DNA of 64,000 nt from assembly GCA_958296105.1 (NCBI GenBank), contig OY282441.1, positions 1,523,800 through 1,587,799 of the forward strand, read 5' to 3'. Under the pieces are notes generated by a model. The model made no database searches, was not told the DNA's origin, and saw only the letters and a program-made list of their open reading frames with translations. Source of the DNA: an uncultured Dehalococcoidia bacterium. Lineage in GTDB: Bacteria; Chloroflexota; Dehalococcoidia; Lucifugimonadales; UBA1123. The translations under genes and the position numbers were made by a program. Of the stretch, positions 1 to 64,000 are shown piece after piece; within the stretch, counting starts at the first letter, position 1, and each line of letters opens with the position of its first letter.

Positions 1-356
1 ACGGCGGCCTGGTCGTAGAGGCGGCGGGTTACGGTGGCGTCATACGGAGGAACGAACCCTTCGAGCATACGGGACGAGCAGGTCGTGGCGACTCCGCGCG
101 TGGCCATGTTGTCTTTGAGCTGCATAGGCACGCCTGTCAGGGGCGCGGAATCGCCCGCAGCGATGCGTCTGTCCGCCTCGCGCGCCTGAGAGATGGCGAG
201 TTCGGGCGTGACAGTGACGAAGGCGCGAACGCGCTCTTCCAGATGTCCGATGCGGTCGAGCGCGGCGCGTGTCAACTCCTCTGAGCTGACCTCGCGGCTG
301 TCGAGAAGGCTTCTGGCCTCGTGGACGGTCAGGCCGACTGGCGTTGAGGCGTCCAC
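1..356 (-). CDS. gatA: Asp-tRNA(Asn)/Glu-tRNA(Gln) amidotransferase subunit A (partial, N-terminus)
   Basis: About 118 codons are present and the gene runs off the left edge. Read on the minus strand from a GTG, the protein has the GatA amidase N-terminus, including the stretch PLTGVPMQLKDNMATRG, where K is expected to be the catalytic Lys of the amidase-signature Ser-cisSer-Lys triad. GatA releases ammonia from glutamine for transamidation of mischarged tRNA with GatB and GatC. The GTG overlaps the gatC stop by one base (TAGTG), so the two genes are translationally coupled. The rest of the amidase domain is outside the window. Confidence 0.9.
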   Translation of the reverse strand, partial: MDASTPVGLTVHEARSLLDSREVSSEELTRAALDRIGHLEERVRAFVTVTPELAISQAREADRRIAAGDSAPLTGVPMQLKDNMATRGVATTCSSRMLEGFVPPYDATVTRRLYDQAA

Positions 357-646
357 TACTCCAGCACCGCCTTGACCCTAATGAAGTCGCCGTCTCGGTT
401 GGGCGCGTTGGCGAGCATCTCTTCGATCTCCACCGAGTCCCGCGCCTCGTCCTCGCGCATGACGGACACGAGATCGACCGAGTGGCCTGTCGGCTCCACC
501 TCGCCAGTGTCCACGCGGTTCAGCACGTCTATGTTGTCGAGGATGTTGGACATCTGCTCGCGCATCACGTCCACTTCGTCGTCGCTCATGGCGATGCGAC
601 ATAGCAGCGCGAGGTGTCTGATTTCGTCTGATGTGATTCTGGTCAT
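356..646 (-). CDS. gatC: Asp-tRNA(Asn)/Glu-tRNA(Gln) amidotransferase subunit C
   Basis: The product is 96 aa, normal for GatC. It begins MTRITSDEIRHLALLCRIAM and contains the conserved ILDNID helix and the VxxMREDE(A)R segment. GatC is the small subunit that wraps and stabilises GatA in the GatCAB transamidosome. The ATG at 646 was chosen because family homology begins there; the reading frame stays open upstream to 721 without family sequence. It directly precedes gatA with a one-base overlap. Confidence 0.93.
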   Translation of the reverse strand: MTRITSDEIRHLALLCRIAMSDDEVDVMREQMSNILDNIDVLNRVDTGEVEPTGHSVDLVSVMREDEARDSVEIEEMLANAPNRDGDFIRVKAVLE

Positions 647-735
647 TTCGGATTCCAAGACGATGGCTCGTCGGAAGTGTAGCAGATGCGGATTGGATGC
701 GTCTTGCGAAGCGCGCGTCATTAGTCTAGCCGTTG

Positions 736-775
736 GTCATAGCCACCAGTCATAGCCATTGGCCATTAGCCAATG
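736..775. repeat. Short direct repeat plus small inverted repeat between gatC and nadX
   Basis: GTCATAGCCA occurs twice (736-745, 749-758). It is followed by CATTGGC (757-763) and its complement GCCAATG (769-775) around a 5-base loop. The site is in the divergent gap between gatC and the aspartate dehydrogenase gene. A similar GGC/CCAATGGC-rich string lies near 33948-33975. Function is unknown; the hairpin is too small and lacks a U tract to be called a terminator. Confidence 0.5.
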
Positions 776-828
776 ATCATCGCCACCGACTTTTGACAGC
801 GCCCGTCTGCGCGCATAACATGGGCGGT

Positions 829-1647
829 ATGGACAGGCGCGAGCTGAAAGTGGGAATAGCGGGCTGCGGGACGATAGGGCGCAAGGTGGCGTCCGAGCTG
901 GACTGCGGCTTCGTGCCGGGCGCGAGGCTTGGCGGCATCAGCAGTCGGAATCTCGCCCGCGCCAGGCGGTTCGCCTCGAATCTAAACTGCTGTCCGCCGG
1001 TGGTTGGATTGGAGCGGCTCGTGGAGATGGTCGATCTGGTGGTCGAGGCCGCGCCCGCGAGCGCGTTCGACTCCATCGCCAAGCCTACGCTCGGCGCGGG
1101 CAAGGATATCATGGTTCTGAGCGGCGGCGCGCTGCTGGACAGGGACGATCTGTTCGCGCTGGCAGAGCGGACGGGGGCGACCATCTACGTTCCATCCGGG
1201 GCGATAGCGGGGCTGGACGGCGTGGCAGGAGCGGCGGCGGGACGCATAGACTCGATCACGATGATCACTCGCAAGCCGCCGTCGGGTCTCAGGGGCGCTC
1301 CGGGGGTGGAGAAGGCTGGAATAGACCTCGACGCGCTCACCGAGCCGACAGTCGTGTTCGAGGGGCCTGCGATCGAGGCGTGTATGCTGTTTCCCGCCAA
1401 CGTGAACGTATCTGCGGCCCTGAGTATGGCGGGGGTCGGGCCAACGCTCACGCGCATCCGCATCTACGCCGACCCGACGGTGGATAGGAATACTCACGAC
1501 ATAGTGGTGGAGGGCGAGTTCGGGCGTCTGAGCATCAGGATCGAGAACGTGCCTTCAGCTGCCAACCCGCGCACCGGCGTGCTGTCGGCGCTGTCCGCGC
1601 TGGCTGCGCTGCGCCGAATCACTTCCCACGTCAGGGTTGGGACGTAG
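829..1647 (+). CDS. nadX: L-aspartate dehydrogenase (NadX-type)
   Basis: The product is 272 aa, close to the family norm. Features seen are an N-terminal Rossmann motif (VGIAGCGTIGRKVA), the motif PSGAIAGLDGV, the segment FPANVNVSAALSMAG and NTHDIVVEGEFG, whose His matches the catalytic His region of the family. The enzyme oxidises L-aspartate to iminoaspartate with NAD(P), usually for NAD synthesis, although no nadA or nadC is visible here. ATG at 820 or 829 are both possible. Upstream in-frame codons to 733 have no family similarity and fall in a small repeat. Confidence 0.85.
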   Translation: MDRRELKVGIAGCGTIGRKVASELDCGFVPGARLGGISSRNLARARRFASNLNCCPPVVGLERLVEMVDLVVEAAPASAFDSIAKPTLGAGKDIMVLSGGALLDRDDLFALAERTGATIYVPSGAIAGLDGVAGAAAGRIDSITMITRKPPSGLRGAPGVEKAGIDLDALTEPTVVFEGPAIEACMLFPANVNVSAALSMAGVGPTLTRIRIYADPTVDRNTHDIVVEGEFGRLSIRIENVPSAANPRTGVLSALSALAALRRITSHVRVGT

Positions 1648-1702
1648 GCGGAACGGACGCTGAGAACCGCTGGACGCCGTTTAGCGCAACAGGAGAAGTG
1701 AC

Positions 1703-2173
1703 ATGGAAGTCGAACAGATCGCTGAAATGCTGTCAGCTCGCGGGCAGACCGTATCCGTGGCGGAGGCGGACACCTGCGGCCTAGTGGGGTACATGTTCAG
1801 CACGGTTCCGGGAAGCTCGCGCTGGTTTCCCGGCGGCGTCATCGCCTACACGGGCGGGCTGAAGCAGAAGGTGCTGGGCGTGTCCGATGAGCTCTACGAG
1901 TCGAAAGGCACCGTCAGCCCGGAGATGGCGAAGGCTATGGCGACGGGAGCTAGAGACCTCACAGGCACGGACTACGCCGTCTCGGTGACGGGAATCGCAG
2001 GGCCGACGGGCGGACGCTCCGGGCTGCCGATAGGCACGTTCTACATCGGAGTGGCAGGGCCGTCCGGGCTGGAAGTCGCCGAGCGCATCCACACGGACAC
2101 CGGCGACCGAGACGGCAACAAGCGCCAAGCGGCTCAAGCCGTGATAGATCTGCTGGGACGGCAGATGGAATAG
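1703..2173 (+). CDS. CinA C-terminal domain protein (PncC-like), with altered active-site motif
   Basis: The 156 aa product covers only the CinA C-terminal (nicotinamide mononucleotide deamidase, PncC) domain. Family landmarks seen are the PGSSxxFxGGVIAYxxxxK region, the xGTVSxE(V/M)AxAMAxGAR segment and VTGIAGPTGG with PIGTFYIGV. The usual AESCTGG motif reads AEADTCG here, so the expected Ser is missing and NMN deamidase activity is doubtful. It begins 55 bases after nadX on the same strand, which would suit a shared NAD-related role. A second divergent paralogue lies at 25081. Confidence 0.8.
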   Translation: MEVEQIAEMLSARGQTVSVAEADTCGLVGYMFSTVPGSSRWFPGGVIAYTGGLKQKVLGVSDELYESKGTVSPEMAKAMATGARDLTGTDYAVSVTGIAGPTGGRSGLPIGTFYIGVAGPSGLEVAERIHTDTGDRDGNKRQAAQAVIDLLGRQME

Positions 2174-2236
2174 CGATGCGAAGGTGGTGGAGCGCGCGAA
2201 GCTGTCTCGGCGCTCCACCATTTCCAAGTTACAGTT

Positions 2237-3184
2237 CTATCTTCTGGCTGGCTGCGGCGGGACCGGGTTGGTGAGGTCCGCGCCGAGCGAGATGGGGATG
2301 AGCCTGTCCAGCTCGTCCAACGTCCAGCGTCCGTTCTTGTGGATGCTGCTGATCACGTGGCGTGGCGAGTACAGCGTAGCCTGCCATCCGCTGACGCCGA
2401 CCACCTGGCCTGTGACGTCGGCGGCGGCCTCCGAACACAGATAGACTGCCTTCGGAGCGTTGTTCGCGGGATCGCGCGCGTCGGGCGGCGCGCCGATCAC
2501 CTCGTCTTCGGACGTCTCCCCACCCTGAAGCTGCGCGCGCTGCTGCTGCCTCAGCTGGGTGGTGCTTTCCGGGATCGAGGCGGTCATGCGCGTTGCGCCG
2601 CCGGGATAGACTGCGTTGATGGTGATTCCGTGCGGCGCGAGGTCCTTGGCGAGAGCGCGAGCGAATCCGACCATGCCCTCTTTGGCGGCGGCGTAGTTCG
2701 TCTGCCCGGACGCGCCAAGCCCGGAACCGGACGAGAACAGCACTATGCGCCCGTATTTCTGTCTCATCATGTGCGGTACGCACTGGCGCACGATGTTGAA
2801 CGCGCCGTAGAGATGCACCTGAAGAACGCCGTCCCACTCGGCTTCGGTCATGTTGAACACCATGCGGTCGCGCAGGATGCCCGCCACGTGGCAGATGGCG
2901 TCCACGCGCCCGAAGTTGTCTATAGCCGCCTGTACGATCTTGCCGGCGGATTCGTACTCTGCCACCGAGTCGAAGTTGGCGACCGCGCTCCCGCCCGCGT
3001 CTCGGATTGCCTGCGCGGTTATCTCGGCCGGGGCGGAGGAGTCTCCGGTGCCGTCCAGAGCCGCGCCGATGTCGTTCACCACTACGGACGCGCCATCCGC
3101 CGCCATCCACTTGGCAACCTCCGCGCCTATGCCGCGTCCGGAGCCGGTGACGATTACCACTCTTCCTTCGAGTCTGCTGCCCAT
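2237..3184 (-). CDS. Short-chain dehydrogenase, MFE-2 / (3R)-hydroxyacyl-CoA dehydrogenase-like
   Basis: The 315 aa SDR has TGSGRGIG near residue 13, VVNDIG and the VAN(F/Y)DSV region typical of the dehydrogenase domain of multifunctional enzyme type 2. It has Ser151/152 and an intact Tyr164-x3-Lys168 (YAAAK). The C-terminus extends about 60 residues past a classical SDR. An AAGGAGGTGA-like ribosome site lies just before the ATG at 3184. It follows its paralogue (3198-4121) by 13 bases and is probably cotranscribed with it. The likely role is oxidation of a 3-hydroxyacyl-CoA; the substrate is unknown. Confidence 0.82.
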   Translation of the reverse strand: MGSRLEGRVVIVTGSGRGIGAEVAKWMAADGASVVVNDIGAALDGTGDSSAPAEITAQAIRDAGGSAVANFDSVAEYESAGKIVQAAIDNFGRVDAICHVAGILRDRMVFNMTEAEWDGVLQVHLYGAFNIVRQCVPHMMRQKYGRIVLFSSGSGLGASGQTNYAAAKEGMVGFARALAKDLAPHGITINAVYPGGATRMTASIPESTTQLRQQQRAQLQGGETSEDEVIGAPPDARDPANNAPKAVYLCSEAAADVTGQVVGVSGWQATLYSPRHVISSIHKNGRWTLDELDRLIPISLGADLTNPVPPQPARR

Positions 3185-3197
3185 TGTAGTCACCTCC

Positions 3198-4121
3198 TTA
3201 GAACCCCGAGCCAATCATCTTGGGGAAGAGAACGTCCATCTCGTCCATGGAGAAGTTGCCCCACTTCTGCACGGAGCGCTCTATCCTGGGATTGGAGTAG
3301 AGGTATATGCTGCCGCCGCGAACGCCGAACACGTTGCAGTTGATGTTGGGCGACCTGCCGCTGCACAGATAGACTGCCAGCGGAGCCACGTTCTCGGGAT
3401 CGTCCGAGCTGCCTGGCCCCTCCCACTCGCCGACGCCTTCAGGGCTGAAGATGCCGGCGCGCTGGTCGCGGGTGGGACCTTCGACGGACGCCACCCTGTA
3501 CTCCTCCACCGAGCCGGGGAACAGCCGTGTCTCCACCATCGGGGAGATGGCGTTGCAGGTGACGCCGTAGCGTCCCATGTCTCGCCCCACCGTTCGGGTG
3601 AGTCCGATTATGGCCTCGGACGCGGCGGCGTAGTTGGATCTGCCAACGTCTCCAAGCCCGGCGTCGGACGTCATGTTGACGATGCGCCCGCCGCGCTGCT
3701 GTCTGAACAGGATGCACGCGAACTTCGTCGCGGTGAAGGTGGCTTTGGCGTTGTTCAGCATCACGCGATGCCAGTCGTCCGGCGTCATCTGCCAGATCAT
3801 GCGGTCGCGCAGCATACCCGCGCAGTTGACGAGCGCGTCCACCTGTCCGTAGGCATCCACGGCCTGCTTGATGACGGCCTCGCCGCCGTCCATGTTTGCC
3901 ATATCGTCGTAGTTGGCGACGGCCTCGCCGCCCCGCGCGGCTATCTCTGCCGCCACGCCATCCGCCGGACCGTGAGATGCGCCGGTTCCATCCACGTCCG
4001 CGCCCAGATCGTTCACGACGACCTTCGCGCCCTCCTCTGCCATCAGCAGCGCCACGCCTCGACCTATGCCGCGACCGCCACCGGTCACGACAGCAACCTT
4101 GCCTTCGAGACGGTTGCCCAT
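3198..4121 (-). CDS. SDR paralogue lacking the catalytic Lys (possible pseudoenzyme subunit)
   Basis: The 307 aa protein aligns without gaps to its downstream neighbour through the Rossmann part: TGGGRGIG near residue 13, VVNDLGADVDGTG, and a Ser/Thr pair at 151-152. The active-site motif reads Tyr164-Ala-Ala-Ala-Ser168, so the Lys needed by classical SDRs is Ser; I checked this on the DNA (TAC GCC GCC GCG TCC). The nucleotide-binding motif is intact. A GGAGGTG site precedes the ATG. It may be a structural partner of the 2237-3184 enzyme, or it may use another general base. Confidence 0.8.
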   Translation of the reverse strand: MGNRLEGKVAVVTGGGRGIGRGVALLMAEEGAKVVVNDLGADVDGTGASHGPADGVAAEIAARGGEAVANYDDMANMDGGEAVIKQAVDAYGQVDALVNCAGMLRDRMIWQMTPDDWHRVMLNNAKATFTATKFACILFRQQRGGRIVNMTSDAGLGDVGRSNYAAASEAIIGLTRTVGRDMGRYGVTCNAISPMVETRLFPGSVEEYRVASVEGPTRDQRAGIFSPEGVGEWEGPGSSDDPENVAPLAVYLCSGRSPNINCNVFGVRGGSIYLYSNPRIERSVQKWGNFSMDEMDVLFPKMIGSGF

Positions 4122-4247
4122 GTATCACCTCCAATTGATCTGTTCGCTCTGCCGCAGCATCGCAGCAAAGCCGTATCGAACTGTGTCAGCCAACAATATA
4201 CTCGATAACGAGGAGTGAGGAAAGAGGAGCGCGGCAAGCCTAGAGTC

Positions 4248-5501
4248 TCACGGCGTATCTCCGGTGATTCCCCTCTCCCAGAGATCGTCCACGTCCACGG
4301 GCGCCATGCCGAGATGCTCGGTGAGTACCCTTCGGCTGTGCTGTCCGAGCGTTGGCGCCGGCCGCGAACGTATGGCGGACGAGCGCGAGAGCTTCCAGCC
4401 GACTCCGGCGTATGGGAACGTTCCAGTCTGCGGATGTTCGATGTCTTGGAAGAATCCACGTTCGGCGAGCTGCGGGTTTTCGCTCAGCTCGGTCGCGTCC
4501 AGCACAGCGGCGGCGGGGATCGACTCGGACTGAAGCGCGTCGGCGATCTCGCGCTTGTCTCGCGCGCGCGTCCACTCCGATACGATTTCGTCCAGCGCCT
4601 CCACGTTCGCCAGCCTTCCCGCCAGATCGCGGAAGCGGGGATCGCTGGCAAGCTGCGGCCTGCCCATGACGGCGCACAGGCGCGCCCACTCGTCATCCGA
4701 GCGCGCCGCTATCGCCACCCACTCGTCGCCGCCCCTGCACGGATAGTTGGCGTGCGGCGCCATACGAAGGTGGAAGTTCCCTCTCCTCTGCGGCGCAGCT
4801 CCGCTCATCGAAAAGCGCATGACGCTGTCGGCGATCAGCCCGATGGACGTCTCCTGTTGAGACAGGTCGATCTCCTGTCCGCGTCCCGCGCGGCTGCGGT
4901 GGTGGAGCGCGATCATCATAGCCGACATCGCCATCAGCCCGGCGAACGGGTCGGAGTGCATCACTCCCGAGTTCATGGGCGGCCCGCCTCGGTATCCAAG
5001 AAGCGAGGTAATGCCGGACATAGGCTCTATGGCGCCGCCGTTGCCCATGAAGTTGGCGTATGGCCCGTTCGAGCCGTATGCGCCCATCCTCAGCAGGATG
5101 ATCGTTGGGTTGGCTTCTCTGAGCGTGGGATACTCCAAGCCGAGGTTCGGAAGCACGCGCGCCGAGAAGTTCTCGGCGAAGATGTCCGACGCGCTGACCA
5201 GATCCAGCAGGATGTCCTTGGCTTCGGGGTAGTTCAGGTCTAGGGTTATGCCCTTCTTGCCCGTGTTGACGGAGTTGAAGGCGGCGTTGCGGTCGAACGG
5301 TCGCTCGCCCCCGTCGCCATCGGGATATGTCCCGGACAGTCTCGGCGGGTAGCCGCCGCGCCACGGGTCTATCCTGCTCAGCGCCTCGACCTGAATCACC
5401 TCCGCGCCCATGTCCGCCAGCAGGCGGGTTGCGAACGCGCCCGCCCATGCCTGAGTCAGCACGGTTGCGCGAACGTGCTCGAGCGGCAGGCGTGCGCTCA
5501 T
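4248..5501 (-). CDS. CaiB/BaiF (type III) CoA-transferase
   Basis: The 417 aa product is standard length for family III CoA-transferases. It shows ADMGAEVIQVEA near residue 30, NTGKKGITLDL near 80, an RMGAYGSNGPYA segment, and HSDPFAGL, with Asp184 at the position of the family's nucleophilic Asp. The family moves CoA between acyl-CoA donors and carboxylic acids through an aspartyl-CoA anhydride. The start ATG overlaps the stop of the next CaiB gene by four bases (ATGA). It is the last gene of the five-gene chain that begins at the methyltransferase. Confidence 0.9.
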   Translation of the reverse strand: MSARLPLEHVRATVLTQAWAGAFATRLLADMGAEVIQVEALSRIDPWRGGYPPRLSGTYPDGDGGERPFDRNAAFNSVNTGKKGITLDLNYPEAKDILLDLVSASDIFAENFSARVLPNLGLEYPTLREANPTIILLRMGAYGSNGPYANFMGNGGAIEPMSGITSLLGYRGGPPMNSGVMHSDPFAGLMAMSAMMIALHHRSRAGRGQEIDLSQQETSIGLIADSVMRFSMSGAAPQRRGNFHLRMAPHANYPCRGGDEWVAIAARSDDEWARLCAVMGRPQLASDPRFRDLAGRLANVEALDEIVSEWTRARDKREIADALQSESIPAAAVLDATELSENPQLAERGFFQDIEHPQTGTFPYAGVGWKLSRSSAIRSRPAPTLGQHSRRVLTEHLGMAPVDVDDLWERGITGDTP

Positions 5502-6604
5502 CGCCCGAAGACCTCATCGTCATGCTCGCCCAGAGATGGCGCGGGGCGTCTCAGAGACCATTTCGTCTCGCTCATCTTGAACGGCGCGCCGGGCATGGCA
5601 GCGCCCCCCGGCCCGCGCTCGAAGAAGCCGCGCTCGTCCAGATGGGGGTCTGCGAGCAGCCCTTCCATTGTCATCGTCATTCCGATCAGCAGGCGGAGGG
5701 GCGCGAGGCCTAGAAAAAGCTCTTCCATAGTGTAACGGGACAGGTGGGGAAGCAGAAGCGCCTCGATCTCCTCGCTCCGCCTGCGCCTGTCGGCGGCGGT
5801 TGCGAATCTGAGATCCTGCGCCAGCTGCGGCTCGTCAAAGAACAGCCACATATACTCCCAAGTCGCATCGTGCCTGACGTTCAGGGATACGAAGCCGTCC
5901 TTGCAGGGCAGAAGCGGGGTCGAGCCGCGCGGGACTGGCTGCCCGGAGTGCATCGCGCCCAAGAATTGGGGCGCGAACGTGGACGCGGCGGATTCCAGTA
6001 TGGATACGTCCACGTGCTGGCCTTCGCCGGTCATGTCCCGATTCGCAAGCGCGACCATGCCGCCTATGAACGCGCTCGCGCCCGCCTGAAAGCAGGACTC
6101 CGGCCCCGGCTCCTTCAGCGGCTCCCTGCGCGGCGATCCGTTGACGTAGCTCAGGCCAGACGCGGCGTACAGCGTCAGGTCGGTCGCCTGTAGGCGACGC
6201 CATGGGCCAGTCTGTCCGAAAGGCGTAATCGAGATCAGCACCACACCCGGGCTGAAGGCTTCCAGATCGTCGTATCCCAGCCCGATGGAATCCATGAAGC
6301 CCGGAGCGTAAGTCTCCACCACCACGTCGGCGTCTGCGCACAGCTCCGCCAGCAGCCCGCGCCCGCGCTCGGATTCGATGTCGAGCGTCACGCCTATCTT
6401 GTTGGCGTTGAGGTAGTGGAACATGCCGCTGGCGTCTGGGCTGGGGTGATCGTCAGGGAAGGGTCCGAAAGAGCGGGAGGGGTCGCCTTCGGGCGGCTCG
6501 GTCTTGATCACGTCTGCGCCGAAATCCGCGAACAGCTTGGCGCAGAATGGGCCTGCCACGCCGGTGGAGAGATCCATGACGCGGATGTCAGGCAGGGCGC
6601 TCAT
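5498..6604 (-). CDS. CaiB/BaiF (type III) CoA-transferase paralogue without the catalytic-position Asp
   Basis: The 368 aa product has the family opening (VMDLSTGVAGPFCAKLFADFGADVIK), NANKIGVTLDI near residue 67, ISITPFGQTGPW near 124 and TGEGQHVDVS near 193. At the position equivalent to Asp184 of its neighbour the sequence is CFQAGAS (Gln173). It is shorter than the neighbour. ATGA overlaps link it on both sides, to enoyl-CoA hydratase upstream and to the other CaiB downstream, which suggests a heteromeric CoA-transferase with one catalytic subunit. Independent function with other chemistry cannot be excluded. Confidence 0.87.
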   Translation of the reverse strand: MSALPDIRVMDLSTGVAGPFCAKLFADFGADVIKTEPPEGDPSRSFGPFPDDHPSPDASGMFHYLNANKIGVTLDIESERGRGLLAELCADADVVVETYAPGFMDSIGLGYDDLEAFSPGVVLISITPFGQTGPWRRLQATDLTLYAASGLSYVNGSPRREPLKEPGPESCFQAGASAFIGGMVALANRDMTGEGQHVDVSILESAASTFAPQFLGAMHSGQPVPRGSTPLLPCKDGFVSLNVRHDATWEYMWLFFDEPQLAQDLRFATAADRRRRSEEIEALLLPHLSRYTMEELFLGLAPLRLLIGMTMTMEGLLADPHLDERGFFERGPGGAAMPGAPFKMSETKWSLRRPAPSLGEHDDEVFGR

Positions 6605-7446
6605 CCCCGATTCCCGAAGTCGCCGAAGCGCGCGTCTCTGGACTTGGCGCGCTCTATGCCGCCTTCGCGGTTCTCGCCCGCCTTCTCGTCTCGCTCGCGG
6701 CGGTAGGCGAGTGAAAGCGCGTGAGTCTGGAACGCGCTCGAAATGCCAGCGCGAAAGCCCATCTCGTCCTGCATCTGGTTGACGGAGAACTTGGATATCC
6801 TGAGCGCGAACGGGTCCTGGAGCGCGATGCGATGCGCGAGCGCCATCGTCTCCTCCTCCAGCTCGTCAGGGGCAGCCACGCGGTTGACGAGGCCGAGCCG
6901 CTCGGCTTCGCGGGCGTCTATCCAGTCTCCGGTGAACAGGTACTCCTTTGCCTTGCGGACGCCTATCTCCCAGGGCAGGCTTGCGAACTGCACGTGCGGG
7001 CCTCCCCAGCGCACGGTGCGATCCGAGAAGCGCGCGTCTTCGGACGCTACGATCAGATCGCACGCGGTGGCGAGTATGAGGCCGCCCATGATGCAGTAGC
7101 CCTGCACCTGGGCGATGGTGGGCTTGGGGAAGTCGCGCCATCGCAGGGTATTGGCGATGTTCTGGTTCCAGCTTCGGGCATACGCTCCTGGGATGCCGTC
7201 CGGATATGGTCGCCGCTCGCGGTCGGCAAGCTCCTGAGGGCTGCCGAGGTCGTGGCCCGCCGAGAAGTGGTCTCCCGCGCCAGCCACGATCACCACGCGA
7301 ACCGAGTCGTCGTCAGTCGCGCTCAGCAGCGCGTGGTCGAACTCCTCCAGCATGATTCGGCTCTGGGCGTTTCGCACCTCGGGACGGTTCACGGTTATCT
7401 TCAGCACCGCGTCCGTCTGATCGAGCAGCAGGGTTTGGTAGGTCAT
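6601..7446 (-). CDS. Enoyl-CoA hydratase/isomerase (crotonase family)
   Basis: The 281 aa crotonase-fold protein has VNRPEVRNAQ near residue 20, an oxyanion-hole segment AGHDLGSP near 68, and GYCIMGGLILATACDLIVASEDARFSD near 105. The usual catalytic Glu pair is not obvious: the motif region reads FASLPWEIGVRKAKEYLFTG. It probably hydrates or isomerises an enoyl-CoA made from the CoA ester formed by the adjacent CaiB proteins. The start ATG lies in an ATGA overlap with the restriction-enzyme-like gene upstream, and its stop overlaps the CaiB start in the same way. The in-frame extension upstream to 7533 is out of family. Confidence 0.88.
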   Translation of the reverse strand: MTYQTLLLDQTDAVLKITVNRPEVRNAQSRIMLEEFDHALLSATDDDSVRVVIVAGAGDHFSAGHDLGSPQELADRERRPYPDGIPGAYARSWNQNIANTLRWRDFPKPTIAQVQGYCIMGGLILATACDLIVASEDARFSDRTVRWGGPHVQFASLPWEIGVRKAKEYLFTGDWIDAREAERLGLVNRVAAPDELEEETMALAHRIALQDPFALRISKFSVNQMQDEMGFRAGISSAFQTHALSLAYRRERDEKAGENREGGIERAKSRDARFGDFGNRG

Positions 7447-8348
7447 GTGAATGTCCTCTGGTAGAAATAGTCCAGAACCGCTTTCAGGTCTTTCAGGCGC
7501 GAGTGGGGAAAGCAGTAGTCGCACTCGCTCCACATGGTTTGCAAGTCTTTGGGGCGTTCCAGCCAGCCGCCGCCGTCTATCACGTTTATGAACTGGACAT
7601 GCGGCCTGCCGCGCCGTCCCCGACTGCCGTTGTGCCTGCGAACGTCCTCGTACATGCGCGCCTGCTCGTTGGCTTTGCTGCTCTGGGACGACGAGGTGGT
7701 GAGCTGATACGACGACATGATGAGGATTCGGGGATCGGACGTATTGGGTATCGCTATATCCACTTCCTTGTTGTCCACGATTTCGACGGGGCCTTTCTGT
7801 TGGGCGCAGCCAGCCTCGATCGCCAGAACGCGGACTTCATCTTCCAAAGCGCCGCCTGTGACTACGGCGTACTTCGCCTGCATGTTGCCCTGCACGACCG
7901 CCTGCATGTAATCCCGGTCTTGCAGCAAGTCCACCCAGTTGGCGGGGAGCGAGAAGTTTTTTCTGATGAACTGCGGCACGAACGTCGCTTCCAGTTGCGG
8001 ATCTATCAGGAAAGCCGCGATTCTGCGGCGTATGTTTTCATCGCGCCTTATCTCGCGCCAACTCGCGCCCGGGAAGATGGCGGCGTAGATGCGCTTTAGC
8101 TTTTCGAGCGAACCATGAGAAAACCCTGTGATTGTCCTAAGTCTTTCCTCTGTCGCGCTACCGGCATTCAGATAATCCGAAAGGACGTCTATCGGGTCAC
8201 GTCCGCCGTTCCGAGCTTTCGTCAGCATAATTCTGCCTACGGCGCGATCTGCCTCCTCTTGGAAGGAAGATTCGACGTTCGGGAAGTCTAGGAATACTCG
8301 CATTCCATCCCTGAGCTCATCGAGCGTCATCTTTCTCGGTTCGATCAT
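7443..8348 (-). CDS. Probable type II restriction endonuclease (weak DpnII-like layout)
   Basis: The 301 aa protein is encoded directly after a DNA methyltransferase with an ATGA overlap, the main reason for the call. The central part holds KEVDIAIPN followed by RILIMSSYQLTTSSSQ and SKANEQARMYEDV. The C-terminus has QFINVIDGGGWLERPKDLQ. This layout (acidic beta strand, Ser-rich loop, then a TDG-GW-like block) recalls DpnII-type nucleases, but no clean D-ExK triad is visible and the usual Glu position reads Met/Ser. The ATG at 8348 overlaps the methyltransferase stop; a second ATG is at 8330. It is not recognised with certainty. Confidence 0.62.
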   Translation of the reverse strand: MIEPRKMTLDELRDGMRVFLDFPNVESSFQEEADRAVGRIMLTKARNGGRDPIDVLSDYLNAGSATEERLRTITGFSHGSLEKLKRIYAAIFPGASWREIRRDENIRRRIAAFLIDPQLEATFVPQFIRKNFSLPANWVDLLQDRDYMQAVVQGNMQAKYAVVTGGALEDEVRVLAIEAGCAQQKGPVEIVDNKEVDIAIPNTSDPRILIMSSYQLTTSSSQSSKANEQARMYEDVRRHNGSRGRRGRPHVQFINVIDGGGWLERPKDLQTMWSECDYCFPHSRLKDLKAVLDYFYQRTFT

Positions 8349-9262
8349 CGTCCGTTTCGCAGGTCGACGTCTCTGATAGAGACGATTTTGCCTCTGAACA
8401 CCGATGCGTAAGCGCCGTCGACCGTTACCGCGCTCGCGCTCTCCATTCTCTCTCTCGCGGCGGCGCAGTAGCCGGGGTCTATGTCCGCGCCTATGTAGGC
8501 GCGTCCAAGCTGTTTGGCAGCGACTGCCGCCGCGCCGCCGCCGCAGAACGGATCGAAGACGATGTCTCTCTCGTCCGTCGTCATCAGTATCAGCCGCTCT
8601 ATTAGGTGTATGGGCAGCTGGCAGGGGTGCGAGTCTATGCGCTTCGACCTGTGGCGCACCCTGTGAATGTCGTCCCAAACATCGCTGACCTGATAGCCGA
8701 ACCTGTGTCGCAGATGCTCCTTGCCGCCGTAGTCTTTGAGGTAGGCTTCGCAAACCCTACAAGTCTTGTGCGGCGCGCGGACGTCGTAGAACTTGCTCTT
8801 TCTGTTCTTGGTGTAGAACAGTATTCCGTAGTGCGCGGGCTGTAGTGTCCTGCCCAGCGGCTGACCGTTGGAGTTCCACGCTATCCAGTGCCGAAATTCG
8901 GCGAGGCCGTTGAGTATCGCCGCCGTGTGGGTGAGCAGTTTCGGGATGTTGTACACGAAGATGGAGCCATCCGGCTTCAGAATCCGACAGGCTTCCGAAA
9001 TCCATCTCTCCGTCCAGTCCATATATTCGCTGAACGGGATGTTGTCTTTGTAGGACGTGTACTTCTTGTTGAGATTGAATGGCGGATCGGCGAAGACCAC
9101 GCTCACCGAGTCCGCCGGCATCGAGCGCATCAACTCGATGCAGTCGGTGTTGTGAACTCTATCCGTGAGGCCGTCCAGCCCACTCGTCGGAGTCGCCCGC
9201 GAGTGGCCGTTTTCGGAAGCGTCGCTGGCTGTCCCCAACTCCAAGCCCATAAGTCTGTTCAT
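8345..9262 (-). CDS. DNA methyltransferase (N4-cytosine/N6-adenine, beta-class order)
   Basis: The 305 aa protein has catalytic motif IV DPPF at residues 59-62, a target-recognition-like middle, then motif X-like SHPCQLPIHLIERLI near 211 and motif I FDPFCGGG at 236-243. Motif IV before motif I is the beta-class arrangement. It should modify an exocyclic amino group within the site cut by the downstream nuclease; the site cannot be read from sequence. A CxxC pair near residue 168 is unusual but unexplained. A well-formed promoter lies 32 bases upstream, and the stop overlaps the nuclease start (ATGA). Confidence 0.9.
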   Translation of the reverse strand: MNRLMGLELGTASDASENGHSRATPTSGLDGLTDRVHNTDCIELMRSMPADSVSVVFADPPFNLNKKYTSYKDNIPFSEYMDWTERWISEACRILKPDGSIFVYNIPKLLTHTAAILNGLAEFRHWIAWNSNGQPLGRTLQPAHYGILFYTKNRKSKFYDVRAPHKTCRVCEAYLKDYGGKEHLRHRFGYQVSDVWDDIHRVRHRSKRIDSHPCQLPIHLIERLILMTTDERDIVFDPFCGGGAAAVAAKQLGRAYIGADIDPGYCAAARERMESASAVTVDGAYASVFRGKIVSIRDVDLRNGR

Positions 9263-9293
9263 ACATCATCCCGCTGATTGGATTCTTGCGAGA

Positions 9294-9322
9294 ACCATAT
9301 AGAACATTTAATCGCTTGTCAA
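9294..9322 (-). promoter_or_regulatory. Sigma70-type promoter for the methyltransferase-nuclease-CoA gene chain
   Basis: On the minus strand there is a perfect -35 TTGACA (9322-9317), a 17-base spacer and a -10 TATGGT (9299-9294). The ATG of the methyltransferase follows about 32 bases later. This is the only clear promoter upstream of the five overlapping genes, so it is inferred to drive all of them. Confidence 0.7.
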
Positions 9323-9384
9323 GGGTGTTTTAGGCCATTGCGATCCGACTGTCGGCAAAGCAGGATGACGCGGGCGAGCGGCGT

Positions 9385-10590
9385 CTACTCTGCGCCGACT
9401 TTCTCTCCTGCCAAGCCCTCGGTCTCCATGACCGCGGCGGCTCGCTCGTTCTGCTGGATGCTGCTCATTCTGGCATCGTGGGCGCGGTTCCACGTCTCGC
9501 GGTTCTCGTTGACGAACCTGTACGAATCCAGATAGTCGTCCAGCAGGCCGTTGACCTGCGGGACTACGTAGCGCGCCACCATATCCCAGCTTCGCAGGGT
9601 GTCTTCGCGGTTCGCCCAGTCGTGGACGAAGCCGATCACGCAGCCGAACCCGCCCGTCAGCTCCATCATCTCATGTATCTTGGCGACGAGGTCTTCGGGT
9701 GTTCCGATTACCGCCGTGCTTTCGTCCGAGAATGCCACGCCGTCCACCGCCTCGTCCGGGGTCTTGTAGATGGGGCCTTCGCCAGCGGCGAGCGTGCCTA
9801 CGGTGTACTCGTTGTTGTGTCTGAGCAGACCATCTCGCGCCTGCTCGCGCGCCTGCTGCCGGGTTTCGGCGATGTGCCAGTTCATCACGATGCGCCAGCT
9901 TCTGCGGTTCACCTTCTTGCCGTGCTTCGCGGCGGACTCCTCGGCGAAGCTCCACTGGAGCGGGAGCGAGCGCATCCCCGCCAGCGTCATCGAGCCTATG
10001 GACAGCACCCCCGCCTCGTGCTTGCCCGCAAGCGTCATGCCGGAGGGGGTCAGGATCGAGGCGACGGCGAACTCGAGGTTCTTCTGGAGCGGCTTCAGCT
10101 GGAGCCTGGCGTCTCGAAGCCTGAACCAGTCCGATTCATAGCTGAACCGTTCGTCCGACTCGAACAGGCGGCGGATCACGCCCATCGCCTCGTCCTGCCT
10201 GTCGCGCAGCGTCATCGGGTCCATGCCGAGCGTGTGGGCGTCTGACGGCAGCGCGCCCGGCCCCGATCCGAATATGACGCGCCCGCGCGACTGGTGATCG
10301 AGCTGTACGATTCGCTGGGCGACCATGAACGGATGGTGGTATGGGAGCGAGACTACGCCCGTGCCGAGCATGATCCTATGGGTGCGCTCCGCCGCCGCCG
10401 CTAGGAAGATTTCCGGCGAGGCTATGACCTCCCACCCTGTGGAGTGATGCTCGCCGCACCAGAACTCTTCGTAGCCCAGATAGTCCAGATGTCGAACCAG
10501 CTCCAAGTCGCTCTGAAGCTGAAGGGTGGGATTCTCGCCTATTGGGTGGTGTGGCGCAAGGAACGCGCCGAACCGCAAGTCTGCCATCAT
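9385..10590 (-). CDS. LLM-class (bacterial luciferase-like) flavin/F420-dependent oxidoreductase
   Basis: The 401 aa alpha/beta-barrel protein opens RFGAFLAPHHPIGENPT, with WCGEHHS near residue 43, LGTGVVSLPYHHP near 76 and GRVIFGSGPGALPSDA near 100. This layout is typical of luciferase-like monooxygenases that use reduced FMN, or of F420-dependent relatives. Substrate is unknown. It stands between two unrelated minus-strand genes with 270 bases of empty sequence upstream (10591-10863), so it may be monocistronic. One of three intact LLM genes in the window. Confidence 0.88.
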   Translation of the reverse strand: MMADLRFGAFLAPHHPIGENPTLQLQSDLELVRHLDYLGYEEFWCGEHHSTGWEVIASPEIFLAAAAERTHRIMLGTGVVSLPYHHPFMVAQRIVQLDHQSRGRVIFGSGPGALPSDAHTLGMDPMTLRDRQDEAMGVIRRLFESDERFSYESDWFRLRDARLQLKPLQKNLEFAVASILTPSGMTLAGKHEAGVLSIGSMTLAGMRSLPLQWSFAEESAAKHGKKVNRRSWRIVMNWHIAETRQQAREQARDGLLRHNNEYTVGTLAAGEGPIYKTPDEAVDGVAFSDESTAVIGTPEDLVAKIHEMMELTGGFGCVIGFVHDWANREDTLRSWDMVARYVVPQVNGLLDDYLDSYRFVNENRETWNRAHDARMSSIQQNERAAAVMETEGLAGEKVGAE

Positions 10591-10863
10591 GCACCTCTAA
10601 TATGAATTGCGAAAGCTATTCTACCCGACAGAGGCGCGGCAGATAAGCCCGCAGATTCATGCGTATGCGCGCGTATGCGGTCGTTTGCCGCGAGCGCGGG
10701 CTGTGCTGCTTGCCAGTCGGCATCTCACTAGCGCGCGCGGCGCTGAAAGCGCTCCCGATCCGATAGGCCGGGACACGAGCGGGAAGCTGTCGGTCATCGG
10801 GCGGCATCTCGCTGCCGCTGCCCTCTTGCTGCGCGCCATGCGGCTCGCGCTCGACGCGAGCGA
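10591..10863. other. Gap without a supported gene
   Basis: The stretch lies upstream of the LLM gene at 9385 and downstream of the permease-propeller gene. It holds only short reading frames without family signals. On the minus strand there is a TAGAAT -10-like string about 30 bases before the LLM start, but no convincing -35. No terminator hairpin with a T tract is visible. Confidence 0.5.
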
Positions 10864-13746
10864 TCAGCGGCTCGAAACGGTTACGCGCTGATCGGCGTCC
10901 ACGTCGGTCAGTACGCTCGTCTCTCCGTTGGCCCACTGGACGCGAACCTCGTCTGCGGTCGTGGCTGCGCCCAGCCCGAAGTGGGCTATTCTGCCCGGCT
11001 CCTGGGTCACGTAGTTGGTCGATGCGTGCAGCTCTCGCATCTGGGTAACACCGTTGGCGGTCACGTACACCCTCGAACCGATGCCGTGTCGATGGAGTGG
11101 CGGCGCGCCTTCCAGCGTCACGGCGAGCCAGTGGTTATCGTTCACGGAGTCGTTGCGAAGCAGCGTGGGCGCGGCGGGGCTGCGGACATGCGCGCCGCCC
11201 TCCACCGCGTACTCGTGGTTGTTGGTGACGAAGATGTCCAGATCGCCGTCGTTGTCGAAGTCGAACAGTATTACGCCTCTGCCCTGCCCTCGGTCGCCTG
11301 CGCCCGCTCGTTCTGCCACGTCCGCGAACGAGCCATCGCCAAGGTTCTCGAACAGTCTGGCGGGCTGGTCGTCGAACTCCTGCGGGTCTCCGTCCTCATG
11401 CCGCTGCACCCAGCCGTTCACGTGGTACAGGTCGAGGTCGCCGTCGTTGTCGAGGTCGCCGAAGCTGGCCGCCCAGCCCCAGCCGCCATCGCGGACGCCC
11501 GCGCCCATGCTCACCTCGTTCAGCGCGCCGCCGCCGTCGTTCCGGTATAGGCGATTGCCAGTGCCGCCGTGGATTCCCCTGTCGGGGTCGTCTCTGCCGA
11601 AGATGCTGGAGACGAACCAGTCCAGATCGCCGTCGCCGTCGTAGTCGCCGATTGCGGACCCCATGCCGTTTTCGTCTGTCAGCGCTTGGGTGGCTTCGTC
11701 AGAGATCTCGAACGTTCCGTCCCCCGTGTTCAGGTAGAGGCGCGACATCCCGTAGTCGGAGACGACCGCGAGGTCGGCGAAGCCGTCATCGTTCATATCT
11801 GCGAATCTAGGCGCGAACACCCACAGATCTATGGCGGGCGAGGCGCGAAATTCGTAGGCTTCCAGATGTCCGAGTCCGTCGTTGGCGTACATGATCAGAG
11901 GAGCGCCGCCGTTCGTCCCGATCAGCGGATTCGCGCTCGGCGAGGGCGACAGGTCGTTGACCGTCTTGGTCGCCTCGTGGTACGCGCGCGCCGTCTCAGG
12001 GTTCCACTCGCCGAGCGCAAGCTCCAGCATCCCATCGTTGTTCACGTCGCCCCAGCTCGGGCTGGTGGCGAACATTTCAGGCTTGCCGATCATGGATTCG
12101 TCGACGGTGAAGCTCCCGCCGCCGTCGTTGATCAGAAGATAGTGGGGCGCGCGCTGAGCGGCGACGACAATATCGACGTCGCCATCGTTGTCGTAGTCGG
12201 CGGCGGCGGCGGCGGCTCCCAGTTTGGTCGGCAGGTCAGCGCCCCTCCTGGCTGCCTCGTCCCTGAACGTTCCGTTCCCCTGATTCATGTACAGCAGGCT
12301 GGGCGCTTCGCCGCCGCGCAGCACGAACAGGTCCACCCATCCGTCTCCGTCGAAATCTTCGGCTGCTGCCCCGCCGATCATGTCCTTCGGCTCGATCTTG
12401 TCCAGCAGGGCTTCGGGCGCGGTGTGCGTGTGTGAGATCCCCGCCTCCAGCGTCACGTCCGTGAAGCGCATTGCGCTCGCTCGGCTGATTTCGACGTCCA
12501 TGCCAAGCGCGCGCGAGTAGGGGGCGTCACGCGCCGCCGTTTCCAGCTGTGGGGTGGTCGCGCCGTAGTTCGCTCGCAGTCCGAAATCGGGGCCGTTTCC
12601 GAGCGCGACGAGCGCGAGCGCGGCTGCGCCGCCCGCTATTCCGAGTGTCCACGTGCTGGCTCCGAGAGCTGCGACCGCCCTCTTGGGCATGACCTTCGCC
12701 AGTCCCCAGAAGGTGATGGGACCTCCGGCGGCGGCGGTGAACAGCAGCGCCGCCGCCGGAGCGGTTCCCATTCCGGACATGAGCAGCACTGCCACGAGCG
12801 GAATCTCGAACAGCAGCGGCACGTTGATGGCGATGCCGATGGTCGCGGCTATGACGATCCCCAGCACGTCGTCGCCGAGCCAGCTAGTTACCGCCTGCGG
12901 GCTGAGCCACTGTATCGCAAGCCCGCTGGCGAACCCTGCCAGAACCATCACGGGCGCAAGACGGATTACGTGGCCCGCCGTTATCCGCGCCCACTCGCGG
13001 AAGCCTTCGCTCAGAGCGTCCGCCCATCCGACATCGTCCGGGGGCGGCTGGCTCGTCTCCAGTGACAGATCGAGTGCGGCTTGGCCCTTTCCCCGCGCGA
13101 CTTTCGCCACCAGCGGGCCGATCAGCAGCGCCCCCACGAGGCTCAGCGCGATGCGCGTTCCGCCAATCAGCGGCACGAACACCATGGCGACCATGATGAG
13201 CGCGGGCAGGTTGAGCGTGGAAGATCCCTGCACTATGGACAGGGTGGTTTCGACTCCCGCGCCGCGCCTTCGGAACGCGGACGCCACAGGAACGATGCAC
13301 GCGGAGCATAGGCTCATGGCGGGGCCGACGACCAGCCCCTTCAGGGAGCCTCTGATTCCGGTGGCGTACAGCCCCCTGCCGCCGGACTGCGGAAACACGA
13401 ACGCCTCGGTCGCGCCCGCTACCAAGAAGGCGAACGTCATTCCCACCGCCACCAGTCTGAGATACGTCAGAGAAAAATCCCACCAGCGGGAGAGGAGCGA
13501 GGATTCGGGCGGCTGCTCTATGCAGAAGCCCTGAAAGCACTCCGCCGCGGGCGAGGTGGCGACGGCGAGATCGGCTCGAACGGTGTCCAGCTTGGGAACG
13601 CGGTTGAACACCAAGAACAGGGTGAGGAGAGCCGCGATCAGGGCAAAGCCGACGAGACGCCGCTTCTTCGGCGCGCTGTCGTATAGGGATTCGGGGAGGC
13701 CCCTGGCCCGCACGTTCAACATGGTGCGCAAGCTGCCCTGCTTCAT
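10864..13746 (-). CDS. Fusion: UPF0718/ArsP-type permease + FG-GAP/VCBS beta-propeller + UnbV/ASPIC domain
   Basis: From the ATG at 13746 the product is 960 aa. Residues about 30-390 are a multi-span membrane domain of the YraQ/ArsP permease type, with the signature CSACIVPVASAF at 147-158 and GTAPAAALLFTAAAGGP near 325. Residues about 415-870 carry at least six FG-GAP blades with Asp-rich calcium loops such as DFDGDGWVD, DYDNDGDVD, DYDGDGDLD and DFDNDGDLD. The C-terminus (about 880-955) is an UnbV/ASPIC domain (GIGSRVYV, WANGE). A GTG at 13788 also opens the frame but lies inside a hairpin. The propeller is expected to be exported; the substrate is unknown. Confidence 0.85.
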   Translation of the reverse strand: MKQGSLRTMLNVRARGLPESLYDSAPKKRRLVGFALIAALLTLFLVFNRVPKLDTVRADLAVATSPAAECFQGFCIEQPPESSLLSRWWDFSLTYLRLVAVGMTFAFLVAGATEAFVFPQSGGRGLYATGIRGSLKGLVVGPAMSLCSACIVPVASAFRRRGAGVETTLSIVQGSSTLNLPALIMVAMVFVPLIGGTRIALSLVGALLIGPLVAKVARGKGQAALDLSLETSQPPPDDVGWADALSEGFREWARITAGHVIRLAPVMVLAGFASGLAIQWLSPQAVTSWLGDDVLGIVIAATIGIAINVPLLFEIPLVAVLLMSGMGTAPAAALLFTAAAGGPITFWGLAKVMPKRAVAALGASTWTLGIAGGAAALALVALGNGPDFGLRANYGATTPQLETAARDAPYSRALGMDVEISRASAMRFTDVTLEAGISHTHTAPEALLDKIEPKDMIGGAAAEDFDGDGWVDLFVLRGGEAPSLLYMNQGNGTFRDEAARRGADLPTKLGAAAAAADYDNDGDVDIVVAAQRAPHYLLINDGGGSFTVDESMIGKPEMFATSPSWGDVNNDGMLELALGEWNPETARAYHEATKTVNDLSPSPSANPLIGTNGGAPLIMYANDGLGHLEAYEFRASPAIDLWVFAPRFADMNDDGFADLAVVSDYGMSRLYLNTGDGTFEISDEATQALTDENGMGSAIGDYDGDGDLDWFVSSIFGRDDPDRGIHGGTGNRLYRNDGGGALNEVSMGAGVRDGGWGWAASFGDLDNDGDLDLYHVNGWVQRHEDGDPQEFDDQPARLFENLGDGSFADVAERAGAGDRGQGRGVILFDFDNDGDLDIFVTNNHEYAVEGGAHVRSPAAPTLLRNDSVNDNHWLAVTLEGAPPLHRHGIGSRVYVTANGVTQMRELHASTNYVTQEPGRIAHFGLGAATTADEVRVQWANGETSVLTDVDADQRVTVSSR

Positions 13747-13760
13747 CTCCGCTAACTGCA

Positions 13761-13796
13761 AGCGGGGTGTGGCGCGATTGCTCGCCACACCCCGCT
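13761..13796 (-). terminator. Strong 14-bp hairpin between two minus-strand genes
   Basis: AGCGGGGTGTGGCG (13761-13774) pairs perfectly with CGCCACACCCCGCT (13783-13796) around an 8-base loop. It lies 27 bases after the stop of the binding-protein gene (13823) and before the permease-fusion gene. There is no U-rich tail on the minus strand, so it is either an imperfect terminator or an mRNA-stabilising stem-loop that lowers downstream expression. Confidence 0.7.
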
Positions 13797-13822
13797 GATT
13801 GCCGCGACCTGTCGGATGGGAG

Positions 13823-15736
13823 CTAGTCCCTGAAGCCGGTCTCTTCGGCTCTCATGTCTCGGTCCATCCAGACATAAGCCCACTTGGAGGCGTAGTCCAC
13901 GAACGCTAGAACTCGCTCGCCGTTGTGGTTCTGCACCCACGGCTGCCAGTAGTCTCCGCCGAAGCCGGCGGGAACCTGTACGTGCGGCGCAAGCTCGAGG
14001 AAGGCGCTCGTTGCGATCTGGATGCGCTCGATCTGCTCCGTCGAGTCGGTCGCCACCAGAACGTCCTCCCACAGCGCGTGCCAGTCGGGATCGTTCAGGT
14101 TCGACCTGTTCCACTGGTGGCCAGCCCTGAAGTCGTTCAGTCCGTTGGGTCTTCCCACCAGCTGGTTGGACATGAAGTCGTACTGCTTCTCGAACAGCCT
14201 GCTCTGGAGAACGGGGCCGTCAACCAGATCCAGCGTGACCTTGACGCCGATGTCGTCCCAGAAGCCGAGCGCTATCTGCGCCGCCTCAAGCTCCAGCTCG
14301 CTGGTATTTCGGATCATCAGGGGGATCTCGAAGCGCTCGCCGTTCTCGTCCAGCGTGAAGCCCTCTTCGTCCAGCAGGGCGGCCGCCTTTACGGGATCGT
14401 ACACGAAGTACTCCTGCACCGATTCCGGCTGCTGATCCAGCGGCTCGTAGTGGAGCGGCCACTCGGGCGTCAGCGGGAACGCGAGGTCTACCGCGTCTCC
14501 TTGGAAGAGGGTATTCGCGAAGACCTCCCTGTCGATCGCCATGTTCATCGCGCGGCGCACGTTCAGCTTGTCGAACGGAGGCTTGTTCATGGGCATCCAG
14601 AATATGTGAGCGCCCTCGATTGGCTTCACCTTGCCGAGGTCGGGGTTCGAGCGCTCTATGGCAGCCTGATCTACGGTTCGCACCGAGCGCAGCTTGTCTA
14701 TCTTGCCCGTGCGCAGCGCCGCCAGCCTGGTGGCTTCCTGCGGAATGATGATCTCGATGACCTTGTCCATGAAGGGGAGCGCGTACTCGCGCTCGCCCAC
14801 CGTGTGGGTGATGTACCAGTCGGGGTTCTTCTCGAACTCGATGGAGCTGGCAGCCACGTATCCGTCTTCCGTGGTCATCCACGGGCCGGTGCCGGACTGG
14901 TTCCATGGCTCGTCCGTGCCAAGCTCTATCGTCTCTGGGGGAGCGGCGATGAAGTAGGGGCCCCATGCGAACTCGTATCCCCAGAAGGATATGGGCTTGT
15001 TGGTGTGGTAGGTGACCGAGTCGTTGACGCCGTCTCCGTCCGTGTCGTCGGCGGTGACGCTGTCCACGAAGTCGTGTCTGGGCCAGCGGCAGTCCTTGAT
15101 GCGCTCGAACTCCGCCGCCAGCTCCTCGACTGTAACAGCCCTGCCGAACGTGGGGTGCTTGTCCTGCCACTTGATGCCCGGCCGCAGGTGGAACTGGTAG
15201 GTCAGCGGATCGGGTATGCTCCAGAAGTCTGCCATTGCGCCGGTGGCGAGCTTGTCCGTGCCGAAGCCGAGAACGGGCAGGTAGGTGGTGTCACCCGATC
15301 CGGATGGTCCCAAGTTGTAGTCTCCGAACAGGAAGTTCTCGACCGAATAGGTCAGCAGATCCTGCGCCTTGAACTCGCACATGTCCCACTTCGAGCCGGG
15401 GTCGCTTGCGCGGGCGAGCCGCAGAGTGCCGCCGTACGTCGGCTTGGTGCGAGTCTCGACCTGCTGCACGTCCTCCGGTCTCAGCTGCACCATGGAGACC
15501 TGCTGAGACTGTACAGGCACCTCCTTGATGACCTCCTTGACCACTTCCTTCTCCACGACGACCGGCACTTCGACTTCTTTGACCACCTCTTTTTCCACCA
15601 CCACCTCTTTGATGACCTCCACCACCTGCGGGGTGGGGGCCGGGGCAACTTCCTGAGCGCCGCAAGCGACTAGGAGCGTCATTATGGCCGCTCCCACCGC
15701 CGCGGCGGGCCAGTGAAGTCTAAAGGTCTTACGCAT
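13823..15736 (-). CDS. Extracellular solute-binding lipoprotein, family 5 (peptide/nickel type)
   Basis: The 637 aa protein begins with a lipoprotein signal: basic residues, a hydrophobic core and lipobox LLVAC with Cys25. Residues about 37-77 form a Val/Glu/Lys-rich tract (VVEVIKEVVVEKEVV and onward). The rest is an SBP_bac_5 domain (TYGGTLRLA near 95; ADFWSIPDPLTYQFHLRPGIKWQD; NVRRAMNMAIDREVF). It would deliver peptides or similar solutes to an ABC importer, but no permease or ATPase genes adjoin it, so it is an orphan. A GGAG site precedes the ATG and a promoter lies about 77 bases upstream. Confidence 0.9.
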   Translation of the reverse strand: MRKTFRLHWPAAAVGAAIMTLLVACGAQEVAPAPTPQVVEVIKEVVVEKEVVKEVEVPVVVEKEVVKEVIKEVPVQSQQVSMVQLRPEDVQQVETRTKPTYGGTLRLARASDPGSKWDMCEFKAQDLLTYSVENFLFGDYNLGPSGSGDTTYLPVLGFGTDKLATGAMADFWSIPDPLTYQFHLRPGIKWQDKHPTFGRAVTVEELAAEFERIKDCRWPRHDFVDSVTADDTDGDGVNDSVTYHTNKPISFWGYEFAWGPYFIAAPPETIELGTDEPWNQSGTGPWMTTEDGYVAASSIEFEKNPDWYITHTVGEREYALPFMDKVIEIIIPQEATRLAALRTGKIDKLRSVRTVDQAAIERSNPDLGKVKPIEGAHIFWMPMNKPPFDKLNVRRAMNMAIDREVFANTLFQGDAVDLAFPLTPEWPLHYEPLDQQPESVQEYFVYDPVKAAALLDEEGFTLDENGERFEIPLMIRNTSELELEAAQIALGFWDDIGVKVTLDLVDGPVLQSRLFEKQYDFMSNQLVGRPNGLNDFRAGHQWNRSNLNDPDWHALWEDVLVATDSTEQIERIQIATSAFLELAPHVQVPAGFGGDYWQPWVQNHNGERVLAFVDYASKWAYVWMDRDMRAEETGFRD

Positions 15737-15812
15737 CTACCCGTCTCCTTGTACGATGATCGAACCGCTGTTCACAGCCCGAATGAATACTGCCCTGCAA
15801 TAATACTGCGTT

Positions 15813-15841
15813 CTTGTAACACACCTCTATCTGCCTGTCAA
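15813..15841 (-). promoter_or_regulatory. Promoter of the family-5 binding lipoprotein gene
   Basis: Minus strand: -35 TTGACA (15841-15836), 17-base spacer, -10 TACAAG (15818-15813) preceded by TGT, an extended -10 feature. The start codon of the lipoprotein gene is at 15736. Confidence 0.65.
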
Positions 15842-15876
15842 CCAGTCGAGGGCGTGGCAACGCTGTATCAGCGCCT

Positions 15877-16250
15877 CCATCTTAACCTTTCCCCCAAAGT
15901 GGGAAGGGATATATACCCCAAAATCCCCGCTCCCTCGATGGCAGGGGGACAGGGTGAGGGTGAGGCGCCCTTGCCCCCATCCTAACCTTCCCCCAAAGTG
16001 GGAAGGGATACGTACCCCGAAATCCCCGCTCCCTCGATGGCAGGGGGCTAGGGTGAGGGTAAGTCGCCTTTGCCCCCATCCTAACCTTCCCCCAAAGTGG
16101 GAAGGGATGCGTACCCTAAAGATGGGGGAGGGCTAGGGTGAGGGTGAGTCGCCCTTGCCCCCATCCTAACCTTCCCCCAAAGTGGGAAGGGATACATACA
16201 CCAAAACCCCCGCTCCCTCGATGGGTGAGGGCAAGGGTCAGGGTGGCATC
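15877..16250. repeat. Four tandem copies of a ~100-bp GC-rich repeat
   Basis: Units start with CCATC(C/T)TAACC at 15877, 15977, 16076 and 16161 (spacing 100, 99, 85; the third unit is about 15 bases short). Each unit contains CCCCCAAAGTGGGAAGGGAT, a CTCCCTCGATGG string and an AGGGTGAGGGT string. The elements make small hairpins. No gene is supported between 15737 and 16480; the in-frame ORFs here are made by the repeats. Related fragments occur near 26514-26620 and 62648-62686. Confidence 0.85.
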
Positions 16251-16279
16251 CCACACGCAAAGGTGAAGCTCCGCGCTTG

Positions 16280-16395
16280 TGTTATAATAGCGCGCATACT
16301 CGCTTCGGGCGTGGATATGGTCGTGATCGAGGCGCATGGGCATCGCTGTCGGTCGTCGGTCACGGCTTGCCGCTTGGGAACGGACGAAATATAAT
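16280..16395 (+). promoter_or_regulatory. Promoter region of dnaJ
   Basis: The best candidate is TTGCCG (16367-16372), 17 bases, then a perfect TATAAT (16390-16395), 85 bases before the dnaJ ATG. A second, extended -10 (TGT + TATAAT, 16280-16288) lies further upstream without a clear -35. No CIRCE (TTAGCACTC-N9-GAGTGCTAA) element is visible, so HrcA control is not supported. Confidence 0.62.
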
Positions 16396-16480
16396 ACTGT
16401 CGATTGTTCTTGTTCAATGATGAAGAATACGCGCCCTGCCCGCGCCGCGGGTACTGGCGAGAGGTCGTCCGAGTCCATCT

Positions 16481-17620
16481 ATGACAACTAGCAACAAGCG
16501 CGACTACTACGACGTACTGGGCATTCCCCGAGACTCTTCAGAAGAGGAGATCAAGAAGGCGTTCCGAAAGCTCGCACTCGAGTTTCACCCGGACCGCAAC
16601 CGCAGCGATGGCGCGGAGGCGCGCTTCAAGGAGGTCAACGAGGCGTATCAGGTACTCTCGGACTCCAGAAAGCGCGCCGACTACGACAGGTTCGGCCACT
16701 CCGCAGTCGGCGCGAACGGGGGACGGGGCTTCGAGGGCTTCGAGAATTTCGGCGGATTCGGCGACATCTTCGATGCGTTCTTCGGCGGCGGCGTTGGCAG
16801 CCAGCAGGCGAGCGCCAACGCAGCGCGGCGCGGGAACGACATCCAAACTAGGGTTGCCGTCAGCTTCGAAGAGGCGGTATTTGGGGCGGAGAAGAACATC
16901 GAAATAACCCGCGTAGACGTTTGCAGCAGGTGCCGCGGCTCTCGCAGCGAGCCGGAAAGCGACACCGTAACCTGTAACAACTGCAACGGATCCGGACAGG
17001 TCAGACGCTCTCATCAAGGGTTCTTCGGCCAGTTCGTCCAAGTGACTCCCTGCTCTGTCTGTCACGGTGAAGGGTTCACCATAACCAACCCGTGCAGCAG
17101 GTGCGCGGGCGCAGGGCGGGAGCGGCGCGCGCGCAAGCTGGCGGTGAAGATTCCGGCGGGCATAGACGACGGCGTCCAGATCAAGCTGAGCCGCGAAGGT
17201 GAAGCCGGTCTCAACGGCGGAATACCCGGCGACCTCTACGTTGCCCTGAACGTCCGCGCGCACGAGGTGTTCAGGCGGTCGGGAACGGACATCCTTCTGT
17301 CTCTGCCGGTCAGCGTGTCTCAGGCGACGCTCGGCGCGAGGGTGGACGTTCCAACGCTCGAAGGTACGGAGGAGCTGTTCATTCCGCCCGGCACGCAGCC
17401 GGGAGATACGTTCTCGCTGAAGAACAAGGGCGTCCCTCATCTTGGGAGCAATCAGCGCGGCAGCCAGATAGTGACCGTAGATGTCAAGATTCCCACGTCC
17501 CTAGACCGCGATCAGCGGCAGCTGTTCGCGGCGCTGTCGGAGTCCATGGGCGAGACCGACGTTGGCGGCGGGAACAAGGGCATCTTCGACAAGTTCAAGG
17601 ACGTGTTCACAGGCGAGTGA
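16481..17620 (+). CDS. dnaJ: Chaperone DnaJ (Hsp40, type I)
   Basis: The 379 aa protein is full length. The J domain has HPD at 36-38. A Gly/Phe-rich linker runs about 79-105. The zinc domain has four CxxC pairs at Cys148/151, 165/168, 191/194 and 205/208, although the first repeat (CSRCRGSR) lacks the usual trailing GxG. The C-terminal client-binding domains follow (VKIPAGIDDGVQIKL; RSGTDILLSLPVSVSQATLGA). It delivers clients to DnaK and stimulates its ATPase. dnaK and grpE are not in the window. Its stop overlaps the prmA start by one base (TGATG). Confidence 0.96.
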   Translation: MTTSNKRDYYDVLGIPRDSSEEEIKKAFRKLALEFHPDRNRSDGAEARFKEVNEAYQVLSDSRKRADYDRFGHSAVGANGGRGFEGFENFGGFGDIFDAFFGGGVGSQQASANAARRGNDIQTRVAVSFEEAVFGAEKNIEITRVDVCSRCRGSRSEPESDTVTCNNCNGSGQVRRSHQGFFGQFVQVTPCSVCHGEGFTITNPCSRCAGAGRERRARKLAVKIPAGIDDGVQIKLSREGEAGLNGGIPGDLYVALNVRAHEVFRRSGTDILLSLPVSVSQATLGARVDVPTLEGTEELFIPPGTQPGDTFSLKNKGVPHLGSNQRGSQIVTVDVKIPTSLDRDQRQLFAALSESMGETDVGGGNKGIFDKFKDVFTGE

Positions 17621-18525
17621 TGTCCGCGAGCTGGCTAGAGCTGAGTATCGACACGCCGCCCGAGTACGTCGAACCCCTCAGCGAGATATTCCGTCGCTAC
17701 GGCGAGGGGGGCGTGGCAGTCGAGCAGCCGGGCGGATTCAACCCGGACGAGGGCGAGACTGCTCCAATCCCCGACCGAGTTACGGTCAAGGCGTACCTGC
17801 CCATGGACGCGGACACGGATCGGCGGCGCGCTCGGATAGATGTTGGCGTGCGCTTGGTGGCGCATCTTGCCCCCGTCTCCGATCTGCGCGAGCGGCTGGT
17901 CAACGAGGAGGAGTGGCAAAACAGCTGGAAGGAGTTCTTCCAGCCGCTGCGAGTCGGAGGCAGAATCGTCATCTGTCCGACATGGCGCGAGTTCGAGGGC
18001 AGACAGGGAGACGTGATCATCCAGCTGGATCCGGGCATGGCGTTCGGCACGGGACACCATCCCACAACGCGGATGTGCCTGGAGATCATCGAGCGAACCA
18101 TCTCTCCCGGAGATCGCGCGCTGGACATCGGCTGCGGATCGGGCATACTGTCCATAAGCGCGGTCAAACTCGGAGCGGGGAGCGCAGTCGGCTTCGAGAT
18201 AGACCCCGTGGCTGTCAGGGCAGCGCGCGCCAACGTCGAGTCGAACGGCGCGGCGGAGCTGGTAGAGGTGGTGCATGGCACGCTTCCCAGCCCTCTGGCG
18301 GAAGCGCAGAGCTTCGATCTCGTAGTCGCCAACATCTCCGCCAGAGTAGTCGTCGATCTCGCGCCCCATCTGGCAGCCTGCGCCGCGTCCGGCGGCACTC
18401 TCATCGCATCGGGCATCCTCGAAGATCACGTGGACAGGGTCGCAGCCGCGCTGGAGTCGGCGGGCGCGACGGTGCGCGAGCGGCTCTCGGACGGCGACTG
18501 GGTGGCGCTGGCGGCATCGACCTGA
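17620..18525 (+). CDS. prmA: Ribosomal protein L11 methyltransferase
   Basis: The 301 aa protein has an N-terminal L11-recognition domain (WLELSIDTPPEYVEPLSEIF) and a class I SAM-dependent methyltransferase domain with DPGMAFGTGHHPTT near residue 139 and DIGCGSGILSISAVKLGA near 167, followed by VANIS. PrmA trimethylates L11. The ATG at 17620 overlaps the dnaJ stop; an in-frame GTG three bases earlier is an alternative. dnaJ-prmA adjacency is common in bacteria and supports both calls. Confidence 0.94.
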   Translation: MSASWLELSIDTPPEYVEPLSEIFRRYGEGGVAVEQPGGFNPDEGETAPIPDRVTVKAYLPMDADTDRRRARIDVGVRLVAHLAPVSDLRERLVNEEEWQNSWKEFFQPLRVGGRIVICPTWREFEGRQGDVIIQLDPGMAFGTGHHPTTRMCLEIIERTISPGDRALDIGCGSGILSISAVKLGAGSAVGFEIDPVAVRAARANVESNGAAELVEVVHGTLPSPLAEAQSFDLVVANISARVVVDLAPHLAACAASGGTLIASGILEDHVDRVAAALESAGATVRERLSDGDWVALAAST

Positions 18526-18546
18526 ATTAGAAAGGGTATCTACGAG

Positions 18547-19398
18547 TTGGCGAAGAGAGCCAAAGGCAGCCAGCACAAGCGGCAGCAGCGCGCGCTTCTG
18601 AAGAGGTCGAAGCGAAATCGGAAGCTGTCTCGACGACAGGCGAACGCGCCTTCGGCGGACAGCCCGCGCCGCCTTCTTCGCAGGGCCAGGGAGATGCCCA
18701 TTGACGGCGCATGGGTTCAGCAGGGATGGCAGGAGCAGGGAACCGCGCGGGTCATACTGGCGCGCGCGCAGCCGTCAGGCGCCATTCTGCTAGGCGAATA
18801 CGTGGTCGACTGCCTGTGCGCTGGCGTAAAGTCTTCGACCTACGCCGTCAACGTCTCGCCCGACGTGTTCCAGAACGAGGCGATCCCGCGCATATACGGG
18901 GGAGAGCCGCCAATGGCGATCTCCGAGGAGCTGGCGCACGAGATCATCTGGGGCGCGGTCGAGTATGCGGAGGGGCTGGGGCTGAGAGCGCACGCGAGCT
19001 TCCGCGATTCGCAGAGGATACTCGAACCTGCGGACGCGCTGCCGCGCAGCGCCGGGGTTCGGTTCGGATACGAGGGACGCCCCGCATACATACCCGCGCC
19101 CACCGACAACGAGCTGGCGATTCTCAGGTCTCTGATCGACAGCGTGGGAATCGGCAACTTCCACTACGCGCCTCGAGGCGAAGTCTCAGACGAGATCGCC
19201 GAGCTGCTCGGCGCTGAAGTCCAAGAGCAAGAGGACGATTCCGAGCGCTCCGCCATATGGACGCCGGAGCAGATGGAGGAACAGCCGGGCAGCGTCAGCG
19301 CCGATTCGGGCTTGTGGGTTCCGGGGCAGATGGAAGAGCCTTCCGAATCCGCGGATCGGGCGGAGCCTGCGGGCATATGGACGCCGGGCAGATCCTAG
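18547..19398 (+). CDS. Conserved hypothetical protein with basic N-terminus and repeated W-x-P-x-Q-M-E-E C-terminus
   Basis: The 283 aa product (TTG start, AAAGGG upstream) starts with about 55 very basic residues. A globular core follows (DGAWVQQGWQEQGTARVILARAQPSG; VVDCLCAGVKSS; EELAHEIIWGAVEYAEGLGLRAH), resembling an uncharacterised bacterial family I have seen near or fused to SEC-C zinc domains; no SEC-C is present. The acidic tail repeats a motif three times: IWTPEQMEEQ (about 246), LWVPGQMEEP (about 264), IWTPGRS at the end. It lies 21 bases after prmA, probably in the same operon. Function is unknown. Confidence 0.75.
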   Translation: MAKRAKGSQHKRQQRALLKRSKRNRKLSRRQANAPSADSPRRLLRRAREMPIDGAWVQQGWQEQGTARVILARAQPSGAILLGEYVVDCLCAGVKSSTYAVNVSPDVFQNEAIPRIYGGEPPMAISEELAHEIIWGAVEYAEGLGLRAHASFRDSQRILEPADALPRSAGVRFGYEGRPAYIPAPTDNELAILRSLIDSVGIGNFHYAPRGEVSDEIAELLGAEVQEQEDDSERSAIWTPEQMEEQPGSVSADSGLWVPGQMEEPSESADRAEPAGIWTPGRS

Positions 19399-19433
19399 AG
19401 TCACAGATCGCCCTCGCGCCTATCATCCATCAA

Positions 19434-19497
19434 GAGCCGCAGGGCATCGAGAACCGCAGGGCATCGAGAATCACAGGGCATCGAGAACCGCAGGGGC
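19434..19497. repeat. 17-bp tandem repeat
   Basis: About 3.7 copies of GAGAACCGCAGGGCATC: the first copy lacks two bases (19434-19448), followed by copies at 19449 and 19466 and a partial copy at 19483. It lies between two convergent genes (hypothetical, plus; gpsA, minus). Copy number is likely variable between strains. Confidence 0.85.
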
Positions 19498-19573
19498 GGT
19501 TCTGGGAACCGACCACACACCTGAGTGAGAGGGGATCGACCACGATGGAATCGGCTGGCTTTGCCGCAGTGGT

Positions 19574-20572
19574 CTATTCGGATCTGGGTTCGCGTCCCAT
19601 GAGGCGCTGAATCGCGCGGGGGACGGAGACTCCGCCGAACATGATGTCGCGCGTCGCCTCCGCAATGGGCATTTCCACGCCGAGCCGAGCCGCCAGATCG
19701 AGCGCGGCGTGTGTGGTGTCCACTCCCTCTGCCACGTTGTGCATTCCGGCGCGGATCTCGTCCAGCGTCCTGCCCGCCGCCAGCTGCTCGCCCACGTAGT
19801 GGTTCCTGCTGAGCGTGCTGGAGCAGGTGGCTACGAGATCGCCGATACCCGCCAGCCCCGAGACGGTTGACGGGCTTGCCCCCGCCGCCGCGCCGAGCCG
19901 CGCGACTTCCGCCAGCCCCCGGGTCATAAAGGCAGACTTGGCGTTGTCGCCGAGCCTCATTCCGTCACAGATTCCCGCGCCCAGCGCGATGATGTTCTTC
20001 AGCGCGCCGCACAGCTCCACTCCGACGATGTCTTCGTTCGTATAGACGCGGAACACGTTCGAGTTGAAGATCGACTGCGCCGTTCTGGCGGCGTCTGCGC
20101 TGCGTGAGGCTATGACGGTCGAGGCGAGCATACCCCTGACGATCTCGCTCGACAGGTTCGGGCCTGAGAGCGCGCATATGCGCTCCCGCGCGCGGGGCGG
20201 CATCTCCTCAGCCAGCGCCTCGCTCATTCTCCTGCCGCTGCTCAGCTCCAAGCCCTTAGCGGCGCTGACGACCACGCAGCCGCCGGGGATCCAGCGCGAT
20301 ACGGAGCGGGCGTTGTCTCTGAGCGTCTGGGAAGGAACGGCAAAGACGATCAAGTCTGCGGAGTCGAGCGCGGCGGCGGGGTCGGAGACGGCTCGCATCG
20401 AATCGGGGAAGCGGAAGCCGGGGACGAAACGAGAGTTCTCTCGCTCGGATTCCAGCGCGCGCGCTTCGTCGTCCGTTCGAGCGAGCAGGCGAACGCGATG
20501 CCCCTGCCGAGCTAGGATGATGCTCAGGGTGGTTCCCCAGCTCGTGGCGCCGACTGCGGCGATGCTTGCCAT
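19574..20572 (-). CDS. gpsA: Glycerol-3-phosphate dehydrogenase [NAD(P)+]
   Basis: The 332 aa protein has an N-terminal NAD motif (VGATSWGTTLSIILARQGH), VVSAAKGLE near residue 97, LSGPNLSSEI near 132 and the catalytic ALKNIIALGAGICDGMRLGDN block near 189. It reduces dihydroxyacetone phosphate to sn-glycerol-3-phosphate for phospholipid synthesis. It lies 11 bases after plsY, whose product uses its product, so der-plsY-gpsA is a typical operon. Confidence 0.95.
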   Translation of the reverse strand: MASIAAVGATSWGTTLSIILARQGHRVRLLARTDDEARALESERENSRFVPGFRFPDSMRAVSDPAAALDSADLIVFAVPSQTLRDNARSVSRWIPGGCVVVSAAKGLELSSGRRMSEALAEEMPPRARERICALSGPNLSSEIVRGMLASTVIASRSADAARTAQSIFNSNVFRVYTNEDIVGVELCGALKNIIALGAGICDGMRLGDNAKSAFMTRGLAEVARLGAAAGASPSTVSGLAGIGDLVATCSSTLSRNHYVGEQLAAGRTLDEIRAGMHNVAEGVDTTHAALDLAARLGVEMPIAEATRDIMFGGVSVPRAIQRLMGREPRSE

Positions 20573-20583
20573 AGAGCCGCCGT

Positions 20584-21210
20584 CTAGTGTCCGCCGGCAA
20601 GATCCACCTGCTGGCCGATCTTGCGCTCGGTGCCGTTCAGCAGGCGCGCTATGTTCTCACGGTGTCGCAGCACGATCAGCGCGCCGCCCACTATTCCATA
20701 CCAGCAGTAGACCAAGGAGACGCTGCCGCCGAGCGCGAGCGCGACGAGAACGAGGGATCCGAGAGTGGCGGCGGCTATCGAGCCTACCGACACGTATCGG
20801 GTGGCGGCTACCAGACCTAGACCTATGACGGTTGCGACAGCCCCAGCCACTGGCGATATGATCCACAGCGCGCCCCATCCGGACGCCGTGCCGCGCCCTC
20901 CGCGAAAGCCGATGAACACGGGCCAGACGTGTCCGATGAGGGCGGCGAGCGCGGCGGCGACCTCCGCGCCGGGGGAGTCGAAGAGTATCTTGGCTATCAG
21001 TACGGCGGCTACGCCCTTGCCCATGTCCAGCAGAAGCACGGCGGCGGCGGCGGGCTTGCCAATGGTTCGCAGAACGTTCGTCATGCCCATGCTGCCGCTG
21101 CCGTACTCGCGTATGTCCACGTTCGACACGAGCTTTCCGACCAATACCCCGAACGGAACCGAGCCGATCAGGTAAGCCACTGGAACCAGAATGAGATAGT
21201 CCGTGATCAA
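20584..21210 (-). CDS. plsY: Glycerol-3-phosphate acyltransferase PlsY
   Basis: The 208 aa integral membrane protein starts LITDYLILVPVAYLIGSVPFGVLVGKL and contains the conserved GSGSMGMTNVLRTIGK, KGVAAVLIA and GHVWPVFIGFRGGRGTA segments. It acylates glycerol-3-phosphate using acyl phosphate. The start is a TTG at 21210 overlapping the der stop as TTGA. The much longer open frame upstream is only the antiphase of der. Confidence 0.92.
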   Translation of the reverse strand: MITDYLILVPVAYLIGSVPFGVLVGKLVSNVDIREYGSGSMGMTNVLRTIGKPAAAAVLLLDMGKGVAAVLIAKILFDSPGAEVAAALAALIGHVWPVFIGFRGGRGTASGWGALWIISPVAGAVATVIGLGLVAATRYVSVGSIAAATLGSLVLVALALGGSVSLVYCWYGIVGGALIVLRHRENIARLLNGTERKIGQQVDLAGGH

Positions 21211-22523
21211 CCTCTTCTGCCCTTGAAACGCATCTTTAGCGGACTGCCGCGAAAATCGTAAGCCTGTCTGAGCCTGTTTTCCAAGTACCTTTCGTATGAG
21301 AAGTGCACCGAATCCGAGCGGTTGACGAAGAACGTGAAGCTGGGAGGCGCGACCTGATCCTGCGCGACGCTGTATATCTTCAGCGTGCGCCCCTTCATGC
21401 CGGTGGGCGGATGCTCGGCGATGGCGCCCATCATGGTGCGTCGAAGCTCGGGTCTGGGAACGCCCTTCGTCCACTGGCCATACACGTCGATCGAGGTGTC
21501 CACGAGCTGCTCCAGCCCCGTCCCGTCGAGCGCGGAGATGAAGGAGACGGGCGCGTATGCCGCGAACTTGAATCGCTGGCGAAGCAGCGCCTCGATCTCG
21601 CTCTTGGCAACGCCCTTGCCCTCCAGCAGGTCCCACTTGTTGACGGCTAGAACCATTCCCTTGTATGCGTCCAGTATGTAGCTTGCGATGTGGGTATCCT
21701 GCGCGGTGGCGGGTTCCATCGCGTCCATGAGCAGAATCGCCACGTCCGCCCTGTCTATGGCGCGCACGGACCTTATGACGCTGTACTTTTCGATGCCGGT
21801 GCCGATCTTGCCGCGCCTGCGTATGCCTGCGGTGTCGATCAGCAGTATGTCGAGGCGGTCGCGCCTGATGAGGGTGTCTATCGTGTCGCGCGTGGTGCCG
21901 GGAACGTCGCTCACTATGGAGCGGCTCTCCCCAGTGAGCGCGTTGAGCAGCATGGACTTGCCCACGTTGGGCCTGCCCACGATTGCCAGCTTGATGTCTG
22001 CGGGCGGCTCGGGGAACTCCGGCTCCGGAGGGAAGCTGGACACGACCTCTGCCATCATGTCGTCGAGTCCGATGTTGTGGTAGCCGCTTATCGGATGCGG
22101 ATAGCCCAGCCCTAGCTCGTGGAACTCGTGCGAGCCGTCCGCCTTCGCGTCCGTATCGACCTTGTTCACTGCCAGAATGACCGGCTTCCCGCTCGTTCTC
22201 AGCAGATCCGCCACGTCCATATCGGACGCGGTTACGCCCTGCATTACGTCCACGACCATGACGATGATGTCCGCGTCCTCGATGGCGGTCTCCACCTGCG
22301 CGCGCACCTGCCGCCACAGATCGGTGTCCGGGAATATCTCCAGTCCGCCGGTATCGACCAAGATGAAGTGGTGGTCTGCCCAGAGCGTTTCCAGCATGAC
22401 CCTGTCGCGGGTGGTGCCGGACTGCTTGGACACGATCGCCACGATGCGCCCCACCAGCCTGTTGAACAGGGTGGACTTGCCCACGTTGGGCCTCCCAACG
22501 ATAGCCACTACAGGCTTGGACAC
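21207..22523 (-). CDS. der: Ribosome-assembly GTPase Der (EngA)
   Basis: The 438 aa protein has two tandem GTPase domains: GRPNVGKSTLFNRL, DTGG and NKVD in the first; GRPNVGKSMLLNALTG, DTAGIRRRGKI and NKWD in the second. A C-terminal KH-like domain follows. The GTG at 22523 was chosen because GGGAG sits seven bases upstream and VSKPVVAIVG matches family N-termini; a TTG at 22553 also exists. Der acts in 50S maturation. Confidence 0.95.
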   Translation of the reverse strand: MSKPVVAIVGRPNVGKSTLFNRLVGRIVAIVSKQSGTTRDRVMLETLWADHHFILVDTGGLEIFPDTDLWRQVRAQVETAIEDADIIVMVVDVMQGVTASDMDVADLLRTSGKPVILAVNKVDTDAKADGSHEFHELGLGYPHPISGYHNIGLDDMMAEVVSSFPPEPEFPEPPADIKLAIVGRPNVGKSMLLNALTGESRSIVSDVPGTTRDTIDTLIRRDRLDILLIDTAGIRRRGKIGTGIEKYSVIRSVRAIDRADVAILLMDAMEPATAQDTHIASYILDAYKGMVLAVNKWDLLEGKGVAKSEIEALLRQRFKFAAYAPVSFISALDGTGLEQLVDTSIDVYGQWTKGVPRPELRRTMMGAIAEHPPTGMKGRTLKIYSVAQDQVAPPSFTFFVNRSDSVHFSYERYLENRLRQAYDFRGSPLKMRFKGRRG

Positions 22524-22650
22524 GAGTAACTCCCGACGCCGCCAGCTCTCCAAAAGAGAGAGGGATGAACAGTGTGAGCGGATTTGCGATTTTCGCTGAG
22601 AATGCTAACAGATACACGCTGAGATTGCACAGTTTCGGGTGTCTGGGGCG

Positions 22651-22679
22651 TTGTCAGCGCGTGAGCTATTCTTTATGGT
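22651..22679 (+). promoter_or_regulatory. Promoter upstream of the nucleoside deaminase gene
   Basis: TTGTCA (22651-22656), a 17-base spacer, then TATGGT (22674-22679), 47 bases before the ATG at 22727. The -10 hexamer is the same as in the methyltransferase promoter at 9294-9322. Confidence 0.6.
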
Positions 22680-22726
22680 AGGTTGAGCTAGGCGCGGATG
22701 CTCAGACTCGGCGAGCGGAGGGGAAT

Positions 22727-23173
22727 ATGGCCTCGATGGATCACGAACGGTTCATGCGCGCTGCGCTGGAAGAGGCGCGGAGGGCGGAGAGCGAAGGGAA
22801 CGTGGGGGTGGGATCGGTGATCGTCAAGAGTGGCGAAGTGATCGCGCGCGGGCGCAACCTGGTTCCGGTTACGCATGATCCGACTGCGCACGCCGAGACG
22901 GTCGCGCTGAGGGAAGCCGCGAACGTTCTGCTCAGCGACGACATGGCGGGATGCTGTCTCTATACCACGTTCGAGCCGTGTCCGATGTGCTGCGGCGCTC
23001 TGATGAACGCCAACATCTCGACTCTGGTTATGGGCGGAAGGCCGGAGGCGGGGCAGACGGGATGGGGCGGATATACGGTCGAGCGCCTGATAGCTCTGGC
23101 AGGCAGGGGGGACGCGGTGGAAGTGGTGAGCGGCGTTCTGGTCGAGGAGTGCCTGGACATACGCCAGCCGTGA
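22727..23173 (+). CDS. Nucleoside/nucleobase deaminase (CMP/dCMP-deaminase fold)
   Basis: The 148 aa protein has the zinc-binding HAE motif (THDPTAHAETVALREA near residue 50) and PCPMCCGAL near 86. This is typical of the guanine/tRNA-adenosine deaminase branch of the superfamily. The conserved TadA N-terminal DE(V/I)PVGA is replaced by GNVGVGSVIV, and the C-terminus is shortened to a GWGGYTVERL type, so a free nucleoside or base is a likelier substrate than tRNA. A GGAGGGGA site precedes the ATG. Confidence 0.85.
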   Translation: MASMDHERFMRAALEEARRAESEGNVGVGSVIVKSGEVIARGRNLVPVTHDPTAHAETVALREAANVLLSDDMAGCCLYTTFEPCPMCCGALMNANISTLVMGGRPEAGQTGWGGYTVERLIALAGRGDAVEVVSGVLVEECLDIRQP

Positions 23174-23190
23174 TCCGAACGCCTTCATAG

Positions 23191-23218
23191 TCAAACAGTC
23201 AGTGTCAAACAGTCAGTG
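23191..23218. repeat. Perfect 14-bp tandem duplication
   Basis: TCAAACAGTCAGTG occurs at 23191-23204 and again at 23205-23218, immediately before the GGGG-rich ribosome-site region of the queuosine transporter gene. Confidence 0.85.
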
Positions 23219-23228
23219 GGGGCGCCGA

Positions 23229-24017
23229 ATGAACTTTTCGGGCAGGCTGGTCATAATCATCGCGCTGGCGATAAGCGTTCTGCTGGTGAGCAACATAATC
23301 GCGAGCAAGGCGCTGGCGCTGTTCGAGCTTCCGTTCGAGTTTCTCGGCGGCTCCCTAGTCGTGGTGTCCGTATCGGTAATATGCTTCCCGATAGGCTACA
23401 TCATCAGCGACGTGCTGACGGAGGTGTACGGATTTCGGGTGGCGCGCGGCGTCATATGGCTGGGCTTCGTATGCAACCTGCTGATGGTGATTCTGTTCTG
23501 GGTCGCCATCAGCATACCGAGCGCGCCGTTCTACGAAGATCAGGATGCGTACTCCGCCATACTCGGATCCACGGGGTGGCTGCTGCTGGGCAGTTTCGCG
23601 GCGTACATAATCGGCGAGTTCTCCAACGCGACGGTAATGGTGATTCTGAAGAACAAGACTCAGGGCAGGCATCTGTGGCTGCGGACGATAAGCTCTACGG
23701 TGGTGGGGCAGGGCATAGACTCGCTGCTGTTCTACGCCATAGCCTTCGGCGTATCGGGGCTGTGGGGATGGTCTGCCGCGATGAACGGCGCTGTCACGGC
23801 GTGGATAGTCAAGTCGCTCTACGAAGCTGCCGCCACTCCGATTACGTACTGGGTGGTGGGCTGGCTCAAGCGCACCGAGCGAATGGACATCTACGACGCG
23901 CCGGGGTCGCTCAACCCGTTCGGCATATTCGGAGAAGGCGAGGGCGCGAGCGTCAACGCGGCGCGAGCGCAGCGGACAGCCAACACAGGGGCAGGCAACA
24001 CAGGGGCAGGCAATTGA
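23229..24017 (+). CDS. Queuosine precursor transporter (YhhQ/DUF165 family)
   Basis: The 262 aa membrane protein has about six hydrophobic spans and the family markers VSNIIASKAL near residue 18, ISDVLTEVYGFRVAR near 52 and GQGIDSLLFY near 160. YhhQ imports preQ0/preQ1 for queuosine tRNA modification. The ATG at 23229 was chosen because homology starts there. The C-terminus ends in ANTGAGNTGAGN, encoded by a duplicated 15-base unit, and looks like a recent slippage tail. Its stop overlaps the next gene as TTGA. Confidence 0.88.
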   Translation: MNFSGRLVIIIALAISVLLVSNIIASKALALFELPFEFLGGSLVVVSVSVICFPIGYIISDVLTEVYGFRVARGVIWLGFVCNLLMVILFWVAISIPSAPFYEDQDAYSAILGSTGWLLLGSFAAYIIGEFSNATVMVILKNKTQGRHLWLRTISSTVVGQGIDSLLFYAIAFGVSGLWGWSAAMNGAVTAWIVKSLYEAAATPITYWVVGWLKRTERMDIYDAPGSLNPFGIFGEGEGASVNAARAQRTANTGAGNTGAGN

Positions 24018-25066
24018 AGTTCGGAGCTTTCTGGCAGGTGCCGGGCTACGTGGGATCATCGGTCCCGCGAAGGCACTGGGAGACGATCGAGCAGATAACC
24101 CTGGCGGACGAGCTGGGGTTCGAGACGGCGTGGATAGCGGAGTCTGTGTTCTTTCCGGGCCGTCCTCTGTCCAATCCGCTCATGGTGGCATCGGCCGCCG
24201 CTCAGCACGCCAGCCGAATAAGGTTCGGCACGCTCGCCGCGCAGTTCCCGCTTCACCACCCCATCCACATGGCGACGCAGGCGGCTACGTGCGACATTCT
24301 CACCAACGGCAGGCTCGACCTGTGTCTAGGAGGTCGCTGGGGGTCGCCCGCCGGACAGGCTCTCGGACAGGCGGCGGACATCAGCGCAGCCGAGAGCCGC
24401 GCGCGCGTAGCCGAGGGAATCGAGCTGCTCAAGGCGGCGTGGACTCAGGATAAGGCGAGCTTCGAGGGGGAGTACTGGAGCGTAAACGATCTGCTCGTGC
24501 GCCCCATGCCGCAGCAGAGGCCGCACCCGCCGCTGCTGCTCGCCGCCAACAGCGATGAGACGTTTCCATATGCCGCCGGCATGGGTCTGGGCGTGATCGG
24601 CACCACGCTCAGCCAGCCAATGCCCAGGATGATAGACCGTCTGCGCGAGTTCGAGGATGCCAAGCCGCCGGGAGACGGCGGACAGCCGCAGCCGTTCCAC
24701 GTCAACATCTCGTTCTTCACTGCCGAGACGAGGGAGAAGGCGCGCGGCATGATGGCGCGAAACTGGCTGGACGAGGATGTAGTCAGCTCCATGCCGGACG
24801 CGAGCGCGTCTTCTGTGGGAACGAGCAGGCACAGCTTCGCCAGCGGCGTCGGCGGCTGGGCGACGTGGAGCTTCGAGGATGCACTGCGCTACTCGATATA
24901 CGACGATCCCTCCGGCTGCGTCGAGCGGCTTCAGTCGCTTCAGGAGCAGCTGCCCGGAATGGCGCAGTGCATCCTGGAGTTCAACCGTCGCGGTCGCCTG
25001 ACGAACGAAGAGATCAAAGAGTCGATGCGGCTGTTCGCGGACAGGGTGATGCCGAAACTCGTATGA
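24014..25066 (+). CDS. LLM-class flavin/F420-dependent oxidoreductase
   Basis: The 350 aa luciferase-like barrel protein shows KFGAFWQVPGY at the N-terminus, LGFETAWIAESVF near residue 35, RIRFGTLAAQFPLHHP near 66, and GRLDLCLGGRWGSPAG near 95. The TTG start at 24014 overlaps the queuosine transporter stop (TTGA). Substrate is unknown; the flanking CinA-like gene gives no clear hint. Confidence 0.86.
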   Translation: MKFGAFWQVPGYVGSSVPRRHWETIEQITLADELGFETAWIAESVFFPGRPLSNPLMVASAAAQHASRIRFGTLAAQFPLHHPIHMATQAATCDILTNGRLDLCLGGRWGSPAGQALGQAADISAAESRARVAEGIELLKAAWTQDKASFEGEYWSVNDLLVRPMPQQRPHPPLLLAANSDETFPYAAGMGLGVIGTTLSQPMPRMIDRLREFEDAKPPGDGGQPQPFHVNISFFTAETREKARGMMARNWLDEDVVSSMPDASASSVGTSRHSFASGVGGWATWSFEDALRYSIYDDPSGCVERLQSLQEQLPGMAQCILEFNRRGRLTNEEIKESMRLFADRVMPKLV

Positions 25067-25080
25067 AGGAGGAAGCGTAC

Positions 25081-25569
25081 ATGCCGGACCTGAGCAGACT
25101 AGCCGCGTCCGTAGGACAGATGCTCAAAGATCGCGGGGACACCGTAGCCGTATCCGAATCGGCGTGCGGGGGGCTGATCAACGCCGCGCTGGTGGCGCTG
25201 CCGGGCGCGTCCGCGTACTACATCGGCGGCGCGGTCATCTACACGCACGTATCGAGGGAGGGGCTGCTGGGCATCGAGGACGGGGCGATGGAGGGGATGC
25301 GCGCAAGCACCGAGGGGTACGCTGCGCTGAAGGCTGCCACGATTAGACAGCGGCTCGGCGCAACATGGGCGATTGGGGAGACCGGAGCCAGCGGCCCAAC
25401 GGGGAACCGCTACGGAGACGCCGCCGGCCACGCCTGCATAGCGGTCAGCGGCCCCGTAGGGCGCGTCATCACGGTCGAGACCGGCGACTCCGACAGGGAG
25501 GCGAACATGTGGGTCTTCGTCGAACGCGCGCTGGGGCTGCTGGAGGAGTGCATCCGAGAGGCGGGCTAG
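25081..25569 (+). CDS. Second CinA C-terminal domain protein (PncC-like)
   Basis: The 162 aa single-domain protein has SESACGGLINAAL in place of the family AESCTGG, PGASAYYIGGAVIYTH, and GETGASGPTGNRYGD in place of VTGIAGPGGG. The Ser is kept, unlike the 1703 paralogue, but the glycine-rich motif is changed. An AAGGAGG site (25066-25072) fits the ATG at 25081; an ATG overlapping the previous stop at 25063 is less likely. NMN deamidase or a related amidase role is possible but unproven. Confidence 0.78.
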   Translation: MPDLSRLAASVGQMLKDRGDTVAVSESACGGLINAALVALPGASAYYIGGAVIYTHVSREGLLGIEDGAMEGMRASTEGYAALKAATIRQRLGATWAIGETGASGPTGNRYGDAAGHACIAVSGPVGRVITVETGDSDREANMWVFVERALGLLEECIREAG

Positions 25570-25589
25570 AGAGAGGGGCGTTTCGGTGA

Positions 25590-26027
25590 TTACTCTCTCA
25601 CAGGCAGAGACACTACCGCCTTGCCGATCACGTTGGGGGTGCCTTCCTCGTTCTCCATAGTGACGTCGCATTCGATCTGCGGGTCGCCGTCCACCACGCC
25701 TTTGTCGGTGATCATGCCGCGCAGGGTCAGCGGTCGGTTGTGGAGAACGGGGCTTCGGAACACGACGTCCAGCTTGCGCAGCCTGACAGTCGGAGACCAA
25801 GCTGTTATCAGCTGGGACATGATGGCTATGTTCATGGCTCCGGGAACGATGGCCTCGGGCAGCCCCTCGCTTCTGGCTTTCTCCGGGCTGGTAAAGCGCG
25901 TCGGCCCCTCCTCGCGTCCCCAGACCTGCGTGAACTCGATAACCTGCTCGTCGGTGACGATCCGCTCGACTGGGCCGACTTCGTCTCCGAGGTCGACATC
26001 TTCGAAGTATATCTTGCCTGCGTTCAT
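25590..26027 (-). CDS. MaoC-like hot-dog dehydratase, C-terminal type subunit
   Basis: The 145 aa single hot-dog domain has YFEDVDLGDEVGPVERIVTDEQVIEF, then FTSPEKARSEGLPEAIVPGAMNIAIMSQLI and a strand DVVFRSPVLHNRPLTLRG. The D-x4-H catalytic pair of R-specific enoyl-CoA hydratases is not seen. Its ATG overlaps the upstream gene's stop as ATGA, which suggests a heterodimer of two half-size hot-dog proteins, as in HadAB-type dehydratases. Confidence 0.8.
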   Translation of the reverse strand: MNAGKIYFEDVDLGDEVGPVERIVTDEQVIEFTQVWGREEGPTRFTSPEKARSEGLPEAIVPGAMNIAIMSQLITAWSPTVRLRKLDVVFRSPVLHNRPLTLRGMITDKGVVDGDPQIECDVTMENEEGTPNVIGKAVVSLPVRE

Positions 26028-26494
26028 CTGGGCCTCCTGCTGCGTCGCACGAACGACTCCTGCACGCGGGCTACGTCGTCTCCGTCTTGGTTGGCGAAAC
26101 TGGTCTCCCACACTTGGAACACCATCTTGCCGGAGCGTCCGGTCTTGGCGTAGACGTCCTTCAGCTTCGTTCTGGCGAACAGCGTATCGCCCGGCCTGAC
26201 CGCGCCCACGCACTCGATCGCCTGCCCCGCGAATAGGCTGACGTCTCCGAACTCCAGCTCGATGTCCGGTCGAGTGACGCCGGAGACGAACATGTTGCAG
26301 AAAGTGGGCGGCGCGATGATGCTGCCGTACTCGGAGCTTCTCCCCGCATCGTCGTCTAGGTACAGCGGGTTGGTTTCGCCCGTGGAGTGGGCGAACTTCA
26401 CGATCATCTCCCGCGTCACCGCGTAGGAGCCGATCTCGTGATCCACCCCGAGCAGGCTGCGGTTGAATTTGATTTCGGTGTCTTCGGCTGTCAT
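26024..26494 (-). CDS. FAS1-like (MaoC N-terminal type) dehydratase subunit
   Basis: The 156 aa protein shows GVDHEIGSYAVTREMIVKFAHSTGETNPLYLDDDAG, IIAPPTFCNMFV, and a typical hot-dog strand GQAIECVGAVRPGDTLFARTKLKDVY. The motif GETNPLY replaces the GDxNPxH of canonical MaoC. It is coupled by an ATGA overlap to the next hot-dog gene. Together they probably make a two-subunit hydroxyacyl dehydratase/hydratase; substrate is unknown. Confidence 0.82.
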   Translation of the reverse strand: MTAEDTEIKFNRSLLGVDHEIGSYAVTREMIVKFAHSTGETNPLYLDDDAGRSSEYGSIIAPPTFCNMFVSGVTRPDIELEFGDVSLFAGQAIECVGAVRPGDTLFARTKLKDVYAKTGRSGKMVFQVWETSFANQDGDDVARVQESFVRRSRRPR

Positions 26495-26513
26495 GTGGTG
26501 TTTGTCACCCTCA

Positions 26514-26620
26514 CCCCAACCCTCTCCCTACGAGGGAGAGGGGGCTAGTCGATGTCCTCTCCCTTCGAGGGAGGGGGTAGTTGGTCGATGTCCTCTCCCT
26601 TCGAGGGGGAGGGGGGTTGT
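26514..26620. repeat. Repeated hairpin-forming CTCTCCC/GAGGGAG elements
   Basis: After CTCACCCCAACC there are three hairpin strings (for example CTCTCCCTACGAGGGAGAG at 26523-26541). GTCGATGTCCTCTCCC followed by TTCGAGGG is repeated at 26548 and 26584, spaced 36 bases. It lies between the dehydratase pair and the PHP gene, and the hairpins could end PHP transcription. It belongs with the repeats at 15877-16250 and 62648-62686. Confidence 0.8.
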
Positions 26621-26625
26621 TTGGT

Positions 26626-27270
26626 CTATATCGTGTCGTCCAGTGTTACGGGGGCGAATGCGCCGGAGCGCAGCTCGCGCACTAGATCGGTCTCTGTGAG
26701 AACTTGGTTCTCGAAGCTCGTCATGCACTTGCCGATGGCGCTCACGAGGTGGGCATCGCTCCCGCCGGTGGCTGGGACTCCCAGCCGGCGGATCAGGTCT
26801 TCGGCGCGCTCCTGCTCGCCGGGTCTGTTCGAGCCGTTGAGTCCCTCCGCCGCAGCTATCGAGCGCAGGTCCGCGCCGCTGTCCGCGAACTCGCACAGGC
26901 CGATGCCGAAACGTCCGGGATGGGCGGGCAAGGCTATCGCTCCCGTCTCATCCGCTGCCTTCACGAGGTCGAGCGCGTCCATGCTGACGTTGGAGAAATC
27001 GAGCGCGCTGGTCAGCGCTTCGGTGACTCCATAGACGAGGAAGTGTCCCATGTTGGTGTCCAGCTCGGATCCCTTCATAATCAGAACGTCGTTCGCCGCC
27101 GCGAGCGCGGAGTAGTCCTTGTCGAAGTCGAACTTTCGATGCTCGGTGAGTACGAATCCGTCTATGCGATAGCGCTTTCGGCGCAGGACGCCAACCCATT
27201 TTACGTACTGCTCGACTGTGGCGCGCGAGTCGTCTGAGGATACGGAGTGGGTATGAAGGTCTATGAACAT
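26626..27270 (-). CDS. PHP-domain metal-dependent phosphoesterase-like protein
   Basis: The 214 aa PHP fold has metal-ligand motifs DLHTHSVSSDDS near residue 4, LTEHRKFDF near 41, MKGSELDTN near 65, PAHPGRFG near 115 and GGSDAHL near 174. Free-standing PHP proteins of this size hydrolyse phosphoesters such as histidinol phosphate or nucleotides. No pathway neighbours identify the substrate. It is divergent from the SDR at 27592. Confidence 0.85.
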   Translation of the reverse strand: MFIDLHTHSVSSDDSRATVEQYVKWVGVLRRKRYRIDGFVLTEHRKFDFDKDYSALAAANDVLIMKGSELDTNMGHFLVYGVTEALTSALDFSNVSMDALDLVKAADETGAIALPAHPGRFGIGLCEFADSGADLRSIAAAEGLNGSNRPGEQERAEDLIRRLGVPATGGSDAHLVSAIGKCMTSFENQVLTETDLVRELRSGAFAPVTLDDTI

Positions 27271-27591
27271 GGGGGTCCGCTGTGATCCGTTGATCTTGAC
27301 TGGCCGCGAGCTGCTTCCCTCAAGCCGCCTGTGGAATGTTATGAGAGCGGGGGAGTCGAGTCAAGGGGAGACGGCTCTGAGGCGCGGAGCAGACCGTCGA
27401 GCGGGCAGCTCCTGAAGGTCGGCGAATCCTGCGAAACGCCGAATGGTCATTTCCAGACCGCGCCACTCGTCTTTCGCATCCTGATTCCAATAGATGCGGG
27501 TGAGCGTGGATCCATTCCTGCCTGCGAGCGGGGGCTTTGGGGTACAATGCGTTTCATCGAAAGATCGACAGACAGCTTGGGAGATAGCGGC
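27271..27591. other. Divergent intergenic region between PHP and SDR genes
   Basis: About 320 bases carry no supported gene. A -10-like TACAAT occurs at 27543-27548 on the plus strand, 44 bases before the SDR ATG, without a convincing -35. No long repeat or hairpin was noticed. Confidence 0.45.
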
Positions 27592-28368
27592 ATGGAACTC
27601 GGAATAGCGGGCAGGAACGCGCTGGTTACGGGCGGCAGTCGGGGGCTCGGGCGGCAGTGCGCGCTGTCGCTGGCATCGGAGGGGGTGAACGTGGCGATCT
27701 GCGCGCGCACGCAGGACACTATAGACGGCACGGTCGCAGAGCTGGAGGCGCTGGGCGCAAGGGCAGCGGGGATCGTCGCGGACGTGACGGATAGCGGGGA
27801 CATGGCGCGGCTGCATCGGCAGACGGTGGAGAGGCTCGGCGAAATCGACATACTGGTCAACAACGCCGGCGGATCCATGGGCGTTACAGACATCGCGGAT
27901 ACGCCGCTGGACAGCTACAGGGGCGTGTTCGACCTGAACCTGTTCGGCGGGTACGAGCTGACACGCCTCGCGCTGCCGCATATGCGCGAGCAGGGCTGGG
28001 GGCGCGTGATAAACGTCGCCTCGATCTGGGGGCGCGAGCATGGCGGCAACATCGGCTACATGTCCGCGAAGGCGGCGCTCATCGCTGCCACCAAGCACGC
28101 GGGGCTGTCGCTCGGAGGCACGGGCATCACCGTCAACTCCATCGCGCCGGGGTCGATCTCGCATCCCGGCGGCGGCTGGGAGCGATTCCAAGCGGAGCAG
28201 CCCGAAGAGGTGGTTGCCGGATTCATCGAGTCGCATCTTCCGATGGGCAGGTTCGGGTGGCCAGAACCCGTTGGCGATCTGTGCGCTTTCCTCGCGTCCG
28301 ACCGCGCCGACCTGATTACCGGATCCTGCATCGTGGTGGACGGCGGTCAAAGCCACTCGATGATCTGA
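27592..28368 (+). CDS. Short-chain dehydrogenase/reductase (classical)
   Basis: The 258 aa product has VTGGSRGLGRQ near residue 11, NNAGG near 89, NVASIW near 137 and an intact Tyr-x3-Lys (GYMSAK). It ends with TGSCIVVDGGQS, a typical SDR terminus. It probably oxidises or reduces a hydroxyl/keto group with NAD(P)(H); the substrate is not deducible. The frame is open well upstream to 27331, but the family N-terminus begins at the ATG at 27592 after a GGGAGA site. Confidence 0.88.
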   Translation: MELGIAGRNALVTGGSRGLGRQCALSLASEGVNVAICARTQDTIDGTVAELEALGARAAGIVADVTDSGDMARLHRQTVERLGEIDILVNNAGGSMGVTDIADTPLDSYRGVFDLNLFGGYELTRLALPHMREQGWGRVINVASIWGREHGGNIGYMSAKAALIAATKHAGLSLGGTGITVNSIAPGSISHPGGGWERFQAEQPEEVVAGFIESHLPMGRFGWPEPVGDLCAFLASDRADLITGSCIVVDGGQSHSMI

Positions 28369-28475
28369 CGCAGGTCAAGCCGCTGGCGCAGATGGGCAGG
28401 GCAGCCGGGATGCTGCGAATCCGACCGTCCCAAATCATCCTGTTCGTCTGCGCGCATCAAGAGCGAAGCCTGCCC

Positions 28476-29180
28476 CTACCACCACTGCTCGTACCTGATC
28501 CGAGAAGCAGGGACGCCGAGCGTTCGCAGAAGCGAGATCATGCCCCGAATCATCGCGGGCGGGCCGCAGACGAAGAACAGCGCGCCGAGATCGACGCCCT
28601 CGGCGCGCAGCGAGTGGGCGTCTATTCGCCCCTTGCGCCCGTCCCATGCCTGCGAGGCGGGGCGCGTGACGCTGAACACGCAGCGGATTCGCGGGCTGCG
28701 CGCAGAGATCGCCTCCAGCTCGCTTCTGAAAAGCAGCTCGGACGGGGTGGACGCGCTGTAAAGCAGTGTCAGCCTAGCGCTGGGCGACAGCTCTTCGACC
28801 GTCCTGACAATGCTCATCAGTGGCGTCAGCCCTATCCCGCCGCCGATCAGCGCCACGGACTCGGATTCGCCGGGCGTGAAGAAGAAGTCTCCGCCAAGCG
28901 TTATCTCCACCGCATCCCCCGCCTGAGCTTCGTCGTGAAGCCATGCGGTGACCGGGTGTTCGCTGCCGTCACGCTTTATGGCGAGGGCTATCCGAGTCTG
29001 GACTGCGGGCGATGAAGTGATCGAGTATCCCCCGACCGCCTCCGCGCCTTCTATGGTCACGAAGAGATCCACCCACTGGCCTGCCCTGAATCCGAGCGCG
29101 CGACCGTTCAGATCGAGCAGGAAAGACTTGACCGTGGGCGTCTCCCTGCGGATGGCGGAGATGGTGGCTGGAAGTCTCAC
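28476..29180 (-). CDS. Ferredoxin-NADP reductase-like FAD/NAD(P) oxidoreductase
   Basis: The 234 aa protein has an FAD-binding beta-barrel (GFRAGQWVDLFV; GGYSITSSP) and a NAD domain (ALIGGGIGLTPLMSIVR near residue 108; FFVCGPPAMIRGM near 204), ending EQWW. The usual RxYSxxS reads GGYSITS, so the flavin-contacting Arg is Gly. There is no ferredoxin or Rieske domain. The GTG start overlaps the stop of the NMT1-like gene (GTGA), so the two are cotranslated and may act together. Confidence 0.85.
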   Translation of the reverse strand: MRLPATISAIRRETPTVKSFLLDLNGRALGFRAGQWVDLFVTIEGAEAVGGYSITSSPAVQTRIALAIKRDGSEHPVTAWLHDEAQAGDAVEITLGGDFFFTPGESESVALIGGGIGLTPLMSIVRTVEELSPSARLTLLYSASTPSELLFRSELEAISARSPRIRCVFSVTRPASQAWDGRKGRIDAHSLRAEGVDLGALFFVCGPPAMIRGMISLLRTLGVPASRIRYEQWW

Positions 29181-30103
29181 GCCACAGCCGCCTGCGCGAA
29201 CTCCGGCCTCACGAGCCGCCCGTATTGGTGGCGGCCGCTGACCATTCCCCCCGCTATCAGGATGTCGCGCATACCGTAGAAAGACGGCTCTTCGATGAGC
29301 GCGCTGGCGGGCCACGTCTGGTTTGCTTGGTACTGTCTGACGCAGCTGGCGAGGAGATCGGCGCTCAGCCCATCGAAGAACGGAGATACCCGTTCCGCCA
29401 CCCGCTCGGGCTGCGCCGCCGCCAGCCAGCGCAGCGCGTCCGAGAACCCGCTGACGAAAGCCTGTACGGTTTGCGGGTTGGCGTCTATGAAGTCCGGCAT
29501 CGCCGCGAACGAGCTGTAGCAGATGCGCCCCAGCTCGGGGCCTATGGCGGCTGCCAGATGTCCGACGCCCTCTTCTACGAGCGTCTGCGCCTGTGGGTGC
29601 GGCAGATGCGCGTAGTCTAGCTCGCCCGCGCGAAATCGCTCTATGGCATCCTGCGCCGACAGGCCGGGGCGCAGCTCCACCGAGTCCAAGTCCACGCCGC
29701 GTTCGAGCATTGCCGCCCTGAGAGAGTTCCAAGGGACGGGAGTGAAGCCGACCGGCGCCAGACTCGCCCCTTCGAGCATCTTCCAGCCCCAGCCATCGAC
29801 TGGCGCGCGAGAGACTAGGAAGAAGCCGTCGCGCTGATTGATCTCGGCGATGTGGAGGGGCGCATCCTCGCGGCCGAGGTCCAGCTCGACGAGGCTTCTG
29901 CTCACTCCGGTCTGCGCCACGTCCACCTCGCCGGAGCGGAGCATGTCCACAGCCGACCCGCCTTCGGGCATGGTGGAGAGCATCACGTTCAAGCCGCGCG
30001 CGTAGAAGAAGCCGCCCGATACGGCAACGTATATGGGCGTGTAGAACAGGTTGTGGAACGTCTCCATCAAGCGCAGGCTCTTCGGATTTGGGGTGTTCGT
30101 CAT
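29177..30103 (-). CDS. NMT1/THI5-like substrate-binding-fold protein without a signal peptide
   Basis: The 308 aa protein has the periplasmic-binding type II fold of the NMT1 group: TFHNLFYTPIYVAVSGGFFYARGLNV near residue 15 and GGSAVDMLRSGEVDVAQTG near 48. The N-terminus is polar (MTNTPNPKSLRLMET) with no signal or lipobox, so it looks cytoplasmic. No permease or ATPase is adjacent; the next gene is a flavin reductase joined by a GTGA overlap. It could be a THI5-like biosynthetic enzyme or a ligand sensor rather than an importer component. Confidence 0.78.
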   Translation of the reverse strand: MTNTPNPKSLRLMETFHNLFYTPIYVAVSGGFFYARGLNVMLSTMPEGGSAVDMLRSGEVDVAQTGVSRSLVELDLGREDAPLHIAEINQRDGFFLVSRAPVDGWGWKMLEGASLAPVGFTPVPWNSLRAAMLERGVDLDSVELRPGLSAQDAIERFRAGELDYAHLPHPQAQTLVEEGVGHLAAAIGPELGRICYSSFAAMPDFIDANPQTVQAFVSGFSDALRWLAAAQPERVAERVSPFFDGLSADLLASCVRQYQANQTWPASALIEEPSFYGMRDILIAGGMVSGRHQYGRLVRPEFAQAAVA

Positions 30104-30128
30104 ATCCGGCGCGAGGGCGACAGAGCGC

Positions 30129-30374
30129 CTACGCGAGCGTCCCCCTCCTTCGCTCCATCTCGTCTATTATGCGATATGCGAACAGCGTAGCGCTGTCCTC
30201 GCTGTCGGTCGAAAGCCGCCTCTTTATTTCGTCCCCGTTGGGGAAGGTGATGTCCACAGAGATCATGGGCTTCGCGTCGTCGGATAGTGTGTGGAGCAGA
30301 TCGCTGCCGTCCTCGACGGCTTCGAACTCTCGGATCACGATGACGTCGCAGCCCTTGTACCGTTCACTTCTCAT
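30129..30374 (-). CDS. Small hypothetical protein (81 aa)
   Basis: The 81 aa soluble protein (YKGCDVIVIREFEAVEDG; SVDITFPNGDEIKRRL) matches no family I recognise. The start has GGGAG eight bases upstream. It sits 17 bases after the M16 peptidase gene and 25 before the NMT1-like gene on the same strand, which supports a real gene inside that operon. Confidence 0.65.
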   Translation of the reverse strand: MRSERYKGCDVIVIREFEAVEDGSDLLHTLSDDAKPMISVDITFPNGDEIKRRLSTDSEDSATLFAYRIIDEMERRRGTLA

Positions 30375-30391
30375 CGTTCGCTCCCATTGGT

Positions 30392-33058
30392 CTACAGTCT
30401 GCGGCCCTCGTAGTCTATGCGGACTATGGGGATATCCAGCTCGCGCAGCTGCGGCTCGATCACGGCGGCGTCTCCGGCAATGACGATCTTCAGGTGGTCG
30501 GTGTCGAGCAGATCGGACGCCGCGGCGCGCACGTCTTCGATTGCGGACTCGGCAACCATGCGCGCGAAGCGCGCGAAGTAGTCGTCCGGCAGGTCGTGAA
30601 CTATGACGCGCGGCAACATGCCTATGATCTGGCGCTGCGTCTCGAACATGCTCGGAACGCTGCGCAGTATTCCGTCCACCGCGTCGCGGAACTCGTCCGC
30701 TGTAACGGGCCTGTCCCCAGAGATCTGCCTGAACTCATCGAGCGTCTCTATGACGGTCTCCTTAGTGACCGCCGTCTGCACCCCGCCGCCTGCCACTAGC
30801 ATGGAGGGGCCTAGGCTCCAGTCTATGCTGGACATGTAGCCGTAGCTGTATCCCTTGTCTTGGCGCAAGTTCATGTTCAGCCGCGCTCCGAACTGGCCGC
30901 CGAAGATGTAGTTGAGCAGGTGCATCGGCATGAATCTGGGGTCGCGTCTGGGTATGGTGAGATGGCCAGTCCTGACTACGGACTGCGCCGCGCCGGGCTT
31001 GTCCGCCAGATAGATGGTCGTCCGCTCGGCGGGCGGCGCGCTCCGAGTGTGTGGGGCGGGCGTCGAGACGGGGGAGGCGCGCCAGCCCCCGAAAGCCTTC
31101 TCCGCCTCCTCCATCGCCTGCTCAGTGGAGAGATCGCCAACCACGACGAGCGTCGCGCCCTCCGGCCTGAAGCGCGCCTCGAAGTAGGCGCGCAGATCGT
31201 CCGCAGACGTCTCGGAGACCGAATCCTCCGCGCCGGTCAGTGGGTGGCCGTAGGGGGTGCCGTGTCCGAAGATGACGCCGCGCGTCGCTCTGGCGGAGAT
31301 CGCGGCCGGGCTGTCGGAGACTCGGCGCAGGTCGGTCAGCAGGTTGGAGCGGACGCGCTCGAACTCGCGTTCGGGGAAGGCGGGGGCGGTTGCGATGTCC
31401 GCCAGAATCGCCAGCGCATCGCGCCACGTGGAGGTCAGGCCGTCCGATGTCAGCAGGATGTGTTCCCTGCCCACATCGACGCTGACGTGGCTTCCCAAGA
31501 ACTCGATCTCGGCGGCGATCTCGGCAGAGCTGCGCGTGGCGGTTCCCTCCCGCAGCATCGCAGTCGTGAGGTGGGCGATGCCAGCCCTGTCAGGCGGGTC
31601 GAACGCCGCCCCTCCGCGCACGACAAGCCCAAACGACACGGAGGGAAGGCCGCGCTTCTCGAAGTGCAGGATGCTCAGTCCGTTTTCGAGGCGCGCTCTC
31701 ACGGGCAGTGGCGGCGTGAAAGAGGGCCGAGCGGACGGCGCGGGGACGACGCTCCGATCTATGGGTCGAGCGGACGGCGCGGGGGCGGCGCTTCGGTCCA
31801 TGTGCTGGGGACGAATCGCCAAGCGCACCATGGCATCTCCGAGCATGTCCGCCGCGGCGCGCACGTCATCCGCCGACACGGAGGTGTAGCGATCCACGTC
31901 CGAGTTGATTAGTTCGGGGTCGCCTGCCATCGTGGAGTAGTAGTTGAGCTGGTCGGCGCGTCCGCCGAAGCCCCCGAAGCGCTCCAGCTGAAAGACGTGG
32001 GCAGCCTGTATCCTGTTCATGGCGCGCTGAAGCTCGCGCTCGTCCATGTTTCCGGAGCGTATCTCGCTGAGGTGGCGGTGTATCTCGCGCTCGATCTCTC
32101 CGAGCGTGTGGTCGGGGTTGGCGGTGGCTTGGATCATAAACTCGCCGGCGATCTCCTGATCGTGGTGGTAGACGCGGACGTCGCGCGCCGAGCGCTGGTC
32201 GTGGACGAGCGACCTGTACAGGCGCGAGCTGCGCCCGTCTCCCAGAATCGCCGCCAAGAGCTCCAGCGCGGGCTGTCGCTCCGAGAACGCGGGGACGGTG
32301 GGCCACACGAGATGCAGTCTGGGCAGCTGTACGCTGTCGCAGGTCTCCAGATCTACGGTCTCCGTAAGCGTGGAGTCCATCTTGCCGATGCGGTCGATGT
32401 CCGCTCCCGATGGAATGTCGCCGAAGCAGCGCTCGATCAGGTCGCGCGCGCCGTCTGGGTCGAAGTCGCCTACCAGCGCGAGGCTGGCGTTGCTGGGCGT
32501 GTAGAATCGTCTGAAGAACGACTTCACATCGTCCAGAGAGGCGTTGTCCAAGTCTTCGGGGGAGCCGATGGTCGTCCAGTGGTAGGGATGGGGCGGCGGA
32601 AACAGCGCGGGCTGGAGCAGCATCGGCGCCATTCCGTAGGGGCGGTTCTCGTAGTTCTGGCGGCGCTCGTTCTTCACCACGTCGCGCTGGACGTCCAGCT
32701 TGCGCTCGGTCAGCACTTCCAGCAGATGCCCCATCCTGTCCGACTCCAGCCAGAGCGCAAGATCGAGGCAGTTGGAGGGGACGTTCTCCCAATAGTTGGT
32801 GCGGTCTGGCGTGGTGGAGCCGTTCAGGTTCGCGCCCACCTTCTGGAGCGGCTCGAAGTAGCTCGCGTCGTGGTTCTTGGATCCCTCGAACATCACGTGT
32901 TCGAAGAGGTGCGCGAAACCGGTCTTGCCAGGGTCCTCGTTCTTGGAACCGACATGGTACCACACGTTGACGGCGACGATGGGGAGCGAACGATCCTGTG
33001 ACAGGATGACGTTCAGCCCGTTGGAAAGGGTGAAGCGCTGGCAGTCAATGGAGATCAT
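30392..33058 (-). CDS. M16-family zinc metallopeptidase (two-domain)
   Basis: The 888 aa protein has the inverted zinc motif HLFEH at residues 50-54 in the N-terminal domain, with downstream Glu in LWLESDR. A second M16 unit begins near residue 475 (LPVRARLENGLSILHF) and lacks the zinc motif, normal for fused pitrilysin-like pairs. The linker repeats a SARPIDRS-type string. No signal peptide is visible, so the location is probably cytoplasmic. An AAAGGA site precedes the ATG at 33058; the frame's further extension to 33379 is not family-like. Confidence 0.9.
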   Translation of the reverse strand: MISIDCQRFTLSNGLNVILSQDRSLPIVAVNVWYHVGSKNEDPGKTGFAHLFEHVMFEGSKNHDASYFEPLQKVGANLNGSTTPDRTNYWENVPSNCLDLALWLESDRMGHLLEVLTERKLDVQRDVVKNERRQNYENRPYGMAPMLLQPALFPPPHPYHWTTIGSPEDLDNASLDDVKSFFRRFYTPSNASLALVGDFDPDGARDLIERCFGDIPSGADIDRIGKMDSTLTETVDLETCDSVQLPRLHLVWPTVPAFSERQPALELLAAILGDGRSSRLYRSLVHDQRSARDVRVYHHDQEIAGEFMIQATANPDHTLGEIEREIHRHLSEIRSGNMDERELQRAMNRIQAAHVFQLERFGGFGGRADQLNYYSTMAGDPELINSDVDRYTSVSADDVRAAADMLGDAMVRLAIRPQHMDRSAAPAPSARPIDRSVVPAPSARPSFTPPLPVRARLENGLSILHFEKRGLPSVSFGLVVRGGAAFDPPDRAGIAHLTTAMLREGTATRSSAEIAAEIEFLGSHVSVDVGREHILLTSDGLTSTWRDALAILADIATAPAFPEREFERVRSNLLTDLRRVSDSPAAISARATRGVIFGHGTPYGHPLTGAEDSVSETSADDLRAYFEARFRPEGATLVVVGDLSTEQAMEEAEKAFGGWRASPVSTPAPHTRSAPPAERTTIYLADKPGAAQSVVRTGHLTIPRRDPRFMPMHLLNYIFGGQFGARLNMNLRQDKGYSYGYMSSIDWSLGPSMLVAGGGVQTAVTKETVIETLDEFRQISGDRPVTADEFRDAVDGILRSVPSMFETQRQIIGMLPRVIVHDLPDDYFARFARMVAESAIEDVRAAASDLLDTDHLKIVIAGDAAVIEPQLRELDIPIVRIDYEGRRL

Positions 33059-33087
33059 GTGGGCGAGTCCTTTGATATTTGTCTTCC

Positions 33088-33093
33088 AGTATA
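33088..33093 (-). promoter_or_regulatory. Candidate -10 box for the M16 peptidase operon
   Basis: TATACT on the minus strand lies 30 bases before the ATG. The -35 region (TCTAAA at 17-base spacing) is weak. It is the best promoter-like site in this short divergent gap. Confidence 0.35.
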
Positions 33094-33191
33094 CAACAAT
33101 GGCAGCCACCTTTAGAGCAAGTGGAAGCTGTGTTAGACTTGCGTCGAATGCAGGTCTCTGAATCGGCGCGCGCGCCTCTCGAAGGGTGACA

Positions 33192-33800
33192 ATGAACTGG
33201 CTAGACATTCTGATAATAGCGATTCTGCTGCTCGCCGTGCTGTGGGGATTCTTCAAGGGGCTTATCGGCATAGTGCTGCCCGCAATCGGCTCTCTCATCG
33301 GCTCGTGGCTGGCTGGGCAGTACGCCGACGATCTGGGCGGAATGCTGGGCGCTCCGATTGGGTCGCTTCCCGATACCATCGTATCGAGCTTGGCATACCC
33401 GCTGATAATAGTCTTGACAGCGGTCGTGGTCTATCTGATCGGAAAGATAGCGCGCCCGTTCATAGTGATCGGGACGCTCGGCGTGGCGGGCATGATCGAC
33501 AAGATCGGAGGGATCATCGTAGGGCTGCTCCTCGGTCTGGCGGTCAGCTGCGCGGTCATCGTGGGGCTGGCGCGGCTCACCTACGACTTCGATATTCCAC
33601 CAGCCGCGGACATGGTGGCGGACATCACCCCGAGGGTGGAGAACTCGAGGGAGTCACTGGAGAGCGCGCTGGGCGCGTCCAACGCGGTGAGCGCGTTCCT
33701 GACTGTGAGGCGAATCCTGCCGGATGGCGCGCTCGGATTCATCCCGAACGACTTCCAAGCGGCGGTCGATATTCTCGAAACCGAGATGGGCAGCCGGTAG
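33192..33800 (+). CDS. CvpA-family membrane protein
   Basis: The 202 aa protein has four hydrophobic spans in the first 130 residues with the family pattern WLDILIIAILLLAVLWGFFKGLIGIVLP and GMIDKIGGIIVGLLLG. CvpA was named for colicin V production; recent work links the family to envelope homeostasis, but the biochemical role is unclear. The start is the ATG at 33192 with GAAGGG upstream; a GTG six bases earlier is possible. Confidence 0.85.
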   Translation: MNWLDILIIAILLLAVLWGFFKGLIGIVLPAIGSLIGSWLAGQYADDLGGMLGAPIGSLPDTIVSSLAYPLIIVLTAVVVYLIGKIARPFIVIGTLGVAGMIDKIGGIIVGLLLGLAVSCAVIVGLARLTYDFDIPPAADMVADITPRVENSRESLESALGASNAVSAFLTVRRILPDGALGFIPNDFQAAVDILETEMGSR

Positions 33801-34026
33801 AGCGGCAGGCGGGCGGGAAGCGAGTCTTTGCGCAAACGGCTGCCCATCTACGAGACCAGGGGACTGCCGTATTTGGAGACGGCGGCATCGCGGTCTGGTG
33901 ACGAAGTGGAGATATGAGTTAGACTAGAGACGCCGCGCCAAGCGGCCGGTGGCAAGTGGCCAATGGCAAGCGTTAGCTGCAAGTGGAGAAAGCTCAGCTC
34001 GATAGACAGACCTTCGGAAAGCGAAC

Positions 34027-34545
34027 ATGAGCGGTTCGGCGTCAATAGATTCGCCTGTTCTGGTGCTAAACCAGAACTATCAGCCCCTCAATATCTGCAA
34101 TGTACGCCGCGCGCTGGTACTGGTGGGCAGGGGAAAGGCCGAGCAGATCGAGAACGGTCTCGGCTATATTCAGAGTGTGTCCGATCTCTTCCCAGCGCCC
34201 TCGGTCATTCGGCTGGTCCACATGGTCAAGCGCCCCGTCATGCGGCGCAGGCTCTCGCGTCAGGCGGTGTTCTACAGAGACGGGTTCGCCTGCCAGTACT
34301 GCGGCAAGAAGAGCAGGCAGCTCACTCTGGATCACATCATCCCGCGCTGGCGCAAAGGCCCCCACTCTTGGGACAACGTGGTCAGCGCGTGTATACCGTG
34401 CAACCACCGAAAGGCTGGCAGGACGCCGAGGGAGGCGAGGATGAAGCTGCTCCGAGAGCCGACAGCTCCGAGGCCCAACCCGTACTACATGTTCCACCAC
34501 CGAGAGATTCTCGATGAGTGGCGGCCCTTCATGCCCTGGGTCTGA
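34027..34545 (+). CDS. HNH endonuclease-domain protein
   Basis: The 172 aa protein begins [24 protein letters not shown] and carries a [36 protein letters not shown] block, with DH and the last NH forming the HNH motif and two CxxC pairs binding zinc. This is the widespread free-standing HNH family. It is probably DNA-directed, but not linked to the restriction system at 7443-9262. Confidence 0.9.
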   Translation: [172 protein letters not shown]

Positions 34546-34584
34546 TCGACTGGGGGCCAGAGACGGTTCACCTCGACATGGATT

Positions 34585-34617
34585 CTCTCCCATAGCGGCA
34601 TGACGTGGATGGGAGAG
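34585..34617. other. Inverted repeat after the HNH gene
   Basis: CTCTCCCAT (34585-34593) pairs with ATGGGAGAG (34609-34617) around 15 bases. A second GC-rich stem (GGCGGC/GCCGCC) follows at about 34640-34667. No T tract is present, so terminator function is uncertain. Confidence 0.45.
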
Positions 34618-34695
34618 CGCGCGCTGTCCCGTCAGCTTGGGCGGCGGCAACGAAAAGCGGGCGCCGCCAGCGTCCCGCGCCTTATTGCCTATTGA

Positions 34696-34724
34696 TTGAC
34701 ACCCCAATCGCGTATTGATAACCT
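34696..34724 (+). promoter_or_regulatory. Promoter of the sulfite/nitrite reductase gene
   Basis: Perfect TTGACA (34696-34701), 17-base spacer, and a poor -10 TAACCT (34719-34724), 30 bases before the ATG. A weak -10 often means activator dependence; that is an inference. Confidence 0.5.
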
Positions 34725-34753
34725 GACTGGCATCCCGAACGAGGAACCTACTT

Positions 34754-36499
34754 ATGAGCCAGACCAATCCGATCATCGAATACTTTCCCTCCGAGGTCGA
34801 GGAGTTCGAAGCTGGAGTCAAGAGATTCCAGGCGGGCGAATGGGACCCCACAGACTTCATGGCATTCAGGCTGCGTCAGGGCGTGTACGGCCAGCGACAG
34901 CCCGATGTCCACATGTTCCGCATCAAGATACCCTTCGGCGGCATGAGCGCAGACCAGCTCGACATGATGGGCGAGGTGGTGGAGAAGTACGCGCCGCTCG
35001 ACAAGGGACACGTCACCACGCGCGAGAACATCCAGCTGCACCACATCCCGCTGGAGGACACCCCTCAGATCATGCGTATGCTCGCGTCCGTGGGGCTGAC
35101 CACCAGAGAGGCGTGCGGCAACACCGTTCGCAACGTCACCGGCTGCGCCATCGCCGGCGTGTGCGCCGATGAGCCGTTCGACGTAACCCCATACGCAGCC
35201 GCCTTCTCCCGATACTTCGTCAGGCACCCCTTCACCCAGTCTATGCCGCGCAAGATCAAGACCGCATTCTCCGGATGCTCTCGAGACTGCGCCATTACCG
35301 GCATCCACGACGTGGGCTTCCTGCCAGTCGTCAAGAACGGCGAGCGCGGCTTCAGGATGGTGATGGGCGGCGGCACCTCGATCATGCCGCGCATCGCGCC
35401 CACGCTGTACGAGTTCGTCAGCGCGGACGAGTATCTCAAGGTGACGGAGGCCGCGCTCAGAGTGTTCCACGACTCGGACGAGCTTAGGCGCAGCCGAATG
35501 AAGGCGAGGGTGAAGTTCCTCATAGCGCGCATCGGCATAGACGACTTCCGCGATCTGGTGGAGGAGCAGCTTCAGGAGGACTGGGCGCAGCGCTCGTTCG
35601 ACCCGACCGGGCTGCTGTTCACGGACGATGAGGAGGCGGACGCGCCCTCGCTGAACGGCGACTTCAAGGCGGCGGGCGCGGAGGCGGAGTTCGAGCGCTG
35701 GCTTTCTACCAACGTCCAAGCGCAGAAGCAGAGCGGATACCACACCGCCACAGTCAAGCTGCCGCTCGGCGACATCGACCCGCAGCAGTTCCGCGACCTA
35801 GCGGACATCAGCCGCAGGTACGGCGCGGGCAGGGTGCGCCTCACGCATCAGCAGAATTTGGCGATCCGATGGGTGCCGGAAGGCGCGCTGTACGAAGTGT
35901 GGGAGCGGCTCAGCGAGATCGGATTTGGCGAGGCGGGCGCGCAGGAGATAACCGACGTAGTATCCTGCCCCGGCACCGACAGCTGCAAGCTGGGGATCAC
36001 CTCCTCTATGGGTCTGGGCCGCGCCGTTACCGACGCCGTTCGTGTCATAGACGAGGAGGACGACCCCCTAATCCGCAAGATGCACATAAAGATGAGCGGA
36101 TGCCCCAACGGATGCGGCCAGCACCACGTGGCGGACATCGGCTTCCACGGCGCCGCCGCCAAGGGGCCGAGCGGTCAGGTGCCGGCATACGAGCTGTTCA
36201 TGGGTGGAGGGTTCGAAGAGGGCGATACGCGCATCGGCCTTCGGGTCAAGACCAAAGTGCCAGCCAAGCGTATGCCGGACGCGCTCAGAAAGGTTCTAGA
36301 CTTCTACAAGGCAGAGCGCGGCGACGGGGAGATATTCCGAGATTTCGCGGCGCGCATCGGCGCGGAGTCTTTCGAGCCGCTGCTGGCAGAGTTCAAGGAG
36401 ATTCCCGAGCTGAGCCGCGAGTCGCTGGACGTGTACATAGACTGGAACAAGACGGTCAAGTACGTCCTGGAGCGCGGCGAAGGCGAGTGCGCAGTCTAG
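34754..36499 (+). CDS. Ferredoxin-dependent sulfite/nitrite reductase (siroheme, 4Fe-4S)
   Basis: The 581 aa protein is full length for the NirA/SirA family, with two ferredoxin-like and two siroheme-binding halves. GHVTTRENIQLHHI near residue 80 and NTVRNVTGCAIAG near 124 match siroheme contacts. The cluster ligands are Cys405, Cys411, Cys450 and Cys454 (CPGTDSC; CPNGC). It performs six-electron reduction of sulfite to sulfide or nitrite to ammonia. Sequence alone does not decide the substrate, and no cysH, nitrate reductase or siroheme synthase genes adjoin it. Confidence 0.9.
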   Translation: MSQTNPIIEYFPSEVEEFEAGVKRFQAGEWDPTDFMAFRLRQGVYGQRQPDVHMFRIKIPFGGMSADQLDMMGEVVEKYAPLDKGHVTTRENIQLHHIPLEDTPQIMRMLASVGLTTREACGNTVRNVTGCAIAGVCADEPFDVTPYAAAFSRYFVRHPFTQSMPRKIKTAFSGCSRDCAITGIHDVGFLPVVKNGERGFRMVMGGGTSIMPRIAPTLYEFVSADEYLKVTEAALRVFHDSDELRRSRMKARVKFLIARIGIDDFRDLVEEQLQEDWAQRSFDPTGLLFTDDEEADAPSLNGDFKAAGAEAEFERWLSTNVQAQKQSGYHTATVKLPLGDIDPQQFRDLADISRRYGAGRVRLTHQQNLAIRWVPEGALYEVWERLSEIGFGEAGAQEITDVVSCPGTDSCKLGITSSMGLGRAVTDAVRVIDEEDDPLIRKMHIKMSGCPNGCGQHHVADIGFHGAAAKGPSGQVPAYELFMGGGFEEGDTRIGLRVKTKVPAKRMPDALRKVLDFYKAERGDGEIFRDFAARIGAESFEPLLAEFKEIPELSRESLDVYIDWNKTVKYVLERGEGECAV

Positions 36500-36541
36500 C
36501 CTAGCGGACGCGGCGATCTTCGGAAGACGGGAAGACGAAAA

Positions 36542-36570
36542 AGGGGGCGGGTGAAGAGAACCCGCCCCCT
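36542..36570 (-). terminator. Rho-independent terminator
   Basis: AGGGGGCGGGT (36542-36552) pairs with ACCCGCCCCCT (36560-36570) over a 7-base loop. On the minus strand the stem runs into CTTTTTCGTCTT, a good tail for the gene at 36592-37002. On the plus strand, after the reductase gene, the tail is poorer (CTCTGCTTGTCT), but it may work in both directions. Confidence 0.8.
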
Positions 36571-36591
36571 CTGCTTGTCTCCAACTTGTCC

Positions 36592-37002
36592 CTATCCCCC
36601 GCGCCGCAATCTGCGGCTGATCCAAGCCCTCACCGAATCGAGGCGCGACGCCCTCTCCGGATCCAGAGTCTGGCCGCGCCAGCGCTTCTCCAGCTTGGGA
36701 GGCTTGGCAAGCACCATGCCGTATCCAACTATGAACAGGAGCAGGCCGCCCCACGCCAGATAGCCGGTCGCCCCGGCAGCAAAGGGCCTCACCAAGAGCG
36801 TGGAAAGCAGCAGCGCGAAACCGATCAGCATTACGCGACCGGGGGAGATCGACCAGAGACGGCCACTCAGGGACTGCCTGACGTACAGCCATACGAGGCG
36901 TGGGAAGCTGCGGCTGCGAGGCGCGGGCGCAGCCGATCTGGGTCCCAGATCCCCAGCCTTTTCGAGAATATCTTCGATCTCTCTCTGATACTTGCTCGAC
37001 AT
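36592..37002 (-). CDS. Small membrane protein of unknown function
   Basis: The 136 aa protein has a charged N-terminus (SSKYQREIEDILEKAGDLG), two close hydrophobic spans (about 57-72 and 78-98), then a basic tail ending SRRLRRGG. I do not recognise a named family. A well-formed terminator follows and the gene stands alone between the reductase and trigger factor genes. Confidence 0.7.
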   Translation of the reverse strand: MSSKYQREIEDILEKAGDLGPRSAAPAPRSRSFPRLVWLYVRQSLSGRLWSISPGRVMLIGFALLLSTLLVRPFAAGATGYLAWGGLLLFIVGYGMVLAKPPKLEKRWRGQTLDPERASRLDSVRAWISRRLRRGG

Positions 37003-37159
37003 CCTCTACCCTCGTCAAGACGCCCAACTAGAACAGCATCGTAATAAACAGCGGGTTTAGTGTCAAGACAAGATGGCATCGAACCCCAAAAGTCAAAAGC
37101 GCATCGGGACTTTTGCAGCCTTCCTGAACCTTTTTGCAATCTCGAACATGGCTGCATTA

Positions 37160-37168
37160 TGCTATACT
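37160..37168 (+). promoter_or_regulatory. Extended -10 promoter of tig
   Basis: TGC followed by TATACT (37163-37168), 32 bases before the GTG start of tig. A TTGCAA upstream is 23 bases away, too far for a normal -35; the TGn extension may compensate. Confidence 0.5.
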
Positions 37169-37200
37169 CATTAGCACTTCTCCCAGCCTAGGAGCCTCTA

Positions 37201-38511
37201 GTGAAGATCACTCAAGACGAAGTTGTGGACAATCAGACCACCCTCCACATCGAGCTTGAGGACGCAGACTTGGACCCATACCTCGACCGTGCATACAGGC
37301 AGGTCGCCGACCGCGTCGTCATCCCCGGATTCCGCAAGGGCAAGGCTCCCCGCCGCGTGGTCGAGGGCGTCATTGGACGGGAGAGCCTGCTCAACGAAGT
37401 GCTGGACAACATGGTCTACGAGAGCGCGGACAAGGCGATTCAGGCGCAGGATCTGGAATCCGTCGGCGTTCCGAAGATCGCAGACCTAGACCTAGACCCC
37501 GTTCAGTTCAGCGCCACAGTCGCGCTCCAGCCGGAAGTGCGGCTCGGCGACTACCGCTCGATCCGAATAGACTTCGAGATGGACGAGATCACCGAAGAGC
37601 AAGTCTCGAATCGGCTCGACAGCATCCTTCAGAGCCTGGGATCTTGGGAAACCGCAGAGAGAGCGCCACAGATTGGCGACATGATCACCATGGACATGCT
37701 CGGCGAGATCGAGGGAAACACGAGATGGGAGCTGAACGACTCTCCGTTCTACTTGGACGAAGACGACGAGATCCCTCTGCCGGGCTTCGGAGACAGCTTG
37801 GCTGGCGCGAAGACAGACGAGCAGATCGAATTTACGCTCGACGTGCCTGATGACTATGCGGATGACAACATCGCGGGTAAAGAGGCGCGTTTCACCGTGA
37901 CCGTCAAGGACGTTAGGGAGCGCGTTCTGCCCGAGCTGAACGACGAGTTCGCGCGCAGCCTGCCTGACGGCTTCGAAGACCTGGCGGCGCTGAAGACCGC
38001 AATCGAAGACTCGCTCAGGGCCGACGTGGAGAGTCGGGCGAACGAAGACTATCAGGGAAAGGTCATCGAGGCGCTCCTGAAAGAGGCGGTCATAGACATC
38101 GCCCCCGTTCTGCTCGAACGCGAGGCGGACCGTATCGAAAACGACCAGTACAGCTTCCTGGAAAGGTCGAACATCCGCAAGGACGACTTCCTCAGCTCGA
38201 TTGGAAAGACGGAGGAGCAGCTCCGAGAGGAGGCGGAGGAGGAAGCCGTGATGCGCGTCAGACGGCAGTTCGCCATCGACCGGGTGATGGAGCTGGAGAC
38301 GATAGAGGCTGCCGATTCCGAAATAGACGAGAGGTTCAACCAAGTCTTTGCAGGCCAGACCATGCGAAGGCGGGAACGACGGGAGCGGCGCGAGTCTGTG
38401 GAACGGATGCTCAAGTACGAAAAGACGCTCTCGCTTCTGGTGTCCATAGCCAAAGGCGAGCGCGACGGCCAAGACGCGGGCGAGAGCGACCCTCCCAGCG
38501 AGGACGAATAG
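37201..38511 (+). CDS. tig: Trigger factor (ribosome-bound chaperone, peptidyl-prolyl isomerase)
   Basis: The 436 aa protein has the ribosome-binding signature [17 protein letters not shown] near residue 41, an FKBP-like domain about 150-235 ([11 protein letters not shown]), and a helical C-terminal domain. It has a GTG start at 37201. The tig-clpP-clpX order is the standard bacterial arrangement. The acidic tail after residue 420 is rich in Asp/Glu. Confidence 0.96.
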
Positions 38512-38591
38512 GATCGGCAACCCGCGCAGGGTTCGGACGCCCGCGATCCAAGCGGGCATTCACCAGCAACGCAAACGAACAGAAGGAGGAG

Positions 38592-39206
38592 ATGGAGAAG
38601 ATGGAAAACGTCATCCCCATGGTTGTGGAGACAGGTTCCAGGGGGGAGCGCGCGTATGACATCTACTCGCTGCTGCTCAAGGAGCGCATCGTCTTTCTCA
38701 ACTCGGCCATCTACGATCAGGTCGCCAACAACATAATCGCTCAGCTTCTGTACCTAGACAGGGAGGATCCCGAGAGGGACATCAGCCTGTACATAACCTC
38801 GCCCGGCGGGGTGATACCGTCTGGACTCGCCATATACGACACGATGCAGCTGATTCGGCCAGACGTATCGACCATCTGCGTTGGCATGGCCGCCAGCATG
38901 GCTACGGTTCTTCTCTGCGCCGGAGCGCCGGGCAAGCGGTTCGCGCTTCCGAACTCGACGGTGCATATGCACCAGGCGCTGGGCGGCGCGCAGGGGCAGG
39001 CGTCAGACATCGAGATCGCGGCGCGCGAGGTGCTGCGCCAGCAGGACATCATCCGCAGAATCATCTCGGAGCGCACCGGCCAGTCATACGACAAGATAGC
39101 CACCGATTCCGACCGCGACTTCTATCTAAGCGCCGAGGGCGCCAAGGAGTACGGGCTGGTCGATGACGTGCTGGAGACTCCGACCTCGTCCGCGGCAGCT
39201 GACTAG
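38592..39206 (+). CDS. clpP: ATP-dependent Clp protease proteolytic subunit
   Basis: The 204 aa serine peptidase has Ser102 ([12 protein letters not shown]), His127 (HMHQALGG) and an Asp in [20 protein letters not shown]. It forms the barrel partner of ClpX. ATG at 38592 lies only two bases after AAGGAGG; an in-frame ATG at 38601 lies eleven bases after it, so the exact start is uncertain by three residues. It lies 38 bases before clpX. Confidence 0.96.
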
Positions 39207-39244
39207 CGCGATGCGGTCACATCTCTGTACTAGAGAGGGGAAAC

Positions 39245-40579
39245 TTGACTAATCGAGGCGGCTCCACACCCAGAGGCGGGCGCGCGGATTACCAGTGCTC
39301 GTTCTGCAACAAGATGCAAACACAGGTCAAGCGGCTGATCGCCGGCCCTGACCGCGTCTTCATATGCGACGAGTGCGTAAACCTCTGCGACCAGATAATC
39401 GCCGAGGAGACCGGCGAGAAGAAGGCCAAGGGCAGCCAAGCCCCCCTCTCCTCCAAGGAGCTCAACCCCAAGATCATCTGCGGCAAGCTCGATGAGTACG
39501 TCGTCGGGCAGGAGCAAGCCAAGAAGGTGCTGAGCGTGGCGGTGTACAACCACTACAAGCGCATCTGGTCTACGCAGAGACACGATGACGACGTGGAGCT
39601 TCAGAAGGCGAACATCCTCATGCTGGGGCCTTCCGGATCCGGCAAGACCCACCTCGCGCAGAACCTGGCGCACATTCTCGAAGTTCCATTCGCCATCGCA
39701 GACGCCACCACTCTCACCGAGGCGGGCTACGTGGGCGAGGACGTGGAGAACATACTGCTCGGTCTCATACAGGCTGCCGACGGCGACATCGAACGCGCCG
39801 AGCATGGCATCGTCTACATAGACGAGATCGACAAGATAGCGCGCAAGAGCGCCAACCCGTCCATAACCCGCGACGTCTCCGGCGAGGGCGTTCAGCAGGC
39901 GCTGCTCAAGATCATCGAGGGCTGCGTAGCCAACGTGCCGCCTCAAGGGGGGCGCAAGCACCCGCACCAAGACTTCCTCCAGATAAAGACGGACAACATC
40001 CTGTTCATGTGCGGCGGCGCATTCGAGGGCATGAACGAGATAATCGAGAAGCGCGCTTTCAAAGACCGCAAGCGCATCGGCTTCAATCCCAACGTGGCCG
40101 CCAGCGACTGGGGCGAGCGCACCTCCGACGAGATCAGACAGCACATCAACGGGGACGATCTGATGGAGTACGGCTTCATCCCCGAGTTCGTCGGCCGCCT
40201 TCCCGTAGTCGTGGCGCTGAACGCACTGCACAAGGAGGATCTCGTTCGCGTTCTCACCGAGCCGAAGAACGCCTTCGTCAAACAGTATCAGGCGCTGTTC
40301 AGGATGGACAACGTGGAGCTGGTATTTACCGACGACGCGCTGGAGACCGCCGCCGAAAACGCCATACAGCAGAAGACGGGGGCGCGCGGTCTGAGAACCA
40401 TACTCGAACAGACTCTGCTGGACGTGATGTACGAGCTTCCCGGCACAGAGGGCATCGCCAAATGCGTAGTCACTGCGGACGTCATAGACGGCGTATCGCC
40501 CGTGATGCTGGTCACAGGCGACGGACGCCAAACCCCGCTCGTCCAAGAAAACTCTCGAGCCGCGCGCAAGTCGGCGTAG
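39245..40579 (+). CDS. clpX: ATP-dependent Clp protease ATP-binding subunit ClpX
   Basis: The 444 aa protein has an N-terminal zinc domain (Cys18, Cys21, Cys41, Cys44), Walker [10 protein letters not shown], Walker [12 protein letters not shown], and the [11 protein letters not shown] and [11 protein letters not shown] segments of ClpX. It unfolds substrates and feeds them to ClpP. The start codon is TTG with AGAGGGGA upstream. A terminator-like hairpin follows at 40627. Confidence 0.96.
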
Positions 40580-40626
40580 ACCGCGCGAATCCAACAGTCC
40601 GCTCCGATGGGCTGACATGTATGTAG

Positions 40627-40658
40627 GGGCAGTCCCTTGTGGCTGCCCTCTTTTCTTT
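40627..40658 (+). terminator. Rho-independent terminator after clpX
   Basis: GGGCAG (40627-40632) pairs with CTGCCC (40643-40648), followed by TCTTTTCTTT. It separates tig-clpP-clpX from the ABC exporter genes. Confidence 0.6.
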
Positions 40659-40678
40659 ATCCATTCCCAATCCGCCCC

Positions 40679-41668
40679 ATGCCCATGCCTCAGATAGTCG
40701 TCGAAAATCTGGTCAAACGCTTTCGAGTCGCCGAGCGCAGCCCGGGCATATGGGGCGCTCTCAAGGGCGTGGCTCGCCGTCGCTACCACACGGTGGACGC
40801 GATAGATGGCGTCTCGTTCAGCATCGAGTCCGGCGAGCTGGTTGGATACGTAGGGCCGAACGGGGCGGGAAAATCCACCACGATCAAGGTCATAGCGGGC
40901 ATCTTGGTTCCCGATTCGGGAAGGTGCGAGATTCTCGGGCGCGTCCCATGGACGCAGCGCCGCGAACACGTGCGCGACATAGGCGTTGTATTCGGACAGC
41001 GCACGCAGCTATGGTGGGACCTTCCGGTGATCGAGTCGTTCGACCTACTGAGAGACATCTACCGCGTGCCGCGCTCCAGCTACGCCCGAACGCGCGACGA
41101 GCTGGTGGAGGTCATGCGCTTGAAGTCGCTGCTGGATACGCCGGTCAGGCAGCTCAGCCTCGGTCAGCGAATGCGCTGCGATCTGGCGGCGGCGCTGCTC
41201 CACTCTCCCGCGATCCTGTTTCTGGACGAGCCGACCATCGGCTTGGACGTGGTCTCCAAGCTGGCTTTTCGAGATTTCATAAGGCGCTTCAACCGCGAGC
41301 GCGGCGCCACCGTCATACTCACCACGCACGACATGGACGACATAGAGGCGCTCTGCGACAGGGTAATGGTCATCAGCAGCGGGCGCATACTCTCGGACGG
41401 CCCTCTGGACGATCTGCGCCGCCGCATCTCCGGGGAGCGCCGCCTCGTGGTGGACCTGGAGGAAGGGGAGGGGCGCATAGAGATGGCGGGCGCGCAGGTC
41501 ATCAGTCGCAGCGGCCAGCGCGTTCAGCTGAGGTTCGACCCGGATGCCGTATCCGCCGCCGAGCTGATCAGGCGCGTCACGTCCGCCCACGCCGTGCGCG
41601 ATCTGTTCGTGGAAAACCCGCCCATAGAGGAGATCATCGCGCAGATATACCAAGAGGAACACGGGTGA
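40679..41668 (+). CDS. ABC-2 type exporter ATP-binding protein
   Basis: The 329 aa ATPase has Walker A GPNGAGKST, signature LSLGQRMRCDLAAALLHSP, Walker B ILFLDEPT and the H-loop LTTHDMDD, plus a C-terminal extension after residue 230. It powers the two permeases that follow. The ATG at 40679 was chosen over the GTG at 40637 because the latter lies past the terminator and codes no family sequence. Its stop overlaps the next start (GTGA). The exported substrate is unknown. Confidence 0.92.
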   Translation: MPMPQIVVENLVKRFRVAERSPGIWGALKGVARRRYHTVDAIDGVSFSIESGELVGYVGPNGAGKSTTIKVIAGILVPDSGRCEILGRVPWTQRREHVRDIGVVFGQRTQLWWDLPVIESFDLLRDIYRVPRSSYARTRDELVEVMRLKSLLDTPVRQLSLGQRMRCDLAAALLHSPAILFLDEPTIGLDVVSKLAFRDFIRRFNRERGATVILTTHDMDDIEALCDRVMVISSGRILSDGPLDDLRRRISGERRLVVDLEEGEGRIEMAGAQVISRSGQRVQLRFDPDAVSAAELIRRVTSAHAVRDLFVENPPIEEIIAQIYQEEHG

Positions 41669-42456
41669 TCAGCTACTGGGCCACGCTCAGCGCGCGCTTC
41701 AGGTCGCTTCTGCAATACAGATCTGCCGCGCTGGCCGGACTGGTGACGCAGATATTCTGGGGACTCGTCCGCGTGATGATCTTCGAGGCGTTCTACCTTT
41801 CGGCAGGCTCGCCTCAGCCGATGGAGCTGAACGACGTGCTGACCTACGTCTGGCTGGGGCAGGCGTTCTTGGCGCTTCTGCCCTGGAATCTGGACGCGGA
41901 CCTGCGCGCGCTGATCCGCAGCGGCGGAGTGGGGTACGAGCTGCTGAGGCCCGTAGACCTCTACGGCTACTGGTACAGCCGCGCGCTGGCATGGCGCACG
42001 GCGCCCACGCTGATCAGGGCAGCGCCGCTGCTCGTGTTCGCGTTCGTCTTCATGGGTATGGACGCTCCGCCCTCGTGGGCTTCCGCGGGCGCGTTCGCGC
42101 TGGCGATGGCTGGGGCAATCCTGCTGAGCAGCGCGATCTCGACGCTGTTCAACATAACCATGCTGTGGACGATCTCCGCCGATGGTATGGCGGGAATGGC
42201 TCCCGCCATCGTGACGCTTCTATCGGGTATGCTGGCGCCGCTGCCGCTGTTCCCCGACTGGGCGCAAGCCGTGTTGAACGCGCTGCCGTTTCGCGGTCTG
42301 GTGGACACGCCCTATCGCCTCTACCTCGCCCACATTCCGCCGAGCGACCTGCCGCTGTATCTCGCCCATCAGCTCGCGTGGACGGTGGCGATAGTCCTGC
42401 TCGGTCGCTGGATACTCTCGCGCGGCCTGCGCCGGCTGGTAGTGCAGGGGGGCTGA
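41665..42456 (+). CDS. ABC-2 family transporter permease (DUF990-like), first subunit
   Basis: The 263 aa protein has about six hydrophobic spans, VISYWATLSARFRSLLQYRSAALAG at the N-terminus and a conserved PLPLFPDWAQAVLNALPFRGLVDTPYRLY block. It starts with GTG overlapping the ATPase stop as GTGA. It pairs with the next gene to form the membrane channel. Confidence 0.88.
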   Translation: MISYWATLSARFRSLLQYRSAALAGLVTQIFWGLVRVMIFEAFYLSAGSPQPMELNDVLTYVWLGQAFLALLPWNLDADLRALIRSGGVGYELLRPVDLYGYWYSRALAWRTAPTLIRAAPLLVFAFVFMGMDAPPSWASAGAFALAMAGAILLSSAISTLFNITMLWTISADGMAGMAPAIVTLLSGMLAPLPLFPDWAQAVLNALPFRGLVDTPYRLYLAHIPPSDLPLYLAHQLAWTVAIVLLGRWILSRGLRRLVVQGG

Positions 42457-42462
42457 ACGCGC

Positions 42463-43263
42463 TTGAACACGCTCCATCTGTACGCGCGCTTCATCGAGAT
42501 ATCCGTCCGCTCTCAGATGCAGTACCGCGCCTCGTTCGTGATGCTCGCGCTGGGACATCTGGCAGCCACGGGAATCGAGTTCGTGGGCATCCTCGTGCTG
42601 TTCGACCGATTCGGGTCTCTGAAGGGCTGGAGTCTGCACGAAGTCGCGTTCATGTACGGTGTGGTGAACATCTCGTTCGCCATAGCGGACGCCGCCACGC
42701 GCGGGTTCGACCTGTTTGGAGGGATGATCAAGTCCGGAGACTTCGACCGCGTGCTGACGAGGCCGAGGTCCGCCGCGCTTCAGGTGGCGGGGCAGGAGCT
42801 GACGCTCAGGCGGGTGGGGCGGCTTGCTCAGGGGCTGTTCGTCCTCGTCTGGGCAGCCTTCGGCATGGACATGAGCTGGTCCGCCGCGAGCGTCTGCCTG
42901 CTCATGGGCGCGATCGCCGGCGGCGCGTGCCTGTTTTCGGGGCTGGTAATACTTCAGGCTACGCTCGCGTTCTGGACAGTCGAGACGCTGGAGATAATGA
43001 ACACCCTGACCTACGGCGGCGTGGAGACCACACAGTACCCGCTGCCCATCTATCGCCCATGGTTCCGCAGGTTCTTCACGTTCGGCGTGCCGCTGGCGTG
43101 TGTGAGCTACTTCCCAAGCGTTGCGGTCATGGGCGTCCCCGACCCGCTCGGCTCGCCCCTGTGGTTCCAGTACGTATCTCCGCTCATCGGCGTGGGCTTC
43201 CTAGCAGTCGCGCTGCAATTCTGGAGATTCGGCGTTCGTCACTACCTATCCACCGGCAGCTGA
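42463..43263 (+). CDS. ABC-2 family transporter permease (DUF990-like), second subunit
   Basis: The 266 aa membrane protein (TTG start, six bases after the first permease) has ARFIEISVRSQMQYRASFVM at the N-terminus and GGVETTQYPLPIYRPWFRRFFTFGVPLACVSYFPS near the C-terminus, a hallmark of the second subunit of this transporter group. It ends 13 bases before the convergent rhomboid gene. Confidence 0.88.
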   Translation: MNTLHLYARFIEISVRSQMQYRASFVMLALGHLAATGIEFVGILVLFDRFGSLKGWSLHEVAFMYGVVNISFAIADAATRGFDLFGGMIKSGDFDRVLTRPRSAALQVAGQELTLRRVGRLAQGLFVLVWAAFGMDMSWSAASVCLLMGAIAGGACLFSGLVILQATLAFWTVETLEIMNTLTYGGVETTQYPLPIYRPWFRRFFTFGVPLACVSYFPSVAVMGVPDPLGSPLWFQYVSPLIGVGFLAVALQFWRFGVRHYLSTGS

Positions 43264-43276
43264 GGGACGCGGCGAG

Positions 43277-44320
43277 TCAGCGTCCGCCTCCCCGAATTCG
43301 GATCAACAGCTCGACCGCCTCTCGCTGCTCGGATTCGGTTCTCGCCAGACGAACCGCTTTCCCCACGTCCGAGACCGCCATCGAGATGTTGCCCATATCC
43401 GCCAGCATACGCGCCCTCATCAGGTAGGCGGGCGCGAAATTCGGTGCGATCTCGATGGCTCTTTCCAGCTCGCCGAACGCCTGCGCGACCTCCCCCGCAG
43501 CGAAGTAGTCTTCCGCATGTCTGAGGCGCTCGATGGGCGACTCGCCAACATTGCTGTTTCCCAGAAGGACGCCCGCCGCCAGCGCCGTCACCGCCAGCGG
43601 CAGCACCCATGATCTCTTGACCATCGAGTTGACGTCTATGATTCGCTCGACCCGCCCGAATACGTCTCGAATCGGCCTGTAATCCGGCGAAAGCGCCAGC
43701 CCCAGCAGCAGGCCGGAGACGAACCCGCCCACGTGAGCGTAGTTATCGACCCCGTCCACCGCCAAGCCGAAAGCCAGATTGATGGCAGCCAGCGCCAGCA
43801 GACCGATCAAGCTCTGGCGTCCCATGCGCCCCAGCCTGTCGCGGTTCGACAGGAAGAACGCGACCAGTGCGCCGATGACGCCAAAGATCGCGCCGCTCGC
43901 GCCCACGCCGATTCCGTTCTCGATGAGGCTGAGGTTGAGCGCGTAGCTGGCGACGCTTCCGCCCAGTCCCGCCAGCAGGTAGATGGCGGCGAAGCGGACG
44001 TGGCCGTACATCTGCTCCGTCTGCTGCCCGAAGATGAACAGGCCGAAGCAGTTCAACCCAAGGTGGACGAGGCCGGAGTGTAGGAACATGGCGGCGAACA
44101 GCCGCCAGTAGTCGCCAGCCGCTACGCGCTGCCCCTCCATCGCGCCGAGCGTGAGCAGCGTATCCGCGTTGGTCGAGCCGCCTGTCGTCTCCGCGAGCAG
44201 CCACAGCGCAAGTATGAAGCCCAGCAGCGTCCACGTGACGACGGGCTTTCTATCGGATCCCGGAATCGGAAACCGCGTCTCGGCGGCTAGCTCGTCATGG
44301 TCTTCGGGTCTGTGGAACAA
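43277..44320 (-). CDS. Rhomboid-family intramembrane serine protease with C-terminal TPR-like region
   Basis: The 347 aa protein has six to seven spans, the catalytic Ser142 in GVGASGAIFG, His196 in YAHVGGFVSG and the HLGLN segment (Asn90). A C-terminal stretch from about 260 (RLRHAEDYFAAGEVAQAFGELERAIEIAP) has tetratricopeptide-like helices. The TTG start has AAAGG upstream. It lies 10 bases after the receiver-domain gene, so the two are probably cotranscribed. Confidence 0.9.
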   Translation of the reverse strand: MFHRPEDHDELAAETRFPIPGSDRKPVVTWTLLGFILALWLLAETTGGSTNADTLLTLGAMEGQRVAAGDYWRLFAAMFLHSGLVHLGLNCFGLFIFGQQTEQMYGHVRFAAIYLLAGLGGSVASYALNLSLIENGIGVGASGAIFGVIGALVAFFLSNRDRLGRMGRQSLIGLLALAAINLAFGLAVDGVDNYAHVGGFVSGLLLGLALSPDYRPIRDVFGRVERIIDVNSMVKRSWVLPLAVTALAAGVLLGNSNVGESPIERLRHAEDYFAAGEVAQAFGELERAIEIAPNFAPAYLMRARMLADMGNISMAVSDVGKAVRLARTESEQREAVELLIRIRGGGR

Positions 44321-44330
44321 GTGGTACCTT

Positions 44331-44714
44331 TTACGGGCGCGGTCTGTGCGCGATTCGCCTTATAGCGTCCGCCAGCTCCTGGCCGTCGGAATCTTTGACG
44401 AGATATCCGTCCGCCCCCGCTTCGAGGGCGTCGTCTATGCAGTCTGGATGGACTGCCATGAGTATGACACCCACGGAGGACATTCGCGCCTTGATCTCGC
44501 GGGTGACTGCCACGCCGTCCAGCGCGGGCATCTGAGAATCGACCAGCGCCACGTCCGGAGGCGACGCCTCGACGCTCCGAACGGCATCGAGTCCATTGGT
44601 CAGCAGAGCAAAGACTTCGATGTCGCGCACGTCTCGCAGGATGGATGCGATTCCGTTCAGAACGGCCTCGCTGTCGTCTATGACGAGGACTCGAATAGGC
44701 TCGGAAGCTCCCAT
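44331..44714 (-). CDS. Receiver-domain-only response regulator with altered switch region
   Basis: The 127 aa CheY-like domain has Asp13/14, phospho-acceptor Asp59 (VDSQMP) and Lys107 (YLVKD). The conserved Ser/Thr of the switch strand is missing: the segment reads VGVILMAVHPD. It has no output domain. No histidine kinase is nearby. It is cotranscribed with the rhomboid gene and sits just downstream of a full NarL-type regulator. Confidence 0.86.
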   Translation of the reverse strand: MGASEPIRVLVIDDSEAVLNGIASILRDVRDIEVFALLTNGLDAVRSVEASPPDVALVDSQMPALDGVAVTREIKARMSSVGVILMAVHPDCIDDALEAGADGYLVKDSDGQELADAIRRIAHRPRP

Positions 44715-44764
44715 TTTGTCACCACCGGCATCGGCTATACTTTCATCATAGCGTCAATTGGCGC

Positions 44765-44954
44765 GTTGGCAATGGAAATATCGTCGCCCTTTGCGCCAAT
44801 CACAGCCTGATTACGCCGCGCGCCGGCAGTGGGAACGCGGGAGCATCGCCGCACCTTGCGACAGTCACAGCCCGATGATGACGCGCGCCTACAGTGGAAA
44901 CGCGGGAACATCGCCGCACTTTGCGCCAGTCACAGCCTGATTATGCCGCGCTGG
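44765..44954. repeat. 65-bp tandem repeat (3 copies) containing the 3' end of the NarL-type regulator gene
   Basis: The landmark CACAGCC(T/C)GA occurs at 44801, 44866 and 44931, exactly 65 bases apart. Units are about 44765-44824 (divergent), 44825-44889 and 44890-44954. The third unit includes the last codons of the regulator gene, and the other two carry degenerate copies of those codons and stop (GVIRL-stop, RVIIGL-stop). The block fills the gap between the two regulator genes. Confidence 0.85.
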
Positions 44955-45571
44955 AGGGCTCGTGTGACCGCTTCGGTGCGGTGGCTGACGTCTAGCTTCT
45001 GGAAGATGTTGGCGACGTGGGTCTTGACCGTGCTTTCGCTGATCAGAAGCTCCCTGCCTATCCCCCTGTTGGACGAGCCGCGCGCAATCAGCTGAAGCAC
45101 CTCCACCTCGCGCTCCGAAAGCGTATCGGGTCCGAGCCGAGACAGCTCTTGGAAGCGGCTGATGAGTTTGGCGGCGACGCCAGGGTCTATCTGGGACTCT
45201 CCCCTGAACACCGTTCGCACGGCGTTGAACAGGTCTTCGCGTGACGTATCCTTGAGAAGATACCCCTTCGCTCCTGCCTCTATTGCGTCGAATATGTACT
45301 CGTCCGTGTCGAACGTGGTGAGTATGATCGTCTTGATGCGCGGATTCTCTGCGCCGATGGATCTCATCGCCTCCACGCCGGACATCTTGGGCATACGAAG
45401 GTCCATCAGGATCACGTCAGGCTCCATCCGGCGCGCCATCTCTATCGCCTCTACGCCGTTGCCCGCCTCTCCGACCACGTCGAAGTCGTCTTGGCGGCTC
45501 AGCATCGTGTTGAGACCGTCCCTGACGATGGTGTGATCATCGACTATGAGTATTCTTATGGGGTCGTCCAT
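44930..45571 (-). CDS. NarL/FixJ-family response regulator
   Basis: The 213 aa protein has a receiver domain with Asp57 (ILMDLRMPKMSG), switch Thr (IILTTFD) and Lys in YLLKD. The LuxR-type HTH follows (LSEREVEVLQLIARGSSNRGIGRELLISESTVKTHVANIFQKL). The usual NKEIA is NRGIG. GGAGGA precedes the ATG at 45571. No partner kinase is in the window, so the signal is unknown. Its 3' end lies in a tandem repeat. Confidence 0.94.
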   Translation of the reverse strand: MDDPIRILIVDDHTIVRDGLNTMLSRQDDFDVVGEAGNGVEAIEMARRMEPDVILMDLRMPKMSGVEAMRSIGAENPRIKTIILTTFDTDEYIFDAIEAGAKGYLLKDTSREDLFNAVRTVFRGESQIDPGVAAKLISRFQELSRLGPDTLSEREVEVLQLIARGSSNRGIGRELLISESTVKTHVANIFQKLDVSHRTEAVTRALQRGIIRL

Positions 45572-45639
45572 TGGCAGATCCTCCACTCGCGGCGTGAGCC
45601 TTTGCGAACTTATTATAGATAATCGCGCGCTGGAATGCC

Positions 45640-48099
45640 CTAGCGCTCGGTTCGCACCCACAGAGATTCGCCGTCCGTCTCGAACGTCACCGAGCCGCGC
45701 TCGCTCGTGACGAACAGGCGGGAGAGCGGCATTAGCTCGCTCAGCCGATCCAGCGTCTGCGGGCTGGGATGCCCGAACTTGTTGTCCGCGCCTACCGTGA
45801 TCACCGCCGCCAAGGGTGAGACCGCCTTCAGAAACTCCTCGTCCGAGGACGTGTCGCTGCCGTGGTGCGCCACCTTCAGCACGTCGCTTCTCAGATGCTG
45901 GCCAGACCGCGCCAGCCATCGCTCGCCCTCGGCGAACACGTCTCCGGTGAGCAGGAAGCTGCGCTCGCCGTAGACGAGCCGAAGCACGACGGAGCCGTTG
46001 TCGACATCCGATTCGGTCCCCGAAAGCAGCGGATCGGGCGGTCCGAGCGCTTCGATCCACACCCCATCCGGGAACGCCACCCTCAATCCGGGCTGCGCTC
46101 GAGCCGACGCCGCCCCCTCCAGACGCGCCAGATTGCGCCAAGTCTTATAGTCTGCCCCGCCGACTTCCTGACTTCGTTCGAGTATGCTTTCGACCCTGTA
46201 GCGGCGCAGGACCTCGCCGAGTCCGCCAACGTGATCGCTGTGAGGATGGCTGAGCGTCACCAGATCCACCGTTCTGTCCCAGAAGGGCATCTCCGCTCCC
46301 ATGACCCGGGCGGCAAGCGCGGCGCTCGGCCCGCCGTCTACGACAATCTTATGGCCGTTCGGCGTGGTGATCACTGCCATATCCCCCTGTCCCACGTCGG
46401 CGAACACCACGCGCAGGTTTTCGCCGCGCTGTCCCATTACTGCCGCCCACACGAGGATCGCCACAGCTACAGCCGCAGCCGCGATCTGCCAAGGGACGGT
46501 CACGTCCGCTGCCATCCGAGTGACGGACAGCCTCCCCCGCATCCGTGACAGCCACGATGAGCGGCTGTACGCCAGCAGCGTCAGCGCCGCCAGCGCGATG
46601 TAGTATCCCCAGACCAGCGCATGACCCAGCTTGCCCACGCCGACGGACGCGGCCGGCGCGCGGGAGATGAGCGACACGGCATCCGTGACGTACCAAGACA
46701 CCGCCCACGCCAGCCAGCCGATGGGCAGCGAGGCGGCTTCGGACACCAGCCCCGTGAGCGCTGTCGCCCCGTGCGCCGCCAGCGCGATCGGGACGGCGGG
46801 CAGAGTCAGCAGCGTGGTCGGCAGTCCCACCAGCGAAATCCGCTCGAAGTAGAACCCCACCAGCGGAGCGGTGGCAAGCGTTGCGGCGAGTGTGACGCCA
46901 GTCGCCCCCGCCAGCGCGCGAGCCGCCCCCGCCGCGAATCCGCCAGCTTCGTCCCCAAGCCCCAGCTTCTCCAGAATTCGGTCGGACAGCCCCTCGTGGT
47001 ATACGCCTATTCCCATCATCGCCGCGAAGCTGAGCTGAAACGACACGCTCGACAGTATGCGCGGATCGAATGCCGCCATGAGCGCGGCGGCGAGCGCGAG
47101 CGAAGGCGTGAGGCTTCGCGGCCTGCCGAGCGCAACAGCCGCTATGTACACCGTCCCCATCAGCGCCGCGCGCGTGGCGGACGGGGAAGCGCCGGAGAGC
47201 AGCGCGTATCCCCATATCGCCCCCAGCGGAGCGAGCAGATAGAGCTGACGTCTCCGCCCGAACACCGCCGCGCCAGACGATACGCTGAGCGTCAGCAGTA
47301 TGCCCACGTGCAGGCCGGATATCGCCAGCAGATGGGAAGCGCCAGCCCGTCGGAAGTCCTCGCTCAGCGAGTCGGGCAGCCCGTCCCGCATTCCGAGCAG
47401 AATCGCCTGCCCGAACGCCGCCTGCGGCTCGGGAACGGCTCTCGCCAGAGATTCTGCCATGTCGCGGCGGGATGCGGCAAGCCAGCGTCCGAATCGACTT
47501 CCGCCGCCGTCCGAAATCAGCCGCGACTCGGGGAACGCCATCACCGTCCATATCCCCTGGCGTTCGAGGTATGCGGGAAAGTCGAAGTCGTCCAGCTTCT
47601 GCGGAGCGCGCAGACGACCGCTCAGGCTCAGTCTGTCTCCGTATCTGAACAGAGGCGGTCTCCTCGACTCTGCCATCGCGCCGGTGGCGGCGGCGGTGAC
47701 GCGAATGTCTCCCGATACCGGCGTCCACTCCGTCCCCGCGCCGCTTCTGATCCGATCTGCGGCGAGTCTGAACGTCGAAACCGAGCCGCAGCAGGGCGGA
47801 TCATCCGTCACCGTCCCCAGAACCTCGACCCGCGCCGAGCCGTGATACGCCCTGAGCGCGTTTTCGGGCGTATCGTCCAGCCCCGCGCGGATCGTCCCAA
47901 GCGTCAGCGCCAGCAGAGCGAGCGCGGGCAGGACGGAGAGCCGCAGCGAAGCCGACAGCGCCACTGTCAGCGCGGCTGCCAGCGCGAACAGGGCGAGCGC
48001 AGCTGTCGATTGAGGCTGCCACCGCTCGCCCAGCAGTATGCCGCAGACGAACGCGCCCGCCAGCAGGGGGAGCAGGGCAGCGCGCTCGCGCAGGGTCAC
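45640..48099 (-). CDS. comEC: ComEC/Rec2-type DNA uptake channel protein
   Basis: The 819 aa protein has an N-terminal membrane and OB-fold region, the Competence domain (GASHLLAISGLHVGILLTL; SGASPSATRAALMGTVYIAA) and a C-terminal metallo-beta-lactamase domain with SHPHSDHVGG. It transports single-stranded DNA across the membrane in transformation. The GTG at 48099 overlaps the P450 stop as GTGA; a TTG at 48126 is also in frame. comEA is 8 kb away at 55982. Confidence 0.92.
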   Translation of the reverse strand: MTLRERAALLPLLAGAFVCGILLGERWQPQSTAALALFALAAALTVALSASLRLSVLPALALLALTLGTIRAGLDDTPENALRAYHGSARVEVLGTVTDDPPCCGSVSTFRLAADRIRSGAGTEWTPVSGDIRVTAAATGAMAESRRPPLFRYGDRLSLSGRLRAPQKLDDFDFPAYLERQGIWTVMAFPESRLISDGGGSRFGRWLAASRRDMAESLARAVPEPQAAFGQAILLGMRDGLPDSLSEDFRRAGASHLLAISGLHVGILLTLSVSSGAAVFGRRRQLYLLAPLGAIWGYALLSGASPSATRAALMGTVYIAAVALGRPRSLTPSLALAAALMAAFDPRILSSVSFQLSFAAMMGIGVYHEGLSDRILEKLGLGDEAGGFAAGAARALAGATGVTLAATLATAPLVGFYFERISLVGLPTTLLTLPAVPIALAAHGATALTGLVSEAASLPIGWLAWAVSWYVTDAVSLISRAPAASVGVGKLGHALVWGYYIALAALTLLAYSRSSWLSRMRGRLSVTRMAADVTVPWQIAAAAVAVAILVWAAVMGQRGENLRVVFADVGQGDMAVITTPNGHKIVVDGGPSAALAARVMGAEMPFWDRTVDLVTLSHPHSDHVGGLGEVLRRYRVESILERSQEVGGADYKTWRNLARLEGAASARAQPGLRVAFPDGVWIEALGPPDPLLSGTESDVDNGSVVLRLVYGERSFLLTGDVFAEGERWLARSGQHLRSDVLKVAHHGSDTSSDEEFLKAVSPLAAVITVGADNKFGHPSPQTLDRLSELMPLSRLFVTSERGSVTFETDGESLWVRTER

Positions 48100-49343
48100 G
48101 GCTTCGGGCGCTCCACCTCCACCCAAAGCTCTTTGACGCCTCGCAGAACCACCTGATCCCTGTACTCCGGCTCGGACACCAGACTGATCGAGGAGAACCT
48201 GTCCAGCAGGCTGCTGAAGGCGATGCGCCCTTCGAGAAGCGCCAGCGGCGCGCCCAGACAGTGATGGATGCCGCGCCCGAACGATATGTGGCTCTTTTCC
48301 CGCCGCCCTATGTCGAGCGAGCGCGGGTTGGTGAAGACGGCCGGATCGTGGTTCGCCGCGCCCAGAGCGGATATGACCTGCTGGCCGGCGCGAATCTTCT
48401 TCCCGCCTATCTCCACGTCCTCCAGCGCGTCTCTGCCGTCCAGCTGAACGGGGCTGTCGTACCTCAGCATCTCGTGGATGGCTGAGTCCATCAGCCCGGG
48501 GTCGTCTCGAAGACGCTGAAGCTGGTCGGGGTGTTCGATGAGCGCGAGCGTTCCGTTGCCTATCAGGTTGCGGGTGGTCTCGTTCCCCGCCACCAGCAGG
48601 AGGAGCAAGGTAGCGAGCAGCTCATCATGCGTGAGCCTGTCGCCCTCGTCTTCGACTGCGAGCAGGGCGCTTATCATGTCGTTCTGAGGACTATGCCGCC
48701 GCTGCTCCATTATCCCGTCGAAGTAGTCGAACAGCTCTTGGCTGGAAGCGCGGATGCGGCTTCTCTGCTCGTCGCTTATCGTAGGCTCGATTACTAGGGA
48801 GATGTCGTTGGACCACTTCTCGAACACGTCCATGTCCTCCGAGGGGACGCCAAGCATCTCTGCGATTACGGTTATCGGCAGAGGATAGGCGAATCGCTCG
48901 ATGAGGTCGAACTCGTCCACGTCTTCCAGACCGTCCAGAAGGTCTTCGACGATCTGCTCGATCCTGTCGCCAAGCTCGGCGACGGAGCGCGGGGTGAACG
49001 CCCTCGACACCAGCCCCCTCAGCCGTGTGTGGTCGGGCGGGTCCATGCCCAAGAAGCTCTTGTAATCCACGTAGCTGTCGGGGGAGTCGTTGGAGAAGCG
49101 CCTGTGATCGCGCAGAACGCGGTTCACGTCTTCGTACTCCGTCAGTATCCAAGCGTCCAGCAGCCGGAGCCGGTGTACGGGGTCTTTGCGGCGCATCTCC
49201 TCGTACACGTCATAGGGGTACGCCCTGACTTTGGGCGAGAGCGGGTTGTAGCTGACGCCGGACTCGATGCGCTCCCACGCAAGTATCGCGGATATGGACG
49301 CGGACCTGACTGAGCTTCGTACTCGTTTCGCTATCGGGTGCAT
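48096..49343 (-). CDS. Cytochrome P450
   Basis: The 415 aa soluble bacterial P450 has I-helix LLLVAGNETT, K-helix ExxR (HEMLRYDSP) and heme loop FGRGIHHCLGAP with Cys362 as thiolate ligand. The I-helix acid is Glu (GNETT), a common variant. No ferredoxin partner adjoins it; the FNR-like protein at 28476 is distant. Residues before about 30 are not family-like, so the true start may be later. Substrate is unknown. Confidence 0.93.
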   Translation of the reverse strand: MHPIAKRVRSSVRSASISAILAWERIESGVSYNPLSPKVRAYPYDVYEEMRRKDPVHRLRLLDAWILTEYEDVNRVLRDHRRFSNDSPDSYVDYKSFLGMDPPDHTRLRGLVSRAFTPRSVAELGDRIEQIVEDLLDGLEDVDEFDLIERFAYPLPITVIAEMLGVPSEDMDVFEKWSNDISLVIEPTISDEQRSRIRASSQELFDYFDGIMEQRRHSPQNDMISALLAVEDEGDRLTHDELLATLLLLLVAGNETTRNLIGNGTLALIEHPDQLQRLRDDPGLMDSAIHEMLRYDSPVQLDGRDALEDVEIGGKKIRAGQQVISALGAANHDPAVFTNPRSLDIGRREKSHISFGRGIHHCLGAPLALLEGRIAFSSLLDRFSSISLVSEPEYRDQVVLRGVKELWVEVERPKP

Positions 49344-49485
49344 GGGCGAATCTCCAAAGTCGTATGGGTTCAGGGCAGATTACACAGCGGAGTCGCCCCG
49401 CACAAGCGGGATGTGGCGAAATAGAGGTCGGACGGCGCGCGGCGGCGGGAAGAGGTCGAGCGCAATCGCGTCGGCTCGGCGCTAG

Positions 49486-49707
49486 CTATGGGTGGGCGGG
49501 TGCGCCGTCTTCGTGGGAGGCGAACAGCACAGGACGGTAGCGGTACGGGTACTTCTCGAACACCTCCTCGTTCAGGTCCACGCCGAGACCCGGCGCGGAG
49601 GGCAGACGGTAGTATCCGCCGCCCAGCTCCATCGGATCCACCTGTATCTCGTCGAACACGGGCAGGGGCGAGACATGCTCCAGAATGAGGAAGTTGGGAA
49701 TCGAGGC
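49486..49707 (-). pseudogene. C-terminal remnant of a mandelate racemase/muconate lactonizing-type (enolase superfamily) gene
   Basis: About 73 codons read IPNFLILEH, DPMELGGGYYRLPSAPGLGVDLNEEVFEKYPYR and end HEDGAPAHP. This matches only the last part of such enzymes (compare NFLIQES and PTKPGLGIELDEDV at the end of the intact 58536 gene). The barrel and all metal ligands are absent. The frame starts in unrelated sequence at 49761. It is a decayed or deleted gene. Confidence 0.75.
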
Positions 49708-49787
49708 GGATGCGCGCGAGCGTCTGTGTGGTTTGGTATCACAGGAGGCGAAGGCTGTCAACCGCTGCCAGCACGCGCCGAAAGCCT

Positions 49788-50954
49788 CTAGCCCGCTGCG
49801 GTCTCCGATTTCCTGAACTCTGGTATGACGTACTCGCCGAACAGCTCGATGGACTTCATCACCTTCTCATGCGGGATCGTCTCGGTCTGCATCATTATCA
49901 TCATCTGGTCTATGCCCGTAGCCTCGTGCTTCTTCAGGGCTTCGATGCAGGAGTCAGGGTCTCCGGCTATGACAACGCCGCGATCCGCGAGCGTGTCGGC
50001 GTCCAGGTCTTCCCAAACCTTGTGCGCGATTGCCTGTCCGCCGGAGAAATCCAAGACGTCGCTCACCTCCTCGCCGTCTCCTTCGTCCTGAACGTATCGG
50101 GAGAAGTTCTGCCTCAGATGGTCTGGAACGCCGCCCCACTGTTCGAGCAGCCGCGCGTACACGTCCTTCTGCCCCTGCACGTAGGGCCTGTCTGGGCCGA
50201 AGAAGTTCTTGAGGGACGCCGCGCCCATCTCTCTTGCCTCTCGGTTGTCTTCGAGGCAGATGCCGAGCGTGGAGTTTGCCCACTGGTCGTTGACGAACGC
50301 GCCCACCGGGCTGGCTCTCTTGACGTTCTCCTTATAAGCGCGCACGTAAGGCTCCAAGGACGACGGGGCGCTGGAGCCGAAAGCCAGCACGCCTATGCCC
50401 TTGGACGCGGCTATCTCATAGGTGGAAGGCTGAAGCGCGGCGACCCAGATCGGAGGGTGCGGGCGCTGATAGGGCTTGGGCAGAATCTGTCTGGATGGAA
50501 CCTGCCAGAACTTCCCCTCGTACTCGAACCAGTCGGACTCCCATATCTTGGGCACCATCGCCAGAGACTCCTCCCACATGTCTCGGCTGTCTCTGGGGTC
50601 TATGCCCATACCGGTCAGCTCGTAGGGAGCGGAGCGCCCGGTTCCGAAATCCACCCTGCCCTTGGACAGGTGATCGAGCATCGCCACGCGCTCGGCGACG
50701 CGGTTCGGGTGGTGGTAGGGCAGGATCACCACGCCCAGCCCTAGCCGTATGCGCTTGGTTCGCTGGCTGAGCGCGGCGTATACCAGATCGGGACACGGAG
50801 ACGCGGAGAAGCCTGTCAGGAAGTGATGCTCCACGAACCACAGATAGTCGAAGCCCACCTCGTCCGCCAGTATGCACTGCTCCATCGTCTCCTCGAGTAC
50901 TAGACGGTCGTCCAAGCTGGGTCTCTGCATCTCGTACTGCAACGCAAGTTTCAT
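49788..50954 (-). CDS. LLM-class flavin/F420-dependent oxidoreductase
   Basis: The 388 aa luciferase-like protein has FDYLWFVEHHFLTGFS near residue 40, RIRLGLGVVILPYHHPNRVAER near 70, GRVDFGTGRSAPYELTGMG near 102 and a C-terminal GIDQMMIMMQTE segment. It begins MKLALQYEMQRP at the ATG at 50954. It is divergent from the frameshifted SDR. It resembles the luciferase-alpha-like monooxygenases common in Chloroflexota; substrate is unknown. Confidence 0.88.
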   Translation of the reverse strand: MKLALQYEMQRPSLDDRLVLEETMEQCILADEVGFDYLWFVEHHFLTGFSASPCPDLVYAALSQRTKRIRLGLGVVILPYHHPNRVAERVAMLDHLSKGRVDFGTGRSAPYELTGMGIDPRDSRDMWEESLAMVPKIWESDWFEYEGKFWQVPSRQILPKPYQRPHPPIWVAALQPSTYEIAASKGIGVLAFGSSAPSSLEPYVRAYKENVKRASPVGAFVNDQWANSTLGICLEDNREAREMGAASLKNFFGPDRPYVQGQKDVYARLLEQWGGVPDHLRQNFSRYVQDEGDGEEVSDVLDFSGGQAIAHKVWEDLDADTLADRGVVIAGDPDSCIEALKKHEATGIDQMMIMMQTETIPHEKVMKSIELFGEYVIPEFRKSETAAG

Positions 50955-51138
50955 GGTCGAACCCCCTATCCTCGCTCGTGAACGCCACTCGTGAACGGCA
51001 CAAGCCACGCGGCAAGGGTATTCTACTTCCACATACCCCTATATACAACAAGCGGCTGTGCGCAGCGGGCGGCGCGCGGGTTACTCTCATCGCCTCGAAA
51101 CGATATAATCGTTGGAGCATCAGCGCAGGAGGAAGACA

Positions 51139-51952
51139 TTGGGCAAGCTGGAAGGAAAGGTAGCGGTCATTACGGGAGCCAGTCGAGGCATCGGCAGAGA
51201 CATGGCGGTTGTGTTCGCGCGCGAGGGCGCGAAGGTCGTGGTGTCGGCGCGCACGGAGAACGAGGGCGACTTTCGCATACCGGGCAGCATCCAGACCGCG
51301 GTCAACAGGATCAGGGACGAGGGCGGAGAGGCATTGGGCATCCGCTGCGACGTGACTCAGGAAGACGACGTCGCCAACCTGCTGAGGCAGACCGCCGAGC
51401 GCTTCGGGCGCGTGGACATCCTCGTCAACAACGCCGCAATTCTTATTCCCGGCACGGTCGAGGACATGCAGATCAGGCACTGGGACCTGCTCTACCGCGT
51501 CAACATACGCGGCCCCTTTCTGGGCTGCAAGCTGGTCATCCCCTACATGAAGGAGCAGGGCTACGGCCACATCGTCAACATCAGCTCGGTGGGCGCGATA
51601 GGGCCCGGCGAGGGGCCATACGAGTCGGCGAGGGCGGACGGCAGCGCATACGGCGCGGGAAAGGCGCACTTGGAACGGTTCACGCAGGGGCTGGCGAGTG
51701 AGCTGTTCGAGTACAACATCGCTGTCAACGCGCTTTCACCGCGGGGCGGCATAGCCTCGGAGGGGCAAGCGCTGGTTCAGGGGAGATCGCCCGTACAGCG
51801 GGGCGCGCGAGGACGGCATCATCATGGGAGACGCCGGCGCGATCATCTGCGAGAAGGAGCCGCAGTCCTACACGGGCAAGATACTGTACGACGAAGACGT
51901 ACTCGCCGAGGCCGGAATAACGGACCTATCGCCGTACCCCATAATAGAGTAG
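51139..51952 (+). pseudogene. Short-chain dehydrogenase interrupted by a +1 frameshift
   Basis: A TTG start after GGAGGAAG gives an SDR with VITGASRGIGRD, NNAA near residue 100 and intact YGAGK. The first frame is family-like to ALVQG at about 51782. The other frame then continues SGAREDGIIMGDAGAIICEKEP to a TAG at 51950-51952. Removing one G from GGGG (51780-51783) restores a continuous protein of about 270 aa. Either the gene is freshly inactivated or the assembly has a homopolymer error. Confidence 0.8.
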
Positions 51953-51992
51953 GGCTGTCCGCGCGCGTAGGGCTGTCCGAACGGAATCAATG

Positions 51993-52023
51993 CCAAAGCC
52001 CCGCCCTGTATCAGGACGGGGCT
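51993..52023. terminator. Bidirectional terminator hairpin
   Basis: AAAGCCCCGCCCT (51993-52005) pairs with AGGACGGGGCTTT (52011-52023), one mismatch, 5-base loop. TTTCTTG follows on plus and TTTGGC on minus. It separates the convergent SDR and betaine-binding-protein genes. Confidence 0.8.
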
Positions 52024-52050
52024 TTCTTGCTGCCGACCGAATGGGGAAGG

Positions 52051-53367
52051 CTACGCTTCGGGCCAGCCGTCCGGGGTTTCGTTCGCGCTGAGCGCGGACT
52101 GGATGGCGGACCTGGCATCGCTGGTGACCCAGCCGCCCCATACGTCCGTGTTGCTGTTCAGCCACCAGAGCGCGGCATCTTCGGCGGTTGCGCCCTCGTT
52201 TTCCTTCTGCCAAGCGGCGACGGTCTTATAGACACTGATGTTGAAGTCCCACGCGCGCAGCATGTCGACCACGGCCGGAGCGCGGGCAAGCAGATCGGGA
52301 TGCACCGCTATCAGAATGGTGGCGTCTTCGTAGGCGCAAGCCTTCGTGGTGAACCAGCACTCGTCGCTGTACGGAGGCTCTTCGAGGCGAACGAGGTCGA
52401 GCAGAAGAGGCGGGTCGTTGGTTCCCCACTGGTATCCGATCCAGGGGTCTTTCCTCTCGTATGCGCCGTACAGGTCTGCGTTCGCGGCGGCGCCGTCTCC
52501 GGGGTTGACGATATGTACGTGGTCATCCAGGCCGTACCCAGTGATCTGGGCGGCGTTGACCTCTTCGCACGCCCAGCCGATGACGCAGGACACCAAGCGC
52601 GCCTTGCCGCCGGTCTCCGCGCTCACGAACAGCGCCTTGAACTGGTCGTCCTTCAGGTCTTCCACGTTGTCGAGATCCGGGTACTGCTCCTGCAGGTAGG
52701 CGGGAATTACGAACGCGGACTGCCAGTCTTTGCCGAGGCTTTCGCCCACGGACACCACCTCTCCTCTGGACTGCGCTTCCATCCAGACTTCGTCCTGGTT
52801 GGGCAGCCATATCTCCATGGTGACGTGGCTGTCGCCGCGTCTCAGCCCTTGGAAAAGCGGCAGGGTGCTGCCGAACACCACCTCCGTGGGGTATTCGTAG
52901 CCCTTCTCCACGATGTACTGGGCGATGCGGTTCTGAACCTGCGCGCTTCCCCAGTTGAGATCGCTGAAGACGATGGTCTCTTTGGGGCCTTCGGGCGCCA
53001 TTACTTCGACGATCTTCTCGACTTGGACGATCTTTTCGACCTCGACAGGCTTCTCGACGATCCTATCGACCTGGACGATCTTCTCCACTTCGATCGGCTT
53101 CTCGACGATCCTCTCGACTTGGACGATCTTCTCCACTTCGATCGGCTTCTCGACGATCCTATCGACCTGGACTATCTTTTCGACTTGGACGATCTTCTCC
53201 ACTTCGACCGGCTTTTCGACTTCGACGATCTTCTCCACTTCGACCGGTCTGTCGACGATCTTTTCGACTATCACCGGCTCGGACGAGCAGGCGACGGCTG
53301 CCACTGCCAAGAGCGCAAGCAGCGCCCCTGCCAAGGCGAACGCCCCGATCTTGTTTCGATACTTCAT
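52051..53367 (-). CDS. Glycine betaine/choline-type ABC transporter substrate-binding lipoprotein
   Basis: The 438 aa protein has a lipoprotein signal (LAVAAVAC), then about 95 residues of VEKIVQVxRIVEKPxE repeats, then an OpuAC domain (TIVFSDLNWGSAQVQNRIAQYIVEKGY; VTMEIWLPNQDEVW; PAYLQEQYPDLDNV). The Trp-rich segments fit a cation-pi box for quaternary amines. GGAGGAT precedes the ATG at 53367; an ATG at 53379 lies within a 14-bp duplication. It is the last gene of the ATPase-permease-binding protein operon. Confidence 0.92.
   Translation of the reverse strand: MKYRNKIGAFALAGALLALLAVAAVACSSEPVIVEKIVDRPVEVEKIVEVEKPVEVEKIVQVEKIVQVDRIVEKPIEVEKIVQVERIVEKPIEVEKIVQVDRIVEKPVEVEKIVQVEKIVEVMAPEGPKETIVFSDLNWGSAQVQNRIAQYIVEKGYEYPTEVVFGSTLPLFQGLRRGDSHVTMEIWLPNQDEVWMEAQSRGEVVSVGESLGKDWQSAFVIPAYLQEQYPDLDNVEDLKDDQFKALFVSAETGGKARLVSCVIGWACEEVNAAQITGYGLDDHVHIVNPGDGAAANADLYGAYERKDPWIGYQWGTNDPPLLLDLVRLEEPPYSDECWFTTKACAYEDATILIAVHPDLLARAPAVVDMLRAWDFNISVYKTVAAWQKENEGATAEDAALWWLNSNTDVWGGWVTSDARSAIQSALSANETPDGWPEA
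53006..53280. repeat. In-frame ~48-bp repeats coding VEKIVQV-type tract
   Basis: Inside the binding-protein gene, a 16-codon unit (VEKIVQVDRIVEKPIE and close variants) occurs about three times, flanked by partial units. Because the unit is a multiple of three, copy-number change would alter stalk length without breaking the frame. Confidence 0.85.
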
Positions 53368-53376
53368 TCTATCCTC

Positions 53377-53404
53377 CATGCGGTTCTTCTCATGCGGTTC
53401 TTCT
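53377..53404. repeat. Perfect 14-bp tandem duplication
   Basis: CATGCGGTTCTTCT is present at 53377-53390 and 53391-53404, just upstream (minus strand) of the ribosome site of the betaine-binding-protein gene. Confidence 0.85.
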
Positions 53405-53453
53405 GTTGTGGTTGACGCGGCCTTTGGCTGGAAAGGAGTTTTTGCAAGACGGT

Positions 53454-54521
53454 CTATCCGGCGCTGAAGGTCTGCTGCTGCTTTTGAGCCACCGACTGGG
53501 TGATCCGGTCGATCACTATGGCAATGAACACGATTGCCAGCCCCGCGATCGCCCCGTTGCCGGACTGTCCCTTTTGCAGGGCGCGAAGGACGTTGTCTCC
53601 CAAGCCGCCCGCCGCCACCATGCTGGCTATCGTGACCATCGCCAGGGCCATCATGATGGTCTGGTTTATCCCCGCCATGATGGTGGGAAGCGCCATTGGA
53701 ATCTGCACCTTGAGCAGAACCTGGAAGGGAGACGACCCAAAGGCGAGCGCAGCCTCGATGGTGTCTGCCGCCACTTGGCGGATGCCCAGGTTGGTCAGCC
53801 GAATCACGGGCGGGGCGGCGTATATGATGGTGGCGAACACGCCCGCAGGCTTTCCCAGCCCGAAGAAAAAGAGGGCCGGAAGCAGATATACGAAGCTGGG
53901 CATGGTCTGCATACCGTCCAAGATCGGGCGCATTAGATTATCCGCCATGCGGTTTCTCGCGCCAAGTATGCCCAGGGGAAGGCCGATTGCGACCGAGATG
54001 ACGACCGCCACCACCACGAGCGCGATGGTGTCTATCGCGTTTTCCCACAGCCCCATGAAGCCGATGAACAGCAGCGCCGCCACCGTAAACGCCAGCAGGC
54101 TCCACCTGCCCACCGCGAACGAGACGAGGGCAAGTCCGATCACGATGGCGGGCCATGGAACCCACTTCAGCGCCCTTTCTATGTTGACGAGCGCAAGATC
54201 GACTACATTGGTCATCCCATCGAAGATCCATGCGCCCTCACGGGTTATCCAGTCCACGGCATCGTCTATTCTGTCTGTGACGACATCCCTCACGGACCTT
54301 TCCAGCACGACCGTGCCGCCGCCGGATGTTGGAATTTCAGTCGTGGAAACGGTGGTGGGGAAATCCATCTCCGGTTCCCAGATCAGCGCGCACGCCAGCG
54401 CCGCGACCACGACCGCCGCCAGCCCACCCAGCCAGAGATAGTGGCGCGGCAGCGCGGACAGGCCGACGCCCTTGGCCGGCGCGTCATCAATTCCAAGTCG
54501 CGTATCTTCCGCCTGCGCCAT
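53454..54521 (-). CDS. Glycine betaine/proline-type ABC transporter permease
   Basis: The 355 aa membrane protein has eight or so hydrophobic segments. The importer coupling motif is EAALAFGSSPFQVLLKVQIPMALPTIMAGINQT near residue 257. A roughly 70-residue extracytoplasmic insert lies between the first and second spans. The start is one base after the ATPase stop, with AGGAGGG inside the ATPase 3' end. It works with the ATPase and the lipoprotein. Confidence 0.92.
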   Translation of the reverse strand: MAQAEDTRLGIDDAPAKGVGLSALPRHYLWLGGLAAVVVAALACALIWEPEMDFPTTVSTTEIPTSGGGTVVLERSVRDVVTDRIDDAVDWITREGAWIFDGMTNVVDLALVNIERALKWVPWPAIVIGLALVSFAVGRWSLLAFTVAALLFIGFMGLWENAIDTIALVVVAVVISVAIGLPLGILGARNRMADNLMRPILDGMQTMPSFVYLLPALFFFGLGKPAGVFATIIYAAPPVIRLTNLGIRQVAADTIEAALAFGSSPFQVLLKVQIPMALPTIMAGINQTIMMALAMVTIASMVAAGGLGDNVLRALQKGQSGNGAIAGLAIVFIAIVIDRITQSVAQKQQQTFSAG

Positions 54522-54522
54522 C

Positions 54523-55725
54523 TCAGCCCTCCTGAGCGCTTTCGGACATGCCCGCCAGAAGGTCGCTCCTGTGAATCTCTCCCAAAAGCGTCCCTTGCTC
54601 GTCCAGCACGGCTATGGGATGCTCGCTGAGCGCGGCCATGGGGATCGCGTCTTCTATATAAGCATTGGGGCTTATGGTCATGGCGGGTCGAATCTTCACG
54701 CCCACCATGCTCTCCGCGCCGCCGCGCTCCATCGCTTCTGTGAGGTTTTCGCTGACGATTCCGCGCAGCGCCCCATCGTCTCCGAACAGGAACGCCGCGC
54801 CCGATCCGCCGATTCGAATGGCTCGGAGCGCGTCTTGCGGGCGCTGCGACTCGTGAACCGCCGCGGCAGGCTCGCGCATGACAGCCCTCGCCCTTATGAC
54901 CTTCGCTCTGGAGACGTCCCGAACGAACTCGGTGACGTAGTCATCGGCGGGGCGCGTCACTATCTCTTCGGGCGAGCCTTCCTGGACGATTGCGCCGTCG
55001 CGCATTATGACTATGCGGTCGCCCAGCTTGAGCGCCTCGTCCAAGTCGTGGGTGATGAACACGATGGTTCTGCCCAGCTCTTGCTGAAGGTTCATTAGCT
55101 CGTCCTGCATCTCGCGGCGTATGAGGGGGTCGAGGCCGCTGAACGGCTCGTCCATCAGAAGCACGTCCGGGTTCACCGCCAGCGCGCGAGCTAGACCGAC
55201 TCGCTGCTGCATGCCGCCGCTCATCTCTCTGGGGTAGTAGCTCTCCCATCCGTCAAGCCCCACCGTCTCGATGGACTTGGCAGCCACCTCGTACCTCGCT
55301 TCTCTGTCCATGCCCTGTATCTCGAGTCCGTATGCCACGTTATCCATGACGCGGCGGTGGGGAAGAAGGGAGTAGTGCTGGAAGACCATGCCGATCTTGC
55401 TGCGCCTGAAGTCTCTCAGCTCATCCTCCGAGTAGCCGAGTATGTCCTGTCCGTCGAAGTGTATCTCGCCTCTGGTGGCTTCTATGAGTCTGATGAGACA
55501 GCGCACCAAGGTCGATTTGCCGCTGCCGGAAAGCCCCATTATGACGAAGACCTGCCCCGTCTCCACGCTGAAAGACACGTCTCGCAGCCCGACCACCAGC
55601 CCCAGCTCGTCTTGGATTTCGGACCTGCTCTTGGATTCGTACCCGTCGCTGAAGACGCGGTCGGGGTTGTTCCCGAACACCTTCCACAGGCCGCTGACTT
55701 GTATTTGGCGCTCTTGCTGGCTCAT
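54523..55725 (-). CDS. Glycine betaine/proline-type ABC transporter ATP-binding protein with CBS domains
   Basis: The 400 aa protein has Walker [10 protein letters not shown], signature [19 protein letters not shown], and [12 protein letters not shown]. It ends in a CBS-domain pair (about 285-395; [39 protein letters not shown]). In OpuA-type importers the CBS pair senses ionic strength or cyclic-di-AMP. First gene of the operon, with an extended -10 promoter upstream. Confidence 0.93.
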
Positions 55726-55840
55726 GCTGAGTTCATCCTAAGCTCGATCTCACATTAGTACGGCGGCGCTTCGTGATACGCTTGCCGATTGTCCCCATGA
55801 TACACTCACTCTCCCGTTCGCCAACGGACGAGCCGCGAGC

Positions 55841-55849
55841 ATTGTATCA
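55841..55849 (-). promoter_or_regulatory. Extended -10 promoter of the betaine transporter operon
   Basis: On the minus strand TGA + TACAAT (55849-55841), about 116 bases before the ATG of the ATPase gene. A -35 is not clear. The long leader holds a short palindrome (CCGTT/AACGG at about 55814-55827), which could be a regulatory stem. No gene is supported from 55726 to 55981. Confidence 0.45.
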
Positions 55850-55981
55850 CACATTTCGGGTAAACTTCGCAAGACTGACACGCTGTTTCGCGGGCGACGC
55901 TTGGGAGACTGCGCCGCGGGGGTCTAGTCCACACCCATTTATGGCGCATCCACCTTCTGACTTCCCATCCGGGCGGCCGCC

Positions 55982-56590
55982 TCAGCGGACTTCGACGAGA
56001 TCGCGTATCGACTCGATGATCCCGTCTCCGATTCCGCTGACCAGAACCAGATCTTCGACGTCGTCGAATGGGCCGTTGGCGGCGCGATGCTCTACGATGG
56101 CGGCGGCTCTCTTCTCTCCGATCCCCGGCAGAGACTGAAGCTGATCTGCGGTTGCGGCGTTTATGTCCAGCTTGCCGCCGGATGGAGACGCCCCATCGGA
56201 CGACGGCTCCGAAGCCGCAGCCGTCTGTTCGCCCCGTCGCGGCACGTGAAGATGCTCGCCGTCGGACAGTCTCCTCGCCAAGTTCACCCGGTCGAGGTCA
56301 GCCGAGTCCGCAGGGCCGGCAGCGGCGGCGATGCCGTCGTCAGCGCGCGCGCCGAAGGGCAGCTCATAGACACCGGGCATGTTCACCGCGCCCGAGATGT
56401 ACACGGCAATCGCAATCTTCACGGGGTCGGGTGTGGCGGTCGGCTCGACGAGCGGACGCTCCGGCACGGTTATCACCACGCCTCCCCGTCCGTCGGAGTC
56501 TCTGAAGAGCAGCGCCGCGCCGCCGATTACAGCGGCGGCAGTCGACGCCGCCAGTACGATGTTCAATACGAGTCTCACACTCATCCGCAT
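55982..56590 (-). CDS. comEA: ComEA-type competence DNA-binding protein (SLBB + helix-hairpin-helix)
   Basis: The 202 aa protein has one N-terminal membrane span (VRLVLNIVLAASTAAAVIGGAALL), an SLBB-like domain (VYISGAVNMPGVYELPFGAR) and a C-terminal double HhH (KLDINAATADQLQSLPGIGEKRAAAIVEHR; LVLVSGIGDGIIESI). ComEA binds incoming double-stranded DNA outside the membrane for ComEC. It follows the gamma-glutamyltransferase gene by 38 bases. Confidence 0.92.
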   Translation of the reverse strand: MRMSVRLVLNIVLAASTAAAVIGGAALLFRDSDGRGGVVITVPERPLVEPTATPDPVKIAIAVYISGAVNMPGVYELPFGARADDGIAAAAGPADSADLDRVNLARRLSDGEHLHVPRRGEQTAAASEPSSDGASPSGGKLDINAATADQLQSLPGIGEKRAAAIVEHRAANGPFDDVEDLVLVSGIGDGIIESIRDLVEVR

Positions 56591-56628
56591 CGAAGCGATT
56601 CGGCGCTCAGCGCAGGCGCGAACGCGGC

Positions 56629-58323
56629 TCAGAACCTGTAGAGCGCGTCCTCGCCGCTATGTCTGGCGGGACCGCCGCTGAATCCGGCGGGGACGCCGTC
56701 CGCCCGCCAGCAAGCCGCGCCGTGTATCATGCCCGTCCGCTGATCGAGCATCACCCCGTTCATTCCGCCCGCGACTTTGGCAGCCACCTCTACGTCGTGT
56801 CCCAGAGACGCCAAGCCTGCCCTGACCTCGGCGGCGATGCCCGCCTCCACCTCCAGAGCCTGTCCCTGCGTCCACACGCGCGGCGCCTCCACGGCCTCCT
56901 GAAGTGTCATGCCGTGGTCGATGACGTTGACGATAGCCTGAAGCACCGAGGGGAAGATGCGCGTCGACCCCGGCGTGCCGAGCGCCATGTACGGTTTGCC
57001 GTCCTTCATGACGATCGTCGGAGACATGCTGCTGACCATACGCTTGCCGGGCGCGATCGAATTCGCATTGCCCGGATGAGGGTCGAATATGTTCATGGTG
57101 TTGTTCAGCAGCATTCCGGAGCCGGGCGTGGTCACCTTGGAGCCGAACGCGGCGTGGATGGTCTGGGTGGTGGATACGACGCTGCCGTCTCTGTCGGCGA
57201 CGGTCAGGTGCGTCGTGTCCGCGCCCTCGCCTACGTAGGCGGACGGGCTGCCGTATGCGTGAGTCCGCGCCCTGTCCGGGTCGATCTCCCCGCGTCTGGA
57301 AGCCGCGTACTCCTTCGAGGTGAGCGCTTCCACCGGCACATCCATGAACGCGGGATCGCCCATGTACTCGAATCTGTCCGCGAACGCAATCTTCATCGCC
57401 TCCGCCAGCAGGTGAACGCCCTCGACGGTTCCGAATCCCAGACTGGCGATGTCGAACTCTTCCAGGATGTTGAGCATCTCCACGATGGCGGCGCCGCCCG
57501 AGCTGGTCGGAGCCACCGACACGATCTCGTATCCTCTGTACGTTCCCCTGACCGGCTCCCTGAGATGGATGCGGTACTCGGTGAGATCGTCCAACGTGAC
57601 GAGGCCGCCGTTGGCTGCCATGTCTTCGGCGACCATCTCCCCTAGGTGTCCGCCGTAGAGTACGTCCGCGCCGCCGCTGGCGATCTCCTCCAGAGTGCGC
57701 GCGTAGTCGGATCTGACGATTACATCGCCGACCTTCGGCGCGGAGGCGCGAGGAAGGAAGACTTCGGCGGTCGCAGGAAACATAGCGAGATCGGATCGAG
57801 ACTGACGGATGATGTCCACCAAGTAGCGGCTGGCTGGAAACCCGCGCCGCGCGTAGCGGATAGCTGGCTGGATTACGGTATCGAGTCCGAGTCTGCCGTA
57901 CTGCTCTTCCGCGCGGCACCAGCCCATCAGCGCGCCCGGAACGCCGACCGACCTGTAGCCCACCAGATTGGCGCGGTCGACCGTCTCCATGTAGTCGGGC
58001 CACGTGTCCGACACCGTCTGGTACATGTCCGGCGACGCGGCATTGGGGGCTGTGGAGTAGTTGTCGATGTTGACGAACTCGCCCGAAGGCGCATCGTAGT
58101 AGTTGATGAACCCGGCTCCGAATATGCCAATCATCATCGGCTCCACGACGCTCAGGGCGAAGGCGGAGGCTACGGCGGCATCCATGGCGCTGCCGCCCAT
58201 CGCCAGCATCTCGAGACCCGCGGCAGAACCCAGAGGATGGTTGGTCGAGACCATCCCGTTCGTGGCGACGGCATCGCGCTTGTAGATGTCGAACGGGCTG
58301 CCCGCATGATTCCTCCAAGACAT
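56629..58323 (-). CDS. Gamma-glutamyltransferase / gamma-glutamyl hydrolase-like Ntn-hydrolase
   Basis: The 564 aa protein has the GGT opening (GMVSTNHPLGSAAGLEMLAMGGSAMDAAVA), NYYDAPSG, and the autocleavage motif GADTTHLTVADRDG with nucleophile Thr370, plus SGMLLNNTM near 412 and a SSMSPTIV segment. No signal peptide is visible, so a cytoplasmic location is likely. Such cytoplasmic GGT-like proteins often act in breakdown of acylated or amide substrates rather than glutathione. Confidence 0.9.
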   Translation of the reverse strand: MSWRNHAGSPFDIYKRDAVATNGMVSTNHPLGSAAGLEMLAMGGSAMDAAVASAFALSVVEPMMIGIFGAGFINYYDAPSGEFVNIDNYSTAPNAASPDMYQTVSDTWPDYMETVDRANLVGYRSVGVPGALMGWCRAEEQYGRLGLDTVIQPAIRYARRGFPASRYLVDIIRQSRSDLAMFPATAEVFLPRASAPKVGDVIVRSDYARTLEEIASGGADVLYGGHLGEMVAEDMAANGGLVTLDDLTEYRIHLREPVRGTYRGYEIVSVAPTSSGGAAIVEMLNILEEFDIASLGFGTVEGVHLLAEAMKIAFADRFEYMGDPAFMDVPVEALTSKEYAASRRGEIDPDRARTHAYGSPSAYVGEGADTTHLTVADRDGSVVSTTQTIHAAFGSKVTTPGSGMLLNNTMNIFDPHPGNANSIAPGKRMVSSMSPTIVMKDGKPYMALGTPGSTRIFPSVLQAIVNVIDHGMTLQEAVEAPRVWTQGQALEVEAGIAAEVRAGLASLGHDVEVAAKVAGGMNGVMLDQRTGMIHGAACWRADGVPAGFSGGPARHSGEDALYRF

Positions 58324-58381
58324 ATGCCGACTCCCTCCACAGGGCTAGAGCGTGAATCGCCTACACGGTATCGCCATCTAT

Positions 58382-58435
58382 ATACGATACATAATACATA
58401 CCAGATACATACGATACATAATACATACCAGATAC
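58382..58435. repeat. AT-rich 27-bp tandem duplication
   Basis: Two perfect copies (58382-58408, 58409-58435) built on ATACGATACATAATACATAC. It lies upstream of the GGT gene and is strongly AT-rich in a GC-rich region. It contains several TATAC/TATAAT-like strings that could mimic -10 boxes. Confidence 0.85.
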
Positions 58436-58535
58436 AAGCGACCAACGGGACGCCCCTGATATAGAGGCAATGCCGCGCCATAGTACTATCCGCCGCCGCC
58501 AGCTACAAGCGCGCGTGACTGCCGGACCCCGCCGG

Positions 58536-59750
58536 CTACTGGCTCAGCGGCTCATCCAACATTTGCGGGAATACGCCCCCGCCGTATGCGTGGCGAGCGG
58601 CGACGTCCTCATCCAGCTCGATGCCGAGTCCGGGTTTGGTGGGCGGTATGATGTAGCCGTCCTCCCACTGGATCGGCTCCTTGAGTATCTCCGCGTAGAA
58701 GCCGTCGAACCTCTCGATGCTCTCCTGTATGAGGAAGTTGGGGCTGCACGTGGATATCTGGATGTTGGCGGCGGCTTCCAGGGGGCCGCAGTACAGATGC
58801 GGCGCCATCTGCGCGTAGTGCGCCTCTGCCATGCCCGCTATCTTCTTCGCCTCCAGAATTCCGCCGACTCTGGCGAGCGCGGGCTGGAGGATCGCCGCCG
58901 CCTGCTGGCCGAGCAGGTCCGCGAACTCGTACTTGGTCGTCAGCCGCTCGCCCGTGGCGACGGGTATGGAGGTGTGGCGCGCCACGCGGGACATCTCCGA
59001 CCGGTTTTCGGGCGGCACCGGCTCCTCGAACCAGAGCGGATCGTAAGGTTCCAGCCGCTTCGCCAGCCTGATGGCGCTGGAGGTCGTCATCTGTCCGTGC
59101 GTGCCGATCAGCAGATCCACCTTGTCGCCCACCGCCTCGCGTATGTTCTTCGTCACGAGCGCGGCGTTGCTCAGCGCTTCGAGCGACAGCTGGCGCGGGT
59201 CGAACGCTCCCATCGGCATTACGGGGTCGAACTTGACGCCGGTGAACCCCATCTCCATGTACTGGACTGCCCTCTTTGGCGCGCGAACCGAGTCGCCGAA
59301 GATGTTGCCAATGGCGATCGCGTCGTCATCGTCGCTCTCGTCCGGCGGCGCGGGGTAGAGATACGTGTAGGATCTCAGCCTCTCGTTCACCTGACCGCCG
59401 AGCAGGTTGTAGATCGGCTGGTCGAGCGCCTTGCCGATGATGTCCCAGCAGGCGATCTCGAGGCCGCTCAGCACCGCCACTAGGGTTAGGTCGGGGTGCT
59501 GGGAGTAGCCGCTGGAATAGACTCTGCGCCACATCGTCTCGATCTTGAAGGGGTCCTGACCCTCTACGTAGCTCTCAGCCACGTCCTCGATGAGCTGGGT
59601 GACGCGGTGCGGGCCGAACGGGACGCCGTACACTTCGCCAAACCCCTCGATGCCGTTGTCTGTGGTCAGCTTGAGGAAAACCCAGTAAGGCCCGCCGTGA
59701 TGCGGCGGCGGGTTCTCCACAACGTAGGTCTTGAGATCCGAGATACGCAT
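58536..59750 (-). CDS. Mandelate racemase/galactonate dehydratase-like enolase-superfamily protein
   Basis: The 404 aa protein has an N-terminal capping domain (LKTYVVENPPP; GIEGFGEVYG), SGLEIACWDIIGKALDQPIYNLLGG near residue 95, WFEEPVPPEN (Glu242/243) and IPVATGERL (Glu268). The segment that normally carries the first metal Asp (DFHGR in galactonate dehydratase) reads LLIGTHGQ, with Gly216 in place of Asp. Probably an acid sugar dehydratase or related lyase, but the ligand change leaves activity open. Confidence 0.87.
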   Translation of the reverse strand: MRISDLKTYVVENPPPHHGGPYWVFLKLTTDNGIEGFGEVYGVPFGPHRVTQLIEDVAESYVEGQDPFKIETMWRRVYSSGYSQHPDLTLVAVLSGLEIACWDIIGKALDQPIYNLLGGQVNERLRSYTYLYPAPPDESDDDDAIAIGNIFGDSVRAPKRAVQYMEMGFTGVKFDPVMPMGAFDPRQLSLEALSNAALVTKNIREAVGDKVDLLIGTHGQMTTSSAIRLAKRLEPYDPLWFEEPVPPENRSEMSRVARHTSIPVATGERLTTKYEFADLLGQQAAAILQPALARVGGILEAKKIAGMAEAHYAQMAPHLYCGPLEAAANIQISTCSPNFLIQESIERFDGFYAEILKEPIQWEDGYIIPPTKPGLGIELDEDVAARHAYGGGVFPQMLDEPLSQ

Positions 59751-59862
59751 GGGCGACGCTCCGTATTGGCGCTCTTGAGAAATTGCGAGGCGCGATTTTT
59801 AACATATTCTAGTTGAATACCCAGCGTTGCGATAGTATAGTTGCCTGAACACTAAAATCACG

Positions 59863-59922
59863 GGTATTCTCGACTCGCGCTGGTATTACATACTTTCATT
59901 AGACTCACGAGCCGAGAATACC
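59863..59922. promoter_or_regulatory. Long inverted repeat upstream of the DUF1800 gene
   Basis: GGTATTCTCGACTCG (59863-59877) pairs with CGAGCCGAGAATACC (59908-59922), 15 bases with one mismatch over a 30-base AT-rich spacer. AAATCACG also occurs near both arms. It lies 23 bases before the DUF1800 ATG in a divergent gap. It may be an operator for a dimeric regulator or an mRNA stem-loop; no regulator gene is adjacent. Confidence 0.6.
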
Positions 59923-59945
59923 AAATCACGAGCGAGGAGGGGGTT

Positions 59946-61349
59946 ATGGCTAAAAGCGATCTTGCTCTGATGGCGCACTTGCTCAGAAGGGCGGGCTTCG
60001 GCGCGACCCGAGACGAGATCGAAGAGTACGCCGAAAAGGGCTATGAGGACGTGGTCGAAGACCTAGTGAACCCGGAGCGATGCCCGCCGCTGGACGAGGA
60101 TATAATATCGCGGTACTACGACGGCGAGAACCACGTGATCTGGACCAGCACCTGGATGTATCGCATGATCGTCACCCGGCGGCCGCTGGTGGAGAAGATG
60201 GCGCTGTTCTGGCACCACGTCTTCGCCACAGGCGCGGGGAAGGTCGAACACGGGCCTTCGATGATCAATCAGATCCAGATGTTCCGCAAGCACGGATTCG
60301 GCGACTTCAGGACGCTGCTGGTGGAGCTGTCCAGAGACCCGGCGATGATCTTCTGGCTCGACAACAACGAGAACCGTCTGGGCGAGCCGAACGAGAACTA
60401 CGGGCGCGAGCTGCTCGAACTGTTCAGCATGGGGGCGGGAAACTACAGCGAGGACGACATCAAGAACGCATCCCGCGCCTTCACCGGCTGGACGTTCACC
60501 CAGCCGATACCGCTCTACCCTCAGGGCCACCACCCTTCGGAGTTCGTATTCAAGCCGCAGGAGCATGACTACGGACCCAAGACGTTCCTTGGCGAGAGCG
60601 GAAACTTCGACGGCGAGGACATCATAGACATCATCGTCAGGCAGGAGGCGACGGCGCGATTCATCGCGCGCCATCTGTACAACTTCTACGTGGCGGACGA
60701 GCCGCAGGTTCCGGCGTGGCCCATCGAGCCGCCGCAGGATCAGGAGGCGATAGACGCCATCGTCCAGACGTACTTCGACACGGGCGGAGACATGCGCGCC
60801 ATCATGCGGATGATACTCCTGTCCGACTTCTTCAAGGAGGCGCGGTTCAAGAAGGTCAAGAGTCCGACCGAGCTGGTAACCGGCGTGCTGAAGCTGGGAG
60901 GGTCGATCACCGCGCCGCAGCCCGGCATAGGCAGATACCAAGCTGCCACCGGGCTGATGGGGCAGCAGCTGCTGAACCCGCCGACCGTAGAGGGCTGGCA
61001 CACAGGGCGCGAGTGGATAGACGGCGGCACGCTGAACGAGCGTATCAACTTCGCCGTGGAGCATATCGGAGACGCGGAGAAGCCGGGCGTTCAGGAGATC
61101 ATCCGGCGTCTGGGCGGCAATGGCGACGGCGGCTCGGCGCGCCTCTCGCCCGAGGACTTCACCGAGCGCTGTCTTACCCTAGCCGGACCGCTGGACGTGG
61201 GCGAGCAGACGCGCCAGACGCTGCTGGACTACGCAAGGTCCGGAGGCACGCTCGACCTGAGCGCGCCGGAGGAGCGCGGGAAGAGCGTCCCCAGAGTCGT
61301 CCACATGCTTCAGATGATCGTTTCCAGCAAGGAATACCAGTTCGCCTAG
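59946..61349 (+). CDS. DUF1800 family protein
   Basis: The 467 aa protein matches DUF1800: HLLRRAGFGATRDEIEEYAEKG, KMALFWHHVFATGAGKV, FWLDNNENRLGEPNENYGRELLELFSMGAGNYSEDDI and GREWIDGGTLNERINF. The family is widespread beside DUF1501 and is often linked to exported proteins, but no activity is established. There is no signal peptide here. GCGAGGAGGGGG precedes the ATG. Confidence 0.93.
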   Translation: MAKSDLALMAHLLRRAGFGATRDEIEEYAEKGYEDVVEDLVNPERCPPLDEDIISRYYDGENHVIWTSTWMYRMIVTRRPLVEKMALFWHHVFATGAGKVEHGPSMINQIQMFRKHGFGDFRTLLVELSRDPAMIFWLDNNENRLGEPNENYGRELLELFSMGAGNYSEDDIKNASRAFTGWTFTQPIPLYPQGHHPSEFVFKPQEHDYGPKTFLGESGNFDGEDIIDIIVRQEATARFIARHLYNFYVADEPQVPAWPIEPPQDQEAIDAIVQTYFDTGGDMRAIMRMILLSDFFKEARFKKVKSPTELVTGVLKLGGSITAPQPGIGRYQAATGLMGQQLLNPPTVEGWHTGREWIDGGTLNERINFAVEHIGDAEKPGVQEIIRRLGGNGDGGSARLSPEDFTERCLTLAGPLDVGEQTRQTLLDYARSGGTLDLSAPEERGKSVPRVVHMLQMIVSSKEYQFA

Positions 61350-61404
61350 CGCGATTTTCCATCCTCGCAGTCAAGATTGGCGGAGGACTCAAGGGAGACA
61401 AGAG

Positions 61405-62544
61405 ATGACGATTAACGGCAAAGATCCGGTTCTGGTGGTCGTGCAGCTGACGGGCGGCAACGACTTTATGAACACCATCATTCCGTACAACAACCCCGTG
61501 TACTACGACTCCCGCCCGACCGTCGTTATTCCGCAGGATCAGGTTCTGCCGATCGACGACGACTTGGCGTTCAACCCCAACGCCGCGCCGCTCAAGGAGA
61601 TGTACGACGCGGGCAAGGTGGCAGTGGTGCAGGGCATCGGCTACGCCAACTCCAGCAGGTCGCACTTCCGCGCCATGGATATCTGGCACACGTGCGAGCC
61701 TGTGAAGGTCGGCACGGAGGGCTGGCTGGGCCGGACGATCCGCGAGATAGACCCACAGAAGGAGAACGTCCTGACCGCCGTCAACATAGGCAGAGGCTTG
61801 CCCAGAGCGCTGTCCGCGCCGGGCGTTCCGGTCACTTCGGTCGGCGATCTCGACAACGTCGGCCTGATGACGAGCATCGAAGAGCGAGAGCGGCGCGACA
61901 AGGCGCTGGACATGTTCAAGAAGATGTACGCGCCCGCCATCGGGTCGGGGGCAGTCATGGAGTATCTGGCGCAGACAGGCTCGGACGTGTACACCGGCGC
62001 AGACGTCCTCAAGCAGGCGCCCGCCATGTACGAATCCGATGTCGAGTACGCCGACAACTCCATCGCCAAGTCGCTCAAGGACGTGGCGCGAACGCACATG
62101 GCCGGACTGGGAACGCGAATCTTCTACACCAGCCACGGAGGCTACGACCATCACGCCAACGAGCTGAAGTCGCATCCGCAGCTCATGAGGGAGCTGTCGG
62201 GCGCGATCTCCGACTTCTTCGACGACCTGCGCGCCCATGACGCCGCCGAAGAGGTGACGATGCTGGTGTTCACCGAGTTCGGGCGGCGGATGCGCGACAA
62301 CGGCAGCGGCACGGATCACGGCTCAGGCGGGGGCGCGTTCCTGATCGGAGAGCGCGTAAACGGCGGCCTGTACTCCGAATACCCGTCGCTGGATCCGGCG
62401 CGCTGGCTGAACGGCGAAGACCTGGACTGGACATACGACTTCCGAGGCATCTACTCGACCGTGCTGGACCAGTGGCTAGGCCTAGACCCAGTTCCCATAG
62501 TGGACGGGCAGTTCGAGCAGCTGAAGCCGTTCGCGCGCGGGTAA
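61405..62544 (+). CDS. DUF1501 family protein (sulfatase/alkaline-phosphatase-like fold)
   Basis: The 379 aa protein has VVVQLTGGNDFMNTIIPY, HFRAMDIWHTCEP, TSHGGYDHHANEL and MLVFTEFGRRMRDNGSGTDHGSGG, all DUF1501 hallmarks. The His/Asp clusters suggest a metal site. No Tat or Sec signal is visible, unlike many homologues. It lies 55 bases after the DUF1800 gene, the standard pairing, with GGGAGA before the ATG. Confidence 0.93.
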   Translation: MTINGKDPVLVVVQLTGGNDFMNTIIPYNNPVYYDSRPTVVIPQDQVLPIDDDLAFNPNAAPLKEMYDAGKVAVVQGIGYANSSRSHFRAMDIWHTCEPVKVGTEGWLGRTIREIDPQKENVLTAVNIGRGLPRALSAPGVPVTSVGDLDNVGLMTSIEERERRDKALDMFKKMYAPAIGSGAVMEYLAQTGSDVYTGADVLKQAPAMYESDVEYADNSIAKSLKDVARTHMAGLGTRIFYTSHGGYDHHANELKSHPQLMRELSGAISDFFDDLRAHDAAEEVTMLVFTEFGRRMRDNGSGTDHGSGGGAFLIGERVNGGLYSEYPSLDPARWLNGEDLDWTYDFRGIYSTVLDQWLGLDPVPIVDGQFEQLKPFARG

Positions 62545-62686
62545 AACGAGCCAAGCGCGAAGCGCAAGCAGCGAATCCAGCATGTCCGAGCGTGTGTTGG
62601 AGGCGAAGTCGGGTGAACGAGCCAAGCGCGAATTGCAGCCAATGAATCCCCTCTCCCTCGATGGGAGAGGGCTAGGGTGAGGGTGA
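62545..62686. repeat. Direct repeat and dispersed hairpin element after DUF1501
   Basis: AACGAGCCAAGCGCGAA occurs at 62545-62561 and 62616-62632, 71 bases apart. From about 62648 to 62686 there is a CCCTCTCCCTCGATGGGAGAGGG hairpin followed by CTAGGGTGAGGGTGA, the same element family as at 15877-16250 and 26514-26620. The stem may act as a transcription end, but it has no T tract. Confidence 0.75.
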
Positions 62687-62833
62687 TTCTTGTTCTCGAC
62701 CGATATACTTCGAGCATGGACGGCGCATCTGCCCAGACCATGTTCGCAGGCGACGAACAGCGCTTGCGAAGGTTTGCAGCAGGTACAGGAAGAACGGCAC
62801 GCGACATAGTGAGAAAATGGCGAGGTGAATAAG

Positions 62834-63859
62834 ATGGGCAGACCATACGGACTTCTCAGAGCCGGCTATCCGTACCTGAAAACTCTGGGGATGCGCAGGA
62901 TAACCAACTTCCCGCTCGACATCGCCATAGGTGACGAAGGGCGGCTGTACATCCTCTGTCGCAACGACGGCGCGGCGCTAATCCGAGTGTGGTCGATAGA
63001 CGACGCCGAGCGGCTGACTGACGACCTCGTGGGCATCGGCTCCTACGGCAGCGGAGAGGGTCAGTACACGTGGCCTGTCAACATCATCCGAGACGCGGAC
63101 GAGAACCTGTACGTGTCGGATGAGGCGCTGCACCGCATCGTGTCATTCAGCAGGGAGGGCGAGTACATCGGCAGCTGGGGCGAGGCGGGCGAGGCCGAAG
63201 GGCAGCTGAACGGGCCGGCGGGCATCGCCTTCGACGCGGATGAGAACATGCTGGTCGTGGATTCGCTCAACCACCGCGTTCAGAAGTTCAGCAGGGAGGG
63301 CGAGTTCATCGGCGGCTGGGGTTCGTTCGGGGACGGTCCCGGCGAGTTCGACATGCCATGGGGCGTCACGGTGGACGAGCTTGGCTATGTGTACGTGGTC
63401 GACTGGCGCAACGACCGAGTTCAGAAGTTCGACTCGGACGGTGAGTTCGTCTTCGAGATCGGATCCTCCGGCGACGGGCCTGGCGAGTTGAACAGGCCTG
63501 CCGGCGTGGCGGTGGACAGGTTCGGCGACATCTACGTTGCCGATACGGGCAACAACCGAGTCCAGCTGTTCAACGAACATGGAAGATACGTGCAGCGATT
63601 CATCGGCGACTCCACCCTGTCGAGGGTCGCGCGCGACTACATGCTGACCAATGCCTACCCCAACCGCCTGCGAGACATGGCAGACCTGGAGGGAGAGAAG
63701 CGGCTGCGCGCGCCCAAGAACGTGCGCGTAGACGACGACCTGATGTTCGTGCCGGACTATCGCTCGTACCGTGTGCAGGTGTACAAGAACGAAGCCATCC
63801 CGCTGGACGAGCATCAGATATCCGAGCCTCTGCGGGCGCCCACGCTGGCTACGGTGTAG
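62834..63859 (+). CDS. NHL-repeat beta-propeller protein
   Basis: The 341 aa protein has about five or six NHL blades, for example LNGPAGIAFDADENMLVVDSLNHRVQKF, FDMPWGVTVDELGYVYVVDWRNDRVQKF and LNRPAGVAVDRFGDIYVADTGNNRVQLF. No signal peptide or catalytic residues of the peptidylamidoglycolate-lyase type are obvious. The ATG at 62834 has GAGGTG six bases upstream; a GTG at 62825 is less likely. It may work with the DUF1800/DUF1501 pair. Confidence 0.9.
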   Translation: MGRPYGLLRAGYPYLKTLGMRRITNFPLDIAIGDEGRLYILCRNDGAALIRVWSIDDAERLTDDLVGIGSYGSGEGQYTWPVNIIRDADENLYVSDEALHRIVSFSREGEYIGSWGEAGEAEGQLNGPAGIAFDADENMLVVDSLNHRVQKFSREGEFIGGWGSFGDGPGEFDMPWGVTVDELGYVYVVDWRNDRVQKFDSDGEFVFEIGSSGDGPGELNRPAGVAVDRFGDIYVADTGNNRVQLFNEHGRYVQRFIGDSTLSRVARDYMLTNAYPNRLRDMADLEGEKRLRAPKNVRVDDDLMFVPDYRSYRVQVYKNEAIPLDEHQISEPLRAPTLATV

Positions 63860-63901
63860 AGAGGGCGGGCGGCTGGGTAGTGTAAACTATCTTGTATTCG
63901 A

Positions 63902-63967
63902 TTGACAGAGTAAACCTTGACAGGGTAAATTCAATTGATAGGGTAAACCTTGACAGGGTAAACAGAA
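63902..63967. repeat. 33-bp tandem repeat of TTGACAGGGTAAA elements
   Basis: Two 33-base units (63902-63934, 63935-63967) each contain two TTGA(C/T)AG(A/G)GTAAA elements, giving four in total. Each TTGACA resembles a -35 box, but no matching -10 at 17 bases was found. It follows the NHL gene, and the last ~30 bases of the window show nothing else. Confidence 0.8.
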
Positions 63968-64000
63968 AGATCGAACGAGCATTGCCATGCCGCGCCGCAG

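What the first reader, a model, noticed from the sequence alone, without database searches (positions are those of the whole stretch)
10864..13746. Membrane permease fused to a calcium-loop beta-propeller
A UPF0718/ArsP-like transporter domain with its CSxC-type signature is followed in one reading frame by at least six FG-GAP blades and an UnbV/ASPIC domain. The combination suggests a transporter that presents a large binding or adhesion domain outside the cell. I do not know a described protein with this order.
Basis: partly seen in the sequence, partly recalled or inferred. Interest (0 to 1): 0.7.

Follow-up and report, generated by a model that had tools for sequence, protein, structure and literature searches.

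The report
Transporter fused to surface calcium-binding propeller
A marine SAR202-type bacterium has one gene that joins a membrane transporter to a large wheel-shaped, calcium-loop domain predicted to face outward, and the same joined protein occurs in dozens of related genomes, so it is a real but apparently undescribed protein family.

Summary
Minus-strand ORF 13788-10864 (start probably ATG 13722) joins an ArsP_1/UPF0718 permease, a propeller with seven calcium loops and an ASPIC/UnbV domain, without stop or frameshift. It is not an artefact: 64 full-length fused ORFs occur in 80 genome-scan loci, mostly SAR202/Dehalococcoidia, also Spirochaetia and a Deltaproteobacterium. The propeller matches CRTAC1 (Z 39.5, 453 residues). 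Charge pattern and secreted relatives place the propeller outside. Best reading: a thiol-site, possibly elevator-type permease carrying an exchangeable surface-binding module. Substrate, direction and the propeller's ligand are unknown. Known domain families in a conserved new combination.

The parts
10864..13722 (-). gene for the permease-propeller fusion (ORF open up to GTG 13788; most likely start ATG 13722)
12661..13443 (-). ArsP_1 permease domain (residues 116-376)
13603..13656 (-). TM1 (residues 45-62), preceded by KKRR
13522..13539 (-). CFQGFC motif (residues 84-89), predicted outside
13297..13308 (-). CSAC motif (residues 161-164) in first membrane hairpin
12799..12825 (-). NVPLLFEIP (residues 322-330) in second membrane hairpin
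12478..12600 (-). linker (residues 397-437), low model confidence, predicted outside
11149..12471 (-). FG-GAP propeller (about residues 440-880); seven Dx[DN]xDG loops at residues 478, 531, 581, 664, 715, 778, 843
10879..11085 (-). UnbV_ASPIC domain (residues 902-970)
13761..13796 (-). 14-bp-stem hairpin between the SBP gene and the fusion, with equivalents in two orthologues
13823..15736 (-). SBP_bac_5 solute-binding protein gene, directly upstream on the same strand

Best explanation
The gene encodes a membrane transporter with a built-in outer domain. The N-terminal part is an ArsP_1-type permease with an extra N-terminal helix, possibly an elevator-like carrier whose site is formed by two hairpins holding C161/C164 and N322/E328; it moves a small, probably thiol-seeking substrate. 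Fused to its outward-facing C-terminus is a CRTAC1-like seven-bladed propeller plus ASPIC domain that binds a ligand or partner at the cell surface and serves the permease. The permease is the constant part and the outer module is exchangeable. The unit is often encoded beside a dipeptide-type (SBP_bac_5/DppBC) ABC importer and may work with it. Shown: one frame, domains, wide conservation, invariant cysteines, conflict of the two domain trees, recurrent importer neighbourhood. Well supported inference: propeller outside. Weak inference: elevator fold, thiophilic substrate, capture role, cooperation with the importer. Unknown: substrate, direction, ligand.
For: Domains over curated cut-offs. 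64 full-length fused ORFs in 80 genome-scan loci. The ORF's only Cys, C84, C89, C161 and C164, are present in 40/40 aligned relatives, as are N322 and E328. Of the 100 invariant columns in 20 fused proteins, 74 lie in the permease (my count). Positive-inside pattern: residues 30-46, 130-152, 168-180, 267-277 and 362-372 rich in K/R and poor in D/E; 63-104, 293-309 and 397-440 net negative. A split version encodes the propeller in its own gene with a signal anchor, and stand-alone relatives carry lipoprotein-like or anchor signals. CRTAC1 fold match Z 39.5, 453 residues, rmsd 2.5. Permease model: best rows are ArsB, Pho90, NaS1 and NaDC1 carriers, Z 10-11. Tree conflict: AU p 0.0004 and 1.6e-84. 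ABC-importer genes within 1.5 kb in 16/50 dereplicated loci, p 1.6e-7 to 4e-4 against estimated chance rates of 7-13%, in several gene orders, also in a Spirochaete and a Deltaproteobacterium.
Against: The permease fold matches are below the level that is safe for helical proteins (Z 11; no Foldseek match under E 0.001). No substrate-specific family is reached (SaoE 44 of 325 bits, SO_0444 Cu/Zn 21.8 of 300). 34 of 50 dereplicated loci have no importer gene within 1.5 kb, and SAR202 genomes hold many such importers. Stand-alone permeases without propeller exist. The chance rate for the neighbourhood is my estimate from gene density, and related loci are not fully independent. The tree conflict could partly reflect hidden paralogy.
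Confidence: 0.5

Rival explanations
1. The permease part is mainly a membrane anchor, and the protein is an adhesin or lectin for particles, sponge tissue or other cells.
For: FG-GAP/ASPIC propellers are typical of secreted binding proteins; the propeller diverges faster than the permease (mean pairwise identity 37% against 56%); two tandem copies in G008 (L068) keep the external C[FL]QGFC motif and the propeller although the permease core and CSAC are lost.
Against: A CxAC motif is kept in 64 of 64 fused proteins and N322 and E328 in 40 of 40; the permease is the most conserved part; the same permease exists without a propeller.
Confidence: 0.2
2. The protein is a sensor or 'transceptor': the propeller detects an extracellular ligand and gates the permease or signals to the cell.
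For: A conserved channel-like part joined to a variable outer domain, near importer genes.
Against: No cytoplasmic signalling domain and no recurrent regulator gene was seen among the recurring neighbour clusters.
Confidence: 0.15
3. It is an ordinary ArsP-type efflux pump for trivalent organoarsenicals or soft metals, and the propeller is incidental.
For: ArsP_1 domain over cut-off, conserved thiols; ArsP of Campylobacter jejuni extrudes trivalent organoarsenicals (PMC6205960).
Against: No ars gene among the six neighbouring genes checked; far below the equivalog cut-offs of SaoE and SO_0444; propeller retained across distant phyla.
Confidence: 0.12

Closest known systems
ArsP_1 / UPF0718 permeases (PF03773; ArsP, SaoE, SO_0444 Cu/Zn efflux)
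   Same: Pfam domain over cut-off; CSxC motif followed by P; conserved E-I-P motif
   Different: Extra invariant external CFQGFC; large C-terminal outer domain; importer rather than ars context; far below the SaoE and SO_0444 equivalog cut-offs
CRTAC1 / bacterial FG-GAP + ASPIC_UnbV proteins
   Same: Seven-bladed propeller with Dx[DN]xDG loops plus ASPIC domain; fold match Z 39.5 to 9etn
   Different: Tethered to a multi-helix permease instead of being secreted or a lipoprotein
Ion-transporter (elevator) superfamily: ArsB, DASS/INDY, CNT, TRAP-QM
   Same: Two broken-helix hairpins; best structural neighbours, Z 10-11
   Different: Similarity is only suggestive, with no sequence relation found
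Dipeptide-type (SBP_bac_5/DppBC/OppDF) ABC importers
   Same: Recurrent gene neighbours
   Different: Separate proteins; joint function not shown

Membership tests
ArsP_1 (PF03773) | Curated Pfam score | tested here: met
   68.7 bits against 32.3
ArsP_1 (PF03773) | CSxC-type motif and E-I-P motif | tested here: met
   CSAC 161-164 and FEIP 327-330 invariant in 40 relatives; compared by eye with L154 and L155 permeases
ArsP organoarsenical exporter | Efflux of trivalent organoarsenicals | not testable with these tools
   needs an assay
SaoE (NF040736) | Equivalog cut-off | tested here: not met
   44 of 325 bits
SO_0444 Cu/Zn efflux (NF033936) | Equivalog cut-off | tested here: not met
   21.8 of 300 bits
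CRTAC1-type propeller | FG-GAP repeats plus ASPIC_UnbV domain | tested here: met
CRTAC1-type propeller | Fold | tested here: met
   9etn Z 39.5, rmsd 2.5, 453 aligned
CRTAC1-type propeller | Calcium binding | not testable with these tools
   seven Dx[DN]xDG motifs present
Ion-transporter (elevator) superfamily | Fold | tested here: inconclusive
   Z 11.3, rmsd 5.5, 273 aligned to ArsB; no Foldseek match under E 0.001

The most novel reading that the evidence does not exclude
A general surface exchange platform: a constant thiol-site permease carrying swappable outer capture modules (calcium propellers, PD40, DUF3179), acting with a dipeptide-type ABC importer as one two-transporter system, for example importing an organic or metal-thiol complex and exporting the freed part.
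Probability: 0.12. Interest if true: 0.8.

Novelty: new variant of a known kind. Interest (0 to 1): 0.52.

Why it matters
[quoted passage not shown] A conserved protein that joins a binding wheel to a transporter, with exchangeable wheels, is a directly testable handle, and it occurs in the isolate Ca. Lucifugimonas marina. It would add a large outer domain to the ArsP permease family and a transporter-tethered form to the CRTAC1 family.

Tried and rejected
Artefact, stop or frameshift between the domains: rejected by the open frame and many same-frame relatives. GTG 13788 as start: inside a hairpin and not shared, so unlikely. Arsenic-operon context: no ars gene among the six neighbours checked. 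Solved structures by sequence gave no relative of the permease; Foldseek on the permease gave nothing significant. Literature searches for permease + FG-GAP + ASPIC + UnbV, for SAR202 + FG-GAP and for UPF0718 found no paper; a search for SaoE gave nothing useful. An early statement that no invariant column lies in the propeller was dropped: alignment A3 holds stand-alone permeases, which hides such columns; the fused-only alignment A1 shows 26 in the propeller, many of them calcium-loop Asp or Asn. MFS genes abut the fusion in the Lucifugimonas group but look lineage-specific, so no function was drawn from them.

Full report
Observation. The ORF 13788..10864 on the minus strand is one open frame of 974 codons. 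Pfam places ArsP_1 at 116-376, six FG-GAP_3 stretches, and UnbV_ASPIC at 902-970, all over their cut-offs. Orthologues share a start MLNxRA at the equivalent of ATG 13722. The GTG at 13788 lies inside a 14-bp-stem hairpin (13761-13796) with equivalents between the SBP gene and the fusion in two orthologues. There are seven Dx[DN]xDG loops, the integrin-like 'calcium blade' motif (PMC3123361).

How common. The window's genome is a single 3.18 Mb contig with one ArsP_1 gene. Among 98 related genomes, near-full-length relatives at 42-73% identity and many further fusions were found. One scan of a collection of 84,980 species genomes found 93 relatives and kept 80: mostly SAR202/Dehalococcoidia, including the isolate Ca. 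Lucifugimonas marina (L130), plus Spirochaetia or Spirochaetaceae bins (L136, L139, L148) and a Deltaproteobacterium bin (L140). They hold 64 full-length fused ORFs. In a phylum-wide sample of 201 genomes only this family's members had frames near 1000 aa; the other matched permease frames were 122-556 aa. Most of these genomes are metagenome bins, so a few taxon labels may be wrong.

Anatomy. The AlphaFold model (mean pLDDT 79.5, pTM 0.61) has a helical N-terminal part, a poorly modelled linker (406-433) and a propeller. The propeller plus ASPIC region matches murine CRTAC1, Z 39.5 over 453 residues, and by sequence at E 4e-18. The permease modelled alone has two broken-helix hairpins whose turns carry CSAC and NVPLLFEIP. 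Its best solved neighbours are elevator carriers (ArsB 11.3, Pho90 11.2, NaS1 10.6), which is suggestive only. The ORF has only four cysteines, C84/C89 (CFQGFC) and C161/C164 (CSAC), present in 40 of 40 aligned relatives. As a DNA pattern CFQGFC has 29 matches in 22 of 60 related genomes and none for the reversed control, with varied synonymous codons, and nearly always one match per family gene. In the 20 fused proteins of alignment A1, 74 of 100 invariant columns lie in the permease; many of the 26 in the propeller are calcium-loop Asp or Asn (my count).

Topology. K/R-rich, D/E-poor segments alternate with net-negative ones so that 63-104 and 397 onward lie outside. In L081 the propeller is a separate gene that overlaps the permease gene by 11 bases and begins with a basic stretch and a hydrophobic anchor; stand-alone relatives mostly have lipoprotein-like or anchor signals. 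Both point to an outside propeller.

Modularity. Permeases average 56% pairwise identity and propellers 37%. L145 has a propeller of the window's type (starred clade, support 100) but its permease lies elsewhere (AU p 0.0004). A second propeller type forms one starred group while its permeases do not (AU p 1.6e-84). So outer modules were probably exchanged more than once; hidden paralogy is the alternative, and these groups were chosen from the same data. Other outer parts are DUF3179 (L041), PD40+TIG+FG-GAP+ASPIC (L086), a repetitive Gly-rich stretch (L074), or none (L118 and others).

Neighbourhood. Directly upstream of the fusion is an SBP_bac_5 gene, nearest in the PDB to heme-binding protein A and dipeptide-binding proteins. 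Across the family SBP5, DppB, DppC or OppD/F genes flank the fusion in several orders, including DppB-DppC-SBP-fusion, SBP-DppB-DppC-fusion, fusion-SBP-DppB, divergent, and OppDF-permease-propeller. After dereplication 16 of 50 loci have one within 1.5 kb. The chance rate, estimated from 3-42 SBP5 matches per genome, is 7-13%, giving p between 1.6e-7 and 4e-4. This is a functional hint, not proof.

Mechanism. Most likely a transporter with a surface binding module. The permease keeps all candidate site residues and is the most conserved part, which argues against a mere anchor. Conserved thiols suggest a thiophilic substrate or a redox step. ArsP itself extrudes trivalent organoarsenicals (PMC6205960), but none of the six neighbouring genes checked is an ars gene. 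Two G008 copies that lost the permease core but kept the external motif and propeller suggest that the external motif may serve the outer domain; this is unexplained.

Novelty. Both domain families are known. Their fusion, its spread, the CFQGFC tag, the module exchange and the importer context were not found in the open-access papers searched, which do not cover subscription papers or domain-architecture databases. I therefore call it a new variant of a known kind.

Noticed in passing
window 13761-13796: Strong hairpin between the SBP gene and the fusion, with equivalents in L049 and L050 and no clear T-run; perhaps an expression-balancing or processing element.
   Followed up: partly
L068:4446-10972: Two tandem copies keep C[FL]QGFC and the propeller but have lost CSAC and the recognisable permease core.
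   Followed up: partly
L067:3589-15036: Tandem array of two fusions and two stand-alone lipoprotein-like propellers in one genome.
   Followed up: no
L041:6405-8579: The same permease fused to DUF3179, a domain of unknown function.
   Followed up: partly
L086:5983-9771: 1262-aa member with a PD40 propeller and a TIG domain between permease and FG-GAP propeller.
   Followed up: partly
L110:9205-10686 (also L090, L130, L144): In the Lucifugimonas group an MFS transporter gene lies convergent, 1-13 bases from the fusion.
   Followed up: no
L074:5983-8352: Permease followed by a repetitive Gly-rich stretch that may be a beta-helix; no confident family.
   Followed up: no
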